A stretch of DNA of 64,000 bases, taken from positions 68,618 through 132,617 of the forward strand of contig JASEGB010000001.1 of NCBI GenBank assembly GCA_030018275.1, written 5' to 3'. The position numbers and the translations under genes were made by a program. This document shows, one piece after another, positions 1 through 64,000 of the stretch. Every line of letters starts with the position of its first letter. Position 1 is the stretch's first letter. Below the pieces are notes generated by a model, which ran no database searches, was not told where the DNA came from, and saw nothing but the letters and a program-made list of their open reading frames with translations. This DNA comes from Actinomycetota bacterium (GTDB lineage: Bacteria; Actinomycetota; Aquicultoria; Subteraquimicrobiales; Subteraquimicrobiaceae).

Positions 1-1924
1 AGACAAAAGCTTGAGAAAGCTTTAGGTACCAATATTTAACAGAAACCCACTCGGGAGGATCTACATGGAACCAAGCAAATCTATAGCCCAAAATGAAATA
101 CATTCCTCCGCCAAGGACACAAATGGATAATCCCAGAAGATTGTGGACGACCTCTGGGCTTGTGAGAAATGCATGGGTTTTAGGATCGTAAAGAAGTGGT
201 ATGGTTGATCTCAATCCCGTGGCATGAATATTGTACAGTATATGATATGGATGAGATGCTGGGTCAAAACCGAAGTTTGCGAGAGCCGGCCCGATGAACT
301 TTTCCAACAACCAGTTGGGCTTAAGTCCTATGAATAAAATTGTTGCGGATATGGCAAGCATGGCTATCCGCATCGATAGGGGTTCGGGCTTAACATCCTT
401 GAACTTCTCCGGTCTTTTCCATATAAACACAAATGACCACATCTTCATGTTGGAGCAGAATGTACCGAATGCCGTGAGGACGAAGAATACTTCGGCTATT
501 TTGAGCAGAATATCCGGTCGATGAAAAACTGAATAATGCGCCGAGTGATCAAAAGCTTCCAATATCGCATGATGGAGTATGGTCTTGGAGGCGAATCCGT
601 TAAAGAGAGGTATTCCAGAGATGCCGCAGACGGCAATGAAGCATGCCAAAGCTGTGAAGGGCATATTTCTCCACATTCCACCCAGTTTGTACATATCCAG
701 TTCACGGGTCCTAAAGTATACGGCACCCACAGCCAAAAAGAGTCCCGCTTTAAACAGGGCGTGATTGACTATGTGATAGAGTCCCCCTGCGAGACCCATG
801 GCTCCATCCTTTCCCAGGTACGCAGCACATCCCAATCCCATCACAATGTAGCCCATTTGGGAGACGGAATGGTATGCAAGCATCCTCTTACAATTCGGAG
901 AAAGCAATGCGTTTACCACGCCAAAGAACATGGTGACGACGCCCACCCATATCAATCCGTAACCCAAGCTGGTGAGTATGGTCCAGCCGGCTCCATGAGC
1001 AGCCTGGGCAGCCTGAGTTGCGTGTGACGCGTGAGTGCTACTGTGTGCTGCCGTTGCAACCGGGGCAAATAGAGTATTTACGGTTCTCAAGATTCCATAG
1101 GCTCCCGCCTTTATCATCAAACCGGAGAGCAATGCAGAAGCGGGTGTTGGAGCTATGGGGTGAGCTTCAGGAAGCCAGACGTGGAGAAGGAATATACCAG
1201 CTTTGCTCCCAAAGCCCGCAATCATCATGATGGCCACCAGATATTTCAGATAACCGGGCAAGGTTTTCTCTATAAGTGAAGCCATGGGGACGATATCTAT
1301 CTTCCCAGCTCTTGCAGCCAGGATCATTATTCCCCCGATGAGAAGTAATCCTCCAATGACGGACATGAAAAGATACAATTTCCCAGCAGCCATGGCTTTT
1401 TCGTCTTCCTCGTGGATGACCAGGACATATGAGAAGATTGCCATGAGCTCAAAGAAGAGGAATAGGGAGAAGAAATCCTTGGTTAAAAGGACTCCGAGGT
1501 TTGCTCCCAAGGTGAGAAGGACAAAGAAAAAGTATCTCGTTTGGGCATGCTCAACGCTCATGTATGAAGTTGCATAGATACAGGAAAGAGCCCAAATGAA
1601 TGCAGTTATTGCGGCTATTAGCAGCCCAACGGCATCCACTCCGAAGTTTATTCCAAAACCAAGACCTGAAGGAAAAGGACATTCAATGCCCTTGTAAAAA
1701 TGTTCACCGATGTGGATGCCTTGGACCACTGGTTGATACATACAAAGGACGATGATAAAGGTCAAAATGGTGGTGGAGACAACAATGGCATTTCTAATCT
1801 TCGTCTTCGCATTGAAAATTGCCGCAAAAGTTGCTCCAATAAACGGAACGAGCACCGCAAGGAAAGGGAGAAAAGCTATGATGCTCACCTTAGGTGTTAC
1901 AGGTCCCAAAACTTCAAGATGCAT
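1..1924 (-). CDS. NuoL/MrpA-like proton-conducting antiporter subunit (partial, runs off left edge)
   Basis: The reading frame is open from an ATG at 1924, preceded by GGAGG seven to eight bases upstream, to base 1, giving at least 641 codons without a stop. The translation is a multi-span membrane protein of the complex I NuoL/M/N and MrpA/D family. It has the buried Glu of TM5 in the motif FFELMAIFSYVLVIHEE, the Lys of TM7 in GFGSKAGIFLLHVWLPEAH, the PTPASALLSG loop, and the second Lys helix in NHALFKAGLFL. These are the family's proton-path residues. A loop rich in His, Ala and Thr (around HSSTHASHATQAAQAAHG) sits between two helices. The length and long C-terminal part resemble NuoL or HyfB more than MrpD. 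It is probably the fifth antiporter subunit of the operon, although 331 bp separate it from the gene upstream. Confidence 0.85.
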   Translation of the reverse strand, partial: MHLEVLGPVTPKVSIIAFLPFLAVLVPFIGATFAAIFNAKTKIRNAIVVSTTILTFIIVLCMYQPVVQGIHIGEHFYKGIECPFPSGLGFGINFGVDAVGLLIAAITAFIWALSCIYATSYMSVEHAQTRYFFFVLLTLGANLGVLLTKDFFSLFLFFELMAIFSYVLVIHEEDEKAMAAGKLYLFMSVIGGLLLIGGIMILAARAGKIDIVPMASLIEKTLPGYLKYLVAIMMIAGFGSKAGIFLLHVWLPEAHPIAPTPASALLSGLMIKAGAYGILRTVNTLFAPVATAAHSSTHASHATQAAQAAHGAGWTILTSLGYGLIWVGVVTMFFGVVNALLSPNCKRMLAYHSVSQMGYIVMGLGCAAYLGKDGAMGLAGGLYHIVNHALFKAGLFLAVGAVYFRTRELDMYKLGGMWRNMPFTALACFIAVCGISGIPLFNGFASKTILHHAILEAFDHSAHYSVFHRPDILLKIAEVFFVLTAFGTFCSNMKMWSFVFIWKRPEKFKDVKPEPLSMRIAMLAISATILFIGLKPNWLLEKFIGPALANFGFDPASHPYHILYNIHATGLRSTIPLLYDPKTHAFLTSPEVVHNLLGLSICVLGGGMYFILGYRFAWFHVDPPEWVSVKYWYLKLSQAFV

Positions 1925-2255
1925 ATATTAACCTCCGATTTGCAAGATTTTGAGCCTGGGTCGCAATTCTTAAGTGTTCTCTATTTTAAACCATAGGAAA
2001 ATGTAAAAATCAAAGATCAAAAATCAAAATTACAGATCAAAATCCAAAAATATTTTGAGTTCCATGTTTCCTGTTTTCAAAGTCCGAAATCCAGATACCT
2101 CATTTAGACATCCTACAGACCTACAGAGGATATGCAGAACAGTTCCATAAGTATCTCCGTCGGACATAGGACTTGTCATTTTTCATTTTGAGTTTTAAAT
2201 TTTGAATTTGTAGCTCCTGGTTTTAGATTTATGAGCCACGTTAATGATTTTATAT
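1925..2255. repeat. AT-rich intergenic block with a degenerate interspersed repeat
   Basis: No gene is visible here. From about 2000 to 2060 the sequence is built of variants of AAATCAAA/AGATCAAAA. From about 2170 to 2230 it holds the complementary flavour (TCATTTTTCATTTTGAG, then TTTTAAATTTTGAATTTG). The two arms form a loose inverted repeat around a less biased core with short CCTACAGA repeats near 2110–2125. Both neighbours are antiporter genes on the same strand, so the block interrupts an operon. Repeats of this look occur between genes in many uncultured bacteria. I infer a non-autonomous repeat remnant. Confidence 0.5.
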
Positions 2256-3809
2256 TTAATGACCGAAGTAAATGTGAGCTAATGCTTTCGCCAAATTCAG
2301 TGGGAACTGAGGATAGATACCGAAGATTAAAGTACCCAGGGCCAGCACAAACATCGGAACAAGCATCAGCCAATTTGGATCAGCCCTCTCCACATGCGGC
2401 TTCTCGTGAGAATGCTCGTGAGCACCATGACCCTGCTCTTCCTCGGCGTGTTCTCCATGTTCGACTCCAAACCAGGCTCCGATGACGATCGGCCCGTAAT
2501 AAACGACATTAAGTAAGCTGCTCAAAAGAAGGAAGCCAACTACGGCTATCCCAGCTGCCCTGCTGATAATGCCCATCGATGCAGATTGTAAAGCCCCTTC
2601 AGCTAATATCCATTTACTGATGAACCCACAGAACGGCGGAAAACCGATCATCGAACAGGCAGCAAGGGTAAAGCAGATCATGGTCAGGGGCATGCGGAAG
2701 CCTATGCCCCTCAAATCCTTCAACTGCCTCAAACCAGTCTTGTATATCATTGCCCCAGCACACAGAAATAATGTCCCCTTCATCAAAGCGTGATTGAAGA
2801 TGTGCAAAACTCCTCCCGTTAAACCCAAGGACGACAAAAGAGCTACACCCGTGATCACGTAGCCAATTTGAGCGATGGAGGAGAATGCAAGAAGTCTCTT
2901 TATCTCCTTCTGAAGGATGGCACATCCGGAACCCAAAATCATGGTGATTATTCCCAAGATCAGTAAGAATTTGCCGGTGGCGGGATTCGCCAATACGGTT
3001 GGTCCGAAAACAGCATAAATCGTTCTGACAATCCCATAGGCTCCCGCCTTTATCATCACTCCGGAAAGAAGAGCAGAGGCGGGTGTTGGGGCAACGGGAT
3101 GAGCATCAGGGAGCCAAACGTGCACCGGAAACATACCCGCTTTGACGGCGAATCCAAAGATAAAACACCAAAAAATCCAGGTAAAATAGGGACTTTCCCT
3201 AAGAGGAGCCAGTCCAGCGCGAGAGAGTGTAGTCGTTCCGCAAACACCCTGTGTGGCTACGATAGCCAAAAATAAAAGAAGCCCTCCGACTATTCCCATA
3301 AATAAATATTTGAGACCAGCCCTCATGGCTTCGGTGGTTTCCTCGTGGATTACAAGCACATAGGAAAGAATGGCCATGAGTTCAAAGAAAATGTAGAGGC
3401 TGAATAGATTACCGGTGAATCCGATGCCCATCATTCCACATAAGGAAAGAAGGGAGAAAATATTGAATCTAGTCTTTGCATGCTCGGGTTTCATATATTC
3501 GATGGCATACAAAGAAGCCATGAACCATAGCAAAGAGGAGATAAAGCCCAAAAGGAAACCCAGAGAATCAACATATAAAGTTAAGACCACCGGAAGAAGC
3601 GAATAAAACCTCAATTCCACGATGTATCCCCTGGCGATTGCCGGATACATCAAGCACACCAGGAAAAATGTTATCCCGCAGATTATAGCCGTAAGGGTAC
3701 ATCCTCGCTCTTCAGAAACTTTCTTCGAGATATAGTAAACACCTATTGCTCCCAACGCGGGAGCTATGATCGCAAGTAAAGCAAATACACCCAATTCAAA
3801 TTCCCCCAA
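2256..3809 (-). CDS. MrpD/NuoM-like proton-conducting antiporter subunit, His-rich loop
   Basis: A 517-residue polytopic membrane protein of the NuoM/N–MrpD family. The key ion-path residues are present: Glu143 in NLFSLYIFFELMAILSY, Lys223 in FGFAVKAGMFPVHVWLPDAH, and the later Lys in NHALMKGTLFLCAG. The PTPASALLSG loop is intact. An unusual soluble loop at about residues 447–472 is dominated by His and Glu (GEHAEEEQGHGAHEHSHEK) and lies before the last helix. It is downstream of the His-rich small membrane protein and continues the series of antiporter paralogues. It probably pumps H+ or Na+ as one module of a larger complex. It could also be labelled NuoN-like, because assignment to MrpD, NuoM or NuoN is not possible from motifs alone. 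Confidence 0.88.
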   Translation of the reverse strand: MGEFELGVFALLAIIAPALGAIGVYYISKKVSEERGCTLTAIICGITFFLVCLMYPAIARGYIVELRFYSLLPVVLTLYVDSLGFLLGFISSLLWFMASLYAIEYMKPEHAKTRFNIFSLLSLCGMMGIGFTGNLFSLYIFFELMAILSYVLVIHEETTEAMRAGLKYLFMGIVGGLLLFLAIVATQGVCGTTTLSRAGLAPLRESPYFTWIFWCFIFGFAVKAGMFPVHVWLPDAHPVAPTPASALLSGVMIKAGAYGIVRTIYAVFGPTVLANPATGKFLLILGIITMILGSGCAILQKEIKRLLAFSSIAQIGYVITGVALLSSLGLTGGVLHIFNHALMKGTLFLCAGAMIYKTGLRQLKDLRGIGFRMPLTMICFTLAACSMIGFPPFCGFISKWILAEGALQSASMGIISRAAGIAVVGFLLLSSLLNVVYYGPIVIGAWFGVEHGEHAEEEQGHGAHEHSHEKPHVERADPNWLMLVPMFVLALGTLIFGIYPQFPLNLAKALAHIYFGH

Positions 3810-3832
3810 AATTTATCGATGGGATAATTCAT

Positions 3833-4399
3833 TCAATGATGTGCATGCGGCGAAGCGTGCTCATCGTGGGAAGCTATCCCCTTGTGAGCGGAAGCATGTC
3901 CTTCATGTGGGGGAACATGCTCTTCATGCTCTTCATGTTCCTCATGGCGCCCCAGAATCCCGTAAACGGTCACAAAGGCTCCCGCGAGGATCATGATACC
4001 GAATTTGAGAAAGCCCACAACTGATGGTTCATGATATGCATGCATTGATGGATGATAATTCAAAGCGTAACAAATAAGTATCAAGAAAGTTAAAATGTAA
4101 GCCAAAGTTAAACCTTCATGGTGAGACCTCCCACGGGTTCGAATCTTTCGAACATAGGAAGTACTTAGTCCGAAAATAACTAATAGGAACCCCCATTGGA
4201 GGAAATAAAGCAAAGGGGGACCATGATGCTCCTCGTGTTCTGCTTCATGTTCAGCTTCGTGTTTCCCCGTTTCATCTTCAGCATGAACCTCTTCATGAGG
4301 CTTTTCGTGCGTGGCGGGTTTTTCGGTGGCAAGGACGGGAACCGAAAAACTAATGATTAAAATGAAAATCAAACTTAGAATTAAAAGCCTTTTAATCAT
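3833..4399 (-). CDS. Histidine-rich membrane protein with signal peptide, unknown function
   Basis: A 188-residue protein that I do not recognise. It starts with a signal-peptide-like helix (KRLLILSLIFILIISFSVPVLA), followed by a His/Glu-rich stretch to about residue 60. Three hydrophobic helices follow, at about 65–82, 97–113 and 127–147, and the C-terminal tail is rich in His, Glu and Ala (HEEHEEHEEHVPPHEGH and on to HAHH). It is co-directional and tightly spaced between two antiporter subunits, so it probably belongs to the same complex. The two His-rich segments could bind Zn, Ni or another metal or buffer protons at the membrane surface. That is inference only. Confidence 0.7.
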   Translation of the reverse strand: MIKRLLILSLIFILIISFSVPVLATEKPATHEKPHEEVHAEDETGKHEAEHEAEHEEHHGPPLLYFLQWGFLLVIFGLSTSYVRKIRTRGRSHHEGLTLAYILTFLILICYALNYHPSMHAYHEPSVVGFLKFGIMILAGAFVTVYGILGRHEEHEEHEEHVPPHEGHASAHKGIASHDEHASPHAHH

Positions 4400-4444
4400 C
4401 TAATTTTTTATTTCCTCCTCATGTGACAGCATTCACTTCACATT

Positions 4445-5989
4445 TTACTTTAAAAGAAGCTTTACAGCAACCTTGGATAAGGGCAAAGCCAGCCAGTGTA
4501 TCATGGATCCAAAGCCGAGAATAACAACACACAATGTTCCAACAAATATGGGCAGGAGCATCGTCCAAGGGACGCTTCGTGTTTCGAATTGAATCCTTCT
4601 CTCCTCCACGTGGGTTTCCTCTCCCTTGGTATGAGCTTCTTCAAAAGCCTCCATTTCTTCCCTCGGTCTGGCAAAGAAAGCGGTGAAAACCACGGGTAGC
4701 AAATAGGCTGCGCAGAGCAGAGAACTAATGAGCAGAACCACAACGAAAATGGGTTTCCCCGCCTCGAATCCTCCCACACAAAGCATCCACTTACTTATAA
4801 ATCCCGCCAATGGTGGACATCCCATCATACCCAAGGATACTATAGCGAAGCAGGCCATGGTTATGGGGAGCACATAACCGATCCCTTGCATCTGACTTAT
4901 ATTCCTTTTTTTAACCCCTTTTATGATCACCCCAGAACAGAGGAATAAAGTCGACTTCATGAGGCCATGATTGGCGATGTGGACCATGCCTCCGATGAGG
5001 CTACTTGGTGTGAGAAGGATGGCTCCCAAAACGATATAAGACATCTGACCTATTGTGGAATAAGCGAGCCTACGTTTGAGATTATCTTGATCCAAAGCGA
5101 TGATGGAGGCAACGACTATCGTTGCCGCAGCGACATAGGCCAGAATCGTCCCAAATCCCAATCGCCTCAAAAGTTGAGTCCCAAAGACGTTATAAATCAC
5201 ACGCATAATCCCATAACAACCGGCGCAAACCAAAACACCGGAAAGTAATGCCGATGCGGGCGCGGGAGCGGCGGGGTGGGCGTCGGGGACCCATCCGTGG
5301 AGGGGCATGATCGCGGCCTTTACTCCGAAACCCACCACAAAAGTGGCGAATAAAATTGCTAAGGTATTATAACCATACTTCATGGAGAGTATCCCAGTTT
5401 TCACCAGAGTCTGAGAGTTGGCTAAATAAAAGGTCAAAACGATGCCCAATAATATAAAGGTTCCTCCGACCAGCACATAAATTATGTACTTTTTACCCGC
5501 CGCCAATGCTTCGGGGGTTTCTTCGTGGGCGATTATCGGATAGGAGGAGACCGAGAGCAATTCGTAGAATATGAAAAGCGTGAGTAGATTACCTGCAAAG
5601 CCAATGCCCATAGTCCAAGCTAGACAGAGTATTAAGAAGCCATAATATCTTGTGAGCGCATGTTCGCCTTTCATGTATCCCAAGGAAAAAACGGTGGCTA
5701 AAACCCAGAGTAAAGACGCGGTAAGGGCAAATACAAGGCTTAATCCATCCGCTCGGAAATGAAGCCAAATGCGAGGTGTCATGTGTAGAACATGGCATTT
5801 GTAAATGATTCCTTTTAGAGAACCGGGGAGCATCAAAAAACAGAGAAAAAAAGCGAATAACGTGGCAAAGACGGCAGCCCATTCCCTGAGCTTTTCCAAT
5901 CTATTCCCGAAAAAAAGAATGATAGCTGCGAATAAGAAAGGTACCACCACAGCGAAAGCTGGAATAGCCCAAGTCACCACCCTAGGCAT
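4445..5989 (-). CDS. MrpD/NuoM-like proton-conducting antiporter subunit
   Basis: A 514-residue polytopic membrane protein. Family residues are Glu143 in TLFIFYELLSVSSYPIIAHEE, Lys224 in VGFGVKAAIMPLHGWVPDAH, the PAPASALLSG loop and Lys in NHGLMKSTLFLCSG. A hydrophilic Glu-rich loop (REEMEAFEEAHTKGEE) precedes the last helix, in the place of the His-rich loop of the next paralogue. It is most similar by eye to the 493-residue paralogue upstream, with which it shares LFIFYE and HEETPEA, suggesting a relatively late duplication. It probably provides one ion-translocation channel of the Mrp/Mbh-like complex. Confidence 0.88.
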   Translation of the reverse strand: MPRVVTWAIPAFAVVVPFLFAAIILFFGNRLEKLREWAAVFATLFAFFLCFLMLPGSLKGIIYKCHVLHMTPRIWLHFRADGLSLVFALTASLLWVLATVFSLGYMKGEHALTRYYGFLILCLAWTMGIGFAGNLLTLFIFYELLSVSSYPIIAHEETPEALAAGKKYIIYVLVGGTFILLGIVLTFYLANSQTLVKTGILSMKYGYNTLAILFATFVVGFGVKAAIMPLHGWVPDAHPAAPAPASALLSGVLVCAGCYGIMRVIYNVFGTQLLRRLGFGTILAYVAAATIVVASIIALDQDNLKRRLAYSTIGQMSYIVLGAILLTPSSLIGGMVHIANHGLMKSTLFLCSGVIIKGVKKRNISQMQGIGYVLPITMACFAIVSLGMMGCPPLAGFISKWMLCVGGFEAGKPIFVVVLLISSLLCAAYLLPVVFTAFFARPREEMEAFEEAHTKGEETHVEERRIQFETRSVPWTMLLPIFVGTLCVVILGFGSMIHWLALPLSKVAVKLLLK

Positions 5990-6039
5990 GATCTCACCCC
6001 CAAGTTATCCAGACGGATCCGTAGGACGCACCAACTCCA

Positions 6040-7521
6040 TTACTTAAGAAAAATCCCAACCGCCGTTTCCGCTAAGGAGACGGGCATACCTGGAACCATG
6101 GACAATGTTCCCAAAGCAATCACATAGATGGCACATATGATGCAAGGATAAAGCAAGAGCCAATGAGCTTCATCCATCCTTATATCTCCATCGGGAGGAT
6201 TTTTGAAATAGGCTATGTAAATTATGGGTAACCAATAGGCAGCATTTAGTAAAGCGCTTACGAGCATGACGACCACGAAGATCGGGCTCCCCGCTTGAAG
6301 TGAGCCAAGGCACATGTACCATTTAGTTATAAATCCAGCGAAGAGTGGAATTCCTATGAAACCTAGGGAAGCGATGGAGAAGGTGGCCATAGTTATGGGC
6401 ATCTTGTGACCAATCCCCTCCATTTCACTTATATTCCTCTTGCCCGTTTTCCTCTCTATGGCTCCGGCCACGAAGAACAATGTTATCTTCTGAAAACCCT
6501 GATGAGCAAGGTGAATTATGCTCGCAAGAGCCGCAGAGGGAGCATGAAATGGGGCAAGGGATGCCCCTAAGATGATATATGACAATTGACTCACCGTTGA
6601 ATACGCCAACCTACGTTTGAGATTGTCCTGTAAAAGTGCCAATATTGATCCACAAATGATGGTCACCACAGCCACCCAAGCGAGAATGAGACCCACACCC
6701 ATTTGACTCACCAGAGCAACTCCAAAAACGTTGTAGATAACGCGCAGAACTCCAAATACACCAGCTTTAACAACGGCGACTGCATGAAGCAAAGCGCTGA
6801 CGGGGGTTGGAGCTACCATCGCCGTTGGCAACCAACTATGGAGGGGCATGATTGCGGATTTCACCCCGAAACCCACGATGAAGGTAGCAAACAGGAGATA
6901 CAAGATTTTCCCGTGCTTCTCTAGCGACAGTATTCCATTTTTGCTGAGTTCGGTGGTACCCGCAAGATAAAAGGTCATGACGATGGAAAGCAAGAGAAAG
7001 GCTCCCGCCGTAAGAGTATATACGAGATACTTTCTACCAGCCTTCATGGCTTCAGGAGTCTCCTCGTGAATTACCAGAGGATAAGTAGCTATGGTAAGCA
7101 TTTCATAGAAAATGAATAGGGTGAAAAGATTCCCAGAGAAGGCTATTCCAACGGTGGTTGAGACACATAGAGCAAAAAAACCGAAGAATCTCACCTTGGC
7201 ATGTTCTGGTTCCATATAGCCGATGGCATAGACCGTGGTAACTATCCAAAGTGTGGAAGTTACCAAGGCGAAGAACAAACCCATGGGATCGACTCTGAAA
7301 TAAACGGTTACCCCTGGAGCGAAGGGTAAAAGTTTTGTATAAAAGATCACCCCTCTCAAAGCCGCGGGCAGCATGGATAATACAATGACAAATTTTATTG
7401 CCGCGGCGCCCAAGCTCCAGAATCTTCTTAAGAAAGTATTTGCACCCGTTAAAAAGACTAAAAGGCTACATAACATCGACACCGTCGGAGCCAAGAGAGG
7501 CCTCCAAGAAGCGATTTCCAT
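6040..7521 (-). CDS. Antiporter subunit with NuoL/MrpA-type loop
   Basis: A 493-residue polytopic protein of the same superfamily with Glu140 in TLFIFYEML and Lys221 in VGFGVKSAIMPLHSWLPTAM. The loop after TM7 reads LPTAMVAPTPVSALLHAVAVVKAG. That is the NuoL/MrpA form (PTPVSALLHA) rather than the PDAHxxAPxPASALLSG form of its neighbours. The later Lys helix is also variant (AHQGFQKITLFFVAGA). It may therefore take the MrpA-like position in the complex, since no full-length MrpA with its C-terminal domain is encoded here. It follows the MrpD gene by 12 bp. Confidence 0.87.
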   Translation of the reverse strand: MEIASWRPLLAPTVSMLCSLLVFLTGANTFLRRFWSLGAAAIKFVIVLSMLPAALRGVIFYTKLLPFAPGVTVYFRVDPMGLFFALVTSTLWIVTTVYAIGYMEPEHAKVRFFGFFALCVSTTVGIAFSGNLFTLFIFYEMLTIATYPLVIHEETPEAMKAGRKYLVYTLTAGAFLLLSIVMTFYLAGTTELSKNGILSLEKHGKILYLLFATFIVGFGVKSAIMPLHSWLPTAMVAPTPVSALLHAVAVVKAGVFGVLRVIYNVFGVALVSQMGVGLILAWVAVVTIICGSILALLQDNLKRRLAYSTVSQLSYIILGASLAPFHAPSAALASIIHLAHQGFQKITLFFVAGAIERKTGKRNISEMEGIGHKMPITMATFSIASLGFIGIPLFAGFITKWYMCLGSLQAGSPIFVVVMLVSALLNAAYWLPIIYIAYFKNPPDGDIRMDEAHWLLLYPCIICAIYVIALGTLSMVPGMPVSLAETAVGIFLK

Positions 7522-7533
7522 TCTCGCAACCTC

Positions 7534-9021
7534 CTATCCTCGAAGTAAGGCGACGATCCAAGGTTTAACGTAACGCACTGGAAGATATGCTAAAGGCAAT
7601 CCCATCATCAGACAGACTAAAGCGAGTATCGCTACGGGTATGAGCATGGACAAAGGTGCCTCCTTTGCCTCTGCAATCTCTTTCCTCGTGGGCTCCCTGA
7701 AATAGGCGGCATTAACAATCTTGATATAGTAAGCAAATATGAATAGTGCTCCAAATAACAAAGCTGCGGCGAAGAGCGGTGCATTTGCTTCCATGGCTCC
7801 CAAAGCGATGAACCATTTACAGATGAATCCGTTGGTGGGAGGAATCCCCACGATGGAGATTATTCCTATGCTCATTGCCGCCATGGTGATGGGCATTCGT
7901 TTCGCTATACCTCTCAAATCGGTGAGCTTTCTGAAACCCGTTTGATGGATTAAAGCACCCGCGGTTAAGAATAGTGAAACCTTTATAATGGCATGATTAA
8001 ATATGTGTACTACGCCCCCACGCAAGCCATCGAAGGAGGCAAGACCTATACCCAAAACGATGTAGCCAATGTTTGATATGGTGGAATAAGCGAGCATCAT
8101 TTTGATATCGTCCTGGAAAAAGGCGAAAAATGCCCCCATGACGATGGAGATCGTCCCCAACCAGGCCAAGATCGTGGTGATGGGGGTGAGATCTAAAACT
8201 CCTCCGGTGAGTCTGTACACCTGGAAAACCCTCAATATCCCCAAAAGTCCCGTCTTCACCACCAATCCGGAAAGGATGGCACTGACGGGACATGGAGCAA
8301 TGGCATGGGCATCCGGTAACCAGATGTGGACGGGAAATAGAGCCGCCTTGACGCAGAAACCCACGATGAATAGGGCAAAGGCCACAGCGGCCACTCTCAA
8401 AGAATGGACTTCAGGAAGTCTCAATGTCATATCACGCATATTCAAAGTACCCGTTATAGAGTAAACGAAACCGATAGCTAGAAGAATGGAGAGTGAGGAG
8501 ACTGCCCCCACTAAAAGATATTTAAACGCCGCCATTTCTGCAATTTTCTCGCCACCGATGGCCACCAGGGCATAGGCACTCAGCGATAAAATCTCGGTGA
8601 ATACGAAGAGGTTAAACATATCTCCAGTGACCACGAAACCAAGCATCCCAGCGATATTCAGGAGAACAAGCGTATAATAAGTGGAGACTTTCTCCGCGGG
8701 GAGCTTTTTCTCTATATATCTTTTAGAAAATATGAGAATGAGAAGGCCTAGGACTGTAATTAGCAGAGAGCTGGCACTGAGCTCATCGAAGTATATCTCT
8801 ATACCAAAGGGTGGTTTCCATCCACCTAGGTAATAACTTACGGGTCCAATAAAATAGACCTTAGCGGTGAGATAGGCGGACATGATCATCGAAAGAAAAA
8901 TGGCAAAGGTGGCAAAGGGCATACATGCTTTCCTCCGCCACATGCCGATTATTGGATTTATTGCGGCAGCTGCCAAAGGAACTACCACTACTAAAATTGG
9001 GAAATGGTGTGCGATACCCAT
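7534..9021 (-). CDS. mrpD: Na+/H+ antiporter subunit D (MrpD/MbhH-like)
   Basis: A 495-residue polytopic protein, the most typical MrpD of the set. It has Glu143 in NLFVFTEILSLSAYALVA, Lys225 in VGFCVKAALFPVHIWLPDAH, the CPVSAILSGLVVKTG loop, and Lys in NHAIIKVSLFLTAGAL. It directly follows MrpC with 3 bp between them, which is the usual MrpC–MrpD (MbhG–MbhH) order. In Mrp and Mbh systems this subunit carries H+ in exchange for Na+. Confidence 0.92.
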   Translation of the reverse strand: MGIAHHFPILVVVVPLAAAAINPIIGMWRRKACMPFATFAIFLSMIMSAYLTAKVYFIGPVSYYLGGWKPPFGIEIYFDELSASSLLITVLGLLILIFSKRYIEKKLPAEKVSTYYTLVLLNIAGMLGFVVTGDMFNLFVFTEILSLSAYALVAIGGEKIAEMAAFKYLLVGAVSSLSILLAIGFVYSITGTLNMRDMTLRLPEVHSLRVAAVAFALFIVGFCVKAALFPVHIWLPDAHAIAPCPVSAILSGLVVKTGLLGILRVFQVYRLTGGVLDLTPITTILAWLGTISIVMGAFFAFFQDDIKMMLAYSTISNIGYIVLGIGLASFDGLRGGVVHIFNHAIIKVSLFLTAGALIHQTGFRKLTDLRGIAKRMPITMAAMSIGIISIVGIPPTNGFICKWFIALGAMEANAPLFAAALLFGALFIFAYYIKIVNAAYFREPTRKEIAEAKEAPLSMLIPVAILALVCLMMGLPLAYLPVRYVKPWIVALLRG

Positions 9022-9024
9022 TTT

Positions 9025-9390
9025 TTACTCCATTTTTTTAAGCTTATCCGCTTCAAGAGTTCCGCAATGTTCGTAGATTTTGATCATCAAGGATAAAGCC
9101 AAAGCAGTGGTGCTCACGGCAACCACGATTGCAGTTAGAATTAAAGCTTGAGGAAGAGGATTCACAAAGGGACCTTTGATCGTTCCCATCATAATCGGAG
9201 CTTTTCCTCCCCTCACGGCACCAAGGGAAATAAAAAACAAAAATACCGATGTCTCCATGATGTTTAAACCCATGAACTTCTTTATCAGATTAGACTTCAT
9301 GGTCACGGTGTATAGACCGATGAGAAAAAGGGTCATGGATACCACGTAATTGAAATTGGTTACGAGTTTTTGGAGAATTTGCAAGGTCAT
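9025..9390 (-). CDS. mrpC: Na+/H+ antiporter subunit C (MrpC/MbhG, NuoK-like)
   Basis: A 121-residue membrane protein with three helices in the MrpC/NuoK pattern. The motif GLNIMETSVFLFFISLGAV contains the conserved membrane Glu, and PLPQALILTAIVVAVSTTALAL is the typical third helix. Its start overlaps the end of the MrpB-like gene by 4 bp and it is followed at once by MrpD. It is a structural channel subunit next to MrpD in the membrane arm. Confidence 0.92.
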   Translation of the reverse strand: MTLQILQKLVTNFNYVVSMTLFLIGLYTVTMKSNLIKKFMGLNIMETSVFLFFISLGAVRGGKAPIMMGTIKGPFVNPLPQALILTAIVVAVSTTALALSLMIKIYEHCGTLEADKLKKME

Positions 9391-10139
9391 GCTCTCTCCT
9401 CCCTCTGCATCGAGAAAAATATGGACGTGAATATGGCGCCTCCACCGACTCCGATGCCTACCTCGAGCAAATCCAACATCACTTTCGCTAAGAAGTGCTG
9501 ATAATACGGTGATAGACCTGGGAGCATAAAGGACAGGAAATTGAGCCCGGAAAGCAATCCTATGAGTCCCACGATGAAAAAGGTAAACGGGGCTATGCCT
9601 TCAATGGAAACCCTTAAGCTTAGTGGAATCCTCCTCATACCAACCAGTAGACCGAATACTAAAGCGTAAATGATGAAAGCCGCTGCCATTATTGTCCCCC
9701 CTTGAAAACCGCCTCCAGGAGAAACGGTGCCAAAAGCTATCACATAAATCGCAAATAGCAGGATGAATGGAAAGATGATGCGGAGTATGGTGTAGACAAT
9801 CAAGCTCGATTTGACGGGGGAGACGTCCATCACGGAAAAACTGGTCTTCGCTTTCTCCCTCATGAGGAGAGCGAGCACGCCACAGAGGGCGGTAAATATC
9901 ACCGTTACCTCCCCCATGGTATCATATCCTCTATAGTTTAGGATGACAGCGGTAACGATATTTGGGCAAGCGGCCTCTTCCTTTCCCCTCTCAAGATAGC
10001 GTTTAGTAACTTCATAATCATTGGTGGGGTTCTTTAAGCTGCCCATAGGGGGTATGTCCACCACGGCCGAAAGCAACATCACCCAGAATACGAGCAAACA
10101 TATGACCATTAAAACCCATCTCATTGGGAACTTTCTCAT
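9387..10139 (-). CDS. mrpB: MbhE–MnhB fusion subunit (MrpB-like)
   Basis: A 250-residue protein joining two known modules. Residues of roughly 1–95 resemble the MbhE domain, with an N-terminal helix, an extracytoplasmic segment containing TAVILNYRGYDTMGEV, and a second helix. Roughly 110–250 is an MnhB/MrpB domain with GTVSPGGGFQGGTIMAAAF. In Mrp operons the first part is the C-terminal piece of MrpA. In Mbh operons it is a separate gene. Here it is fused to MrpB. It overlaps the downstream MrpC by 4 bp and the upstream MbhD-like gene by 4 bp. Confidence 0.9.
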   Translation of the reverse strand: MRKFPMRWVLMVICLLVFWVMLLSAVVDIPPMGSLKNPTNDYEVTKRYLERGKEEAACPNIVTAVILNYRGYDTMGEVTVIFTALCGVLALLMREKAKTSFSVMDVSPVKSSLIVYTILRIIFPFILLFAIYVIAFGTVSPGGGFQGGTIMAAAFIIYALVFGLLVGMRRIPLSLRVSIEGIAPFTFFIVGLIGLLSGLNFLSFMLPGLSPYYQHFLAKVMLDLLEVGIGVGGGAIFTSIFFSMQREERA

Positions 10140-10378
10140 TCTTCCCTCCGCGTGGTCTTGCTTATGGTCACAATGAACAAAACCGTAGTCAACCCGGCTC
10201 CCACGGCGGCTTCAGTCAGAGCGATATCCGGGGCACCAAGCTGTTGCCAAACTATGCACATGATGAGACTATATCCCGAGAAGATGAGCGCTGCCGCCAG
10301 TAAATCCTTCATGCGAACAACGGCCAACGCCGTGGCAATCAAGAATAGTAAAAGTAAAACGTCCAATCTCCAAATCAT
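10136..10378 (-). CDS. MbhD-like subunit (DUF4040)
   Basis: An 80-residue protein with three hydrophobic helices and the signature WQQLGAPDIALTEAAVGAGL, diagnostic of the MbhD/DUF4040 domain. In Bacillus-type Mrp this domain is part of MrpA; as a stand-alone gene it is the arrangement of Mbh hydrogenases and archaeal-type Mrp operons. It overlaps both neighbours by 4 bp, so translation is probably coupled. Confidence 0.9.
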   Translation of the reverse strand: MIWRLDVLLLLFLIATALAVVRMKDLLAAALIFSGYSLIMCIVWQQLGAPDIALTEAAVGAGLTTVLFIVTISKTTRREE

Positions 10379-10749
10379 TCCGCTTTTGCCTCCTTTTTCT
10401 CTTCAATTAAGGGAGGTGGTGCTACCTTCCTCCAAGGTTGAAGACCCCTTCTGAATGAGGCTCTGGCAATGGCGTGACCCATGGTCGGGCTGGATATCAA
10501 AACCAGAGCGAAAAGAACCAATATCTTAAGGGCATCAAAGGAAAATCTCTCGTATATTGCCAGTCCGAGCAAGATTGAGCACGCCCCCAAGGTGTCACAT
10601 TTGGTGGCGGCATGAGTTCGGCAGTAAAAATCGGGTAAGCGCAATATACCTGTGGTCCCAACGATAAAGAAGAATATTCCTATAACTGCAAAAATCATGG
10701 CGATTATGCGCGTGATTATCTCTATAATCTCAATCATGCTCCCAATCAC
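10375..10749 (-). CDS. mrpG: Na+/H+ antiporter subunit G (MrpG)
   Basis: A 124-residue membrane protein with three helices and the MrpG signature GTTGILRLPDFYCRTHAATKCDTLGA, of which LRLPDFYCRTHAA is the most conserved part. The C-terminus is a charged cytoplasmic tail rich in Lys and Glu. It overlaps MrpF upstream by 20 bp and the MbhD-like gene downstream by 4 bp. It is a small accessory subunit needed for complex assembly in studied Mrp systems. Confidence 0.92.
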   Translation of the reverse strand: MIGSMIEIIEIITRIIAMIFAVIGIFFFIVGTTGILRLPDFYCRTHAATKCDTLGACSILLGLAIYERFSFDALKILVLFALVLISSPTMGHAIARASFRRGLQPWRKVAPPPLIEEKKEAKAE

Positions 10750-11011
10750 CCCTTATCTTTCCAGTCTCCAGGTATCTTGCCGCTACGACGGTAATAATGA
10801 AGTTTAACAGACCATAAACCAGAGCCACATCCAAATACATCGCCTGACGGAATATATAGGCTATGAGTACCAAAATTACCAGGGTTTTAGTACCCACGAT
10901 GTTCACGGCGAGGATCCTATCGGGGACAGTTGGACCCCGAAATGCCCTGTACAGACAGAGAAAGGCATTGGCTATTAAAATTATTCCAACATATAAGTAA
11001 AACGTGCTCAC
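10730..11011 (-). CDS. mrpF: Na+/H+ antiporter subunit F (MrpF)
   Basis: A 93-residue membrane protein with three helices. Motifs RAFRGPTVPDRILAVN and YLDVALVYGLLNFI are the MrpF signature, including the conserved Asp residues in and near the helices. Its start overlaps the MrpE stop by 4 bp. It probably lines part of the ion path together with MrpG and MrpC. Confidence 0.92.
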   Translation of the reverse strand: MSTFYLYVGIILIANAFLCLYRAFRGPTVPDRILAVNIVGTKTLVILVLIAYIFRQAMYLDVALVYGLLNFIITVVAARYLETGKIRGDWEHD

Positions 11012-11499
11012 TTTTCTTTCTCCTTATATACCCCAATGACGTGCTCCTGAAGGGTCCAACCGAAGATGCTCTCGACATGTTCTTCAGCGAGGCAATGAAT
11101 GAAAAAGGTGTTATCCCGAATGTCAACGGTTAGCGTACCTGGGGTAAGCGTTATGGAATTAGCCATGGTGATTTGGGCAAGATGAGAGTCCAAGGGAAAT
11201 TCGAATCTTATGATTATGGGACTTATTGGCAATCTGGGATCGAGAACCCTCTCCGCCACATCGATGTTTGCTTTGATGATTTGGGTAATCAAATAGGGAA
11301 CGTAAAGTATAAAACGTCCAAGTTGCTTCCTTGACATCTTGATTGTCTCCATATGACCAGCTAATAATCCTCGGCAGAGAATGGCGACAAAGGTGGACAA
11401 AATAAGACCGATTATTAAAATGGCAACTTTGAAACTCGCCGTAAGAATGATCCAAAAAATCCACAGCGAAAAAGTTAAAATAATGGTCTTCTTATCCAT
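11008..11499 (-). CDS. mrpE: Na+/H+ antiporter subunit E (MrpE)
   Basis: A 163-residue protein with two to three N-terminal helices and a soluble C-terminal domain. The MrpE signature is visible in the amphipathic stretch YVPYLITQIIKANIDVAERVL and in ANSITLTPGTLTVDI. It is the first gene of the operon, with GAGG in front of the ATG. MrpE-F-G order followed by MbhD is the order of mbhA-B-C-D, so the operon is Mbh-like rather than Bacillus-like (mrpA first). Confidence 0.92.
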   Translation of the reverse strand: MDKKTIILTFSLWIFWIILTASFKVAILIIGLILSTFVAILCRGLLAGHMETIKMSRKQLGRFILYVPYLITQIIKANIDVAERVLDPRLPISPIIIRFEFPLDSHLAQITMANSITLTPGTLTVDIRDNTFFIHCLAEEHVESIFGWTLQEHVIGVYKEKEK

Positions 11500-11574
11500 A
11501 TTCCAACCTCAATTAGTGAATTTTTTCTCAAAAACTTTTGAAAAACTCCCACCAAAAATTCAAAAAATCTAAGG

Positions 11575-11580
11575 ATTATA
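11575..11580 (-). promoter_or_regulatory. Possible -10 box of the antiporter operon promoter
   Basis: The minus strand reads TATAAT exactly, 76 bases upstream of the MrpE start, in the only gap (11500–11586) before the operon. No convincing -35 hexamer is seen at 16–18 bp; the region upstream would lie inside the end of the diguanylate cyclase gene. It may be an extended or weak sigma-A promoter. Confidence 0.35.
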
Positions 11581-11586
11581 CCGAGA

Positions 11587-12474
11587 TTAGTCCTCTCTAA
11601 CTTGCTCCTTAGGGACAGACTCGCGAGAATAAATGCAAACCCTATTTCTTCCAGACTCCTTAGCCGAATATAGTGCTTGATCCGCGTTAACAATTAATTC
11701 AGTATCATCGCCAGCATTGTAGGGATAAATGGCTACACCCGCACTTATAGTCTTTTTGACCCTGGGATTCTCCACGTCACCTTCGAATTCCTCTGCTTCT
11801 ACGGCTTTCCTTATCCGCTCAGCCACAATCCCCGCTTCTTTCGCCACGCCTGGTAGGAGCACTGCGAATTCTTCTCCTCCATATCTGGCCACGATATCTA
11901 TATCCCTCAGCCTTCTCCTAATGATCTTTGCGAGCCTGTTCAAAAGTTTGTTTCCTTTCACGTGTCCAAAGGTATCATTAAACTCCTTGAAATGATCGAT
12001 ATCTATCATGATCAAAGAAAGGGGCATTCCAAACCTATCAGCCCTTTTTACCTCCTCATTCAGTCGATCTATGAAATAGCTATAGTTATAAAGACCAGTT
12101 AATTTATCATGAATGGAGAGCCGTTCCAACAAAGCTTGCTGTGCCTTTTGTTTTGCAGATAAAAAGCCAAATATTATCCCCGATACAAAGAAGATGAAAG
12201 TACCAAGGGATATCTCGTAAATAAGATTGACCAAATTTCCAGTGATTAAACCCAGAGAAACTTCCCTATATAGCCATAAAGCCATCAACCCAATGCTCAA
12301 TAATCCAGTGACTATAGCTCCTACCACATCGAAGGTGAGAGCGGCGATGAAAATGGGGATAATGTAGAGATACCAATATAACTGTAACTCGCGCGTGTAA
12401 TAAATGAGCAAAGATACAAAGGCCAAACTGATGAAAACCAAAAGCAAATATCTCAAGCGAATTGCCGGTCTCAT
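11587..12474 (-). CDS. Membrane-bound diguanylate cyclase (GGDEF domain)
   Basis: A 295-residue protein. Residues 1–105 form about four membrane helices, followed by a short linker and a GGDEF domain from about 118 to 285. The active-site signature is GGEEF at 199–203, one of the two catalytically active forms. An inhibitory I-site RDID lies at 190–193, at the usual spacing. The product should make cyclic di-GMP at the membrane and be feedback-inhibited. No EAL domain or sensory domain apart from the helices is seen. It is a single gene ahead of the antiporter operon. The pilB paralogues in the same window carry N-terminal domains that can bind c-di-GMP in related proteins. Confidence 0.93.
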   Translation of the reverse strand: MRPAIRLRYLLLVFISLAFVSLLIYYTRELQLYWYLYIIPIFIAALTFDVVGAIVTGLLSIGLMALWLYREVSLGLITGNLVNLIYEISLGTFIFFVSGIIFGFLSAKQKAQQALLERLSIHDKLTGLYNYSYFIDRLNEEVKRADRFGMPLSLIMIDIDHFKEFNDTFGHVKGNKLLNRLAKIIRRRLRDIDIVARYGGEEFAVLLPGVAKEAGIVAERIRKAVEAEEFEGDVENPRVKKTISAGVAIYPYNAGDDTELIVNADQALYSAKESGRNRVCIYSRESVPKEQVRED

Positions 12475-12676
12475 TACCGTTTTCCCTTCTAGAAATTTTC
12501 CCTATAATTTTACAACATAAAGCCCGAAATTTCTCTTATTTTCCGAAGATAAACCAAATTAAATTTAACTTATTTATATACTTAAATGCAAGCTTTTTTA
12601 ATCCTATGAGAGCGTTCTAACAATTGGTGATTCACTTTTCAGAACCCACCACTTGGTAGACTGGATTACATTCTCT

Positions 12677-13118
12677 TCAGTTTAACATATGCCAAGTGAG
12701 CTTCTTTAGCCAATCTTCCCCGCTGTAGGTTGAGTTTATCTTCTCCCTCCAGATATCGAGATAGGTCTGGATGTAACGTTCCGAACGAAAGATCTCCATG
12801 GGCCTATACATCCTCCTAAATTCTCTGTTTGTCCGCTCCACGTGGCTTGTGGTCCTTCTCGCAAAGGGAAGCTTATAAGATAAGTTAAGTGATTTAATCC
12901 GAAACCAGAAGCCCTTAAGATGCTCTGGCAGACCTCGGGCTCCTCTCTCCTCCAGCGGGATAAGAAGGCTTTGAGCTTTTCTTGGGCGGGCTCTAAGGTT
13001 TTCTCCTCGAAGATGGCCTTGGCCTGGGATAGAAGAGCATTCCGCCTCGTCTTATCCCTGGCTAAGAGGGCCACATTTCTGTAGATATGCCAGAGGCATT
13101 GGCCCTCACAAGGATTGT
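12677..13118 (-). pseudogene. IS256/Mutator-family transposase remnant, frameshifted
   Basis: Only the C-terminal third remains. The 5' part reads CEGQCLWHIYRNVALLARDKTRR, equivalent to the conserved QRCxVHKxRN region of IS256-type transposases. It continues in frame to about 12870. The reading frame then shifts, and the conserved LPFARRTTSHVERTNREFRR segment and C-terminus (ending KKLTWHMLN at 12677) lie in another frame. The catalytic N-terminal two thirds are absent. Bases 12600–12676 may hold the end of the old element. It is a dead relic. Confidence 0.8.
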
Positions 13119-13228
13119 TCAGCAGATCTCATTTTTTCTATTTCCTCTTGGAATACTTTCAGTGCGGCTTTCGCTCTTTCGCAATCACGATAGGTAGCCC
13201 AAATAATGCAATCGGCAGGATCCTTCAT
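13106..13228 (-). CDS. Small ORF downstream of the HEPN gene, probably truncated
   Basis: A 40-codon reading frame starting at an ATG with AGGCGAG upstream, 43 bp after the HEPN gene's stop. It begins MKDPADCIIWATYRDCERAK and is predicted to be helical. Its last four codons overlap the start of the IS256 remnant, so the original gene may have been longer and cut by that insertion. No family is recognised. Given its place after a HEPN gene it could be the remains of a partner protein. Confidence 0.3.
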   Translation of the reverse strand: MKDPADCIIWATYRDCERAKAALKVFQEEIEKMRSAEQSL

Positions 13229-13271
13229 AGAATCTCGCCTAAAATTGCGCAGAGGGCCTTTAAAATTGGGC

Positions 13272-13775
13272 TTATTCTGGCAGTTTCCTCTTAAGCTCCT
13301 CCTCGATCTGGTCGAGCAGATTTTCTACTATTGAAATGCAGTAATTAGCGTCTTCTGCTGTTACTTTCTCTCCTCTATGCATTATCCTATTCCTCGTGGG
13401 GATAATCTTATTTTCGAAATCGCTCCACCCTTTAAATTTCTGAGGATCTATGTTCCATAGTCTTTGGACTAGTTCCCTGAACTTACCAGTCATCCTTGGA
13501 CCTCTACCAAATATTTGCTCCAAGAAAAAGTCAGCTAAGTCTGGTGCGTTCTGGAACAATCTTTCCTGAAAATATGGTCTTAAGATCGCCTCCCTGGCAA
13601 AAAATTCAAACGCCGTAACTGGCCGAATATAAGCACTAGCATAAAATCCATTTTGGATAAGTCTCCTTGCTTCCTGAAGAAACTCGTCTGTTCTTTTCCT
13701 CTTACCGTCAACAACCTTTCTTGTTAAACTGAATTTCCAAGCAACAACCCTGAGTACGATGTCAGAACTTCCCAT
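13272..13775 (-). CDS. HEPN-domain protein (putative RNase-type toxin or nucleic-acid-binding protein)
   Basis: A 167-residue, mostly helical protein. Residues 20–60 contain an EFLQEARRLIQNGFYASAYI helix pair typical of HEPN folds, and near residue 130 is TRNRIMHRGE. This matches the HEPN RX4-6H motif, with an Asn after the Arg as in catalytically competent RNase members. The final helices are charged (LLDQIEEELKRK). No MNT nucleotidyltransferase antitoxin is next to it. It lies between IS110 and IS256 relics, so it is probably a horizontally acquired accessory gene. The function is inferred from the motif only. Confidence 0.6.
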   Translation of the reverse strand: MGSSDIVLRVVAWKFSLTRKVVDGKRKRTDEFLQEARRLIQNGFYASAYIRPVTAFEFFAREAILRPYFQERLFQNAPDLADFFLEQIFGRGPRMTGKFRELVQRLWNIDPQKFKGWSDFENKIIPTRNRIMHRGEKVTAEDANYCISIVENLLDQIEEELKRKLPE

Positions 13776-13807
13776 TTAAAAAGTCAAGTAAAAATAGAAA
13801 GTTTTTT

Positions 13808-15012
13808 CTAAGCAGCCTTCTCCATTTCCTCTTTTAAAATATAATCTCGATCCTCTTTTAACATCTTAAAAATAACTTTTATTAGCTGTCTGGCAAGGCA
13901 ACGTAAAGTATGGTTATGCTCTTTTCCTTCAGCTCGTTTTTTAGCATAGTAGGTCATGGATTCTGGAACGAATCGAATTGTAGAGCCTGCAATTGCAATC
14001 ATGGTTGCTTTACATATTTTATTAGCTTTGTAAACAACTTTTGTTGTTTTCTTTTTACCAGAATCATCATCTATACAGGCTACACCACAGTAGATGGCAA
14101 GTTGCCTTTCATTTTTAAACCTGTCGATATTACCAATTTCCCCAACAAATCTGCTTGAGAGTTTTGTTCCTATCCCAGGGATATTTTTAATCGCTTAGCT
14201 TCTGGACTCTTTTCTCCCATCTCTTTAAGCTTCTTATCCACTATTTCAATCTCGTCTTTTAATTCCAAAATGCGCCGCGCATATGACAATATAATCATTT
14301 TGTAAATATCTACCAGTTCTTTAACATATTTTATATTGCGCAGGTCTTCCAATATTAAAGAAGCTTGTTTTTCCCCAATCATTTTTATTTTCAGTAAAGA
14401 CCTAAGAGTAAGTTTTTTATAGCTCGAAAAATCAGGGTATTTTGCCAAAAGCCTTAACATCTTCTTGCTATCTATATCGCCAAGCTCTAATATATCAGGA
14501 CATACTTCCAATAGCTTCTTTCTAAGCCGGTTTTGTAGCCTTGTCTTCTCATCTATCAAAGTTTGTTGATGCCGGGACAATATTTTTAACTTCTCATTGA
14601 TTCCTTTTATCTTCTCTAATGGAATGAGTGCCTTCTCATCTTCAGCGTTTAAATAATCTCTTAATTTCAGCATCTTTGCTAACATTTTTGCGTCTCGCCT
14701 GTCGCTTCGCCATTCTGCTCCAAATACATCCCGAAACCGTTTTAATTTTAGGTTATCTACATTGTACAAAGTAAATCCCTGCTCTATGAGTATCCGGTCA
14801 AATGGGGCTCCGTATCCATTCTTTCCTTCAATCCCAAAAGATACTATCCCTTCTTCTCTTTCCTCGATTTCTCTGAACTCTTTGACAGCTTTATCAAATT
14901 CGCTGAGTTTGTGGGCTATCTTCTTATCGTACAATACTTTTTCTTCATCGTTCATAACAATTATGTGATGATGCTTACTGCCAACGTCTACTCCTCCGGA
15001 TAATCTTTTCAC
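13808..15012 (-). pseudogene. IS110-family transposase with an internal frameshift
   Basis: The N-terminal 280 residues (15012–14170) form a DEDD/RuvC-like domain starting VDVGSKHHHIIVMNDEEKV, followed by a coiled-coil segment. The frame breaks near an A5 run (plus-strand T5 at 14184–14188). Translation resumes in the -1 frame with IPGIGTKLSSRFVGEIG and GVACIDDDSGKK, and ends at 13808. These are the conserved helix-hairpin-helix and transposase_20 parts, including the expected Ser in the AGSTIRF region. Joined, the protein would be about 400 residues, normal for IS110. A single indel inactivates it, unless translation shifts frame. Confidence 0.85.
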
Positions 15013-15300
15013 TTGCTTTACCTCCTTTTACGTTTGATTTGATGTTCTATGGCTCTGCCAATACCCTTTATCCCGTCTATAATAGCCACTTAAAGGCATC
15101 TTCCCATTAGACAAGGTATTGGCAGGGGAACATCCGGCAGTTCTGACAGAGTCACCTTATTCCAACATTATGTTGGACTGACACCGCTGGCCACAAATGC
15201 TCCCCTTGCCATTTATTATTCATATCACATAAAGAAGGCTACTTGACTTCATTCCCCCTTTTTTACTCTTATTATTTAATTATAGAACTGTTTTGAAGTT
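15013..15300 (-). ncRNA. Candidate IS110 bridge RNA and 5' non-coding end
   Basis: This non-coding stretch lies directly upstream of the IS110 transposase, where IS110-group elements encode their bridge RNA. Two long complementary pairs are visible. Arms 15055–15065 (CTGCCAATACC) and 15115–15125 (GGTATTGGCAG) pair perfectly over 11 bp around a 49-nt loop. Arms 15121–15133 and 15197–15210 pair almost perfectly around a 63-nt loop, which contains a 17-bp palindrome at 15161–15177 (TCCAACAT on one side). Two successive large internal loops match the target-binding and donor-binding loop layout known for bridge RNAs. Exact ends and guide bases cannot be fixed by eye. Confidence 0.5.
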
Positions 15301-15496
15301 GTGTAGATTAGATAGATTATTTTGGGGGGAATGAGTGTAGCAAATCGGAGACGATTTTCATTCCAAAATTCGGTTGTCTGGTTCATGCTCTAAAATGTTG
15401 AGTGAAACTGAATCGCAGTGATATTTTCGTCGGAGACTGCAAATTTCTCCCTTAAATTATTTGCAGTTTCGGTTAAAATAGCTGGAGATAATCACA
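15301..15496. other. Intergenic region between IS110 left end and flavin reductase
   Basis: No gene is seen. A GGGGGGAATGA tract at about 15324–15335 is an inverted copy of TTCATTCCCCC at about 15248–15258 inside the IS110 end region. The pair could mark the element boundary or form a long-loop hairpin. The rest is unremarkable. Confidence 0.3.
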
Positions 15497-16048
15497 TCAT
15501 TTCGACTTTTGGGGTCTGGCGATTCTTTCGGGGATGGCGAAATTTTCTCCACCCAGGTGCATGAGGGGTTTTGCTTTGAGCAGATCAAATTCCCCTTCAC
15601 GGAAGAACTCATCCTTTACCTCAGCATTTAACACTCTGCCAACCACAATTACGTGGTCTCCCGCCTCTTTTTCAAACTCCAATGTACATTCAAACCAACC
15701 TATGCACTCCTCAATACCAGGGGCTTTAACGATCTTTGATTTTCTCTCAGTGAGACCAGATTCCCTGATCTCACTTACCCCTTTGGGGAAAGACTTGCCA
15801 CAAATCCATAGTTCATCGAGGATTTCCTCTGGGGCGATGTTGACCACGAATTCCCGAGTTTCTCTGATATTCGCCAAAGTGTGTCTCTGAGGTGCCAAGG
15901 CAAAAGCGATCAAGGGAGGAGTGCGTGAAACCGGCATCACGAAACTGAAGGGAGCCGCATTCGTCCTTCCCCGAGCGTCGATGGTTGAAATGAGCACCGC
16001 TGGTCTCGGTGCCAAAATCTTGTAGAAATTCCCCAGTTCAAGTTTCAT
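15497..16048 (-). CDS. Flavin reductase-like FMN-binding protein
   Basis: A 183-residue protein of the flavin reductase-like (split-barrel) family. The N-terminus ILAPRPAVLISTIDARGRTNAAPFSF is the FMN-binding strand and loop. PLIAFALAPQRHTLANIRETREFVVNI and the central ECIGWFECTLEFEKEAGDHVIVVGRV are typical of the family. Such proteins transfer electrons from NAD(P)H through FMN, or act as flavoredoxins, in anaerobes. It stands alone, ahead of the mobile-element region, and no partner oxygenase or rubredoxin is adjacent. The substrate cannot be deduced. Confidence 0.85.
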   Translation of the reverse strand: MKLELGNFYKILAPRPAVLISTIDARGRTNAAPFSFVMPVSRTPPLIAFALAPQRHTLANIRETREFVVNIAPEEILDELWICGKSFPKGVSEIRESGLTERKSKIVKAPGIEECIGWFECTLEFEKEAGDHVIVVGRVLNAEVKDEFFREGEFDLLKAKPLMHLGGENFAIPERIARPQKSK

Positions 16049-16094
16049 TATGCTCCCTCCTAAATACCCTCATTTTAATTCCCAGTATCACCGC

Positions 16095-16115
16095 TTATCA
16101 CCGCGTAGGTGATAA
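16095..16115. repeat. 21-bp palindromic repeat, copy 1
   Basis: The sequence TTATCACC-GCGTA-GGTGATAA is a perfect 8-bp hairpin with a 5-nt loop, starting 13 bp after the rluB stop. The exact reverse complement of all 21 bases recurs near 21359–21379 downstream of deoB. Both copies are preceded in the transcript by AAAAACCAT. It may be a transcript-end hairpin without a strong U-tract, or an interspersed palindrome. Confidence 0.6.
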
Positions 16116-16127
16116 TTATGGTTTTTA

Positions 16128-16853
16128 TTATTTTAAACCTATGGTTTTACGAAGGGCTTTTATCTCAGATGGATGTAGAAAGCGGTAACGACCGGGGGGC
16201 AGATATCCCAACTCGATGGGACCAAGGGAAATCCTCCTTAGCCTTATGACCGGATGTCCCACCTTCTCAAACATCCTTCTGACCTGGCGCTTACGTCCTT
16301 CCCAAATCGTGATCTCCACCACCGTGCTCTCCCTCCCTCTCTCGAGGACATCGACTTTTGCCGAAGCGGTCAGCCCATCTTCCAAGACCACTCCCCTTCG
16401 CAACATCCGCAGGATAGTCTCCTCTGGATGACCTCTGACCTCAGCCAGATAGGTTTTTTCCACCTTATATCGGGGATGAGTTAGGCGATAAGCTAGCTCT
16501 CCATCGTTGGTGAGTAGGAGTAAACCCTCCGATTCCCTATCCAATCGACCGACGGGAAAAACTCTGGTCTCCTCCTCGATTAAATCCACGATGGTCGGTC
16601 TATTGAAGGGATCCATCATCGTGGTGAGATAACCCGCCGGTTTATTGAGTAGGATATAGAGCCTTTCCGCGGTGAACTGGAGCGCCTTACCATTTACCTC
16701 GATTTTGTCCTCGCTGGGGTCGACCTTTGCCCCCAACGTTTGGACGACCTGACCGTTGACTTTGACGCGACCTTCGAGGATAAGATGCTCACATTTCCGT
16801 CGGGAGGCTACCCCCGCTTGAGCCATGACCTTATGAAGCCTCTCCAACCTCAC
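16128..16853 (-). CDS. rluB: 23S rRNA pseudouridine synthase RluB
   Basis: A 241-residue RsuA/RluB-family pseudouridine synthase. Residues 1–60 are an S4 RNA-binding domain (LHKVMAQAGVASRRKCEHLI). The catalytic domain has the GRLDRESEGLL motif with the nucleophile Asp105, and LLNKPAGYLTT and EGRKRQVRRMFEKVGHPV, the C-terminal signature of this subfamily. It modifies a uridine in 23S rRNA, by family knowledge U2605. Its start overlaps the scpB stop by 4 bp, the classic scpA–scpB–rluB arrangement. Confidence 0.94.
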   Translation of the reverse strand: MRLERLHKVMAQAGVASRRKCEHLILEGRVKVNGQVVQTLGAKVDPSEDKIEVNGKALQFTAERLYILLNKPAGYLTTMMDPFNRPTIVDLIEEETRVFPVGRLDRESEGLLLLTNDGELAYRLTHPRYKVEKTYLAEVRGHPEETILRMLRRGVVLEDGLTASAKVDVLERGRESTVVEITIWEGRKRQVRRMFEKVGHPVIRLRRISLGPIELGYLPPGRYRFLHPSEIKALRKTIGLK

Positions 16854-17434
16854 TCACTTTCACCCTCTTCTCTCGTGGTTAACTTCTGTATTATTTCTTT
16901 TCTGGTCCTCTCATCGGGTTCAAACTCCTTTAAAGGAGGTAAATCGGAGAGATCCTTTAGACCGAATGTCTCCAGGAAAACCTGAGTTGTTCCATAGAGT
17001 ATGGGTTGTCCCGGTGAATTTGCCCGACCCATCTCACGGATCAACCCCTTCTCAAGCAGTGAATTAAGCACGGTTCCGGCATCCACCCCTCGAATGGAGC
17101 TTATTTGGGCCTTAGTCACCGGCTGTTTATAAGCGATGATGGCCAGGGTCTCCAAAGCTGCTTGAGTGAGCCGCCTCTGATCCCAGGAAAGGACGAGCTT
17201 CTCAACGTAAGGAGCATATCCGGGATGAGTATAAAGTCTGTAACCGCCGGCGATCTCTCGAAGCTGAAAACCCCGACCCTGCTTTCGATATTCCTCCCCG
17301 AGCTCATCGAGGATTCTCTTGATGGTGACTTCGTCAACCTCCACTATTTCACTCATTTTCCGCAGGGAAAGAGGTTCAGTGGTCACGAAGAGGAGTGATT
17401 CAATTATTCCCCTTAATTCCGTGAGTTCCATCAT
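16850..17434 (-). CDS. scpB: Segregation and condensation protein B
   Basis: A 194-residue ScpB made of two winged-helix domains. ELRGIIESLLFVTTEPLS opens the first, and QAALETLAIIAYKQPVTKAQI with IRGVDAGTVLNSLLEKGLI are the strongly conserved second-domain motifs. It forms the SMC–ScpA–ScpB condensin complex that compacts and separates chromosomes. It overlaps rluB by 4 bp and follows scpA by 3 bp. Confidence 0.95.
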   Translation of the reverse strand: MMELTELRGIIESLLFVTTEPLSLRKMSEIVEVDEVTIKRILDELGEEYRKQGRGFQLREIAGGYRLYTHPGYAPYVEKLVLSWDQRRLTQAALETLAIIAYKQPVTKAQISSIRGVDAGTVLNSLLEKGLIREMGRANSPGQPILYGTTQVFLETFGLKDLSDLPPLKEFEPDERTRKEIIQKLTTREEGESE

Positions 17435-17437
17435 CTT

Positions 17438-18169
17438 TTACTTCTCCGAGGTCAAGCCTATCTCTATATCTCCGAAGGTTACAGCCTGGCTAAGGGATAT
17501 GAATCCCCTTTTATAGAGTTCGAGCAAGGCGATGAAAACCGTGACGATTTCGATTTTATCCTCAAGCTCACTGATCAAGGAGGCAAAGGTCTGGCTGCCT
17601 CTTCGATCCAGTTCCCCAAGCACAAAATCGATCTTTTCCTCCAGGTTTAAAATGATGGAGACAACAGGCGGCTCTTGCTCTTCTGCGATCTCGATGGTTT
17701 TTCTCGCCAATATGCCTCGCATCGCTTCGGTAAGATCTGCGACCGTGACCCCTCTTAGGTAATCCGGGAGAATCCGAGTAAATCTTTCCTCCAGATGCTC
17801 TCGACCGTAAAATCTTCTCTCAGCTTGGGCTCTCGCGGCTAATTCAAGAGAGACATTTTTAAATTTCTTGTATTCTAAGAGCCTGGCTATGAGAATATTC
17901 CGAGCCTGAGTGGGAGGGATTTCCTCCTCCCAATCCTCCTCCTCTGGAAGGAGATTAGAAGCCTTTATCTCAAGCAAAGTCGCGGCGACGAGTAAAAACT
18001 CGCTGGCGACTTCCAGATCCACATCCCTCATATGTTGTAAATAGGCTAGGTATTCTCGGGTAATTTTGGCGATGGGGATATCGCAAATATCTATTTCTTT
18101 CCGGGATATGAGATTGAGGAGTAAATCGAAAGGTCCCTCAAAAATCTCAAGCTTAACCTGATAACCCAT
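17438..18169 (-). CDS. scpA: Segregation and condensation protein A (kleisin)
   Basis: A 243-residue ScpA. The N-terminal motif VKLEIFEGPFDLLLNLISRKEIDI contacts the SMC neck, and the EFLLVAATLLEIKASNLLP segment is also a family hallmark. The C-terminal winged helix (FIALLELYKRGFISLSQ) binds the SMC head. It is the kleisin subunit of bacterial condensin. It lies 15 bp downstream of trpS and 3 bp upstream of scpB. Confidence 0.95.
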   Translation of the reverse strand: MGYQVKLEIFEGPFDLLLNLISRKEIDICDIPIAKITREYLAYLQHMRDVDLEVASEFLLVAATLLEIKASNLLPEEEDWEEEIPPTQARNILIARLLEYKKFKNVSLELAARAQAERRFYGREHLEERFTRILPDYLRGVTVADLTEAMRGILARKTIEIAEEQEPPVVSIILNLEEKIDFVLGELDRRGSQTFASLISELEDKIEIVTVFIALLELYKRGFISLSQAVTFGDIEIGLTSEK

Positions 18170-18184
18170 ATTAACACCACGGAC

Positions 18185-19165
18185 TCAAACATTAATTCTT
18201 CGACGGACTTCCCGCAGAGTAGCTCCGGCGATTGGGCGCGCCCTTTCAGCTCCCCGCTCCAAAATTGTACCAACCAGACCCGGCTCCCTCTCCAACTGGG
18301 TCCTCTTCTCTCTAAATTCGGCATGGAAGTCGCTGATCCTTTCGGCCAGAAGATCCTTGCAATCGGTGCACCCTCTCACTGCTTTCTCGCATTTCTCCCT
18401 TATGTCCTGAATTTCATGGGAACTGTACAGCTCATGTAGGGAAAAAACGAGGCAGATATCGGGATGTCCCAGATCGGTACGATAAACCCGCTGGGGATCG
18501 GTGATCGCCATCCTTATCTTTCTTCTGATTTCACTGGGCGAATCACTTAAATTGATGGCATTATTATAACTCTTGCTCATCTTCCGCCCATCGATTCCCA
18601 ATAGCTTTTTAATGGGAGAAAGAAGGGGCTGAGGTTCAGGGAAATAATCCCCGTATAAATTATTGAAGCGACGCACGATTTCCCGAGCGAGCTCGAGGTG
18701 GGGTAACTGATCCTCACCAACGGGAACAAATTCTCCATGATAAAGGATGATATCCGCCGTTTGAAGGACGGGATAACCCACAAATCCATGGGTTGCTATC
18801 TCCTTGCCCCTTAACTCACGTAGCTGTTCTTTGTAGGTTGGACAGCGCTCCAACCAAGCTAGAGGGGTGAGCATGGATAAATACAGACTTAACTCCGCCA
18901 CTTCGGGAACACTCGATTGCTTGAAAATCACACACTTTTCTGGATTAAGCCCTGCAGCAACCCAGTCTATTATCATTTCGTTTATATCCTCTTGTAAGCC
19001 CGCAACGTCATCGTATCTCGTGGTCAGGGCGTGCCAGTCCGCCACGAAGAAAAAGCATTCATATTCATCCTGCATACGAATCCAATTGGTCAAGGTACCA
19101 TGATAGTGGCCTAAATGTAATTTCCCAGTGGGGCGATAACCACTAACAACCCTGGCTACTTTCAT
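18185..19165 (-). CDS. trpS: Tryptophanyl-tRNA synthetase
   Basis: A 326-residue class Ic aminoacyl-tRNA synthetase that charges tRNA-Trp. The ATP-binding HIGH-like motif is HLGH at residues 17–20 (RPTGKLHLGHYHGTL), and the KMSKS loop is intact in GRKMSKSYNNAI. GEDQLPHLELAREI is the conserved substrate-site helix. The length is normal for bacterial TrpRS. It heads the trpS–scpA–scpB–rluB run. The 124 bp upstream shows no clear T-box. Confidence 0.96.
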   Translation of the reverse strand: MKVARVVSGYRPTGKLHLGHYHGTLTNWIRMQDEYECFFFVADWHALTTRYDDVAGLQEDINEMIIDWVAAGLNPEKCVIFKQSSVPEVAELSLYLSMLTPLAWLERCPTYKEQLRELRGKEIATHGFVGYPVLQTADIILYHGEFVPVGEDQLPHLELAREIVRRFNNLYGDYFPEPQPLLSPIKKLLGIDGRKMSKSYNNAINLSDSPSEIRRKIRMAITDPQRVYRTDLGHPDICLVFSLHELYSSHEIQDIREKCEKAVRGCTDCKDLLAERISDFHAEFREKRTQLEREPGLVGTILERGAERARPIAGATLREVRRRINV

Positions 19166-19289
19166 TTCTCCTCTCTAATATAATGATTAAAAAGATTTTA
19201 TTACATCCTGATCTTTATAGGATGTCTAATGCAATTCCCAGAAGTCCCCATGTACTACTTCAACATCTATTCTACAAGACCTTTCCCTT

Positions 19290-19910
19290 TCATCGCCAGG
19301 TAGCGCCGGGCAGGAAAAGCCCTAGAATGAGATCGATAATTGGAGTCAAAAAATAATCAAAAAGATAGCGAGGAAAGACGAACATCAAAAGAACCAGGAG
19401 TAACACCCCATACCTCTCAAGCCACCTGTAAAAAGAAAATCTACCGCTGGGGATAAATGCCGCCATTATCCTCGATCCATCCAAGGGAGGAATGGGTATT
19501 AGATTAAATACCCCCAGGGCTACATTGATTAGAACTATATAGAAAAAGATCGAATAACCGAGACCACTGGGGATAAAACCCGATTTCACCAGGAAGCTGG
19601 CAACAAAAGCGGTGATAAAATTGGCCATCGGTCCAGCCAGTCCCACGTACATCATATCCCTTTTAGGATTTTCAAAATATGCCGGGTTGACGGGTACTGG
19701 CTTTGCCCAGCCGATGTGGAATATGAGAAGCATGAGCGTTCCCAGGGGATCCAGATGGTGGATGGGATTCAAGGAAAGCCTTCCCGCATGGCGAGCGGTT
19801 GGATCGCCTAGCATTTCAGCCACTTTGCCATGAGCATATTCATGAACGGTAACGGCGATGAGCAAAGCTGGTACTACGAGTACGAGCTCCAGTAAACTTC
19901 CCAATTTCAC
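19290..19910 (-). CDS. Site-2 protease family membrane metalloprotease (M50)
   Basis: A 206-residue membrane protein of the short M50/S2P group. The zinc-binding HEYAH motif is at residues 23–27 (VTVHEYAHGKVAEMLGD) in the first helix, and the third ligand is Asp144 in NLIPIPPLDGSR. GWAKPVPVNPAYF is typical of this subfamily, with four to five helices. It cleaves helices inside the membrane; the substrate is unknown. There is no PDZ domain, unlike RseP. Its start overlaps the cysK stop by 4 bp. Confidence 0.93.
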   Translation of the reverse strand: MKLGSLLELVLVVPALLIAVTVHEYAHGKVAEMLGDPTARHAGRLSLNPIHHLDPLGTLMLLIFHIGWAKPVPVNPAYFENPKRDMMYVGLAGPMANFITAFVASFLVKSGFIPSGLGYSIFFYIVLINVALGVFNLIPIPPLDGSRIMAAFIPSGRFSFYRWLERYGVLLLVLLMFVFPRYLFDYFLTPIIDLILGLFLPGATWR

Positions 19911-20791
19911 ACCTCAAAGAGTTCCGTGCTCAGATACTTCTCGCCACAGTCGGGGAAAATTACTACCAAAACACCATCATCCATCATCTCGGCCTGCCTC
20001 ATTGCCTCAAACATGGCAGCTCCTGAAGACATACCCACAAAAAGTCCTTCCTCTTTGGCCAGTCGTCTTGCCGTGGCAAAAGCATCCTCATCCGTAACTT
20101 TGGCTATGTCATCTATCATCTCGCTGTTAAATATGGCAGGAATGAATCCCTCACCCAGACATTTCAATCCCTGTATCTTCGATTTGCGATAGGGCTCAAC
20201 GCCGATTATTTTTACCCTGGGGTTGCTTTCCCTCAATCTTTTGCCCGCACCCATTATGGTTCCACTGGTGCCGATTCCGGCGACGAAGACATCCACCTGT
20301 CCCACCTGCTCAAGAATTTCTTTACCAGTCGTCTCGTAATGAGCCAATACATTGTTTGGATTGGCGAATTGATCGGGCATGAAATATCTTGGATCCTTGG
20401 CCAATCTTCTTGCCTCTTCATATGCTCCTGATACACCAGCTTCCCCCGGAGTCAGGATCAACTCCACACCATAAGCTCTTAAAACCTTCCTCCGTTCGAT
20501 GCTCATGCTCTCGGGCATCACGATTTGAACCCTGTACCCCTTGATTCTCCCAACGATAGCCAGACCAATACCCGTATTTCCGCTTGTGGCTTCAACTATG
20601 ATCTTGTCCTTGGTTAATTCGCCGGTTTCTTCCGCTTTCTCGATCATGTATTTGGCAATGCGATCTTTCACTGAACCGCCCGGATTAAAGCCCTCAAGCT
20701 TGGCATAAATCGTTACCTTGGGGTTCGGATTCATCCTATTGATCCTCACCACGGGGGTATTGCCAATCAATTCCAATACATTCCTTGCCAC
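19907..20791 (-). CDS. cysK: Cysteine synthase (O-acetylserine sulfhydrylase)
   Basis: A 294-residue PLP-dependent enzyme of fold type II. The PLP lysine is Lys42 in NPGGSVKDRIA. The substrate loop TSGNTG is at 69–74, and the phosphate-binding GTSGTIMG and a SSGAAMFEA segment are present. It makes cysteine from O-acetylserine and sulfide. Ending near LSTELFE, it is slightly shorter than typical CysK. No cysE lies nearby. O-phosphoserine use is possible but not testable by eye. Confidence 0.93.
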   Translation of the reverse strand: MARNVLELIGNTPVVRINRMNPNPKVTIYAKLEGFNPGGSVKDRIAKYMIEKAEETGELTKDKIIVEATSGNTGIGLAIVGRIKGYRVQIVMPESMSIERRKVLRAYGVELILTPGEAGVSGAYEEARRLAKDPRYFMPDQFANPNNVLAHYETTGKEILEQVGQVDVFVAGIGTSGTIMGAGKRLRESNPRVKIIGVEPYRKSKIQGLKCLGEGFIPAIFNSEMIDDIAKVTDEDAFATARRLAKEEGLFVGMSSGAAMFEAMRQAEMMDDGVLVVIFPDCGEKYLSTELFEV

Positions 20792-20840
20792 AGCAACCTC
20801 CTGGCAATCGATTTCAAAATCTTCACGTTTCCCCGCTTGC

Positions 20841-21161
20841 TCATCTACCCTTTTTATTTTCGGTGATTATATCACAAACTAAAGGTCTAGGTTGAGGTCT
20901 TTCATCGGAAATTATGATCGCCTCTTTTAAGATGGAAATCGCCTTTTGCAGCTTACTGTAGTTGTTGGCATGAATTTTGATGGTTTCTTCCTCATTTAAT
21001 CCTCTGATGTATGCAGCCATAAGAAATGCAGACATCTGATAGTCCGGGATATCGCCCTCAACAAAGCCTTGAACCATGAAATCGATCTCTTCTGCATTAA
21101 GCCTTAATCCATCTCCCTTTCTAGCTATAATATCGCATGCCCTCATCATCAACTCTCCCAA
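20841..21161 (-). pseudogene. Truncated pyrimidine-nucleoside phosphorylase (N-terminal remnant)
   Basis: A 106-residue frame whose first 60 residues match the N-terminal helical domain of pyrimidine-nucleoside or thymidine phosphorylase (MRACDIIARKGDGLRLNAEE, DFMVQGFVEGDIPDYQMSAFL). The homologous part ends at about residue 62, and the remaining 44 residues look unrelated. The phosphate- and nucleoside-binding domains are missing; a full enzyme is about 430 residues. It sits beside deoB, the usual partner in nucleoside salvage, so a salvage operon has decayed here. Confidence 0.75.
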
Positions 21162-21358
21162 ACATCAATCAAAGCAAAACTCAAAGGTCTTCTCATAAAA
21201 TCCTCATAAAAATTGCTTTATTCTAATATTCTTAAGAACATTGGAATATGGCAATCAGCCAGGGTTAATGATTCAAGTTAATAGTCACCATCAAGAGCTT
21301 GTATTAGCTTTTTGAGTCGAGGTTTGAACATGGCCGCTGCCAATCATCATCTAAACTG

Positions 21359-21379
21359 TTATCACCTACGCGGTGATAA
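21359..21379. repeat. 21-bp palindromic repeat, copy 2
   Basis: TTATCACC-TACGC-GGTGATAA, the exact reverse complement of the copy at 16095–16115, lies about 17 bp past the deoB stop. The pair brackets the rluB–scpB–scpA–trpS–M50–cysK segment in opposite orientation. The rest of the 234-bp gap to the phosphorylase remnant shows no gene. Confidence 0.55.
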
Positions 21380-21395
21380 ATGGTTTTTGAGGTTA

Positions 21396-22628
21396 TCACA
21401 GTCTTAATATCTGCTTTAAAAAGCTGGTTCCCTCAACTGGTGCCTCGAATCCTAGCAGGTCAGCTACTGTTTTGCCTACATCGGCGAAGGTTTTGCGAAT
21501 CCCCAAATTTACCCCAGTTTTGATTTGTTCTCCATAGACCAAAACGGGTGCATATTCCCGAGAGTGGTCGGTACTTGGAGTGGTGGGGTCACAACCGTGA
21601 TCTGCCGTAAAGATCAAAACGTCCTCCGACGTCAATGCGTCTAGAATTTCGGGGATGCGGGCATCCACCTCTTCTAACCCCTTCGCATACCCAAGGGGAT
21701 TATTTCTATGACCCCAGAGCATATCGAAGTCGACTAAATTGGCGAAGATGATACCAGCCGCGATGCGGTGCATATACTCGAGGATCTTGTTTATCACATC
21801 CATATTGTTTTCGGTGTGCTGACATTCGGTTATACCTCTATATCCAAATATCTCCCCTATTTTTCCAACGGCATAAACTCTTACTCCACCATCCAAGGCG
21901 TAATCCAAAACAGTTTTGGTTGGAGGTTTAAGGGAAAAATCCTTGCGGCGATGGGTTCTCATAAAGCTCCCTGGTTCCCCCAGAAATGGGCGGGCAATCA
22001 CCCGTCCCACATTATGCTTTCCCTTAAGTATCTCCCGAGCCACCTCGCACATATCATAAAGCTCAGGTACAGGTATAACTTCCTCATGGGCGGCGATTTG
22101 AAAGACGCTGTCCGCAGAAGTATAAACGATGGGGTAGCCGGTACGCAAGTGCTCCTCACCCAACTTTTTTATTATCTCCGTCCCAGAAGCCGGTTTATTA
22201 CCCAGTATCCTCCGCCCAATCCTTCGCTGAAATTCCTCAATGATTTCGGGGGGAAAACCTCGGGGATACGTGGGAAAGGGTTTGGGCAGGTACAATCCCA
22301 TGAGTTCCCAATGGCCCGTGGTGGTATCCTTTCCCGCGGATCTTTCGATCATCTTGCCATAGGATGCCAGTGGATTTTCCGAAGGGGGAACACCCTCAAC
22401 GGGGATGATATTCCCGATTCCAAATCCTTGAAACCACGGAAGATGCAGACCCCAAACCGCCCTGGCAGTATTTCCCAAGGTGTTACTCCCCTCATCCCCA
22501 TATCTGTGGGCATCGGGAAGTTCCCCCACTCCCACGCTATCGAGAATGGTTATGATGACTCTTTCGATTCGTACCAAACTTTTTTCCCTTTTAACTGCTA
22601 CATTATCTGGCACGCGGGTGAGTCTCAA
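21396..22628 (-). CDS. deoB: Phosphopentomutase
   Basis: A 410-residue alkaline-phosphatase-superfamily mutase that interconverts (deoxy)ribose 1- and 5-phosphates. The metal-binding N-terminus [13 protein letters not shown], the [10 protein letters not shown] active-site threonine segment, [13 protein letters not shown] and [19 protein letters not shown] are all present. The TTG start at 22628 has a strong AAAGGAGAT ribosome site and overlaps xerD by 26 bp. A second TTG at 22577 (AGGGA upstream) would give a more typical N-terminus. It works with nucleoside phosphorylases, but the adjacent one is broken. Confidence 0.94.
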
Positions 22629-23487
22629 GGTAAATCTCCTTTAAATCCTGGCGGGTAAGACTGGTATAGATTTGAGTGGTGGAGATGAAGGCATGCCCCA
22701 ACATCTCCTGTACGGCTCGAAGGTCCGCGCCCGCCTCAAGGAGATGGGTAGCAAAGGAATGTCTCAGCGTATGAGGGTGAATATTCTTCAGACCAACTTG
22801 AACCGCATATTTCTTGAGGATGTTCCAACATCCTTGACGAGTGAGGCGCCTTCCGCGAGCATTCACGAATAACGCAGGTATACGAAATACTTTGACTAAT
22901 TTAGGTCGCCCCTGCCTCACATAGTTTGATAAAGCTTCGAGGGCGTAAGTTCCCAAGGGGACTATTCTTTCCTTCGAGCCCTTCCCCATACATCTTACAC
23001 ACCCCTCTTTGAAATCCACATCATCGAGATCCATGGCCACCAGTTCAGAAACTCTTACCCCCGAAGCGTACAAAACCTCCAAAATTGCTTTGTCCCTAAG
23101 CTTAAGCGGATCTTGACCTTTGGGCTGAGTGAGCAACATTTCTACCTCCTCAACGGAGAGAACGAAGGGAAGCTTCTTGGAAGTTTTTGGAAATCTAAGA
23201 TCAAGGGTGGGGAAGTTCTCCGTTAACCCCTCTCGAACCAAAAATTTATGGAAGGTTTTAATGGCAGCGACCTTTCGAGAAATACTTGAAGGTGATAATT
23301 CTTCCTTGAGGGTGGCCAGAAAATTTATGATATCCGTACGGGATATCTCGTCGGGGGAAGAAATCCCCTTGTCACGAAGGAAGCCCATATAACCATAAAG
23401 ATCCCGTTCATATGCTTGGAGGGTGTTTTGGGCTAAACCCTTTTCCACGCTGAGGTAATTGAGGTATTCGCGTATTAATTCTTCCAT
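22603..23487 (-). CDS. xerD: Tyrosine recombinase XerD
   Basis: A 294-residue Xer recombinase resolving chromosome dimers at dif. Counting from the ATG at 23487, the catalytic residues are Arg145 (ASGVRVSEL), Lys169 (GKGSKER), His239 and Arg242 (HPHTLRHS), His265 (LGHAFIS) and nucleophile Tyr274. The N-terminal SAM-like domain ([17 protein letters not shown]) is complete. ATG at 23487 with AAGGA upstream is preferred over a TTG at 23508. No mobile element is attached, and it is operonic with deoB, so it is the housekeeping enzyme. Confidence 0.94.
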
Positions 23488-23517
23488 TACTGCATCCTTG
23501 AGTAGCAAAGTCCTTGG

Positions 23518-24063
23518 TTATGACCGCAAATGCTTCTCAGCAAGAGAAAGACCGATGATCGTTTTGCCATCCCTTATTTCCCCCGAGGAAATCATATCCA
23601 ATGCATTTCGTAGCGGTATTTTGACCACTTTCATTTCCAGCTCCTCCCCTCCTTCAGGCTGCACGGAACCCTCCTCCAAATCCGTAGCCAAATAAAGGTG
23701 GAAGAACTCATCGCTATAGCCAGGGGTCGTGTAAAACTGGGCGAGTTTAATCATCCGCCCACACTTATTCCCCGTTTCCTCCCTCAATTCTCTGATGGCA
23801 CACTGGAGAGGATCTTCACAACCACTCAATTTACCAGCGGGTATCTCCAAAAGGAAATCTCCTATGGGATGGCGATACTGCTTGACCAGAATAACCTCAT
23901 TCTGCTCATTCAAGGGAACTATACCCACTGCGCCCTTGTGCTTTACCACCTCTCTCTCACAAACGGATCCATGGGGTAATCTCACTTGATCCACAATTAA
24001 GGTTAAAATTTTGCCCTTGAATTTGACCTCCGATTTTATAACCCTATACCTGGTACGATCCAC
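23518..24063 (-). CDS. nudF: NUDIX hydrolase, ADP-ribose pyrophosphatase type
   Basis: A 181-residue NUDIX protein. The Nudix box runs from Gly77 to Gly98 with Glu83 and the RELREET core, so the Mg2+ ligands are intact. The upstream LVKQYRHPIGDFLLEIPAGKL is diagnostic for the ADP-ribose/NudF subgroup. It hydrolyses ADP-ribose to AMP and ribose 5-phosphate. It lies 31 bp upstream of xerD. The region ahead of its start is occupied by a repeat and an IS element, which may alter its promoter. Confidence 0.92.
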   Translation of the reverse strand: MDRTRYRVIKSEVKFKGKILTLIVDQVRLPHGSVCEREVVKHKGAVGIVPLNEQNEVILVKQYRHPIGDFLLEIPAGKLSGCEDPLQCAIRELREETGNKCGRMIKLAQFYTTPGYSDEFFHLYLATDLEEGSVQPEGGEELEMKVVKIPLRNALDMISSGEIRDGKTIIGLSLAEKHLRS

Positions 24064-24156
24064 GCTTTTCCTCCCCCATATAAAATAATCTATTATAGGC
24101 TAGACATAAATGCCTGAGGTAGACGAAGCTCTTTTTACTACAACAACGGCGTTATC

Positions 24157-24164
24157 TCAAATTA
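24157..24164. repeat. Target-site duplication, left
   Basis: TCAAATTA occurs immediately outside the left end of the insertion sequence and again at 25555–25562, immediately outside the right end. Confidence 0.85.
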
Positions 24165-25554
24165 CTGTAGTTTGGCAAAAAATTAGCTAAAAGGAACAAA
24201 ACCACTGATGTGGAAAACCTCCAGAAAGTGAAAAGTGAATATTGATAGCAAACAACAATCCACCTTCTGGAGGCAGCTTCCATGATAGCAAAAATCGCAG
24301 GACCATCAAAGCATTTACTGGAATTCCTTTTAGCTCTCAATCTTAGACTCACCAAGCCTCAATTTAGACATTTAAGAGAGGTAGTGGATGCATTGATAGT
24401 TTGCGAAGCACCCAAAACCTTAACACAATTGAATCGACAGTTAATGGAAAAAAGAGACCCTTATGCATTAGCCGACTTCTTCACTTATAGCCCTTGGGAC
24501 TGTGAGGATGTCCAATCAAAGATCAAAAAGTCCTTGATAGATTCCGCTTTAAAGGATAATTCCTCTGAATCCAAGGTCATCCTGATCTCAATTGATGATT
24601 CCATGACCAAAAAACCGAAGACAAGCAAGCATTTTGAACCAGTTGATTTTCACTTCAACCACACAGAAGGGCTCTCGTCTTTTGGGCTTTCCTTTCTAAC
24701 CATGCATGTTAAGATCGGCAAGCACTCCTACCTCATTGACCTGAGGCCATACTTGAAAGAAAGGACGGTTCGCAAGTTAAACAGGAAGCGTCCCAAAGAG
24801 AAAAGAGTAAAGTTTAGGACCAAATATTCTTTAGCCAAAGAGATGCTTGCTGATTTAGAACCACTCCTCCCCAAGGACAATCAGATCTATGTTCTCTTCG
24901 ATAGCTGGTATGCCTCAGCTAAGTTGATCAAATTCTGTTTCCGCAAAGGTTTTAATGTCATCTGCAGGATCAAACATAACCGAAAGATTAACGGTAAGAG
25001 GGTCTCATCTTATGCCAAGCGCTTAAGGAACAAGAGCTTTAACAAAGTGATGTTGAGCTCCGCTACCCACCTCACATCCACTTTTAAGGGCTTCATAAAC
25101 GATTTCGGTGAGGAGGTTAAGGTGATCATCTCAAAAAGGCACCCCCGGGATAGATACCCGGAGTACTTCTTGTCGACAGATACCTCCCTTAAAGCAAAAG
25201 AAGTGCTGAATTACTATGAGAGGCGCTGGCAAGTAGAGATCGACCATCTTTACCTTAAGACTCGGTTGGGTTTGGGAGACTTCAGGCTAAGAACGGTTGA
25301 GGGCATCACCAAATACCTAACCCTTTGTCTTCTAGCCTTAGCTTATCTTCAGCATCGTTTGGTTAAGGACGCTCGACTCAAAAACATCTCTCAAGTAATC
25401 TTCAAACATCGCCAGGAACACTTCCAGCTGTTTCTAAAAGAGGTCTGCAAGATGACTCTTGAAAAAGTTCTCTTGAACCAGCACTTGAAAGATTTATGCC
25501 AAAGGCAGCGTGATATTCATTTGTGAATGAGCAATTAAATTTGCCAAACTATAG
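24165..25554 (+). mobile_element. Intact IS4-superfamily insertion sequence (1390 bp)
   Basis: The element starts CTGTAGTTTGGCAAA and ends with the inverted form of CTATAGTTTGGCAAA, giving terminal inverted repeats that match at 14 of 15 bases. It is flanked by identical 8-bp copies of TCAAATTA. It carries a single full-length transposase on the plus strand, opposite to all neighbouring genes. Perfect target duplications and an intact gene mean a recent insertion. A transposon database would be needed to name the family branch. Confidence 0.92.
24282..25526 (+). CDS. DDE transposase, IS4-superfamily (YREK type)
   Basis: A 414-residue transposase. The catalytic acidic residues are visible: Asp105/Asp106 in ISIDDSMTK, Asp207 in LFDSWYAS, and Glu319 in the signature Y312-(2)-R315-(3)-E319-(6)-K326 (YYERRWQVEIDHLYLK). 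This is the exact YREK spacing of the IS4 group. The length is normal and the frame uninterrupted, so it is probably active. It is the only convincing plus-strand gene in the window. IS701 or an unclassified neighbour family cannot be ruled out. Confidence 0.93.
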   Translation: MIAKIAGPSKHLLEFLLALNLRLTKPQFRHLREVVDALIVCEAPKTLTQLNRQLMEKRDPYALADFFTYSPWDCEDVQSKIKKSLIDSALKDNSSESKVILISIDDSMTKKPKTSKHFEPVDFHFNHTEGLSSFGLSFLTMHVKIGKHSYLIDLRPYLKERTVRKLNRKRPKEKRVKFRTKYSLAKEMLADLEPLLPKDNQIYVLFDSWYASAKLIKFCFRKGFNVICRIKHNRKINGKRVSSYAKRLRNKSFNKVMLSSATHLTSTFKGFINDFGEEVKVIISKRHPRDRYPEYFLSTDTSLKAKEVLNYYERRWQVEIDHLYLKTRLGLGDFRLRTVEGITKYLTLCLLALAYLQHRLVKDARLKNISQVIFKHRQEHFQLFLKEVCKMTLEKVLLNQHLKDLCQRQRDIHL

Positions 25555-25661
25555 TCAAATTAAATTCTAATTTCCAAATACTAAGAATTTAGAATTTCGG
25601 ATTTAGGATTTGGACTTAAAGGTTGTCAAACTACTTTCTGAAATTATGTCTAGGGTATAGT

Positions 25662-26744
25662 TTATTTTAACAAGCTAAGGGCGTATATGCCAGCAGCTCC
25701 CGCAGCCTGAAAGAATTCAGGTTCCTCTTCAATGCCACGACCCATGGTGGTCACATCATCAAAACCAAACCTTTTCAAGGCTTCAAGGGTCACACCATTT
25801 TCGATTATTTCGATCCGGTGTTTGGAAGCTATACCGGATTCCTTGAGTTTATGCAAAACCATTTCCATTTTTCCCCGAGACATTCTGGGCAGAGTAACCA
25901 CACAGGAAACGAGTGCTCCCTTGGAAAGGGCGGTGATGGTGTGGTGGCTTACCCCAATATGGCGAGCTCGCTTATCCTTAAAACCGATTCGAGGAATGGC
26001 GATAGGACATCCATTAAGAGAGGCAACGGCATTTATGATTTGTCCCTGCTCCATAGCGCTGAATCCCATGTGGGTATCAGTTCCCACGGTACCCGGTCCC
26101 ATTATCACCACTGTGATATCGGTTTGGATGACTACTCTACACGCAATCAGACCACTGAAGATATTAACGGCCTCAAGATCTCCACCAAAGGCGTGACCTA
26201 TGGTTACCGTTGCATCCAACAATTTTAAACTTTTCAGTTTATGAACCAAATTACTGAAGGCGATGGGTAACGCGGCTCCATCGGTCATGATATATGCCAT
26301 CTTCGCCTTACCGTTAATCGCCTTCACCGTTGTCACCACTGCCGGAAGCTGACTATGGAGAGTTCCCACGATAACGGGCATTCCCTCTAAGTTCATGCTT
26401 TCCCTCATCAACTGGTGAAAGGGGCTTTCCTGTTCCTCCACGGATAGACATCTGAGCTGGAGAGGCGTATATCTGAGCTTCATTATATGCCCGGGGTGTT
26501 GGAGAGAAGTTGATCTATGGCCATAATTCCACAGCACGAAGTGTTTCCCGCCCGTACCCAACTCCAACTCCACAGCTGTGGTGTTAAGAACCACTTTGTC
26601 GCCGGGTTTGATATCGCCCGTTAATTGATCATAGTTTATAGCCCTCGAAATCTCACCTTCAAGTTCAACCTTAACTTCTGTGAGATCATTCCTTCGATTT
26701 ATGACCTCTAAGACCTTAGCTTCCTTGAAGCTGATGGTTCCCAA
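25662..26744 (-). CDS. DUF3866 family protein, function unknown
   Basis: A 360-residue protein recognised as DUF3866 by its N-terminal beta-rich part (INYDQLTGDIKPGDKVVLN, LGTGGKHFVLWNYGH), followed by HIMKLRYTPLQ and a Rossmann-like region (MAYIMTDGAALPIAFSNLV). GPGTVGTDTHMGFSAMEQG and HHTITALSKG are further conserved blocks. The family is common in Actinomycetota and Firmicutes and has no assigned activity. It is operonic with the PepT-like peptidase (32 bp gap), so a link to peptide or cofactor turnover is conceivable but unproven. Confidence 0.85.
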   Translation of the reverse strand: MGTISFKEAKVLEVINRRNDLTEVKVELEGEISRAINYDQLTGDIKPGDKVVLNTTAVELELGTGGKHFVLWNYGHRSTSLQHPGHIMKLRYTPLQLRCLSVEEQESPFHQLMRESMNLEGMPVIVGTLHSQLPAVVTTVKAINGKAKMAYIMTDGAALPIAFSNLVHKLKSLKLLDATVTIGHAFGGDLEAVNIFSGLIACRVVIQTDITVVIMGPGTVGTDTHMGFSAMEQGQIINAVASLNGCPIAIPRIGFKDKRARHIGVSHHTITALSKGALVSCVVTLPRMSRGKMEMVLHKLKESGIASKHRIEIIENGVTLEALKRFGFDDVTTMGRGIEEEPEFFQAAGAAGIYALSLLK

Positions 26745-26776
26745 CTTACCTTCATCCCCACACAGTTTTCTATCCT

Positions 26777-27895
26777 CTACCCTCGACTTACCAATCTCAC
26801 TATTTCTAGGATCATGTTTGCTGCAACTTCCAAATCTGCGATGGTAATCTGCTCACTCGTCGAATGAACGTTCACCGCTCCCACACTTAAATTGACAGTG
26901 GGAATACCCGCTTTGTTGAAGATATTGGCGTCGCTGCCACCACCCGTGGCGATGAGTTTTGGCTCAATGCCCACAGCTCGTGCAGCATCCACAGCAATTT
27001 TTATAACCTGATCCTCACCACTCAAAGCGAAACCATCGTAAACCCGATTTACCTCAAGATCCAATTTAGCTCCCACGGTTGTGCTCCCCTTAACAAGACA
27101 ACTTTTCATGTGCCTCACTTGAGTTTTGAGCTTCTTGAGGGAAAGACTCCGAGCTTCACCTTCGATTGAGGTTTCTTCTGGTACAATATTAGCTGCTAAG
27201 CCTCCCTTTATAACTCCAATGTTAGCCGTGGTTTCACCATCGATCCTTCCAAGATCCATCTTAGAGATGGCGATGGCCGCCGCCTGAATAGCATTTATTC
27301 CCCGTTCGGGACATATCCCGGCATGAGCGGACTTGCCCCTGAATAAAGCCTTAATGGAATCCTGGAAAGGTGCACGGGTTACGATTCTTCCCGGAGGTCC
27401 TTCGCAATCCAGGATATAGCCAAACTTGGCTTTAAATCGAGAGAGATCAAGATTCTTGGAGCCAAAGAGTCCTTTTTCTTCAGCGATGGTGAACACGACC
27501 TCGATATCCCCATGGGATAATCCAACGGCTTTAAGGACATAGAGCAGTTCAAGAATGATGGCCACACCCGCTTTATCATCGGCGCCAAGGATGGTATCAC
27601 CTTTGCTGCGGATGATTCCATCCTTTATCTGAGGTTCGATGCCTATACCCGGCTCGACGGTATCCAAATGAGCATTAAATAAAAGGGTGGGAGCCGTGGT
27701 ATTACCGGGAAGATGCGCTATTACATTTCCGGTATCGCTCCCAACTCTTTCGCCCGCATCATCGATGCAGACATCGATATCTAATTTACCCAGTTTGTTT
27801 ACAATATATTCAGCTACTCTCCTCTCATAGAATGTAAGACTGTCGACTTTTATTAGTTCCGAAAAAGTCTCAACCAACCTCGATGTATTTATCAT
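26777..27895 (-). CDS. PepT-like M20-family peptidase
   Basis: A 372-residue metallopeptidase of the M20 family, PepT-like branch. Zinc ligands and catalytic residues are present: His76 with Asp78 in FNAHLDTVEPG, bridging Asp106 in LGADDKAGVAII, and Glu139/Glu140 in TIAEEKGLFGS. A dimerisation domain follows. The final His is in NVHSTSEQI. It probably removes residues from short peptides in the cytoplasm. It begins 9 bp after the pyrG stop, in an operon with pyrG and the DUF3866 gene. Confidence 0.9.
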   Translation of the reverse strand: MINTSRLVETFSELIKVDSLTFYERRVAEYIVNKLGKLDIDVCIDDAGERVGSDTGNVIAHLPGNTTAPTLLFNAHLDTVEPGIGIEPQIKDGIIRSKGDTILGADDKAGVAIILELLYVLKAVGLSHGDIEVVFTIAEEKGLFGSKNLDLSRFKAKFGYILDCEGPPGRIVTRAPFQDSIKALFRGKSAHAGICPERGINAIQAAAIAISKMDLGRIDGETTANIGVIKGGLAANIVPEETSIEGEARSLSLKKLKTQVRHMKSCLVKGSTTVGAKLDLEVNRVYDGFALSGEDQVIKIAVDAARAVGIEPKLIATGGGSDANIFNKAGIPTVNLSVGAVNVHSTSEQITIADLEVAANMILEIVRLVSRG

Positions 27896-27904
27896 TTTTC
27901 CTCG

Positions 27905-29578
<1,674 letters not shown>

Positions 29579-29633
29579 TCACGATTTCATAGTTAAATTC
29601 TACCAATTACTGCCGGTTACCACTAGTTACTCC

Positions 29634-30464
29634 CTACTTCCTGCGTCCCCATTCATCCATCCTCCTTAGAGCGGGTACCCTTAAAATAAAAGCGGAAATT
29701 GAATGCCTCTCCGCATAAATTTGAATCGTTATGAGCATGGCCAGGATGACGAGATTTATAAATCCCTGAAAATTAGCGATAAAGGAAAGACCGATGAGGG
29801 CTCCCAGAATATTCGATCCCACATCGCCCAACATGCACCGCTCGATGAGATCGGCTCGAAACAAAATCAAAATCGGTCCTACAAAAATCCCCCCAAGTTT
29901 CCAAATCGGACTGCGAAGGGTGAATAAAAAGATCGCCAAACTTAATATTAAAAAAACTTTAATTGCTCGTCCAGGTCTTACATCGAGAAGGTTGAATGTA
30001 TTCATGCACAGAGCCAATAAAATTGCATTAACGATGAGAAAAAATGAGTTTTCCGAAAAAATGCTGGCCACAAAGAGGGAAAGCAGTCCCCCTCCCAAAG
30101 CCTTGAGGGCACCCGTGGTCAAATGACCCCTTGCAAGTTCTCTGAAATGTCCTTTGAATCCACCCTGAGCCCTGGTTCCAAAGAGATCATCCAAAATTCC
30201 CAGAAAGCCCATCCCTAAAACTAGGGCGGTCAGGGGGAACAGCCATCTTTCAAAAAACAAAAGCTCTTGTGGAAATAAAACCGAGGTTATACCAAGGATG
30301 GCTATGAAATTGATTATTAACAAAAGACCTCCGCAGTTTGGTATCTTCCGTCCCCGATAATTCTCCCGCAAACAGCTTAAGGAAAGGAGAGAAAGGAGAA
30401 GGGGGAAAATCACCGCACTCACCATGAGTGATGTCAACAAGAACCAAAGAAACAATGAATTCAC
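29634..30464 (-). CDS. MraY/WecA-type glycosyl-1-phosphate transferase (family 4)
   Basis: A 276-residue polytopic membrane protein. The catalytic motifs of polyprenyl-phosphate sugar-1-phosphate transferases are present: LGILDDLFGTRAQGGFKGH, NTFNLLDVRPGR and MLGDVGSNILGALIG. It is shorter than typical MraY (about 360 residues) and lacks that subfamily's HHH box, so it is not the main peptidoglycan enzyme. It overlaps the GT2 gene by 4 bp. Together they could start and extend an envelope glycan on a lipid carrier. The sugar is unknown. Confidence 0.85.
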   Translation of the reverse strand: MNSLFLWFLLTSLMVSAVIFPLLLSLLSLSCLRENYRGRKIPNCGGLLLIINFIAILGITSVLFPQELLFFERWLFPLTALVLGMGFLGILDDLFGTRAQGGFKGHFRELARGHLTTGALKALGGGLLSLFVASIFSENSFFLIVNAILLALCMNTFNLLDVRPGRAIKVFLILSLAIFLFTLRSPIWKLGGIFVGPILILFRADLIERCMLGDVGSNILGALIGLSFIANFQGFINLVILAMLITIQIYAERHSISAFILRVPALRRMDEWGRRK

Positions 30465-31162
30465 CTCCCTGGCCAGGCAGGCCCTGGCCGGGCAGGCAGG
30501 CGAGACAAAACTGACCTTAGAACGTGATAAAATTGACGACCCCTATGTACAAACCCTCCGATATCCCTTCCCGTTTCAGCATGGGACATGGTCGTGGGTA
30601 TCTCCACGACTTTAAAGCCCAATCGAATGGTATCGATGGTAAGACCAACTTCAACCCCGAAACCGGGGTCAAATTTCCTCACCCTCTCCACAACCTCGCG
30701 GGTCAGTGCCCGTTGACCACATAATGGTTCGGACACAACCCTTCCTGTGCACCGTTTAATCCCCCAACGAGCAAATTTCTTGACCAACCCAAATCCCCCT
30801 TTAAGGCTTGGCTCGGGAAAATCGGCGATTGTCATATCCGCCTCTCCTCTGAGGACGGGTTGTAAAAGCTTCTCCACCTCAATGGCGGCATCCGCCAAAT
30901 CTCCATCGACCAAGAGTAAAACATCGTAATCCAATCCCCTAAGAGCTAGGTTCAAAGCTCCGCCCTTTCCAAGATTCCTTCCAGTGCGGATTACGCTCGC
31001 CCCCGCCTTCTGAGCCTCAAGTCCAGTATCATCCCTCGATCCATCATCTATTACGATTATTTCATCGATGAGCGGTATTCGCTTCAAAGCGGCAACGGTT
31101 TTGCCGATTCTCTTGGATTCATTGAAAGCGGGCACTAAAACTACAGTCCTTTTCCTCAACAC
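30461..31162 (-). CDS. Family 2 glycosyltransferase
   Basis: A 233-residue GT-A fold enzyme. VPAFNESKRIGKTVAAL, DEIIVIDDGSRDDTG and LLVDGDLAD give the nucleotide-sugar and metal-binding residues, and LCGQRALTREV resembles the acceptor-site region. The last residues (LPARPGPAWPGR) are read from a CCTGGCC/GGCAGG tandem stretch and look like a repeat-derived extension. It sits between the MctB-like gene and the family 4 transferase, so it may act in cell-envelope glycan synthesis. Confidence 0.87.
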   Translation of the reverse strand: MLRKRTVVLVPAFNESKRIGKTVAALKRIPLIDEIIVIDDGSRDDTGLEAQKAGASVIRTGRNLGKGGALNLALRGLDYDVLLLVDGDLADAAIEVEKLLQPVLRGEADMTIADFPEPSLKGGFGLVKKFARWGIKRCTGRVVSEPLCGQRALTREVVERVRKFDPGFGVEVGLTIDTIRLGFKVVEIPTTMSHAETGRDIGGFVHRGRQFYHVLRSVLSRLPARPGPAWPGR

Positions 31163-31181
31163 TTCTCCTTAATATCGTGAA

Positions 31182-32027
31182 CTAAGGGGGTAAAAGCCTC
31201 TCAGCCGTGGACTTAATGCCAAAATTTCCAGCCTTTCCTTGAAGTACAAGGATCAAAGCCACTCGCCCGGGGATGGTATCTACATTGTCAACGCTGGTTA
31301 TACCAGCATTTTTATAAGCTGGAATGGATGAAACTTTTGCATCGGTGGTTTCCACCCCGACCACAAAAATTTCGAGTTTTTTGAATTGTTCGATCAAAAG
31401 TGAATCTACATTGGAAATTTCGGATTTCTTCTGACTTTCTCCAAAGAGGACGACGTTCTCCACGGGAAGATTGAGTTCTCCACTTATTCTTATCAACCCC
31501 AAATTCGCTAACTCCGTTAGGAAAACGGAATCCGATGTTGTAACGAGCTCCATCGCCAGCTTTTCAACGACTTTTTTCTCCAGTTCCGATCTCGATAGCT
31601 TTTCCTCCGGAAAAAATGTGCTCAGTTTACCTCGGATATCAGAGCGCTTCGATCCAAAATCGGGGTGGAGGATTAAAAGAATGAAGCTTTTGGCATTAGC
31701 TTGATCCAAGGCTTCCTTCACTCCCCTTTGAACCTCTTCGGAGACCTTCGAGGTCACAATGATGGTTATTCTTTTCCCCTCCAATCGCCCCTCCACAATA
31801 TGGGGGAAAATTTCCCCTTGGAATTCTTCATTCCTTTTGAGTTCTCTTCCAAGCAAACGATTTTCCCCTCTGAGCTCATTGATATCCCTTTTTACGCTTT
31901 CCACCAGAGCTTTTTGCTGCTCAACCAAGATACCTTTATCCACAATTACCGTTCCCAACAGAATTCCAACGCCCAATGCGAGGAAAACCGCAACCAAAGA
32001 GGCTATATGATATCTCATGTCAAACAT
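31182..32027 (-). CDS. MctB/DUF3186-type copper transporter-like membrane protein
   Basis: A 281-residue protein with one N-terminal membrane helix (RYHIASLVAVFLALGVGILLGT), then a coiled coil (residues 30–65, ELRGENRLLGRELKRNEEF) and an extracytoplasmic alpha/beta domain. This is the MctB/DUF3186 layout. In mycobacteria MctB is an outer-envelope protein limiting copper, and it is encoded next to SteA as here. Copper handling in this organism is inferred only; the protein may instead help envelope assembly with SteA. Confidence 0.82.
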   Translation of the reverse strand: MFDMRYHIASLVAVFLALGVGILLGTVIVDKGILVEQQKALVESVKRDINELRGENRLLGRELKRNEEFQGEIFPHIVEGRLEGKRITIIVTSKVSEEVQRGVKEALDQANAKSFILLILHPDFGSKRSDIRGKLSTFFPEEKLSRSELEKKVVEKLAMELVTTSDSVFLTELANLGLIRISGELNLPVENVVLFGESQKKSEISNVDSLLIEQFKKLEIFVVGVETTDAKVSSIPAYKNAGITSVDNVDTIPGRVALILVLQGKAGNFGIKSTAERLLPP

Positions 32028-32038
32028 CGTGCTTCTCC

Positions 32039-33160
32039 TTAAATCCCAAAAATTAAGCGCAGTTTGTAAGCAAGCAGAGTAAGAAGTTGCCTGATGAGGG
32101 GTGAAGCTGCGACGATTGCGATGACAGTGACAAAAGCAGCCAAGAATATGAGTAATAAATAGGAAAATTTGACTCTACTGCGGTAAAGCTTATTCACACC
32201 TTTAGCATCAACCAATATACCTCCCACTTTAAGCCGCACTAAAAAGGTGCTGGCCATTCCCTCTCGACCTTTATCCAAAAATTCGATGAGATTGGCGTGT
32301 GTTCCCACGGCTACTATTAATTCCGCCCCCTTCTCATAAGCCAAAAGCAAGGCTACATCCTCGCTTATTCCAGAGGCTCTAAAAATTATGGGAGAAAGAC
32401 CCAAATTCTTTAAGCGAGAAAGCCCAGGTGCTCGGCCATCCGAATAAGCGTGGACTATCAGCTCGGCACCGGAGAGCAAAGCCTCATCGCTTACGCTGTC
32501 CATATCTCCAATGATTATATCAGGTTTATAACCCTCGTCTATCAGGGCATCGGCTCCTCCATCGACACCAATCAAGACGGGTTTGATTTCACGGATATAA
32601 GAACTCAATGCCTTCAGATCGGACTTATAATCATAGCCTCTGACTACCACCAGAGCATGGCGCCCATTGAAATCGACGGAAGTTATGGGTAAATTCACTC
32701 CTTCTAAAAGTAGAGCCTTTTCCTTTTGCATATAATAAAGGGTATTAGTGACAAATTTCTCGATTTCGGTGCTCAAACCTTCCTTGGCCTTTTCTATTTG
32801 CCGTTGAATGGTGGGAATCGTGAGGACTTCGCCACTGGCAATGGGCTCACCGCGTAAGAAAATTTTACCTTCCCGGATGACGAGCCTTTCACCCTCCTTG
32901 ACCCTCTTAAAAATTTCGTCACCCACATTATCTATTAGATATACACCCGCCGAGCACAGGAGCAGGGGTCCTATATTTGGATAACGTCCAGTACTAAAAG
33001 AGCTTGCATTAATGACCGCCCCCGGTTTAATCTCGATTAGAGCTTCCGCGGTTACTCTATCCAAATCTCCGTGGTCTATTACCGCAATTTCCCTTGGCTT
33101 CAAACGCTTGACCAGGTTCTTTGTCTTTCTATCCAGACGAACCCTTCCCTCAAAATACAT
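32039..33160 (-). CDS. steA: SteA-like protein (thiamine pyrophosphokinase-like fold, C-terminal TM)
   Basis: A 373-residue protein with the SteA features. The N-terminus has GRVRLDRKTKNLVKRLKPREIAVIDH, and a thiamine-pyrophosphokinase-like catalytic fold is present (VLIGVDGGADALIDEGYKPDIIIGDMDSVSD). Two C-terminal membrane helices (about 325–365) complete it. In Corynebacterium SteA is linked to cytokinesis and cell-wall hydrolase control. It is co-transcribed with the MctB-like gene (11 bp gap), as in other Actinomycetota. recN, usually upstream, is absent here. Confidence 0.86.
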   Translation of the reverse strand: MYFEGRVRLDRKTKNLVKRLKPREIAVIDHGDLDRVTAEALIEIKPGAVINASSFSTGRYPNIGPLLLCSAGVYLIDNVGDEIFKRVKEGERLVIREGKIFLRGEPIASGEVLTIPTIQRQIEKAKEGLSTEIEKFVTNTLYYMQKEKALLLEGVNLPITSVDFNGRHALVVVRGYDYKSDLKALSSYIREIKPVLIGVDGGADALIDEGYKPDIIIGDMDSVSDEALLSGAELIVHAYSDGRAPGLSRLKNLGLSPIIFRASGISEDVALLLAYEKGAELIVAVGTHANLIEFLDKGREGMASTFLVRLKVGGILVDAKGVNKLYRSRVKFSYLLLIFLAAFVTVIAIVAASPLIRQLLTLLAYKLRLIFGI

Positions 33161-33517
33161 ATATTACCTCACAATATCCCACAGATATTTTACTCCTAAA
33201 GATTAGATGTATTATTAACAAAATGGTTAACACTATGGTCGGGTGAAGTGCTCCGAAAACACGCGGTCGGCCTGGTTTCAGTTTAACCAAAGTCATCTCC
33301 GGCCGCCGCTCGGGTCTCGCCTCGCTACAAAACTTTGAGTATATTCAGAACCTTTCATAGGCGAGGCTCCGACACTTTCTTAACACTTACCCCTCCCTCG
33401 AATGTATAAAATGCAAACCTAACTCGTTAATAGTCCAGTTAAGGAAAGAAGGTTAAACATTCCCATGATAAAATTGAGAGGGCGAAATTCAAAATGCAGC
33501 AGTGCGGTATCCGTTGC
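33161..33517. other. Intergenic region with GC-rich core
   Basis: No gene is visible in these 357 bp. A GC-rich core (about 33245–33385) contains an imperfect inverted pair, TCTCGCCTCGCTA at about 33318 and TAGGCGAGGCTCC at about 33359, able to form a hairpin of about 50 bases. In related genomes recN lies between nadK and steA, so this may be a deletion scar. No remaining recN coding similarity was recognised. Confidence 0.4.
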
Positions 33518-34378
33518 TTAGAAGGATTCCCAGATTGCAAGTTTCTCTTTTAAAAGGGTATAGAAGTTTCGCCCATTGAGCTTCACCAAGCTAATGGAAG
33601 AGGCCGAGGTAGAAACCCTCACAAAGTCAAAGGGTTTTCCCTCAAAAATGATCATCCCATCTGCGCTCACCGTGACCCTCAATTGCTCACTCTTAGAACA
33701 CACTTTTATCTCGTCCGTGTCGTTCAAGATCACAGTCCTGTTAAAGAGGGAATGTGGGCAAACCGGTGTCATAAGAATAAGTCTCGTATCGGGAGAAACG
33801 AGTGGTCCTCCCACCGAAAGGGAATAGGCCGTTGAGCCCGTGGGGGTTGCAAAAATGAGACCATCGGAAGCATATCTACCGAAAAACTCGTCGTTGATGT
33901 AAACGTCGAATTCCAGCAGTCTTTGCCGCACTCCTCTCCCAACAACTATTTCATTTAGGGCCATATGCTTGGCTAAACTTTTTCGCCCCTGAACGACTTC
34001 ACAATCGAGCATCATCCTCTTCTGCAAACTAAAATCTTTATTCATTATCCTGGTGAGTGCGGGATATAAATCTTTGACCTCTATTTCGGAAAGGAAACCA
34101 AATTTACCCAAATTGACCCCGAGAATCGGTATATCACTGCCCCGAAGCAATCTCACAGCTCTTAAGATTGTGCCATCCCCACCGAGAACGATGACCAATT
34201 CAATGTCCTCGGCGATCTTCTCCTCGGGATAGCCTAAATCTGGACGATTTAAGGTTAAAGCTTCATCTTCGGGTATCTTTACCTTAATATTCCGTTCACA
34301 GAGCCAATTTACGACATCCCGTGTGATGGAGGCAACCTCTGTTTTTCCAAGATGAGCCACGATGGCCACGGCTTTCAT
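33518..34378 (-). CDS. nadK: NAD kinase
   Basis: A 286-residue NAD kinase that makes NADP. The GGDG motif is at 66–69 with catalytic Asp68 (VIVLGGDGTILRAVRLL). ALNEIVVGRG and the ATPTGSTAYSLSVGGPLV glycine-rich strand bind NAD. The length is typical. It follows tlyA by 47 bp, a conserved actinobacterial and firmicute pairing. Confidence 0.95.
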   Translation of the reverse strand: MKAVAIVAHLGKTEVASITRDVVNWLCERNIKVKIPEDEALTLNRPDLGYPEEKIAEDIELVIVLGGDGTILRAVRLLRGSDIPILGVNLGKFGFLSEIEVKDLYPALTRIMNKDFSLQKRMMLDCEVVQGRKSLAKHMALNEIVVGRGVRQRLLEFDVYINDEFFGRYASDGLIFATPTGSTAYSLSVGGPLVSPDTRLILMTPVCPHSLFNRTVILNDTDEIKVCSKSEQLRVTVSADGMIIFEGKPFDFVRVSTSASSISLVKLNGRNFYTLLKEKLAIWESF

Positions 34379-34425
34379 GATAATCCCCTACGATTCTGAA
34401 ATACATTTAATATTTCCCAAAATCT

Positions 34426-35256
34426 CTATAAGGATCTTTGGGCCTCCTCTACAATGCTCTTGACCCTTTTCAATATATGGGGTTCTTCCGTTTTCCTTTC
34501 ACCATCCAAGACTAAGTGCATGAGGAATTCGATATTTCCCTCCGCTCCTCGAAGAGGAGAAAAGATAAGATCTTTGACCTCAAACCCTTCGCCTTCGAAA
34601 TATCTCCAGAGATCTACGAGGACCCTTTCATGCACCTTGGGATCCTTTACGATTCCCCCCTTGCCCACGAATTCTCGGCCAGCCTCAAATTGTGGCTTAA
34701 TTAGAACCACCAATTTCGCCTTGGGCTTCAGGAGCTTAATCAAATTCGCGGTTATCTTCTTTACGGAAATAAAGGATAGATCGACCGTGGCAATATCGGC
34801 TAAGGCGGGTATTTTATCCGGTGTCAGGTATCGAATATTGGTCCGCTCTAAGAGATAAACCCTAGGATCTTGGCGGAGACGCCAAGCTATTTGCCCATAA
34901 CCTACATCCACAGCAATCACTCGTTTTGCCCCATGTTGGAGTAAGCAATCCGTGAATCCCCCCGTTGAAACCCCAACATCCAAAGCTATTTGCCCCTCCA
35001 CATCTATTTTAAACTCATCGAGAGCCCTTTTGAGCTTAACCCCACCCCGGGAGACAAAGGGAGTTTCCTCCCCTTTTATGCTAATAATGCTCTTGGGATC
35101 GATTAGAGTCCCCGCCTTGTGCACAACTTTATTATCCACGAGGACTCCTCCCTCCAAAATAGCAGCTTGTGCTCGCTCCCTGCTGGAGAAAAATCCCCTG
35201 TTGACCAAAACCACATCCACGCGCTCTCTCCTGCCCATGAACCCTCCATATTTCAC
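34426..35256 (-). CDS. tlyA: TlyA family rRNA 2'-O-methyltransferase
   Basis: A 276-residue protein with an N-terminal S4 domain (VLVNRGFFSSRERAQAAIL) and a Rossmann methyltransferase domain whose SAM loop is LDVGVSTGGFTDCLLQHGA. The catalytic Lys-Asp-Lys set is consistent with RAKRVIAVDVGYGQIAW, DLSFIS and LIKPQFEAGRE. TlyA methylates ribosomal RNA riboses and confers capreomycin sensitivity in mycobacteria. It lies 11 bp after dxs. Confidence 0.94.
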   Translation of the reverse strand: MKYGGFMGRRERVDVVLVNRGFFSSRERAQAAILEGGVLVDNKVVHKAGTLIDPKSIISIKGEETPFVSRGGVKLKRALDEFKIDVEGQIALDVGVSTGGFTDCLLQHGAKRVIAVDVGYGQIAWRLRQDPRVYLLERTNIRYLTPDKIPALADIATVDLSFISVKKITANLIKLLKPKAKLVVLIKPQFEAGREFVGKGGIVKDPKVHERVLVDLWRYFEGEGFEVKDLIFSPLRGAEGNIEFLMHLVLDGERKTEEPHILKRVKSIVEEAQRSL

Positions 35257-35267
35257 AGTTTAAGCAA

Positions 35268-37214
35268 CTAGCTTGGAAGCTCGGTAATCCGAGAGCTAAC
35301 TTCTTCAACGTCGCGATCGAACTTCTCCACCAGTTTATCGAGCTTCTTAAGTCCATCCTCTACGGTTGATGCGACCCCTGGCGCATCGAGATTCAAAGAG
35401 GATAAGAGATCATCAATGGACCCGTGGGTTATAAACTCGTCCGGGAGACCCAACTTAAGCAAGGGGAGAGAAATACCCCTATCATTTAAAACTTCCAATA
35501 CGCCACTGCCGAAGCCGCCTATCGAGGAATTTTCCTCCAGAGTTACGGTAAGATCATGATTTGGACATATCGTGTAAATCAACCTTACATCGAGAGGTTT
35601 GACGAACCTTGCATTCACAACGGTGCACGAAATTCCCTTTCCTTCCAGAATCTCCGCAGCTTTTAAGGCTATATTTACCATCCTCCCAATGGCCAGAAAA
35701 CATACATTTTTGCCCTCTTTTAGGATCTCTCCCTCGCCTATTTTGAGCATATTAAAATTCTTGGAGCGTTTCACACCCAAGGCAGAACCCCTGGGATATC
35801 TCACAGCCACTGGGCTTTCAATGTTAATGGCAGTATACAGCATATGGCATAGCTCGTCTTCATCCTTCGGAGCCATGACCACCATATTGGGAATATGTCT
35901 TAAGTAAGTGAGATCAAATGCACCATGATGAGTGGGACCATCCTCTCCCACAAGTCCAGCTCGGTCTATGGCGAAAACAACGTGTAAGTCCTGTAGGCAT
36001 ATATCTTGGATGATTTGATCGTAGGCTCTCTCCAAAAAGGTTGAATATATTGCGACCACGGGAAGCAATCCACCCAGACTTAGACCCGCTGCAAAGGTGA
36101 CCGCATGCTGTTCAGCAATGCCTACATCAAAGAAGCGGTCCGGAAAAGCATCCGCGAATTTATCCAGACCCGTGCCGCTGGGCATGGCCGCGGTTATTGC
36201 TACTATCTGTTGATTCTCCTTCGCCAGCTCCACCAAGGTATCGCCAAATATTTCAGTATACGATGGAAACCTGCTCTTCTTCTTGGGTTCCCCCGTCTCG
36301 ATTACAAAGGGCGCTGTTCCATGAAACTTATCCGGATTTCTTTCGGCTGGTGGATAACCACGTCCCTTCCTGGTCAAAATGTGGATGAGCACTGGTCCAC
36401 TGATTTCCTTGGCCAGTCGAATGTTTTGCTCCACGGATTCAATGTTATGACCATCGATTGGTCCCACATATTTTATTCCCAGTTCTTCAAAGATCATGCC
36501 AGGTACCAGTAGGTGCTTGAGACTCTCCTTTATGTGACCCCCAATTGTATACATCATTTCGCCGACGGCGGGTATCCTCTTTATTCTTTGCTCGATTTCC
36601 TCCTTTATCCTGTTATAGGCGGGGTCAAGGCGAATTCGACTGAGGTAGGAAGACATGGCTCCAACATTATTGGCTATGGACATCTCATTATCGTTCAATA
36701 TCACCATCAATTTCGTCCTTAGATGACCGGCTTGATTCAGAGCTTCATAGGCCATCCCCCCGGTGAGAGAACCATCCCCAATGACGGCAACGATGGTTTC
36801 ACCGGTGCCCCTTTTGTCCCTGGCCTCGGCCAAGCCCAAGGCTATACTTATAGAATTGCTAGCATGACCAGTATCGAAGACATCGTGCTCGCTCTCCGAC
36901 CTCTTGGGAAAGCCACCTAGGCCACCGTATTGACGGATGGTGTCAAATTGATCCTTTCGCCCGGTGAGCAACTTGTGAACATAGGATTGATGTCCCACGT
37001 CCCAGACGATTTTATCCTTCGGGCTGTCCAGAGCACGGTGTAATCCTATGGTCAGCTCGACTACCCCAAGATTGGGGCCGAGGTGCCCACCGGTCTTTGA
37101 AACGGTGGAGATAATTTTCTGACGAATTTCTTGAGCTAAAATTCGTAATTCGTCAGGTAAAAGATTTTTCAAATCAACTGGAGAATGGATTTTATCTAGA
37201 ATTTTCGAACTCAC
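35268..37214 (-). CDS. dxs: 1-deoxy-D-xylulose-5-phosphate synthase
   Basis: A 648-residue thiamine-diphosphate enzyme for the first step of the MEP isoprenoid pathway. It has the domain I TPP motif VIGDGSLTGGMAYEALNQAG, HQSYVHKLLTG and GHASNSIS, the central IDGH segment, and pyrimidine domain EQHAVTFAAGLSLGG. The C-terminal transketolase domain is complete. It is downstream of ispA (84 bp), giving a local pair for prenyl diphosphate synthesis. Confidence 0.96.
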   Translation of the reverse strand: MSSKILDKIHSPVDLKNLLPDELRILAQEIRQKIISTVSKTGGHLGPNLGVVELTIGLHRALDSPKDKIVWDVGHQSYVHKLLTGRKDQFDTIRQYGGLGGFPKRSESEHDVFDTGHASNSISIALGLAEARDKRGTGETIVAVIGDGSLTGGMAYEALNQAGHLRTKLMVILNDNEMSIANNVGAMSSYLSRIRLDPAYNRIKEEIEQRIKRIPAVGEMMYTIGGHIKESLKHLLVPGMIFEELGIKYVGPIDGHNIESVEQNIRLAKEISGPVLIHILTRKGRGYPPAERNPDKFHGTAPFVIETGEPKKKSRFPSYTEIFGDTLVELAKENQQIVAITAAMPSGTGLDKFADAFPDRFFDVGIAEQHAVTFAAGLSLGGLLPVVAIYSTFLERAYDQIIQDICLQDLHVVFAIDRAGLVGEDGPTHHGAFDLTYLRHIPNMVVMAPKDEDELCHMLYTAINIESPVAVRYPRGSALGVKRSKNFNMLKIGEGEILKEGKNVCFLAIGRMVNIALKAAEILEGKGISCTVVNARFVKPLDVRLIYTICPNHDLTVTLEENSSIGGFGSGVLEVLNDRGISLPLLKLGLPDEFITHGSIDDLLSSLNLDAPGVASTVEDGLKKLDKLVEKFDRDVEEVSSRITELPS

Positions 37215-37298
37215 TTTGAACGCCCCTTAAATTCAGTTGATAGCCATAGTCAATGGTAATAATCTTTTCTTTTTAAACTATCTAATATATTGATGGCG

Positions 37299-38180
37299 TT
37301 ATGACTCTCTTTCACGAACAAATTCTGCAAGATTCGCCAAAGCCCGAGTATCTTTATCCCTCAATCTGGTCAAAGCTTCTTTTGCTTTATCCGTTTCTTC
37401 TCGTGCCAATTCCCTGGATCTCTCCAAGCCAAAAGCCGCAGGAAATGTTGGCTTTAATTGCTCTCGATCGGAACCAATTTTTTTCCCCAAAAGAACCGTC
37501 TCTCCAACTACATCGAGAATATCATCGGTGATTTGAAAGGCTAGACCAAGATGGTGTGCATACTCAGTGATAATCGCCAATTCTTCTTCGGAGGCACCGG
37601 CCAAGATGGCACCGACTCTGGCTGCAGCCTTTATAAGCTCACCGGTTTTGTGGGTATGAATGAAATTCAAGGTGGCGAAATCAACTCGTCTCCCTGAGGA
37701 GAGAACATCCATAACTTGTCCTCCAACCATTCCCCGAGCACCAGAAGCCGATGCCAACTCCCCGATAACCCTAATGATCTTGAGAGGATCATCGGTTTGT
37801 TGTTTGGCGGAAACAAGATAAAAAGCTTCAGCAAAAAGGGCGTCTCCAGCTAAAATTGCAATATCCTCACCAAATAAAACATGGCAGGTTGGCTGGCCTC
37901 GTCGAAGATCATCATTATCTATCGCCGGTAAATCGTCGTGTATCAGGGAGTAAGTGTGGATATATTCAATGGCACAAGCTGTGGGAAGAACTCCTTCGGG
38001 TGCACATTCAAAAGTCTCGGCACTGAGGAGGGTGAGTACTGGCCTAAAGCGCTTACCACCTGAAAAAAGACTATGCCTCATGGCCTTATAAATCACTTGG
38101 GGATAATTATCCTCCGAAGGGAAAAAGCGGTGTAAGGCATCCTCAACCAGCAACCGTTTTTCCTCAGGATAGATTGCTCT
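37299..38180 (-). CDS. ispA: Polyprenyl (farnesyl/geranylgeranyl) diphosphate synthase
   Basis: A 293-residue trans-prenyltransferase counted from the GTG at 38180, chosen because GGAGGAG lies seven bases upstream. A TTG at 38228 lacks such a site and would overlap xseB by 65 bp. The first Asp-rich motif is DDLPAIDND (from residue 82), the second is TDDILDVVG, and GGKRFRPVLTLL binds the diphosphate. Product length is not certain from sequence. It overlaps xseB by 17 bp and precedes dxs. Confidence 0.93.
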   Translation of the reverse strand, partial: RAIYPEEKRLLVEDALHRFFPSEDNYPQVIYKAMRHSLFSGGKRFRPVLTLLSAETFECAPEGVLPTACAIEYIHTYSLIHDDLPAIDNDDLRRGQPTCHVLFGEDIAILAGDALFAEAFYLVSAKQQTDDPLKIIRVIGELASASGARGMVGGQVMDVLSSGRRVDFATLNFIHTHKTGELIKAAARVGAILAGASEEELAIITEYAHHLGLAFQITDDILDVVGETVLLGKKIGSDREQLKPTFPAAFGLERSRELAREETDKAKEALTRLRDKDTRALANLAEFVRERES

Positions 38181-38379
38181 CACTCTTATGCTCCTCCAAC
38201 CCCTCTTCGAACCAGCGGGTGTTATCAACCTTTTCGGTACATATATTGGCCAAACGAATTCCCTCTTCCAGCAGATCCAGCGATTCCTCTAAACTTGCTT
38301 CCTTTCTCTGCACCAAACTTACGATTTTTCGAAGACGATTTAAAGCTTCTTCAAATGTAAGTTCTTCACTACGAGTCAT
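38164..38379 (-). CDS. xseB: Exodeoxyribonuclease VII small subunit
   Basis: A 71-residue protein with the XseB signature LTFEEALNRLRKIVSLVQRK followed by LEESLDLLEEGIRLA, two helices that pack on the XseA coiled coil. It is normally encoded just after xseA, but the gene upstream is nusB and the 145-bp gap holds no xseA. The large subunit must be elsewhere or lost. The C-terminus overlaps ispA. Confidence 0.92.
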   Translation of the reverse strand: MTRSEELTFEEALNRLRKIVSLVQRKEASLEESLDLLEEGIRLANICTEKVDNTRWFEEGLEEHKSESNLS

Positions 38380-38524
38380 GAGTCCCTCCTTGCTGTAACT
38401 ATTCTTACCACTCTGGTTAAAGATATTTCTCGATTTTTATTGCATCTTAATCCGAATCCACCACCTCAATTCTTCTTCCAATTATAAAACATAATCTTTT
38501 GATCACAAATTAGTTCGAGAGAGA

Positions 38525-38947
38525 TCAGGATTCGCTTCCACTGCAGGATTTTTGGAGATCGAGAGCAATTCGACCCAAAATGCCATTCACAAACTTACCC
38601 GAATCTTCGGTGCCATAGGCCTTGGCCAATTCAACCGCCTCGTTGATGGAAACGCTGAAGGGTATATCGCTTTCATAGATCATCTCGTAAATGCCCATTC
38701 GGATGATATTTCTATCCACGGGGGGCATCCTCTCCAATGCCCAATTATCCGCATAGCCTTCTATCATTTCATCTATATGCTTTTGGTGCTTGGCAACGCC
38801 CTCGATTATCCTCAAAGAAAATTCGGAAAGGGGTTTCTCCCCAGCTAAAGCTCTATTCTTAATTATCTCGCATAGAGAGCTACCAGTAATTTCCCTTTGA
38901 TAGAGAACTTCTAAAGCCATTCTTCGAGCTTTTCGCCTCTCAAGCAT
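38525..38947 (-). CDS. nusB: Transcription antitermination factor NusB
   Basis: A 140-residue all-helical protein. RRKARRMALEVLYQREITG is the N-terminal RNA-binding stretch, and MPPVDRNIIRMGIYEMIYESDIPFSVSINEAVELAKAYG with SGKFVNGILGRIA is the C-terminal signature. It acts with NusE on boxA RNA in rRNA transcription. It lies 46 bp after accC. Confidence 0.95.
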   Translation of the reverse strand: MLERRKARRMALEVLYQREITGSSLCEIIKNRALAGEKPLSEFSLRIIEGVAKHQKHIDEMIEGYADNWALERMPPVDRNIIRMGIYEMIYESDIPFSVSINEAVELAKAYGTEDSGKFVNGILGRIALDLQKSCSGSES

Positions 38948-38993
38948 TTTAATACCCCGAGGGCAAATCCCACTTTTAATAAGAAATAATCCA

Positions 38994-40340
38994 TCACCGA
39001 TTTAAAATCCGTCTCGAAATGAAATCGGTGTAAATCTCCCCTTTTCTGAAAAATTCATCTTCCACGACCTTTAAATGGAAGGATATGGTGGTCTCCAGGC
39101 CGACAATGATGAACTCATTCAAAGCCCTTCGCGCCCTTAGGATCGCCTCATCGCGAGTTTCGCCCCATACGATGAGCTTGGCCAAGAGCGAATCGTAATG
39201 TGATGGGATGACATATCCGGAATAGAGATGGCTGTCAACCCTGACCCCGGGGCCCCCAGGCGGATTGAAGAGTTTGATCTTCCCCGCTCGGGGTAGAAAA
39301 CCTTCCTCTGGATCTTCAGCATTTATCCTGAACTCGATGGCATGTCCGTAAAGCTTAATATAAGATTGAGAATGGGCCAGCCGCTCCCCAGCCGCTAAAC
39401 GAATCTGCTCTTTAACGATATCTACTCCGGTCACCATTTCAGTTACCGGATGTTCAACCTGAATCCTGGTATTCATCTCCATGAAATAGTAATTTCCCTC
39501 TTCATCAACCAAAAATTCAACGGTTCCAGCATTCACATAATTGGCCGCTTTAGCCGCAGCCACGGCGGCTTTCCCCATCTCCTCTCTTTCCTCACGGTTA
39601 AGAATCGGCGAAGGTGATTCCTCAATGAGCTTCTGATAGCGCCTTTGGATGGAGCAGTCTCTTTCACCCAGATGAATCACATTTCCGTACTTATCTGCTA
39701 AGATTTGGAATTCAATATGGCGGGGTTGTTCAATGTATTTTTCAAGATAAATATCGGAATTACCAAAAGCCGTTCCGGCCTCCGACGATGCCGTTTGAAG
39801 TAACCTCTTCAAATCACCCTCATTGTAAGCTATTCTCATTCCCCGACCCCCTCCACCAGCCGCGGCTTTGATAATCACGGGATAGGATATCTCCTCGGCA
39901 CAGGCCAAGGCTTCCTCCTCACTTCCAACAATCCCATTACTCCCGGGGATAACAGGAACCCCCGCTTCCTTCACTAGCCTTTTAGCCTCGATCTTATTGC
40001 CCATAGCAGAGATGGCTTTAGAAGAGGGACCGATGAATGTAATACCGCACGACTCGCAAACTTCAGCAAATTGGGGATTTTCGGCGAGGAAGCCATAGCC
40101 AGCATGGATGGCATCGGCACCGGTAACCTCGGCGGTGCTGATGATACCCGGTATATTCAAATAGCTTTTACCGCTGTCCGGTGGACCAATGCAAACGGCC
40201 TCATCTGCAAGCTTCGTATGAAGAGAATCCGCATCCGCTTCGGAATATACCGCCACTGTGGGGATATCGAGCTCCCTACACGCTCTTATAATCCTCAATG
40301 CGATCTCGCCTCGATTAGCGATGAGTACCTTCTTGAACAC
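38994..40340 (-). CDS. accC: Biotin carboxylase
   Basis: A 448-residue ATP-grasp biotin carboxylase with [21 protein letters not shown], the Gly-rich lid [39 protein letters not shown] and [15 protein letters not shown]. It carboxylates biotin on a carrier using bicarbonate and ATP. The GTG start has AAGGAGAGG upstream. Its carrier is probably the BCCP-like domain of the protein encoded just upstream. The pair could be a pyruvate carboxylase or supply acetyl-CoA carboxylase. Confidence 0.94.
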
Positions 40341-40411
40341 TTCATCCTCTCCTTATCCCTCAATGCTGGTCGCCAGTCTCGCTTAAAATTTACAACCTCT
40401 TATCAACTTTT

Positions 40412-42268
40412 TCATCCTGTTGGTTCATACAAAAATAAAACCTGACCATACTCCACTGGGTGACCATTCTCCACCAAGATTTCTTTGATTATTCCCTTTT
40501 CCTCGGCGGTTATCTCATTCATCAACTTCATGGCTTCCAGAATACAGATCGTCTGCCCCTCCTCAACGGCATCGCCAATCTCCACAAAGGGAGGTGCACC
40601 AGGAGCTGGAGCTCTATAAAAAGTGCCGACCATTGGAGCAGTTACCTCCTTCCAATGGTCGGGATATTTCTTAGCCTCAACTTGAGGCTTAGTCTCGCTG
40701 GCTTGTCCGCTTTCGGTAACCTCAACGCTGGGAGCCGATCCAGTGGTCCCCTTGCGCACGCAAATCTTGACCCCTCCCTCCTCCACAACAATTTCACTTA
40801 CATTGCTCTGCTCGATTATCCTCACGAGTTCCCGAATCTGCTCTACATCCATATATCCATCCTCCTTGACTGCGCTAATTTCTCGGCTCGTCAAGAAAAC
40901 GGTCTTCTCCACGCTCTTCCTGGCGCGATTCTCTAAATATTCCCTAGCCGGTTTTGGGAAAAGAGCAAAAGTTAAAACATCCTCTTCGCTCTGGGCTAAA
41001 TCTCCAATTTCCTTGGCATAATCCTCAAAGGTTTCCGTTAAAAGCTCCGCCGGTCTTACATCTATGCGCTTTTCACCACTCAAAATCTTTCGTTCGATTT
41101 CGGGATCCATGGGACCAGGGGGACGACCATATAACCCCTTCACATAATCCCTCATTTCATCGGGAATAACGTTCCACCTTTTTCCGCTTAAAACGTTGAT
41201 TACAGCTTGAATTCCCACGATTTGACTCAAAGGTGTTACAAGAGGTGGATATCCAACTTCAGCTCGCACGCGCGGTATTTCCTCTAAAACCTCAGGCAAT
41301 CTATCCAGGGCATTTTGCTCCTCCAATTGACTGTAGAGATTGGAGATCATTCCCCCCGGAACCTGGTGGGAAAAGACTTTCATATGCGTAAGAGAGGTTA
41401 CTCCGCGCTTAAAGCCCCTCCTTTCCCGAACGGATTCCCAGTATTCAGCTATCTCGTAAAGGAGATCCAAATCAATCCCAGGATCATGGGGAGTATCCTT
41501 GAGAGCAGCCACTACCATCTCAACCGCAGGCTGAGAGTTTCCAAAAGCCAAAGGCACAGTAGCCGTGTCTATAATATCCACACCCGCTTCTATTGCCTTG
41601 ATGTAATTCATGGGAGCCATGCCCCCAATATAATGGCAATGGAGCTGTATGGGTAAATCGATTTCCTTTCGTAGACGCTGAACTAGTTTATGAGTGCGAT
41701 ATGGGGTAAGGAGAGCCGCCATGTCCTTGATGCAGATGGAGTCCGCCCCCATTTCCACGAGTTCAAGGGCGGTGTTCACATAATGTTCAAGGGTATGAAT
41801 GGGACTAATGGTATAACAAACCGAAGCTTGAAAGTGGGCACCGGCCTCTTTGACGGCCTCAACGGCGGTTTTGAAATTCCTCGTATCATTGAGGGCATCG
41901 AAGATACGAAAGATGTCGATGCCATTTTTTGCCGCATGATGGACGAATCTCCTCACTATGTCATCTGGATAATGCTTATAGCCCACAAGATTCTGACCCC
42001 GTAGGAGCATCTGTAAAGATGTATTTCGCACGTGGGACTTGATCGTCCTCAACCTATCCCAAGGACTCTCATCGAGGAATCTCAAAGGTGCATCGAAAGT
42101 GGCTCCACCCCAAACCTCCATTGAATGGTAACCGACTTTATCCATTTTCCCAAGGATGGGTACCATATCCTCCGTGCGCATACGGGTAGCCCAGAGAGAT
42201 TGATGGGCATCCCTCAAAGTGGTATCGGTGATTTTAATCCGCTTTGGTTTCTGTCTCATTCCACCCAC
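40412..42268 (-). CDS. Carboxyltransferase (PycB/OadA) fused to a BCCP-type biotin carrier
   Basis: A 618-residue protein. Residues 1 to about 460 form a pyruvate/oxaloacetate carboxyltransferase TIM barrel with the metal site of KITDTTLRDAHQSL and IQLHCHYIGGMAPM, plus the conserved-carboxylase domain (HQVPGGMISNLYSQL). From about 475 on it reads like a complete AccB: MDVEQIRELVRIIEQSNVSE, a Pro/Glu linker, then a biotinyl domain with biotin Lys581 in LEAMKLMNEI. Typical OadA has only a short linker before biotinyl, so the AccB-like N-terminal section is notable. It probably exchanges CO2 between pyruvate and oxaloacetate with AccC. An ATG at 42259 is an alternative start. Confidence 0.88.
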   Translation of the reverse strand: MGGMRQKPKRIKITDTTLRDAHQSLWATRMRTEDMVPILGKMDKVGYHSMEVWGGATFDAPLRFLDESPWDRLRTIKSHVRNTSLQMLLRGQNLVGYKHYPDDIVRRFVHHAAKNGIDIFRIFDALNDTRNFKTAVEAVKEAGAHFQASVCYTISPIHTLEHYVNTALELVEMGADSICIKDMAALLTPYRTHKLVQRLRKEIDLPIQLHCHYIGGMAPMNYIKAIEAGVDIIDTATVPLAFGNSQPAVEMVVAALKDTPHDPGIDLDLLYEIAEYWESVRERRGFKRGVTSLTHMKVFSHQVPGGMISNLYSQLEEQNALDRLPEVLEEIPRVRAEVGYPPLVTPLSQIVGIQAVINVLSGKRWNVIPDEMRDYVKGLYGRPPGPMDPEIERKILSGEKRIDVRPAELLTETFEDYAKEIGDLAQSEEDVLTFALFPKPAREYLENRARKSVEKTVFLTSREISAVKEDGYMDVEQIRELVRIIEQSNVSEIVVEEGGVKICVRKGTTGSAPSVEVTESGQASETKPQVEAKKYPDHWKEVTAPMVGTFYRAPAPGAPPFVEIGDAVEEGQTICILEAMKLMNEITAEEKGIIKEILVENGHPVEYGQVLFLYEPTG

Positions 42269-42333
42269 CTTTTGAATTCCTATTTTAACAGGAAAATCCC
42301 TCCCTTGCCTACCACCCTTCCATTATTCCACTC

Positions 42334-42900
42334 TTATTTTCCAGTTAACCTCGTAATGTACTCACCCGAACGGGTGTCTATTTTCACTATGTCTCCCTCC
42401 TCGATGAAGAGGGGAACTTGAATAACGGCTCCCGTTTCTAGGGTAGCGGGTTTTGTCCCCCCAGTTGCCGTATCTCCCTTCACACCCGGAGGAGTGCTTA
42501 TGACCTTCAACTCCACAAAGGTAGGAAGCTCCACACCAATTGGTTTTCCCTCATACATCAAAATCTCCAAAGTCATTTCCTCCTTTAGATACTTTCTCGC
42601 CTCCCCGATTTGTTCCGAGGACAGGGAAAGTTGTTCATAGGTCTCAGCATCCATGAATACGTAATTACCATGGTCGGAATAGAGGTATTGCATGAGACGA
42701 TGGTCAAGCCTCGCAAGTTCTACCCTCTCCCCGGCTCGAAATGTCTTATCAATGATAGCACCGGTTTTTATATTTCTTAGTCTTGTGCGCACGAAAGCCT
42801 GACCTTTGCCCGGTTTTACATGCTGAAAATCCAGAATGGTATATAGAACGCCGTCTACCTCGATGGTCATCCCCGTTCTAAACCGGTTGGTCGTAATCAT
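42334..42900 (-). CDS. efp: Elongation factor P
   Basis: A 188-residue EF-P that relieves ribosome stalling at polyproline. The three-domain protein begins [20 protein letters not shown], and the ATG at 42900 has GGAGGGAG at good spacing; a TTG at 42918 is less likely. The tip residue is Lys32 in KPGKGQAF, so it is of the lysine type. The C-terminal signature [16 protein letters not shown] is present. It lies 66 bp downstream of the peptidase gene. Confidence 0.95.
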
Positions 42901-42966
42901 AAGTCGATCTCCCTCCAATCAATCTTCTGAATCTATCTAGTATATCCATGATCGCGGAATGATAAA

Positions 42967-44031
42967 CTAAAGCTCGAGTAGATCCTTAGTTGATGTTGTT
43001 AAAATTTCTATTCCACGTTCTCTTAAGACCACCAAGTCTTCGATACGGACCCCGCCAAAACCTGAGATATAGATCCCCGGTTCGATTGTTGTAACCATTC
43101 CGGCCATTAACCGCTCATTGCTCTTCGGTCCCAGTGTGGGGATCTCGTGAATCTCCAATCCAACTCCATGCCCCAGATTATGACCAAAATTGCTACCATA
43201 GCCCATTTGACTCAGATAATCTCTGGCGATCCCATCGGCCTGGGCGCCGGTTTGACCCGCGGATATCCCATCCAATGCTCTTTTCTGAGCCTGTAAGACC
43301 AGCCGATAAATCTTGCGTTGTTGCTCGGAGGCCTTCCCCAAAACCAAAGTTCTAGTTAAGTTGGAGTGGTATCCCTCATATACCGCTCCGAGATCGATTT
43401 TTACGAACTCGCCTGGGTGCAAGCCTTTATCAGTAGTTCGAGCATGAGGTATGGCAGAACGTGCACCGGACGCCACAATTATATCAAAACCCACTTTCTC
43501 AGCACCACTTTTGCGCATAAAGTATTCCAATTCAATGGCCACATCTCGTTCGGTTACTCCCACTCTTATAAATGGCAAAATATGGGAAAAAGCTTGATCC
43601 ACTATCTTTGCAGCTCGAGCTATCCGAACTATCTCCCCCTCCTCCTTGATGGCTCGCAATTGTTCTACCATTTGAGGCAAGGGATGCAAAAGGATATCAC
43701 CCAATTCGGAGAGCTCAATATACTCCTTAAAGGTGAGAAAGTGGGATTCGAAGCCAATCACCTTTAGTCCCAATTTTCTAATCAAGCTCGCCAGCTCGTC
43801 GTAGCCTGAATTCGTGACCTTAAGAATTTCACATCGGGAGGCTTCCTGAACCGCTTGCTCAAAATGGCGAAAGTCTGTGAGGAGAAAGGTGTACTTTCCA
43901 TCTATCACCAGCATTCCTGAGCCCGTAAAACCAATAAGATACCGCAGGTTCTCGGGTTTTTTGATGAGCATGGCATCAACCTGAGCTTCTTCGATTTTTT
44001 GCCTTAACTTAGAAATCCTCTCAGAGATCAT
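42967..44031 (-). CDS. Xaa-Pro aminopeptidase (M24B)
   Basis: A 354-residue aminopeptidase P-type enzyme with a creatinase N-terminal domain (RKLRQKIEEAQVDAMLIKKPENLRYL) and a pita-bread catalytic domain. Metal ligands are the Asp pair in VKIDLGAVYEGYHSNLTRT, the His in NLGHGVGLEIHE, and Glu in TIEPGIYI and VRIEDLVVL. It removes N-terminal residues before proline. The pairing pepP–efp is common in Actinomycetota and Firmicutes, and both relate to proline-rich peptides. Confidence 0.93.
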   Translation of the reverse strand: MISERISKLRQKIEEAQVDAMLIKKPENLRYLIGFTGSGMLVIDGKYTFLLTDFRHFEQAVQEASRCEILKVTNSGYDELASLIRKLGLKVIGFESHFLTFKEYIELSELGDILLHPLPQMVEQLRAIKEEGEIVRIARAAKIVDQAFSHILPFIRVGVTERDVAIELEYFMRKSGAEKVGFDIIVASGARSAIPHARTTDKGLHPGEFVKIDLGAVYEGYHSNLTRTLVLGKASEQQRKIYRLVLQAQKRALDGISAGQTGAQADGIARDYLSQMGYGSNFGHNLGHGVGLEIHEIPTLGPKSNERLMAGMVTTIEPGIYISGFGGVRIEDLVVLRERGIEILTTSTKDLLEL

Positions 44032-44049
44032 GAGTTTCTCTAACGGCGA

Positions 44050-44505
44050 TTATTTTTCTTGTTCCTTCAGCAATCTTTTTGCCGCCTCCAAAGCTAAATA
44101 ATAGCTGTCGGGACCAAACCCAGCAATTTGACCCACGGTGACCGGGGCAATAACCGATTCCCAACGGAACTCCTCTCGAGCATAAATGTTGGAAAGATGT
44201 ACCTCAATGGTGGGGATATTCACGGAAGCAATAGCATCACGGATGGCTATACTGTAATGTGTAAAAGCTGCGGGGTTAATGATAATGCAATCGATTTTAC
44301 CTGCTGCCCATTGAATCTTTTCCACAATCTCCCCTTCATGGTTCGACTGAAAAACCTCCAATTCTATTTGGCTCTGAGAAGCTTGTTCTTTGAGGGCGAA
44401 ATTTATCTCCTCAAGTCTCGTGGTCCCATAAATCTCCCTCTCCCTTAACCCCAATAAGTTCAAGTTTGGACCATGGATCACTATAATCTTAGCCATTGCC
44501 ATCAT
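44050..44505 (-). CDS. aroQ: 3-dehydroquinate dehydratase, type II
   Basis: A 151-residue dehydroquinase of the type II (dodecameric) class for step 3 of the shikimate pathway. The signature [21 protein letters not shown] carries the catalytic Tyr, and [18 protein letters not shown] holds the Asn and His-containing site; [14 protein letters not shown] follows. The true start may be the third Met (MAKIIVIHG). Confidence 0.95.
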
Positions 44506-44534
44506 CCTCCCTACAAGTTTAATTCCCTTTTTAA

Positions 44535-46717
44535 TTATTCCCTTTTTAATTCGGTGAGCTTATTCTTTGCCCCCTTATTTTTCGGTTCAATCTCTAGTAC
44601 CTTTTCAAATTCGAGCATGGCCAGTGCCAATCTATCCATCTTCTCATAGATTAAACCAAGGTAAAAGTGAGCCACGGTGCTCCTTGGATTGAGTTTCACT
44701 ACTTGCCCGTAATCCTTTGCTGCCTCCTTGTACATTCCCTTGTTGTAATATATCCACCCTCTACCCAGATAAGCCGTCTGGTTACGAGGATTTAAATCTA
44801 AAGTCATGGTAAATTCATGTAACGCTTTATCCAACTCACCGAGAGTTACATATTCGTTCCCCAGGTTAAAATGAGCTTTCTCAATATAGCGTAAAGCTCT
44901 TTGAGGATACCAGTATCTATATATGGGTTTTAAGCTTATGGCTTTCTTAAATTGACCTATCGCCATTGAATGGTCGCCTCTAAAAGCGTAAAATTCGCCC
45001 AACAGGACATAATGCGAAGGATCATTGGGGTATAGACTCTGAGCCCGTTCCAATTGTGATAGAGCCTGAGAGAACCACCCTCTTGACCAATAATAAACGC
45101 CCAAATCGGAATGATAGTCGGCCCAGAAAGGATTGAGGGCTATCGCCTTTTTTATTTCCCTGATCGCTTCATCCACCAATGAAATCCTCTTCAATCGCTG
45201 TGCTCTCTTGTAACAGACATCAGCGAGATGGGCGTGATATTCGGGGCAAATGGGATCAAAAAGTGTTGCCTTTCTAAAAACAACGCAAGCTTGGGAAAAC
45301 TTTTCCCCTCTCATTAATGATTCCCCCCGCTGGGCAAATTTTAAAGCCACGGCATAGTTCGCTAGAATGAGTAGAATCAGACAGAAAGCTACAATTACTG
45401 TAGCTACGCTCATATTTTTAGATAGTTTTAAGGATGTCTTGACAACCCTTTGAGGGAATGCTAGCCCCTCGAGGGAAAAGGTCAACCCCACTAGGGACCA
45501 AAAAATCATGGCTACCAGAGGGGTGTACCAATCAAAATCGATCAAATTGCGAACAAGAAATGCTACGGATCCCGCAAACAAGGCTAAGGCAACTCCCCTT
45601 ATAGGCTCATCCCGCAGGTTTAAAAGTAATCCAAATTGCTTTTTCAAAATGAGCAGAACTATAGCCAAAAAAGAGCAAATCCCACTGCTCCCGTTTCCGC
45701 AAAGAGCTCGAGATAAGTATTGTGAGCATGCTTTGAATAGATACCGCCATGCTGATATACAGGATAAATACGGGCGTAGGTTCCAATCCCCGTCCCCAGA
45801 AGGGGAAAATTCTTTATCATTCTCAAAGTCCCCTTCCAAAGATGTAATCTGCCCTGCACGCTTGTAACTCCTGCTTCCTTGGTAAGCCCCGGATACAAGG
45901 CAATCTCCGGGGAATACTTCCCAGTCATTGTGATCACGGTCAGACAGAAAATGAGGGCAAATATCCCCAAGAGCAGCAAATTCGCTACTCCCTTCCACTT
46001 CTGAGTTTTAGGAATCCCCACAGCCAAGATAGCCACCACGACCATGAAACAAAGCCAGCCTCCGCGGGAAAAAGTGAGAAATAAGCAGGTGACCATAACG
46101 ACACCGGCGATCAGTAGTGCCACTTTTTGCCATCTATCCTTGGCATTTAACAATAGCACGAAGGCCACGGGAATGAGCATGCAAAGAAATCCCGCGAGAT
46201 GATTAGGACTAATGAATATGGAGAATACCCTACTGGGGATATCGAGAGATAAGCCCCTTCCGGCTACATATTTCGAAAGCATCTTGAAACCAGCTACGTA
46301 TTGAAAGATGCCGTAGCTGGATAATAAAGTTCCGCAAAGGACAAAAATGGCGAGGAGTGAGGTAACCTCCCATTTTAATTTGATGTTGTTGGCTACGAGC
46401 CAAAAGATCAAAAAATATGAGAATATCAGGAGCAAAGCATCTCGGCTAGCGTATAAGCAGACCAATCCAAAGGTGGAGATGACAGCGGTGATGCCGAATA
46501 AAATCAGGGGGATGTCAAGGTCAGTGTGGTAAAAACTTGAATTTTTCCGTCTCGCTTCCAAAAGCCAGAAGGTACCGAGGAAAATTAATAAGGTGTATAA
46601 ACAAGCCTTCGTTTCCTGGAAATAACCCGCTCCATTGATAAAAGAGATATATAAAAAGAAGGCAAATATTAGGATGGGGGTGGATCTTTCCAGTCTAAGA
46701 TGGGCTTTATTTGTCAA
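44535..46717 (-). pseudogene. O-antigen ligase/polymerase-like protein with TPR tail, frameshifted
   Basis: Two overlapping frames form one gene. From 46717 to about 45670 a polytopic Wzy/WaaL-type protein runs, ending near the conserved HAHNTYLELFAETGAVGFAL motif. At a T6 run on the minus strand (45667–45672) the frame must shift by -1 to continue with FLAIVLLILKKQF, more membrane helices, and then five or more TPR repeats (LGEFYAFRGDHSMAIGQFKK, AYLGRGWIYYNKGMYKEAAK) to 44535. Joined it has about 730 residues, as in O-antigen ligase–TPR proteins. Both halves are well preserved, so this is a fresh mutation, a sequencing error in a homopolymer, or slippage. It overlaps aroB by 4 bp. Confidence 0.8.
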
Positions 46718-47814
46718 TCCAGTCTCCTCACATCTTCTAGGGCTTTGCTGACTATGCGAGAGGAAATCCCCATGACCACGGGAGACCCAACTGCCTTTAA
46801 GAGCACAAAAATATTGGCTTCGCCCCGCCTCTTCTTGTCCACCACGATTTGATTTAATATGGCATTGGCATCGAGTTCGGGTAATTTAAGGGGAAGCCCT
46901 GCGCGTTTCAATAATCTAATGTGTCGATCAACCAAAGAGCGGTCTATTAGACCGAACTCATGGGCGATGAAGGCAGCACAAACCATTCCCACAGAAATGG
47001 CTTCTCCGTGCAAGAATCTCCTGTATCCGGTCAAAGCTTCGATAGCATGGCCGATGGTATGTCCATAATTGAGAATTGCCCGCCTGCCAAAATCTCTTTC
47101 ATCCTCCTCCACTATCCTTGCCTTGATCCGGCAACATTCGGAGACCACTCGCGACACGAGCTCTTCATCCAATTTCAATATCGATTCCAGGTTTTTCTCG
47201 AGAAAGGAAAGAAACTCCTCTCCCTGCAGAAAGCCATATTTTATGACTTCTGCAAAACCAGCCTTAAGCTCTAGTTTAGGTAAAGTTTTTAGCGTTGCGG
47301 CGTCGGTGAGAACGAAATTTGGCTGGTAGAAGCATCCTATGAGATTCTTTCCCCGAGGGTGATTTACAGCAACTTTTCCTCCCACACTGCTATCCACCTG
47401 GGCGAGCAAGGTTGTGGGAACCTGAACCAAAGGTACTCCACGCATGTAAGTAGCAGCTACGAAACCCGCAAGGTCTCCAATTACTCCTCCCCCAAAAGCT
47501 ATGATGGGATCGAAACGCTGAGCATCCACCGCCAGGAGTTCATCGTAAAGCTTTGATGCCATTTCAAGGGATTTATACTCCTCACCATCGGGAACTTCTA
47601 AAAAATGATATTCAAAGCGGGCTTTCAGAAAACTTTCTCGGACAACCTCTCCAAAAAGGTTCAAGATCGTGGGATTGGTAATGACAATGACTTTTCTTCC
47701 ACAACGGGGAATGGATTTTACCCTGTCCCCAATGGTCGAAAGAATTCCAGATCCCACATAAATTTTATAACTGCGGCCTCCCAATGCCACCTCAACGGTT
47801 TCAAATAGCTTCAT
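46714..47814 (-). CDS. aroB: 3-dehydroquinate synthase
   Basis: A 366-residue NAD- and zinc-dependent enzyme, second step of the shikimate pathway. FGGGVIGDLAGFVAATYMRG binds NAD, and VPTTLLAQVDSSVGGKVAVNHPRGKN, NYGHTIGHAIEAL and HGEAISVGM supply substrate and zinc residues. It overlaps aroK by 4 bp, so translation is coupled. Confidence 0.96.
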   Translation of the reverse strand: MKLFETVEVALGGRSYKIYVGSGILSTIGDRVKSIPRCGRKVIVITNPTILNLFGEVVRESFLKARFEYHFLEVPDGEEYKSLEMASKLYDELLAVDAQRFDPIIAFGGGVIGDLAGFVAATYMRGVPLVQVPTTLLAQVDSSVGGKVAVNHPRGKNLIGCFYQPNFVLTDAATLKTLPKLELKAGFAEVIKYGFLQGEEFLSFLEKNLESILKLDEELVSRVVSECCRIKARIVEEDERDFGRRAILNYGHTIGHAIEALTGYRRFLHGEAISVGMVCAAFIAHEFGLIDRSLVDRHIRLLKRAGLPLKLPELDANAILNQIVVDKKRRGEANIFVLLKAVGSPVVMGISSRIVSKALEDVRRLD

Positions 47815-48335
47815 GACGTTATCTTCTCTCCCAACTCCCGCTGGATTCTTTGCACCACCTGTTCCACGGAAAGACCCGTTGTGTCCACGATCAAATCGGC
47901 TACCTCTTCATAAATCTTCTCTCGACTTGAGAGCAGCTTCTCGATCTGCATCTTTGGCTGTGGGACGTTTAAAAGTGGTCTTTCACCGGAGTTCTTTACC
48001 CGCTCATATATCGCCGATAAGGCCGTTTTAAGGTAAATTAAAATTCCTTTGCTTTTCAAAGCCTCTACATTCCTGGGATTTAAGACGGCCCCTCCACCAC
48101 AGGCTATAATCTGCCCCTCGCCCAAAGAAACTTCGGCGATTATCTTCGCCTCTAAGGCACGAAAAACAGGTTCACCAGAATCTTCGAATATCTCCCTTAT
48201 CCGTCTCTTGGCTCTTTCTTCTATCAAGGAATCCGTATCCACGAACCTGTAATGCAACCTCTCGGCCAATCTCTGCCCAACACTACTCTTACCCGATCCC
48301 ATAAACCCTATGAGCACGATATTCTTCACATCCAT
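47811..48335 (-). CDS. aroK: Shikimate kinase
   Basis: A 174-residue kinase with P-loop GFMGSGKSSVG (Lys16), DTDSLIEERAKRRIREIFED for shikimate binding, the IACGGGAV segment and the lid Arg in SGERPLLNV. It makes shikimate 3-phosphate. It ends in the first bases of aroB and starts 131 bp after aroC. Confidence 0.95.
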   Translation of the reverse strand: MDVKNIVLIGFMGSGKSSVGQRLAERLHYRFVDTDSLIEERAKRRIREIFEDSGEPVFRALEAKIIAEVSLGEGQIIACGGGAVLNPRNVEALKSKGILIYLKTALSAIYERVKNSGERPLLNVPQPKMQIEKLLSSREKIYEEVADLIVDTTGLSVEQVVQRIQRELGEKITS

Positions 48336-48466
48336 TCACCTTCGATTCATTCACTATTTACATCTGCTAATTCACTAGGTGGGCTGTTTGATTCTAAAAT
48401 TAAAACTATCAACAGCCAAACAAGTCTAAGATTCTGTGAACTGTGAACCGTGAACCAATCACTAAA

Positions 48467-49624
48467 TCACCATTTCCTCACTCTCTCGATGTAATTTTGA
48501 TAGTTACATTTGACCTCATTGAGGCTATCTCCACCGAATTTTTCAAGGACAGCGGAAGCCAGCTCCATGGCCACAACCGCTTCTCCGATCACAGCAGCGC
48601 TGGGGACTGCACAGACATCGGCACGTTCTTTAAATGAAACGGTCGACTCTTTAGTTATTATATCAACGGTTCGCAATGGTTTACCGAGGGTGGGGATGGG
48701 CTTCATAACAGCCCGAAGAAGGACCGGTTCCCCATTCGTTACTCCACCTTCCAATCCCCCAGCTCTATTCGTCTCACGGTAGAACCCTCTGGAAGCATCG
48801 AAAAATATCTCATCGTGAGCGGATGAGCCCCTCATCGAAGCCAACTTAAAACCCTCTCCAATCTCAACTCCTTTAATTGCAGGTATGCTCATAATCGCTT
48901 GAGTCAACCTCGCATCCAATCTCCTATCCCAGGATACATAGCTTCCCAACCCTGGAGGAACTCCATAAGCTATGATTTCAAAAATGCCCCCCAGAGTGTC
49001 CCCATCACTCCCAGCCTCTTCAATCTCCCTCACCATTTCGAGGGATGCCTTTTCGTCGATGCATCTCACTGGGGAACGATCTATCTCGGGAATATCCTTA
49101 AGCTTAGGTGGGGAAACGATCTTCGCTGTATGGGTTCCGATGCCTATAACGTGGCTTAGGATTGAAATGTTCAATTCCCGAAGAAGAGCTTTGGCAATGG
49201 CTCCAACACCCACCCGAGCTGCGGTTTCCCTGGCGCTTGCCCTCTCCAAAACATTGCGGATGTCCCTTTGCCCCGTCTTTAGAACACCAGCGAGATCTGC
49301 ATGCCCAGGTCGAGGCGTGGTTACTGGTTCCATTTCCACAGCTTTTTCAATGGACATCGCCCTCGACCAATTTTCCCAATCCCTATTCCTGATGAGTAAG
49401 GCTATGGGGCTACCGAGGGTCTTACCAAAACGCACTCCGCTTAAAATCTCCACTTCATCCCGCTCTATCTTCATTCTTCCACCCCGACCCACGCCCATTT
49501 GGCGTCGAGAGAGTTCAGAATTGATGTATTTTGCGGAAATCTTTAAACCACAGGGAATCCCCTCCACAATGGCAATAAGAGCTGGTCCATGGGATTCTCC
49601 CGCTGTAAGAAACCTAAGCATCAT
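48467..49624 (-). CDS. aroC: Chorismate synthase
   Basis: A 385-residue FMN-dependent enzyme, last step of the shikimate pathway. [38 protein letters not shown], and [18 protein letters not shown] are the three family signatures. GGVTNGEPV lies in the C-terminal part. It is the first gene after the pilus cluster and its repeat-containing gap. Confidence 0.97.
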
Positions 49625-49717
49625 CTCACCTCTTATTCATTTCAAAAATCATTCAAACTGCTTCTTATATAACATAAAACGGCACCGAGCAGGAGTGCCG
49701 CCCATGGACTAATATTT

Positions 49718-49730
49718 CTATTACTTGTAT
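49718..49730. repeat. 13-bp direct repeat, left flank of MITE-like element
   Basis: CTATTACTTGTAT here is identical to 49931–49943, the last codons of the PilP-like gene. It is interpreted as a target-site duplication. Confidence 0.75.
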
Positions 49731-49930
49731 GCCATAGACATAATTTCAAAAAGGTGGCTCAAATCCTAAATTCGAAATCCTAAATCCTAAACAAATTCAA
49801 AACGAAGTTTTGGTCATTTGATATTGTTTAGAATTTGGTGCTTTGTGCTTAGAATTTGAAACATTCCTTTGCTTAAGGATAATGTTTTGGCAAAAAGAGC
49901 TTCTGCCGTAGCGATTTATGTCTAGCCTTA
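49731..49930. repeat. MITE-like repeat copy 2 (200 bp)
   Basis: The element begins GCCATAGACATAATTTC and ends with the inverted form of TAAGGCTAGACATAAATC. The centre carries AAATCCTAAAT and AAATTCGAAATCCTAAATC units. It has no coding capacity. It is flanked by perfect 13-bp direct repeats and matches the split copy at 24098–25655 in inverse orientation. The remaining gap (49625–49717) up to aroC holds no gene; a GGCACCGAGC/GGAGTGCCG hairpin lies at about 49681–49700. Confidence 0.75.
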
Positions 49931-49933
49931 CTA

Positions 49934-50491
49934 TTACTTGTATATCTCCTCACCCAACTTTAATACAATTTTATCATCCCCGTAAAGAAGGGTGACACTA
50001 TCGGTCCCTATCGATAATACTTGATAGGGAGAATCATTTATTCGATCTCCCTCTTTAACCTTATATATGGTGCTCCCATATTTTATGGAGGCATATTTCG
50101 TTCCATCCTCAGTATAAATATCCTCAAGGGCGAGAACTTTTAGCGTTGTTTCAGTCGTATCCGTGACAGTGGGCGTAGTCACCTTGGTGATCAAAGGCTT
50201 AAAGGGATCTTTACTCTCGTATACTTCAAAAGACTCAACCCGATCAACAGGGGAAGGAGGAGCCGTTGCAATCATTTTCTCCGCCTTCTCTTCCTCCTTT
50301 GGTGTGGATCGAGGTGGTTGAACCACACGCCGGGGTTCCCTGGGAGCCTTGCTAATCACCAAAAATAAAAGCGCCAAAGCAACGACGAATATGATAAGAG
50401 CAGCGATGATGATCATTAAAACCTTTTTGCCCTTGGGCATTTCTAAAAACCCTTTAACTTTGGTTACATAATCCTTCACCTCTTGTGCCAT
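49934..50491 (-). CDS. PilP-like type IV pilus assembly protein
   Basis: A 185-residue protein with one membrane helix (about 25–47), a Pro/Glu-rich linker, and a C-terminal beta domain (YASIKYGSTIYKVKEGDRIND, then VLSIGTDSVTLLYGDDKIV). It comes directly after pilO (3-bp gap), the place of pilP, although it lacks a lipobox. It probably links the PilMNO platform to the envelope. Its last 13 bp are duplicated on the far side of the adjacent repeat. Confidence 0.7.
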   Translation of the reverse strand: MAQEVKDYVTKVKGFLEMPKGKKVLMIIIAALIIFVVALALLFLVISKAPREPRRVVQPPRSTPKEEEKAEKMIATAPPSPVDRVESFEVYESKDPFKPLITKVTTPTVTDTTETTLKVLALEDIYTEDGTKYASIKYGSTIYKVKEGDRINDSPYQVLSIGTDSVTLLYGDDKIVLKLGEEIYK

Positions 50492-50494
50492 TTT

Positions 50495-51076
50495 CTATCC
50501 ACCACTTTTACTCGTCTGAGATTTACCACTTTCACTAGCTTGCTGGGGTTTGATGAGTGTGAAGGCGCTCGCGGAAATATCCACGGAGAGCTCGGGGTAC
50601 TCCTTCACGGATATGCTCACCACATTTACTTTTATCTCCCGGGGAAGTCCTTCAAGACGATAGAGAAAATCGACCACATCGAAGAATCCTCCAGTAATGT
50701 TAATACTCAAGGGTATTTCGGAAAAACTCTCCTTCGGGCTGAGAACAGAGGGTTTTATGGAAATAAAGTCAATGCCCGCTTGCGTGGCTATATCCTGTAG
50801 CTCGATTATAAGGGATGGAAGTTCGGGCTCCTTTGGAATTCTTTTGCTCAAGCTCAACAGCTTTGACTCAATTTGGGCTGATTCCTCCTTTGCGGCTTTA
50901 AGGCGTGAAAGCGTAGACTTCGCTGTCTCCTGCCTCTTCCTCTCCTCCTCCATTTGCTTTCGAATTTGGGCTTTTCGGTTCTGTTGAGGTAGCCAAGCCA
51001 GGAGGAAGAATGCGACCACGAGAAGAATTGCAAATATGCCCACTGCCGTTATCCTAGACTTAAGCGAAATGGTCAT
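50495..51076 (-). CDS. pilO: Type IV pilus assembly protein PilO
   Basis: A 193-residue protein with a short cytoplasmic start, one membrane helix (12–30), a coiled coil (ESAQIESKLLSLSKRIPKEPELPSLI) and a ferredoxin-like domain. The IPKEPELPSLIIELQDIATQAGI segment is the PilO hallmark. With PilN it forms the inner-membrane alignment complex. It starts 4 bp after pilN. Confidence 0.88.
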   Translation of the reverse strand: MTISLKSRITAVGIFAILLVVAFFLLAWLPQQNRKAQIRKQMEEERKRQETAKSTLSRLKAAKEESAQIESKLLSLSKRIPKEPELPSLIIELQDIATQAGIDFISIKPSVLSPKESFSEIPLSINITGGFFDVVDFLYRLEGLPREIKVNVVSISVKEYPELSVDISASAFTLIKPQQASESGKSQTSKSGG

Positions 51077-51080
51077 GCCC

Positions 51081-51662
51081 TCACTCTCCCGAATTCTTAG
51101 GCGGGGCAGGAACGGAAGGCTTCGCCGTTTTTAATTGAGAAGTCGTCTCAAATCGGATGGCTTCTTGCTCTTCTACCTCTGTTTTTTCTGAAACATTGAG
51201 CCAAATCTCGGTAAACTGCTTAATTTCCTTCAACCTGACCATCCATTTTGCCACCGAATTATGGGTGAAGGTGTGACCTTGAAAAGTGATTCCAGCATTC
51301 ATGTCTCCCTTAAAAGAAGTCAACCAAACATCGCTCGGTATGACCATACTAATTTCGTTGAGTAGCTTCGACCATGATACCTCGCCTTCCATTGCGGTCT
51401 TGAGGATTCTCTCTCGCTTTTCAACCTCAGCCTTTTTCTTCTCATAAATTTCATACTCCGCGATTACCTCTTGTAACTTTTGATTTTCGGTCTTAATTGC
51501 GGAGAGTTCTCGCTCCTCCTGACTGACGACCCAGGCATTAATGGTATATATAAAAAATAAGATAAAAACGAGGACCACTATTCCCATGAATGAGTAAACT
51601 AGGATTCTTTCAGCTCTCCTCTTTCCAAGGATTTCCGGAGGCAATAAATTGATGTTCGTCAT
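51081..51662 (-). CDS. pilN: Type IV pilus assembly protein PilN
   Basis: A 193-residue protein. The N-terminal motif TNINLLPPEI is the PilN segment that docks in PilM. One membrane helix (about 24–45), a coiled coil (50–90) and a periplasmic domain with SEMVIPSDVWLTSFK-like sequence (MVIPSDVWLTSFKGD) follow. Its start overlaps the pilM stop by 4 bp. Confidence 0.92.
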   Translation of the reverse strand: MTNINLLPPEILGKRRAERILVYSFMGIVVLVFILFFIYTINAWVVSQEERELSAIKTENQKLQEVIAEYEIYEKKKAEVEKRERILKTAMEGEVSWSKLLNEISMVIPSDVWLTSFKGDMNAGITFQGHTFTHNSVAKWMVRLKEIKQFTEIWLNVSEKTEVEEQEAIRFETTSQLKTAKPSVPAPPKNSGE

Positions 51663-52789
51663 CGCTCAAACCCCCGTAGAGCAAGACCAAGACAAATGGC
51701 AAGGGAAGGTTCTTCAGCCATGAGCTCCCCTTGAGGTAATTTGGGATCGATCTGAAATCCCTTCAAAGGATGACCAAATTCCACATCCACTTGTAAGCTC
51801 TGACTTAGATAACGATCAAGGTATTCCAGTTTCGATCCACCTCCACTTAAAATAACACACCCAATGCCTTTGACCTGGGTGGCTTGCGCAAGATAATAAT
51901 CGAAAGAGCGTCGGACCTCGGTCACAAAATTATTTATTTCTTTCCCCAAAACCTCTTGCACCAGAGGCACTTTATCGGCCATCTCAGACCGAATCTTTTT
52001 GGATTTTGACTTCTTATTCAAAGGAGTTAGCCCTATCTCGACTTTCAAATCCTCGGCTTCGTCGAAGGATACGTTCAAGGCATCAGCTATGGCACGGGTA
52101 AAATCATTTCCCGCCAGAGAGGTCACCCGAGTAAATCTCGGTATTCCTCGCTCTACAACGACGATATTGGTGATCCCGGCACCGATGTTGATCAGAGCTG
52201 TTGCTGTTCCCTCCAACTCCCCTTCCCCAGGAACAATGGGTGACTCACCTATGAGCGAACGCACGAGGGCGAAGGAAGATACATCGATTACCACGGGTTT
52301 TAATCCAGCCCCCTCAACAGCGGCGACATTGTTCTGGATCATGTCCTTCTGTCCAGCTACAAGGAGCACCTCCATCATCCGCTCATTATTCTCCGTGGTG
52401 AATTCGCCTACCACTTGGAAATCGAGAATGGCTTCCTCGATGGGAATTGGAATGAATTCCTGAGCTTGATACTGAATAGCTCCTTTGAGCTCTGATTTCT
52501 CCATGAAAGGGAGTTCGATGAGGCGGACAACGACCTTCTGATTGGCTACACCGATTACCACTCTCCTGTCCCCAAAACCTGCATTCTTCCAGAGTCTAAA
52601 TAAGGAGTTTGAAATGGCTTCGACGTCGACTACTTCGCCCTCTACAACCGCTCCCATGGGGACCTTTACCTTGCCATACTTAATGAGGATGGGTGAACCC
52701 TGCGCTGGCTTAAGCTGAGCCGCTCGGAAGGTATTCGTGCCAATATCAAGACCTATTGGTGGAAGGATTCTAAATGGAAAAATGCCCAA
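51659..52789 (-). CDS. pilM: Type IV pilus assembly ATPase-like protein PilM
   Basis: A 376-residue actin/FtsA-like cytoplasmic protein. PPIGLDIGTNTFRAAQLK is the phosphate-1 loop, and INIGAGITNIVVVERG and ILSGGGSKLEYLDRYLSQ are the later nucleotide-site motifs. The conserved RLIELPFM and YQAQEFIPIPIEEAILDFQ stretches are PilM-specific. The start is TTG with GGAGG upstream. It heads the pilM-N-O-P operon. Confidence 0.93.
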   Translation of the reverse strand: MGIFPFRILPPIGLDIGTNTFRAAQLKPAQGSPILIKYGKVKVPMGAVVEGEVVDVEAISNSLFRLWKNAGFGDRRVVIGVANQKVVVRLIELPFMEKSELKGAIQYQAQEFIPIPIEEAILDFQVVGEFTTENNERMMEVLLVAGQKDMIQNNVAAVEGAGLKPVVIDVSSFALVRSLIGESPIVPGEGELEGTATALINIGAGITNIVVVERGIPRFTRVTSLAGNDFTRAIADALNVSFDEAEDLKVEIGLTPLNKKSKSKKIRSEMADKVPLVQEVLGKEINNFVTEVRRSFDYYLAQATQVKGIGCVILSGGGSKLEYLDRYLSQSLQVDVEFGHPLKGFQIDPKLPQGELMAEEPSLAICLGLALRGFER

Positions 52790-52940
52790 AATACGATTCC
52801 TCCTACGATCATGGCTTCCGCTTGATTTAAACCTTTGTTGCTTCCCCTCTTCGGGCGGGGCATTACCTTTTATCTCTTTTAAAACCGATTACTTGATTCG
52901 ATAAAATTTTGTATTTCCCTCTTTTAAAAATTCCAGAAAT

Positions 52941-52967
52941 TTATCGGCATTTCCGCCCATTTCTTTA
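52941..52967 (-). promoter_or_regulatory. Sigma-28 (FliA/WhiG)-type promoter upstream of pilM operon
   Basis: On the minus strand TAAAGAAA, an 11-nt spacer, then GCCGATAA. The -10 is a perfect match to the FliA/WhiG consensus and the -35 core TAAA is intact. It sits just after the pilX stop codon and leaves a leader of about 145 nt before the pilM TTG. Confidence 0.7.
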
Positions 52968-52975
52968 ATAAATCA

Positions 52976-54409
52976 CTATTGCTCACGCCAAGTCCTGTAA
53001 TCGAGTGTCACACCTTGTATGATCCCAAAGGTACTTGGATACTCCGAGGGCATGGCAGATCCCCTGAAGGTCAACTTGACTCGTCTTTTGATATTATCAA
53101 ACCAAAGCTGACCATCATCATTATCGACGTCTCCCGCAATTATACTCCCGATAACCGCTATTTCCCGACCATTGGATTCGGTGCGGAATCGGATTCCCCT
53201 CCGGGAGAAGACTACCCCTTCTAGTTGAATGTGGTTTCCAGTATCGGTCGATCCCGCATTGGTATTTGAAGTCAGAAATATAACATATCTGGAGAGGAGA
53301 CTGGATTGGGTGGAGTAAATATAATCGTAAACCCTCGTTCGAGCATTGCTGTAGAGTTCGGTATTCGCTCCCATTTGAGTTGGCTTTGGTTTGGTTCCTT
53401 GGATGACCAGGGCATCCGTATTCGTATTCGGATCATCATCCCAACCACCGGCGATGATTTGTATCTTTTCCTCGATGGTTGAGCTATTTATGGTCACATT
53501 GCCATAAGCCACAATCGTGGTTACCGTGGAGGTATCCGTGCTGGTTACGGTAGCACCATCGATGGTCAAATTCCCATTTATGTAGGTCTTGCTTCCCCCC
53601 GTGAGTGTTACTGTTCCGGTCCATGTTTGGTTTCCGGCGGGGTAAGTGCTCGCCGTGCGAATTTCCCGTTCGTAAGGGGCTGTTCTAAAGGTGGGTAGCC
53701 CCGAGGGATCGGCGGAAGTGGCTTCCTTCCAATGCGCGTCGGGAAATTCCCTCACACCGGCAACGTATTTATTATCCACGGGGCGCACACCGTCTTCGTC
53801 ATAGGCATATCCAAGATAATTGGAACTCGTGCTCGGTTCCCTGATGTTTATGACCCAACCGTGGATGTTTAAAACATCGCTCCCCGTACCGTAGATCATG
53901 ACCCTCGTGGTTTCCGTCGTATCATTGTATATGAAGACGTTATCCTCCGCAGAGGGATCATCATCATTTCCGGGTATGGCGTTGAATTTAGCTGCGGTCA
54001 AGGCACGTTGGAAAGAGGCGGGCACCGTATTCACGACCGCTTGAACTCTTATTCTCCTCGTTACCCCCGTAACTTTCCCCACGGAAATGAGCAACCCAGT
54101 GTTCGAATCGTAAATCGTATAATAGCTTCCCGATCCAAGAGCAACCGGTGTGGTCTCGCTTCCAATCGTGCCGGACATGTTGCTGTTTAAACTCCACAGG
54201 GCGTGGTTTATTCCAGCTTCTGCTAGATAATAAGCTTTTGTGGAATTGGCATGCTGAATTACCATATATGCCTCATTTATGGTCAGGGAAATGAGGGCAG
54301 TCCCCACAAGGATCAAGATCAAGACGGCGCTTAAAGCAAAGGCTAGCGTGTATCCCTCTTCCTTGATTAAAATCTTCAATCTAAGCGGAAACTTGACCAT
54401 TCTTCCCAT
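52976..54409 (-). CDS. PilX-like pilus assembly protein with large C-terminal domain
   Basis: A 477-residue protein with a type III-like prepilin helix (EGYTLAFALSAVLILILVGTALISL) preceded by a basic leader. It continues NEAYMVIQHANSTKAYYLAEAGINHAL, the PilX_N signature. The long extracellular part is Thr/Ser/Asn-rich and predicted beta (TVTSTDTSTVTTIVAYGNVTIN) and may be an adhesive or capping domain. It is much longer than typical PilX (about 170 residues). It follows pilW by 15 bp. Confidence 0.82.
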   Translation of the reverse strand: MGRMVKFPLRLKILIKEEGYTLAFALSAVLILILVGTALISLTINEAYMVIQHANSTKAYYLAEAGINHALWSLNSNMSGTIGSETTPVALGSGSYYTIYDSNTGLLISVGKVTGVTRRIRVQAVVNTVPASFQRALTAAKFNAIPGNDDDPSAEDNVFIYNDTTETTRVMIYGTGSDVLNIHGWVINIREPSTSSNYLGYAYDEDGVRPVDNKYVAGVREFPDAHWKEATSADPSGLPTFRTAPYEREIRTASTYPAGNQTWTGTVTLTGGSKTYINGNLTIDGATVTSTDTSTVTTIVAYGNVTINSSTIEEKIQIIAGGWDDDPNTNTDALVIQGTKPKPTQMGANTELYSNARTRVYDYIYSTQSSLLSRYVIFLTSNTNAGSTDTGNHIQLEGVVFSRRGIRFRTESNGREIAVIGSIIAGDVDNDDGQLWFDNIKRRVKLTFRGSAMPSEYPSTFGIIQGVTLDYRTWREQ

Positions 54410-54424
54410 CTCATAAATCCTCCA

Positions 54425-55130
54425 TCACTTCCTCAACCTACATTCATTCTCCAGCCTGTATTCCTCTGGAAACTCACCCGGATTTTTATCCATGATTAAG
54501 GTGATATAAATCTGGTAGGGTTGATTGACATCATCCGCCCTGAAAACTGGGACTGATTTATTCCGGTTGATCAAATATCTAGCCACAATTTGGCTTGAAC
54601 TATCAACTTGCCTTGTTAAAATTCCATTCGTCGATAGAGAGTAAATCACCGACGTATCATAGGTATAATCGGCATGAACGATATCGGTTTCCGCCAGAGA
54701 ATAATTGAAGGTAACCGTTCCCCTCTCATAATTTACGCTATATTCGCTGGATGGACGGGGGATGCCATTTTTGTAGATGGTTGGAGGTGCCCATGATAAC
54801 CATGGATAATATCGCGATGGTCCGTAGACCTTCCGTCTGGGATCGGTTGTGGACAATTTCTCTCCAACTATTTGCAATCCGGATATGGTGAGGCTATAAT
54901 CGGTAATCCCCGTAACCTTATAGCATTCCCTAAGCTCTTGAGCTATCCTCAACATGGCAATTCGCACTCCGTTGAGCATCTATCTGCCCCTCGGAAAGAT
55001 TCCAGGTCTCCAGGCCTTGAACTAACAAGCCGTATAAAGCCCCAACTATCAAAAAGAGCAAAGCTCCAGCCAAAAGTAGCTCCACCAGAGTGAACCCTCT
55101 CTCTTCATTGGATTTAATATATCCCAGCAT
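54425..55130 (-). pseudogene. PilW-like minor pilin, frameshifted
   Basis: The N-terminal frame (55130–54930) has a prepilin signal, RGFTLVELLLAGALLFLIVG, cut after Gly with Glu+5. It leads into LETWNLSEGQIDAQR. The continuation, VRIAMLRIAQELRECYKVTG and on to 54425, is in the +1 frame, so the switch lies near 54968–54982. The combined length of about 235 residues fits a PilW-type minor pilin. It is not in a homopolymer. It is either inactivated or an assembly error. Confidence 0.8.
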
Positions 55131-55145
55131 GAACCTCGCCCCCGC

Positions 55146-55553
55146 TTATAGCTTCCTTGCCCTGTAAGTTACCAGTATTACGGCTTGCGTTTGACCTTCC
55201 CTCGTCCAGCTCACCTTAACCGTAATTCTCTTAATATCCGCATTCGAATTTGTGATCTCAGAAGGCGAAGAGACTATTGTTACCTCACGATTAAAGATCT
55301 TACCCCCTGCAGTTCTTGTATCCGAATAAGTGCCATCTTGAAGCTCGGGGTCATCATAGGCTTTATTCCTCAGGTACTCCATCTTCTCTTGGGCAAAATT
55401 GGTGGCAAGATTCTTATCCTTGGAGGAGGAAACGAACCCAACCCCTTCATAAAACATAATGAATATGGGAATTAGGATGAGAGCAACGATCGTCGCCGCT
55501 CCTAAGACTTCGAGAAGGGAAAATCCTTTCTCGCTTCTTGTCATTACTCCCAC
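55146..55553 (-). CDS. PilV-like minor pilin
   Basis: A 135-residue prepilin with leader EKGFSLLEVLGAATIVALIL, cleaved before Phe with Glu at +5. NFAQEKMEYLRNKAYDD is the PilV hallmark, and the C-terminus is beta-rich (ADIKRITVKVSWTREGQ). A GTG at 55553 or an ATG at 55544 could start it. It is the first gene of the pilV-W-X minor pilin set. Confidence 0.86.
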   Translation of the reverse strand: MGVMTRSEKGFSLLEVLGAATIVALILIPIFIMFYEGVGFVSSSKDKNLATNFAQEKMEYLRNKAYDDPELQDGTYSDTRTAGGKIFNREVTIVSSPSEITNSNADIKRITVKVSWTREGQTQAVILVTYRARKL

Positions 55554-55581
55554 CCGCTTCTGTAAAGATTGCTCGCTATTT

Positions 55582-55608
55582 TTATCGGCATCGCAGGTGG
55601 AGAGCTAA
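55582..55608 (-). promoter_or_regulatory. Sigma-28-type promoter upstream of pilV-W-X
   Basis: The minus strand shows a perfect -10, GCCGATAA, with TTAGCTCT 11 nt upstream, a weak -35. It lies in the 66-bp gap between pilD and pilV, about 30 bp from the start codon. Confidence 0.5.
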
Positions 55609-55619
55609 AGGCACAGGAT

Positions 55620-56393
55620 CTATAGGAAACATAAGCTTAAATAGTAGCGGAAAATCTGGGGGCCGAAGAATAGGGTTATGAATCCACCGAGGGCAAGGAA
55701 TGGACCGAAGGGAATAATATCCTTTCTGCTCATTCCCTTGAAGATGATGAGTGCAATGCCGGAAATAGCTCCCAAAAGAAAACCAAGGAATAGAGCGGTC
55801 AGCACATGCCAGCCCAGGAATATACCCAAAAATGCCGCGAGCTTTATATCCCCTCCCCCCATCCCCTCTCTCCTTAAAAAAAGATGAGCCAATAATGCCA
55901 CCAGCAGTAGTAATCCTCCACCGATGAAAAACCCAATCAATGAGGAGCCTATCGCTTGTGGATTGGACAAAATCACTAAGATGAACTGTACCACTAAAGC
56001 CGGCAAAATTACCTTATTGGGAATGATCTTGTGCTTCAAATCGATGGAGGCAACTAAGAGAAGGATGGAGGTGAAGAATGAAGCCGATAAAAACCCCGAG
56101 CTTAGTCCAAACTTTAAGAAACAAAATAAAAACAGGAGTCCGGTCAATAATTCCACCAGGGGATATTGGATGGATATCCTTCCCTTGCAATAGCGGCACC
56201 TGCCCTTGAGCAGAAGATAACCGATAAGCGGAATATTGTCATAAGCTCTTATGATTCTACCACAGTGGGGGCAATGAGAGCTGGGAAAGATGATCGATTC
56301 TTTCCTGGGAAGACGGTAAATACAAACATTCAAGAAGCTTCCAATGGCTAATCCGAATATGAAAAAGACCAATCCCATTATTCCCTTTAGCAT
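55620..56393 (-). CDS. pilD: Prepilin peptidase / N-methyltransferase PilD
   Basis: A 257-residue polytopic membrane protease (A24A). The N-terminal cytoplasmic domain has both zinc CXXC pairs (HCPHCGR and CRYCKG). The two catalytic aspartates lie in SIDLKHKIIPN and GGGDIKLAAFLGI. It cleaves and methylates the prepilins encoded around it. It has its own gap and promoter-like motif after the pilA terminator. Confidence 0.95.
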   Translation of the reverse strand: MLKGIMGLVFFIFGLAIGSFLNVCIYRLPRKESIIFPSSHCPHCGRIIRAYDNIPLIGYLLLKGRCRYCKGRISIQYPLVELLTGLLFLFCFLKFGLSSGFLSASFFTSILLLVASIDLKHKIIPNKVILPALVVQFILVILSNPQAIGSSLIGFFIGGGLLLLVALLAHLFLRREGMGGGDIKLAAFLGIFLGWHVLTALFLGFLLGAISGIALIIFKGMSRKDIIPFGPFLALGGFITLFFGPQIFRYYLSLCFL

Positions 56394-56456
56394 ATGTCCC
56401 TCATTTCGACATAGCGCCCCTTCAATGCCTTTTAACCTTCGATAATGCCTTTAAAT

Positions 56457-56484
56457 TTATCGACCTCTTTGCCACCATTATTTA
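56457..56484 (-). promoter_or_regulatory. Possible sigma-28-type promoter upstream of pilD
   Basis: TAAATAAT, a 12-nt spacer, then GTCGATAA (one mismatch to GCCGATAA) on the minus strand. It is placed directly after the pilA terminator, where a new transcript must begin. Confidence 0.4.
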
Positions 56485-56492
56485 GAGTGCAA

Positions 56493-56524
56493 TAAAAAAG
56501 TGGCACCCAAATGGGTGCCACTTT
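56493..56524 (-). terminator. Rho-independent terminator after the major pilin gene
   Basis: A perfect 10-bp stem, AGTGGCACCC/GGGTGCCACT, with a 4-nt loop (56499–56522). On the minus strand it is followed by TTTTT, and it starts about 18 bp after the pilin stop. It isolates the pilin transcript, as expected for a highly expressed gene. Confidence 0.9.
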
Positions 56525-56539
56525 CCCTAAAGGCTAACT

Positions 56540-56887
56540 TTAGTACGTATGAGGTGGAATGTTAGGACATACCGCATAAGGAGGATCCCCTGGAGCGATG
56601 GTGTAGAGAGCTTCAGCCTTCGGGCACTTCGGTGGAGCCTTGAGATATTTCTCCGTTATCAGAGGATGCTGATCGTCCAGCGGGCCAGTGGGAGGATAAA
56701 CATCTTCAGTGGCCTTGTAAGTAGTTATTGCTCCGTCGATCGTTCTTAAGTTTGCCTGACAAGTTCTCTTTTGAGCGCTCTCACGTGCCACGTTGAATAC
56801 CGGAACTGCGATGGCGACCAAGATAGCAATGATCAGAACGACGACCATTAATTCTATCAATGTGAAACCTCTTTCCTTCCTAATCAC
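56540..56887 (-). CDS. pilA: Type IV major pilin (PilA/ComGC-like)
   Basis: A 115-residue prepilin with a short basic leader MIRKERG cut before Phe, then TLIELMVVVLIIAILVAIAV with Glu at +5. The globular domain is small, with three Cys (RTCQANL, PKCPKAE, AVCPNIP) and a Pro-rich end. It starts at GTG with AAGGAGG upstream. It has its own sigma-28-like promoter and a strong terminator, so it is a single-gene transcript. Confidence 0.92.
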   Translation of the reverse strand: MIRKERGFTLIELMVVVLIIAILVAIAVPVFNVARESAQKRTCQANLRTIDGAITTYKATEDVYPPTGPLDDQHPLITEKYLKAPPKCPKAEALYTIAPGDPPYAVCPNIPPHTY

Positions 56888-56974
56888 CTCTTTTCACCTC
56901 CTTGCATGAGTGAGAAAATTTAAATTGCATTTGGAGCTCCAACATCACCTCCGAGAAAAGTTACCTCACTAACT

Positions 56975-57001
56975 TTATCGGCACCTTGCTTTGAAACCTT
57001 A
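56975..57001 (-). promoter_or_regulatory. Sigma-28 (FliA/WhiG)-type promoter of pilA
   Basis: The minus strand reads TAAGGTTT, 11 nt, GCCGATAA, against the consensus TAAAGTTT-N11-GCCGATAA. This is 15 of 16 consensus bases with exact spacing. It is 88 bp upstream of the pilA start and is the best of five such sites in the cluster. No c-di-GMP riboswitch was recognised in the leader. Confidence 0.8.
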
Positions 57002-57051
57002 ATATCCTCAAATTCTTTGGACCTGCGACCTGCATCAAGCGGACCTTTACC

Positions 57052-58266
57052 CTATTTAATCAGGGTAATCACTTGGAACATCGGCATATACAGGGAGATA
57101 ATTATGCCTCCAATTAAGGTTCCCATGACCACGATCATTAAGGGTTCGATCAAAGAAGTGAGCGCATCCACCGTGGCTGAAACCTCCGAATCATAGAAAT
57201 CGGCAATCTTATTCAACATTGAGTCGAGGGCTCCCGTCTCCTCGCCAACGGCGATCATTTGAACCACCATTGGAGGGAACACAGTGCTTTCCTCCAGAGG
57301 TCTCGCGATGCTTTCACCCTCCTTGATACTTGCTCGAGTCCTCATCACAGAGGTAGCAACCACAGCATTGCCCGATGTTTCCGCCACAATGTCCAAAGCT
57401 TGGAGTATGGGGACGCCACTGGAGACCAAGGTTCCCAGAGTTCGAGCAAATCTAGCTATGGATATCTTACGAACCAATGACCCGATGATGGGCAAGTGCA
57501 ATTTTATCCTATCGATCTGCAATCGACCTGTTTCCGTCCTCCCAAACCATCGGAAGGCATAAACCAATGCTATGGTAATGAGCAACCCTATGTACCAAAA
57601 ACTTTGCATGAAACCGCTTGCGGCCAGCAAAATCCGAGTGGGTAAAGGAAGTTCGCCACCCAAACCTTCGAACATCCTCACAAAAATTGGGACAACGAAG
57701 GTGATCATGGCAAATAAGATGAGCATGGAAAAGCCGAACATGGCCGAGGGATAAGCCATCGCCGATTTTATCCTCCCCTTCAATGTCGTTTCCTTCTCGT
57801 AATGTTCGGCTATTCGAAGCAGTACCTCATCGAGTACTCCACCGGTTTCTCCAGCTCTTATCATATTGATGAATAAGGGAGGAAAAATTCCTGGATGCTT
57901 TGCCAAGGCATCGGAAAGTGCTTGTCCCGCCTCGACATCGTGCTGAACTTCGGCAATCACCTTGGCCAGGGCAGAATTTTCGGTTTGCACACTCAAGATG
58001 TTCAGACATTTGGTCAGGGAAAGACCGGCATTTATCATGGTGGCGAACTGACGGCTAAACACCGTGAGATCCTTCAATTTTATTCTTTTAAAGCGCATAA
58101 GGACTTCGCCAGGACTAGGGACTTCAGCTTTCTCCTTAATACCCAATACGATGTATTCCATCTGGCGCAATTTATTAGCAACGGTGATTTCGCTATCGCC
58201 TTCGAGGGAGCCCACTATTATCTTGCCCTGTCTATCACGAACCCTATAAGTAAAGGTTGCTGCCAA
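57052..58266 (-). CDS. pilC: Type IV pilus inner-membrane platform protein PilC
   Basis: A 404-residue GspF/PilC protein. Two repeated cytoplasmic helical domains (FSRQFATMINAGLSLTKCLNIL and FARTLGTLVSSGVPILQALDIV) are separated and ended by membrane helices. FPPLFINMIRAGETGGVLDEVL and FPPMVVQMIAVGEETGALDSML are the paired signature motifs. It couples PilB/PilT to the pilus. It follows pilT by 27 bp. Confidence 0.95.
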   Translation of the reverse strand: MAATFTYRVRDRQGKIIVGSLEGDSEITVANKLRQMEYIVLGIKEKAEVPSPGEVLMRFKRIKLKDLTVFSRQFATMINAGLSLTKCLNILSVQTENSALAKVIAEVQHDVEAGQALSDALAKHPGIFPPLFINMIRAGETGGVLDEVLLRIAEHYEKETTLKGRIKSAMAYPSAMFGFSMLILFAMITFVVPIFVRMFEGLGGELPLPTRILLAASGFMQSFWYIGLLITIALVYAFRWFGRTETGRLQIDRIKLHLPIIGSLVRKISIARFARTLGTLVSSGVPILQALDIVAETSGNAVVATSVMRTRASIKEGESIARPLEESTVFPPMVVQMIAVGEETGALDSMLNKIADFYDSEVSATVDALTSLIEPLMIVVMGTLIGGIIISLYMPMFQVITLIK

Positions 58267-58293
58267 TGATTACACCTCCAAACTCAATTCATC

Positions 58294-59355
58294 CTATCCC
58301 GCTCGACTAAGAAGCTGCCTTATATCGTGGGGGTCGATTGCCCGCGCCATAGCCATCTCGTAAGATATCTTCCCCCTCCGGTAAAGATCGGCTAAGGCTT
58401 GGTCCATCGTCTGCATTCCGTACTTCTGTCCAGTTTGCATGACGTTATAAATTTGGTACCCTTTCGCCTCTCTAATGAGATTCCGAACCGCTGGGGTGGC
58501 AAAAAGAACCTCCACGGCAACCACTCTACCCCTTCCATCTCGAGTCTGCAGGAGTTGTTGAGCTACTATTCCTTGCAGGGTGCCAGCGAGTTGGATCCGC
58601 ACCTGCTGCTGCTGATGTGGAGGGAACACATCGATGATCCGGTCAATCGACTGGGGAGCATCTGGAGTGTGAAGAGTTGCAAAGACTAGATGTCCCGTTT
58701 CGGCGGCGGTTAACGCAGTGGCGATAGTCTCAACATCGCGCATCTCCCCTATTAAGATGACATCTGGGTCCTGACGCAATACATACTTGAGGGCATTTGC
58801 AAAGGATTTGGTATCCAAGCCAACTTCCCTCTGATTAACGATGGACTTTTTGTGATGATGGAGATACTCTATGGGATCTTCGATGGTCATTATGTGAACG
58901 TTTCGTGTTTCATTGATGATGTTGATCAAAGCGGCGAGTGTCGTTGTCTTTCCACTACCGGTTGGTCCAGTGACCAACACAAAACCCCTTGGTTTTCTGG
59001 CCAGTGTTTCCAGAATCTTCGGGAGACCTAGCTCTTCAAGGGTTTTTATCTCAACGGGGATGAAACGGAAAGCAGCGGCGAGACTATTTCGCTGATGATA
59101 TATGTTCACTCTGAATCGGGCTTTCCCAGGTAAGGAATAGGAGAAATCAAGCTCCAAATTCTTTTCCAACCTCTCCCGCTGCTCCGATGTAAGGATGCTA
59201 TAAACCATCTCCTTGGTATCCTTGGGAGTTAGCTTAGGATAATCTAGGCGAACGAGATCCCCGTGAATCCGTATTACGGGAGGAGTTCCCACCGTAAGGT
59301 GCAAATCCGATGCTTCTCTTCGCAAAACCTCTTCTAATAGATCAGTCAATTCCAT
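58294..59355 (-). CDS. pilT: Type IV pilus retraction ATPase PilT
   Basis: A 353-residue hexameric ATPase counted from the ATG at 59355, which has GGGGGA upstream; longer frames would begin ahead of the promoter. The start is LEEVLRREASDLHLTVGTPP. Walker A is GPTGSGKTTTLAAL, the Asp box is TIEDPIEYLH, Walker B is ILIGEMRD and the His box is HLVFATLHT. The retraction motif AIRNLIRE-like segment is AVRNLIREAKGYQIYN. It leads the pilT–pilC transcript. Confidence 0.94.
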   Translation of the reverse strand: MELTDLLEEVLRREASDLHLTVGTPPVIRIHGDLVRLDYPKLTPKDTKEMVYSILTSEQRERLEKNLELDFSYSLPGKARFRVNIYHQRNSLAAAFRFIPVEIKTLEELGLPKILETLARKPRGFVLVTGPTGSGKTTTLAALINIINETRNVHIMTIEDPIEYLHHHKKSIVNQREVGLDTKSFANALKYVLRQDPDVILIGEMRDVETIATALTAAETGHLVFATLHTPDAPQSIDRIIDVFPPHQQQQVRIQLAGTLQGIVAQQLLQTRDGRGRVVAVEVLFATPAVRNLIREAKGYQIYNVMQTGQKYGMQTMDQALADLYRRGKISYEMAMARAIDPHDIRQLLSRAG

Positions 59356-59390
59356 GGATTTCCCCCATTTTATTGGTGACATCGCCAATA

Positions 59391-59417
59391 TTATCGGCAA
59401 ATTCCCACAATTCATTA
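59391..59417 (-). promoter_or_regulatory. Sigma-28-type promoter upstream of pilT–pilC
   Basis: TAATGAAT, 11 nt, then a perfect GCCGATAA on the minus strand, 36 bp ahead of the pilT ATG. The -35 matches the consensus at five of eight positions. Confidence 0.6.
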
Positions 59418-59524
59418 AATATCTCATCTGAATCGGATGAGAAAGGAGTGAAATACTTGGAGGAATTTTGTGGGTTTAAAATAACAGACTTCAGGGTTCG
59501 AAACTCGATACTCGAAACTCGGTT

Positions 59525-61207
59525 TTAGACTATGACCCTCATTATCTCCTCGATGGAGGTGATCCCCAAACGCACTTTCTCGAAGCCATCCTGCCTTAGG
59601 GTCCTCATCCCCTCGGCGATGGCTACCTCTTTGATCTCCTCAGCGGTGGCTTTTTCCACGGTGAGTCGCTTAATGGTCTCACTCATCAACATTATTTCAT
59701 AGATCCCTATTCTTCCCTTATATCCAGTATCATTGCACTTGCTACAACCTTTGGGACGATAAAGTGTGGCTATATCATCGCCCTCCAAGGGGAAACCAAT
59801 CTCTTTCAGTGCTTTTGTGGAAGGATTGTAGGACTCTTTACATCCCTTGCACAATCTTCTGGCGAGTCTTTGAGCCTGAACACAATCAACGGCTGAAGAA
59901 ACGAGAAATGGAGGAATTCCCATCTCTGTGAGTCTGGTGATGGCTCCGGGAGCATCATTTGTATGTAGGGTCGATAACACCAAATGTCCCGTTAAGGCTG
60001 CTTCTATTGCTATTTGTGCGGTTTCTCTATCTCGAATTTCGCCTATCATTATGATATCGGGTGAGGACCTCAGGATCGATCTTAAACCTCTAGCAAAGGT
60101 TAAGCCAGCTTTGGGATTTATCTGAATTTGATTAATGCCGTGTAATCTGTATTCCACGGGATCTTCTATGGTAACGATGTTTTTCTCCGGTATATTGAGG
60201 ACATTTAGCACAGCATAAAGAGTGGTCGACTTACCACTCCCAGTGGGTCCGGTGACCAAGATGGTCCCATAGGGCTTCGTGAATGAGGATTTGAATTTCT
60301 TAAGGCTCTCTGGGAGGAATCCCAAATCATTCAAATCCATCAGAATGCTTTCCTTCTCCAAAATACGGAGAACGACCCTCTCCCCATGAACTGTGGGAAG
60401 GGTGGCCACCCTGAAGTCATAAGCCTTCCCTCCAACGGTTAGTCCACAATGTCCATCCTGGGGCTTACGACACTCGGCGATGTCCATTCCGGCCATAATC
60501 TTAATGCGAGAGGTGAGGGCGGGTTGAATCCTCCTTGGGGAGCGCATGACCTCGTGGAGAACGCCATCTATTCGGTATCTTACTCTTAAATCCTTTTCCT
60601 GGGGTTCGATGTGGATATCGCTTGCCCGGTCATGGATCGCCCGGGTGATTACCAAATTTACCAGCTTTACGATGGGTACCTCCTCAGCGATCTCATGAAT
60701 TTTCTCTACCGGGATTTCCTCCTCTATCTCCATGATACCTTCGATCTCCCGTCCCAGTGCCTCGCCCATTCTGTAATAATGATTGATGGCAGAAAGGATA
60801 TCGGATTCCGTGCTCACCACGGGCTTTATGTCGTAACCCGTGACGATCCTCAAGTCGTCGATGGCGAAGACGTTGGCGGGATCGGCCATAGCCACGACCA
60901 ACCTATCGCCCTCAAAATCGATGGGAAAGACGAGATATCGCCGGGCTATCTCTTCGGAGATGATGGCTACAGCACTTGCATTGATCTTACATTCTCCTAA
61001 ATCAACGAAGGGGAGACCCTTCCTTTTCGCAAGGACGGAGGTTAAAGTGGCCTCACTGATTAACTTCATATCCACGAGAGTTTGAGCTAAAGATTTTCCA
61101 GTCTCCTTTCGAACCTCCTCGGCCCTCGCCAGCTGCTCCGGAGTCACAATCCCCTCATTTATCAGGATTTCTTTGAGTTCTTCATCCAATTTTGTCACCA
61201 TATCCAT
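59525..61207 (-). CDS. pilB: PilB-type pilus ATPase, divergent copy (PilB1)
   Basis: A 560-residue GspE/PilB ATPase with N-terminal MshEN-like region (1–150), N2 domain and C-terminal ATPase. Walker A is intact at 320–327 (GPTGSGKS), Walker B has Glu390 (IMIGEIRD), and the zinc Cys pairs are CKGC and CSKC. However, the usual ERRxPQDGRFG motif reads ECRKPQDGHCG (Cys246, His253, Cys254), and RNDPD reads RSSPD at 380–384. Two conserved arginines are thus lost. It may be impaired or specialised. It is a tandem duplicate of the upstream pilB2. Confidence 0.9.
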   Translation of the reverse strand: MDMVTKLDEELKEILINEGIVTPEQLARAEEVRKETGKSLAQTLVDMKLISEATLTSVLAKRKGLPFVDLGECKINASAVAIISEEIARRYLVFPIDFEGDRLVVAMADPANVFAIDDLRIVTGYDIKPVVSTESDILSAINHYYRMGEALGREIEGIMEIEEEIPVEKIHEIAEEVPIVKLVNLVITRAIHDRASDIHIEPQEKDLRVRYRIDGVLHEVMRSPRRIQPALTSRIKIMAGMDIAECRKPQDGHCGLTVGGKAYDFRVATLPTVHGERVVLRILEKESILMDLNDLGFLPESLKKFKSSFTKPYGTILVTGPTGSGKSTTLYAVLNVLNIPEKNIVTIEDPVEYRLHGINQIQINPKAGLTFARGLRSILRSSPDIIMIGEIRDRETAQIAIEAALTGHLVLSTLHTNDAPGAITRLTEMGIPPFLVSSAVDCVQAQRLARRLCKGCKESYNPSTKALKEIGFPLEGDDIATLYRPKGCSKCNDTGYKGRIGIYEIMLMSETIKRLTVEKATAEEIKEVAIAEGMRTLRQDGFEKVRLGITSIEEIMRVIV

Positions 61208-61388
61208 TCCCTTAGTTTGCCTGTTAGCTGGTTTTCTTCTATGCTCATATTTTTGTGGACGGGGTATCCTGGAGAGTGCATCTTAAGAGAACCGTTAAGC
61301 CCCGACTTGTCGGGGCAGCAGCTAGCACTCGGAGGGATGCCCCAAACAATATAGTGTTACCAATGTGCGTAAACATTACGGCTAACAA
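61208..61388. other. Gap between the two pilB genes with a GC-rich palindrome
   Basis: A perfect inverted repeat GCCCCGAC-TT-GTCGGGGC occupies 61299–61316. It is not followed by a T run on either strand, so it is not a classical terminator. No sigma-28-type motif is seen in this gap, unlike the other pilus gene gaps. Confidence 0.5.
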
Positions 61389-63059
61389 TTAGACTATGAC
61401 CCTCATTATCTCCTCGATGGAGGTGATCCCCAAACGCACTTTCTCGAAGCCATCCTGCCTTAGGGTCCTCATCCCCTCGGCGATGGCTACCTCTTTGATC
61501 TCCTCAGTGGTGGCTTTTTCCACGGTGAGTCGCTTAATGGTTTCGCTCACCAACATGACTTCGAACACACCTATCCTACCTTTATAACCCGTTCCATCGC
61601 ACTTGCCGCAACCCTTGGGTCTATATAAAGTTGGTACCTCCTTATCCTCGCTCAGAGGAAAACCGACATCTCGTAAAACCTTTGGATCTGGAGTATATGA
61701 TTCCTTGCAATGGTTACATAGCCTCCTTGCAAGTCGCTGAGCGACTATGCAGTCCACTGCGGAAGAAGTAAGAAATGGTTCCACTCCCATCTCCGTTAAC
61801 CTGGTAAGGGATGAGGGAGCATCGTTCGTGTGCAGGGTGGATAGCACCAGGTGACCGGTAAGTGCCGATTCTATGGCTATCATAGCCGTCTCCTGATCAC
61901 GGATCTCGCCTATCATCACGATATCCGGATCGTTTCTCAAAATGGAACGGAGTCCCGTTGCAAAGGTTAAGCCAGCTTTGGGATTTATCTGAATTTGATT
62001 GATGCCGGAAAGTCTATACTCGACCGGATCTTCAACGGTGATGATGTTTTTCTCAACTGAATTTAAAACATTGAGAACAGCATATAGGGTCGTGGTTTTA
62101 CCACTCCCAGTGGGTCCGGTGACCAAGATGGCCCCATAGGGCTTCGTGAATGAGGATTTGAATCTCTTAAGGCTCCCTGGAAGAATGCCTAAATCATTGA
62201 GATCCATCAAGATACTTTCCTTCTCCAGGAGACGAAGTACGATTTTTTCCCCATGGACCGTAGGTAAAGTCGCTACCCGAAAGTCAATCGATTTTTTATC
62301 AAGTGTTAGGCCAAAACGTCCGTCCTGGGGGATGCGACGCTCGGCGATGTCCATTCCAGCCATGATCTTAATACGAGAGGTGAGACCGGGTTGAATCCTC
62401 TTTGGGGAGCACATGACCTCGTGGAGAACGCCATCTATTCGGTATCTTACTCTTAAATCCTTTTCCTGGGGTTCAATGTGGATATCATTTGCTCGCTCCC
62501 GCACAGCTTCCGTGATGATTAAATCGACCAGTTTGACCACGGGGGCTTCTTCGGCTTCTCGCTCCTCCGTTAAAGCCTCACGAACCTCGCTTTCGGCGGC
62601 AATGCTCTCCGCCACTTGCTCGATGGTTTTATCCACCCTTGCGTATTGATGGATTGCGCTGAGGATGCTCGATTCCGTGCTCACCACGGGTTTTATGTCG
62701 TAACCCGTGACGATGCTCAAGTCGTCGATGGCGAAGACGTTGGCGGGATCGGCCATAGCCACGACCAACCTATCGCCCTCAAAATCGATGGGAAAGACGA
62801 GATATCGCCGGGCCACTTCCTCCGAAATTATGGTCGCGGCATTGGAGTTAATCTTGTAATCCTCCAAATTTATGAAGGGAAGGTGCATCCTTTCAGCTAG
62901 GGTCTTTGCGATATCTCCCTCGGTGACATATCCTAAATCGACGAGAGTCCGCACCAGCGATTTGCTATCCCTGGACTCTAAGGCTTTTTGCAGTTGTGCC
63001 TCCGTGATGAGACCGGCTTCTATCAAAATTTTGCCCAGTCTCTTTTTAACCCTCACCAT
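61389..63059 (-). CDS. pilB: PilB-type pilus extension ATPase, canonical copy (PilB2)
   Basis: A 556-residue PilB with all expected motifs. The N-terminal MshEN-like stretch RLGKILIEAGLITEAQLQKAL may bind c-di-GMP. ERRIPQDGRFG holds the conserved arginines, GPTGSGKTTTLY is Walker A, NDPDIVMIGEIRD is Walker B, HLVLSTLHTND is the His box, and CNHC/CGKC are the zinc pairs. It powers pilus extension. Its start overlaps the aroE stop by 14 bp, so it is co-transcribed with aroE. Confidence 0.94.
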   Translation of the reverse strand: MVRVKKRLGKILIEAGLITEAQLQKALESRDSKSLVRTLVDLGYVTEGDIAKTLAERMHLPFINLEDYKINSNAATIISEEVARRYLVFPIDFEGDRLVVAMADPANVFAIDDLSIVTGYDIKPVVSTESSILSAIHQYARVDKTIEQVAESIAAESEVREALTEEREAEEAPVVKLVDLIITEAVRERANDIHIEPQEKDLRVRYRIDGVLHEVMCSPKRIQPGLTSRIKIMAGMDIAERRIPQDGRFGLTLDKKSIDFRVATLPTVHGEKIVLRLLEKESILMDLNDLGILPGSLKRFKSSFTKPYGAILVTGPTGSGKTTTLYAVLNVLNSVEKNIITVEDPVEYRLSGINQIQINPKAGLTFATGLRSILRNDPDIVMIGEIRDQETAMIAIESALTGHLVLSTLHTNDAPSSLTRLTEMGVEPFLTSSAVDCIVAQRLARRLCNHCKESYTPDPKVLRDVGFPLSEDKEVPTLYRPKGCGKCDGTGYKGRIGVFEVMLVSETIKRLTVEKATTEEIKEVAIAEGMRTLRQDGFEKVRLGITSIEEIMRVIV

Positions 63060-63936
63060 GACGATCTTCCCCCAAAGCTTCCTCCAAGGCTTTGCGCATT
63101 ACCGCTATAGGAGGTTCTAAATTCGTCCAAATCTCAAAAGCCGCGGCACCTTGATGAAGAAGCATGCCTAATCCTCCAAGGGTACGGGCTCCCTTCTCCT
63201 TGGCTAACTTGAGGAGTAAAGTCTCCCTCGGTTTGTAAATCAAATCACACACGAGATGCTTGGGTTTTAGCAACTCCACGGGGAAGGGAAGTTCCCCGCT
63301 TTTCGGATCCATACCCACTGGAGTGGCATTGATCACCACTTCGGCCTTCAAAAAGACGTAAGATAGATCGGCTTCGAAATCCATTGCCTCAACTTCGCAG
63401 GAAGGGAAGTTTTCTTGGAGAAGTTGACCCAGGGAATGTGCTCTCTCCAAAGTGCGGTTGAGTATGGCTATATAATTTGCCCCTGCTAAGGCTAGGGAAA
63501 CCGCTATGGAGCGAGCAGCTCCACCTGCTCCCACAATCAAAATATTTTTCCCCTTCGGATCAAATTTCGCATCCCTTTGAAGGGAAGCTAAAAATCCCCT
63601 TCCATCCGTGTTATATCCGATTAATCTATTTCCCTTCACGTGAATGGTATTTACCGCTCCCACAATCCGAGCATAGGAGGCAATCTCATCCAAAAACGGG
63701 ATGACTTCCTCCTTGTAAGGCATGGTTACATTTATCCCAACAAAATTGAGAGCTTTTATGCCCTCCAACGCCTGGTGAAGAAGGGGTCTCTCCACCGGAA
63801 GGGGTACATAACACCAATTCAGGCTGAGGTGCTGAAAGGCCGCATTATGGAGCACCGGAGAAAGCGTATATCGCAGGGGATAACCGATGATTCCCGTCAA
63901 TTTTGTTTGACCATCGATTCTTAACATCCAGCTCAC
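63046..63936 (-). CDS. aroE: Shikimate dehydrogenase
   Basis: A 296-residue NADP-dependent enzyme of the shikimate pathway. The substrate part includes GYPLRYTLSPVLHNAAF, catalytic Lys75 in NVTMPYKEEV, and NTDGRGF. The cofactor domain has ILIVGAGGAARSIAVSLA and NRTLERAHSLG; GGLGMLLHQGAAAFEIW is the C-terminal signature. It is separated from the other aro genes by the whole pilus cluster. Bases 63937–64000 hold no gene that can be supported. Confidence 0.95.
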   Translation of the reverse strand: MSWMLRIDGQTKLTGIIGYPLRYTLSPVLHNAAFQHLSLNWCYVPLPVERPLLHQALEGIKALNFVGINVTMPYKEEVIPFLDEIASYARIVGAVNTIHVKGNRLIGYNTDGRGFLASLQRDAKFDPKGKNILIVGAGGAARSIAVSLALAGANYIAILNRTLERAHSLGQLLQENFPSCEVEAMDFEADLSYVFLKAEVVINATPVGMDPKSGELPFPVELLKPKHLVCDLIYKPRETLLLKLAKEKGARTLGGLGMLLHQGAAAFEIWTNLEPPIAVMRKALEEALGEDRHGEG

Positions 63937-64000
63937 CCGAACTTTACTTTGTGCTATTCTTTAAGCAAATTCCTTTCTCGCAATTTTTTAAGCACCAATC

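Follow-up and report, generated by a model that had tools for sequence, protein, structure and literature searches.

A Group 3 Mrp-Type Operon with Five Antiporter-Like Subunits, No Redox Arm and a Conserved GGDEF Neighbor in a Deep-Subsurface Actinomycetota Bacterium

Introduction

The usual Mrp-type machine contains two channel subunits, whereas the locus analyzed here encodes five of them in one operon with no electron-transfer part. Such a locus raises the question of whether it represents the membrane part of a pump driven by redox reactions, a set of subunits shared among several complexes, or an enlarged antiporter working on its own. In more general terms, the field is asking whether the antiporter-like subunits of complex I and related complexes each pump on their own, and how energy travels along the array. 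The stretch of DNA under analysis, hereafter the window (64,000 nucleotides; G000:C1:68618-132617), belongs to the 1.49 Mb, 99% complete genome of Ca. Subteraquimicrobium, a deep-subsurface bacterium of the Actinomycetota, and one of the encoded channel subunits (D1) is 95% identical to that of a relative, Ca. Subteraquimicrobium carltonvillense (Actinomycetota, class Ca. Aquicultoria). The reading that we favor, with a probability of about 0.62, is that the operon encodes one stand-alone, redox-free group 3 Mrp-type multi-subunit cation/proton antiporter with an Mbh-like gene order and an enlarged channel array.

Organization of the Operon

The five-channel operon occupies positions 1-11499 of the window on the minus strand, and its open reading frames encode MrpE-F-G-MbhD-MbhE/F-MrpC, followed by the antiporter-like subunits D1-D5 and a small membrane protein. 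Specifically, the first part comprises MrpE/MbhA (11008..11499, PF01899 at 6e-32), MrpF/MbhB (10730..11011, NCBIfam), MrpG/MbhC (10375..10749, TIGR01300 above the cut-off), MbhD, which represents part of the MrpA C-terminal domain (10136..10378, PF13244 at 4.3e-22), a fusion of MbhE with MbhF/MrpB (9387..10139, PF20501 and PF04039, and alignment) and the NuoK-like MrpC/MbhG (9025..9390, PF00420 at 4.5e-26). The second part, on the same strand, consists of D1 (495 aa, 7534..9021, PF00361 at 1e-64), D2 (493 aa, 6040..7521, 2.1e-58), D3 (514 aa, 4445..5989, 6.3e-63), the membrane protein x188 (188 aa, 3833..4399), D4 (517 aa, 2256..3809, 1.5e-65) and the core of D5 (2..1924, 2.8e-47), which exits the window at 641 aa. 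The Pfam families MNHE, MbhD, MbhE + MnhB and Oxidored_q2 are also matched and, as open reading frames, Pfam and NCBIfam agree, the Mbh/Mrp-type membrane module and the gene order recognized by the first-pass annotation, which had been made from the DNA letters, are borne out. With PF00361 matches at 2.8e-47 to 1.5e-65, D1-D5 are the only PF00361 proteins retrieved in a whole-genome search, and an operon with five such proteins is far beyond chance. The genes are closely packed, the first six overlapping one another and those from MrpC to D4 being separated by gaps of 3-50 bp.

The small protein x188 is a His/Glu-rich two-helix membrane protein with orthologues in relatives, located in class-mates between D3 and D5, and a Pfam search gave no confident family for it. 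In one relative (L126:8074-11718), D3 and its x188 neighbor are present as two identical tandem copies, due either to a real duplication or to an assembly artefact.

Taken as a whole, the operon has the gene content of a group 3 Mrp system, as MrpB, C, D, E, F and G are present with no full-length MrpA, whose domains are split here into MbhD, MbhE/F and separate D subunits. The closest known organization is that of the P. furiosus mrpEFGBB'CD and haloarchaeal EFG-DUF4040-MnhB-C-D-D-D operons, which have the same gene order and likewise lack a redox module, the haloarchaeal one encoding three MrpD/PF00361-type subunits. For the stand-alone group 3 Mrp system of P. furiosus, exchange of Na+ with H+ has been described, and several mrpD copies are possible in group 3 operons (PMC8415708). 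The present operon differs from these systems in its five subunits, in a D3 without the TM8 Lys, in the replacement of MrpF Asp38 by Asn, in the giant tail of D5 and in its GGDEF neighbor. The range of one to three channels per known complex, on which the first-pass annotation had relied, is outdated, given the several mrpD copies of group 3 operons and the five antiporter-like subunits of Complex_I_3 in Ca. Manganitrophaceae (PMC9040806).

Search for a Redox Partner

A first possibility is that the operon supplies the membrane arm to a redox-driven pump, namely an Mbh-like hydrogenase or a complex I variant whose catalytic subunits lie elsewhere or are of an unrecognized type, and that the five channels confer a high ion-to-electron ratio. 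In favor of this possibility, the gene order is that of MbhA-H, and the families are those of the P. furiosus MBH membrane module. Moreover, class-mates do carry D2-, D4- and D5-type subunits after nuoABCDHIJKMN, and Ca. Manganitrophaceae have a complex I with five pumps (PMC9040806). Complex_I_3 of the latter and the 2M complex I of Nitrospira share with our operon the extra antiporter-like subunits, up to five, and a lengthened lateral helix (PMC9040806), but both are redox-driven, whereas no redox arm is found here. Similarly, MbhI-N, i.e., the hydrogenase and the NuoH/NuoD-type genes of P. furiosus MBH, have no counterpart in the operon.

The leftward extension of the contig, where hydrogenase, ferredoxin or formate dehydrogenase subunits had been envisaged as partners, contains no gene of these three kinds and no NuoB/C/D/H/I core. 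Nor do the next genes form a plain nuo operon, the ordinary outcome against which the first-pass annotation had set its own reading; as judged from sequence, D5 is followed by a DUF6812 gene, two small ribbon-helix-like proteins, a phosphoribosyltransferase, an aminotransferase and other housekeeping genes. At the genome level, neither PF00346 (49-kDa/group-4 hydrogenase subunit) nor PF00146 (NuoH) was found in the 99% complete genome, with searches that succeed in control genomes, the PF00346 search matching 11 out of 16 genomes. PF00346 is also missing from two relatives with the operon (L015 and L016), and in the Coriobacteriia-type genomes with the operon it is located elsewhere in the genome. 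A group 4 [NiFe] hydrogenase of the Mbh kind was rejected on the absence of the large subunit and of the NuoH-type anchor from the genome, and complex I on the absence of its core beside the operon and of both families. Both [NiFe] hydrogenases that the genome does encode fall outside group 4, one being of a cytochrome-b-linked type and the other a group 3-like enzyme with a flavin/NAD reductase-like subunit next to it. Because PF00346 and PF00146 are absent and no redox gene adjoins the operon, the proposal of an unusually high ion-to-electron ratio has no support here, and a redox-driven pump appears very unlikely.

As a separate observation, a hydrogenase large subunit (L138:1387-2883; G000:C5:52068-53468) carries an in-frame TGA right after RSFDP near the C terminus, as in [NiFeSe] hydrogenases.

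Channel Subunits D1-D4

In an alignment with E. coli NuoL/M/N, the TM5 Glu and TM7 Lys are present in all five subunits, as had been claimed for them, together with the TM12 Lys. The conservation of channel residues does not extend to the TM8 Lys, which in D3 is replaced by C255, with Cys, Ala or Asn in every orthologue aligned; a Ser occupies the position of the NuoL/MrpA His, so that, among the five subunits, D3 alone has neither His nor Lys at the TM8 positions concerned. D2 carries an MrpA-like His246 and Lys252 in TM8, and a Gln at the position of NuoL H338. The loss in D3, the His of D2 and the tail of D5 argue for the specialization by position that the first-pass annotation had put forward, but not for the NuoL-type nature that it had assigned to the 493-residue copy (D2) from its PTPVSALLHA loop, since a grouping of D2 with NuoL/MrpA/HyfD was rejected (p-AU 0.0165). 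In the tree, D1 groups with Mrp MrpD, i.e., it belongs to the true MrpD/MbhH lineage, and D2-D5 form a single clade (SH-aLRT 98) in which D3 is sister to the D2 type.

D4 groups with full support (100) with subunits located behind nuoABCDHIJKMN in class-mates and with one from L121, where the array consists of NuoN, a subunit of the D2/D3 type, D4, a D5 of giant size and an x188. D4 occurs in all three genomes of the genus that were searched and is absent from the four-copy operons. On the basis of these nuo-associated kin and of its restriction to the genus, D4 was probably recruited from a complex I-type operon, namely the enlarged complex I of class-mates. The latter (L128-L131: nuoABCDHIJKMN + D4 + D2 + D5-like) shares with our operon the D4- and D2-type subunits and a total of five antiporter-like subunits, but possesses a complex I core and, in L129 and L131, a distal subunit of a different lineage. 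The same loci encode a NuoI-type protein of ~660 aa fused to a pyridine-nucleotide oxidoreductase domain, with no NuoEFG seen; possibly, they specify a five-pump complex I with unusual electron input.

The same architecture recurs in class-mates and in Coriobacteriia-type MAGs, with an antiporter-like copy number of three, four or five according to lineage. This variation, along with the divergence of the D subunits in key residues, would be expected if several alternative complexes shared MrpB/C/E-G and MbhD/E, each using one or two D subunits depending on conditions. However, the D1-D2-D3-D5 order is fixed across families, and the four- and five-copy operons encode an oversized D5 tail, as if it spanned a long array. 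On this evidence alternative complexes are unlikely, and we infer a single assembled complex, bearing in mind that five subunits in one operon are not proof of all five in one complex.

The Distal Subunit D5 and Its Tail

D5 extends beyond the left edge of the window (contig C1, L007:16801-17904), across a 96-N scaffold gap and into 26-aa repeats, a helical tail and a terminal TM helix. Hydropathy and models of orthologues agree on this architecture of core, helical tail and terminal TM, and the lateral helix after the core with its TM anchor is the arrangement of the distal subunit NuoL/MrpA, the lateral helix of MrpA having been described (PMC9568556). Accordingly, the best fold match of the L016 D5 model (pLDDT 75) is MrpA (7qru_A, 2.4e-25). 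As for descent, the free tree places D5 with D2-D4, and a single clade of D5 with NuoL/MrpA/HyfD was not rejected (p-AU 0.458). A tail model from another relative (L020) shows a 61-residue helix, then a helical bundle with blocks at pLDDT 84-94, then a TM helix, the end parts being of low confidence; the tail fold has no significant match in the PDB or among viral models.

In the tail of our genome, two exact 78-bp units (26 aa each) flank the scaffold gap, a repeat missed by Tandem Repeats Finder, probably owing to the Ns. In L126, D5 contains an unrelated 78-bp unit in 2.7 exact copies, and in L034 it contains a 75-bp repeat; repeat amphipathicity was nominally significant in two of the three. 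Among close relatives, the first helical stretch measures 31 (L119), 57 (G018) and 83 aa (our genome, assuming an empty gap), that is, it grows in 26-aa steps, with G018 and our genome both having five modules. The five-pump complex I of Ca. Manganitrophaceae has a 26-aa lateral-helix insertion, and that of Nitrospira 2M is of similar length (PMC9040806); the agreement with the D5 repeat is suggestive. Compared with these complexes, D5 has a tail of 240-420 aa that in two lineages contains 26-aa units repeated exactly in tandem. By a rough estimate, the tail measures 68-217 aa where the operon has three copies, 247-417 aa where it has four and ~165-171 aa in the five-copy nuo type. These values do not uphold a rule by which tail length equals module number, the comparison being confounded by phylogeny.

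D4 and D5 are separated by 331 bp (window 1925-2255) of short A+T-rich repeat-like sequence with 48 matches in the genome; the corresponding gap in L015 is only ~35 bp. Because of this spacer and of the split at the scaffold gap, co-expression of D5 with the rest of the operon is not certain.

The Cation Side and the Transported Ion

The nearest PDB entries of MrpF are MbsB and MbhB (6u8y_B and 6cfw_B). In B. pseudofirmus MrpF, the sodium-loading residue Asp38 binds sodium in simulations and is functionally important by mutagenesis (PMC9568556). In our protein the equivalent residue is Asn, as in 18 of the 19 members of the clade, and 54 of the 67 other MrpF proteins have Asp; therefore, the ion or the path by which it enters may be different. 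On the other hand, the equivalents of MrpA Glu780, of MrpB Phe41 and of the MrpB Asp121-type acid are kept in the MbhE + MbhF/MrpB fusion. In the alignment, an Mbh-type Glu located at a distance of one turn takes the place of MrpA Glu687. In addition, the genome encodes Rnf/Nqr-type subunits and a V/A-type ATP synthase whose c subunit has the E. hirae Na+ V-ATPase as its only PDB match, with TQ, Q and VETY aligning with the Na+ ligands of the latter. Rnf and a Na+ V-type ATPase have been described for related Actinobacteria (PMC7325909).

Considering the kept acids and Phe41, the Rnf-type subunits and the Na+-type ATP synthase ligands, the most likely role of the operon would be the coupling of H+ and Na+ gradients, with the MrpF Asn as the main doubt. 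That Asn, the GGDEF neighbor and the Ca2+ exchange reported for one Mrp system (PMC5703873) leave some room for a different function, either with another substrate (K+, Ca2+ or protons alone) or as a valve, gated by c-di-GMP, that relieves the proton gradient. The remaining sodium-path acids with Phe41 and the ATP synthase ligands speak against this alternative, which we regard as improbable.

The GGDEF Protein and Other Flanking Genes

A gene for a membrane GGDEF protein (295 aa, 11587..12474, minus strand, PF00990 at 2.1e-46) lies 87 bp upstream of mrpE, with intact GGEEF and RxxD motifs, as in class-mates. Such a gene adjoins every Actinomycetota four- or five-copy operon with enough flank, overlapping mrpE by 4 bp in all eight Coriobacteriia-type loci, and comes after D5 in L120 and L124, where the operon has three copies. 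It was not found beside ~60 other Mrp operons examined, and our genome contains seven GGDEF matches. In the Coriobacteriia-type neighbors, the GGDEF motif and the metal-binding Asp are lost and RxxD is kept, which suggests a change from a probable synthase to a probable sensor in one lineage and hints at cyclic di-GMP control of the complex. As RxxD is common in GGDEF domains, a receptor role of the degenerate neighbors is suggested and not proven.

Two other flanking genes may be mentioned. A DUF6812 protein (90 aa, L007:16441-16713) is encoded either past D5 or in the interval separating mrpE from the GGDEF gene, and adjoins the operon in most Aquicultoria-type genomes; it has no solved relative, and no paper on it was found in the literature searched. 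Upstream of the GGDEF gene, window positions 14170-15012 contain an ORF resembling an IS110-type transposase.

Concluding Remarks

The locus is a group 3 Mrp-type operon in which the antiporter-like subunits have risen in number to five; it has no redox arm and shows position-specific residue losses and a conserved GGDEF link. In the stand-alone antiporter that we favor, MrpE/F/G, MbhD, MbhE/F and MrpC would form the cation-exchange end, D1 would be the proximal MrpD, D2-D4 would lengthen the membrane arm outwards and D5 would cap it, with its lateral helix running back along the array; this order and the stoichiometry of the array are proposals. Proton flow through the extra channels would drive cation exchange, most likely of Na+, and link the H+ and Na+ gradients, while D3, without the TM8 Lys, may serve as a structural or gating link instead of a full pump. 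The GGDEF neighbor probably tunes the complex or its expression.

Operons with several MrpD copies and five-pump complex I are already known, whereas the present combination was not found in the literature searched, nor was any report of second-messenger control of an Mrp-type antiporter. A broader proposal, which we advance tentatively, is that of a c-di-GMP-controlled, redox-free antiporter that reached five modules through recruitment of a complex I subunit, with a distal lateral helix growing in 26-residue steps and one internal module without the central lysine acting as a coupling link. The operon lends itself to testing how machines of this kind expand and are regulated. In particular, a redox-free series of three, four and five modules, one of which consistently lacks the TM8 lysine, represents a natural comparison set, and the GGDEF neighbor suggests that an Mrp-type antiporter may be under second-messenger control.

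Follow-up and report, generated by a model that had tools for sequence, protein, structure and literature searches.

The type IV pilus cluster of the uncultured actinobacterium Candidatus Subteraquimicrobium (class Aquicultoria) carries five sites of the FliA/WhiG promoter type on the minus strand of the window, that is, the whole stretch of 64,000 nucleotides that was analysed. It is highly probable (roughly 0.87) that these sites act as promoters for RNA polymerase carrying the sigma factor WhiG, which would be held by RsiG together with c-di-GMP and released at low c-di-GMP. An earlier, sequence-only reading of this DNA had placed such promoters at the heads of the pilus transcripts, and this is supported by both promoter boxes, their spacing, their conservation and a single WhiG orthologue in the genome. 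In the mechanism proposed by analogy with Rubrobacter and Streptomyces, where the systems have been solved, RsiG (98 residues, one motif) would form a homodimer that binds a c-di-GMP dimer when the messenger is abundant and keeps WhiG from RNA polymerase. A drop in c-di-GMP would then free WhiG, the only FliA/WhiG-family sigma factor over the cut-off here, and the polymerase containing it would read the five sites, transcribing pilT-C, pilA, pilD, pilV-W-X and pilM-N-O together. Since WhiG-type pilus promoters, WhiG and RsiG all occur in this genome, c-di-GMP most likely acts as the switch for making pili, as in Rubrobacter.

Promoter sites in the pilus cluster

The presence of the sites in the five pilus gaps was confirmed. 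Four exact copies of GCCGATAA were found on the minus strand where they had been reported (52941-52948, 55582-55589, 56975-56982 and 59391-59398), the one-mismatch copy before pilD (56457-56464) is present as GTCGATAA, and the -35 words named for an 11-nt spacing were correct. Each site was scored by its matches to TAAA-N14-16-GCCGATAA (12 positions). The best one, 12/12 (TAAA-N15-GCCGATAA, 52941-52967), precedes pilM (51659-52789), pilN (51081-51662) and pilO (50495-51076), all these genes and those below being on the minus strand. A score of 11/12 was obtained for three sites: TAAT-N15-GCCGATAA (59391-59417) upstream of pilT (T2SSE ATPase, 58294-59355) and pilC (T2SSF, 57052-58266), with the same boxes in both congeners; TAAG-N15-GCCGATAA (56975-57001) upstream of pilA, coding for a major pilin-like protein (N_methyl, 56540-56887); and TAAA-N16-GTCGATAA (56457-56484) upstream of the prepilin peptidase gene pilD (A24, 55620-56393), where the -35 box stands at a spacing of 16 and both congeners keep the boxes with a different spacer. 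The remaining site, TTAG-N15-GCCGATAA (55582-55608), reaches 10/12 owing to a weak -35 box and precedes the genes of a pilV-like minor pilin (55146-55544), a pilW-like minor pilin (54425-55130) and a pilX-like protein (52976-54409).

All five sites thus lie in gaps upstream of pilus transcripts, that of pilT only when its start is set at the ATG at 59355. The longest pilT reading frame overlaps the promoter site, which was taken as intergenic because the ATG at 59355 corresponds to the conserved MELTDLLEEVLRREASDLH start of PilT. The highest score among 25 other gene-headed gaps of the window was 9, and no good site was found in the gaps of a second GGDEF gene (11587-12474) and of pilB, which encodes the extension ATPase with an N-terminal MshEN domain (59525-61207; best 7/12). 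The summed pilus score was equalled by none of 2000 permuted motifs. The octamer itself occurs eight times in the window versus 2.0 ± 1.5 times in shuffled sequences (eight being reached in 1 of 100 shuffles), and the four exact copies outside the pilus gaps are all located within genes.

The comparison of the same gaps in related genomes, which the sequence-only reading had proposed, bore the promoters out. When the pilus clusters of the two congeners (G001 and G002) were aligned over the five gaps, both were found to retain the boxes while spacers and flanks vary, with substitutions at 2/112 box, 23/152 spacer and 230/1134 flank positions (p = 3e-8). In a genome of the same order (G003), the homologous gaps before pilA, pilV and pilX have like sites in different surrounding sequence.

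The sigma factor WhiG and the anti-sigma factor RsiG

The FliA/WhiG-family sigma factor on which the promoter proposal depends is present. A single gene of the 1.49 Mb, 99% complete genome exceeds the family cut-off (TIGR02479, 290 bits, cut-off 189.6), and it encodes a WhiG orthologue, the closest PDB match of which is WhiG of Streptomyces venezuelae (6pfj, E = 6.5e-96). The gene order, with names read from the translations, is dprA-xerC-whiG-rpsB, and Streptomyces whiG likewise lies near dprA and rpsB. Residues K57, G61 and R62, listed as the c-di-GMP contacts of S. venezuelae WhiG (PMC8325347), align to K50, G54 and R55 of the protein described here. The one flagellar gene searched for, that of FlhA (PF00771), was absent from the genome of the window and from four relatives of the same order (G000 to G004), and in most flagellated relatives a further gene exceeds the FliA/WhiG cut-off; the WhiG found here therefore belongs to a probably non-flagellated cell.

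The RsiG gene (L078:1456-1749, 98 codons) was recognised by PF22802 with 62.6 bits, and its product matches the Rubrobacter RsiG structures 7lq2, 7lq3 and 7lq4 at ~6e-8. The protein contains a single motif, EERLSYRRRILHGKID (E-ERL-S-YR-R-RIL-H-GKI-D), which agrees with the pattern E-x3-S-x2-R-x3-Q/H-x3-D. A strict pattern with Gln had recovered no real RsiG before the Pfam model succeeded, because the residue is His here; this replacement is the rule among the related genomes examined. His also occupies this position in RsiG of C. woesei, for which a Kd of 25 uM for c-di-GMP has been published (PMC8325347).

The unlinked position of rsiG and whiG in the assembly (contigs C7 and C17) and the predicted nature of RsiG-WhiG binding leave room for WhiG driving the pilus genes free of RsiG and c-di-GMP, with RsiG having another role or failing to bind WhiG. 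Such an arrangement is nevertheless unlikely, given that RsiG retains its c-di-GMP motif, WhiG its three contact residues, and that the two proteins co-occur in most relatives. It is very unlikely that the boxes serve some other sigma factor, or a transcription factor, instead of WhiG: although another sigma factor gene (C5:37571) scores 114 bits with the FliA/WhiG model and has a WhiG-like site of its own 44 nt upstream, this is far under the family cut-off in a genome with a true WhiG, the sites in the pilus gaps agree with the FliA/WhiG consensus in both halves and in the distance between them, and the spacers drift in the congeners while both boxes stay. Recognition by WhiG under the control of RsiG is preferred.

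Twin-motif RsiG-like proteins (~176-193 aa) were also noticed, in L164, L180, L242, G009, G011, G020 and G036, and they coexist with single-motif ones in the same class and phylum. Independent duplications of the motif, as opposed to the published single duplication event, are possible.

Sites elsewhere in the genome and in other Actinomycetota

The possibility that the motif is as common at random sites, considered in the sequence-only reading, turned out to be correct for the octamer alone, which is not over-represented genome-wide (58 copies versus 53 of the reversed word), and incorrect for near-perfect full sites, which are enriched upstream of genes. Sites with up to two mismatches show no excess over the reversed control (215 versus 226), and for this reason only near-perfect, well-placed sites were used. 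Of those with at most one mismatch, 7/18 lie just upstream of genes, where ~4% of positions qualify (p = 4e-6); the automatic count wrongly included tgt (coding) and wrongly excluded pilT (upstream), and as these errors are opposite, the figure of 7 stands.

The remark that no comparable intergenic match had been noticed outside the cluster holds for the window, with a best score of 9/12, and does not extend to the genome, where sites of 12/12 and 11/12 were found. The former precedes a second minor-pilin-like locus with PilX-like and PilV-like genes (C11:19756, L216) and the latter a GGDEF gene (C9:11307), where it is kept in G001. Good candidate sites also lie upstream of the genes for a 7TM-GAF-HD-GYP protein (C8), a lytic transglycosylase-like protein (C7:42050) and an SLH-amidase (C2:129328). 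Together with the site upstream of the additional sigma factor gene (C5:37402, L234), which may reflect a sigma cascade, these genes, examined in stretches around motif matches, are candidate regulon members only; among them, the c-di-GMP enzyme genes are few, being those of the GGDEF and HD-GYP proteins. Two promoter-like matches were discarded, one preceding tgt (L189) and the other an HD-GYP gene (L206), the GCCGATAA word being in each case part of the coding sequence of the gene itself.

A survey of 80 other pilC loci, mainly from Actinomycetota (Aquicultor, Coriobacteriia, Anaerosomatales, Geothermincola, Solincola and others), revealed a site of at least 10/12 before 56% of the pilin genes versus 1.4% for permuted motifs, and before 34% of the pilT genes versus ~1%, the value for other genes being 4.6%. 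A FliA/WhiG sigma factor was detected in 44/47 and RsiG in 40/47 of the surveyed genomes that were searched for them, and RsiG was detected in 36/40 when the genome of the window and its 39 nearest relatives were considered. Two of the three genomes with no FliA/WhiG match at the threshold used contain candidate sites (L115 and L148), but they are metagenome bins. The presence of the motif barely separates genomes with RsiG from those lacking it, since nearly all of those sampled have both. Single-motif RsiG had been found only in Rubrobacteria and Thermoleophilia (PMC8325347); as judged from sequence, deep Actinomycetota beyond those classes widely have both this form of RsiG and predicted pilus promoters of the WhiG type, which is new. 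In view of their recurrence in pilC loci, along with the sigma factor and RsiG, WhiG-type pilus promoters look old in the phylum. That FliA-like words merely arose by chance in AT-rich gaps, as the want of an excess of two-mismatch sites might suggest, is hardly credible in the face of the permuted motifs, the excess specifically upstream of genes, the conservation of the boxes in two congeners and the recurrence of the pattern in other Actinomycetota loci.

A c-di-GMP-I riboswitch upstream of pilA in related species

Alignment of the pilA leaders showed that both congeners carry ~130 nt extra between the WhiG-type promoter and pilA, at the junction 56961..56962 of the minus strand of the window. 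The additional piece (L280, L283) was identified by Rfam as a c-di-GMP-I-GGC riboswitch (68 bits), which is followed by an intrinsic terminator hairpin. The correspondingly shorter pilA leader of the window gave no match in the Rfam search, and the riboswitch and terminator either have truly been lost or are missing through an assembly error.

The aptamer is present in the pilA leaders of G001, G002, G003, G006 and others. When 12 of these aptamers were made into a model and 93 sources were searched with it, 19 matches were obtained, each with a pilin gene downstream (19/19); 12 of the 19 had served to build the model and match by construction, which leaves the promoter test unaffected. For 13/19 aptamers there is a WhiG-type site scoring 10/12 or better, its -10 box ending 9–57 nt before the aptamer, 0.2 being expected from permuted motifs; the aptamers of L138, L144, L145, L147 and L148 have no good WhiG-type site there. 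Pairing of aptamer strands with the terminator loop or its 5' arm, over up to ~12 pairs, is possible in four relatives. Compared with shuffled arms, this complementarity is significant in G001 (p 0.013), G002 (p 0.007) and G006 (p 0.047), and long yet not significant in G003 (p 0.11). A tentative interpretation is that the riboswitch of the relatives acts as an OFF switch, tentative because, of seven leaders in which a terminator is clear, only three reached p < 0.05 and the Aquicultor leader displayed no terminator-aptamer complementarity.

The occurrence of a c-di-GMP-I riboswitch behind the WhiG-type pilA promoter of the congeners and many relatives, whereby two predicted c-di-GMP sensors are stacked, is new; a literature search found nothing linking WhiG with a riboswitch. 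The odds are about even that pilA of deep Actinomycetota is governed by two such sensors, RsiG-WhiG acting on the start of transcription and the riboswitch on its continuation, both silencing pili at high c-di-GMP, and that the window species is left with the sigma layer alone after losing the RNA one.

Comparison with known systems

Type IV pilus genes under a sigma factor of this family had been regarded as an unusual regulon in the sequence-only reading, and in this respect it was mistaken, for such regulation is already published for Rubrobacter and Actinoplanes (PMC8325347). RsiG, the spread of the regulon and the pilA riboswitch of the relatives lay outside that reading. On the evidence of structures, a search for promoters and mapped transcription starts, Schumacher et al. 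2021 concluded that the type IV pili of Rubrobacter are under the control of RsiG–c-di-GMP–WhiG. Of the twelve promoters that they mapped, three lie in the pilus cluster and five upstream of genes for c-di-GMP enzymes (PMC8325347). The system described here is of the same kind, sharing a WhiG-family sigma factor, a single-motif RsiG, TAAA/GCCGATAA promoters within the cluster of type IV pilus genes and, among its putative targets, a few genes for c-di-GMP enzymes; its lineage, its breadth and the stacked riboswitch of the relatives are additions. It differs in belonging to the class Aquicultoria, in having five cluster promoters instead of three and in the RsiG motif, where His replaces Gln. 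The relatives, moreover, have a pilA leader with a c-di-GMP-I riboswitch, and riboswitches are nowhere mentioned in the Rubrobacter paper (PMC8325347). With Streptomyces the system has in common an orthologous sigma factor of the same promoter specificity, whereas RsiG of Streptomyces has two motifs and the regulon there is that of sporulation. In Actinoplanes, a WhiG-like flagellar sigma factor transcribes type IV pilus genes (PMC8325347). That organism, which produces zoospore flagella and pili, is flagellated and without RsiG, in contrast to the genome studied here, in which no flhA was found.

The species of the window would thus extend a c-di-GMP-controlled sigma switch, known from Rubrobacter pili and Streptomyces sporulation, together with several further deep actinobacterial lineages, and this wider spread supports the view that pilus control is an old role of WhiG, sporulation control having been derived later. 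The stacked riboswitch of the relatives raises the question of why one messenger should gate one transcript twice, and of what changes in a species without one of the gates. The pilin riboswitch of Clostridioides difficile belongs to class II and is an ON switch. The relatives of the window species resemble that organism in having a predicted c-di-GMP-sensing RNA in the pilin leader and differ from it in that the RNA is of class I and stands behind a WhiG-type promoter; in the window it is absent. The c-di-GMP riboswitches upstream of pilus genes in C. difficile have been described (PMC6200980).

Further features of the pilus cluster

The pilM leader (52790-52940, minus strand), ~150 nt in length, is well conserved in the congeners and contains GCCCCGCCCGAAGAGGGG; an Rfam search of this structured leader gave no match. 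The reading frame of pilW (54425-55130), open in both congeners, is shifted in the window near 54965, pointing to either a pseudogene or an assembly error. Two consecutive PilB/GspE-type ATPases are encoded on the minus strand (59525-61207 and 61389-63059), both with an MshEN domain. This domain is known to bind c-di-GMP in some ATPases, and in the tandem pair it possibly provides a further input of c-di-GMP into the pilus.
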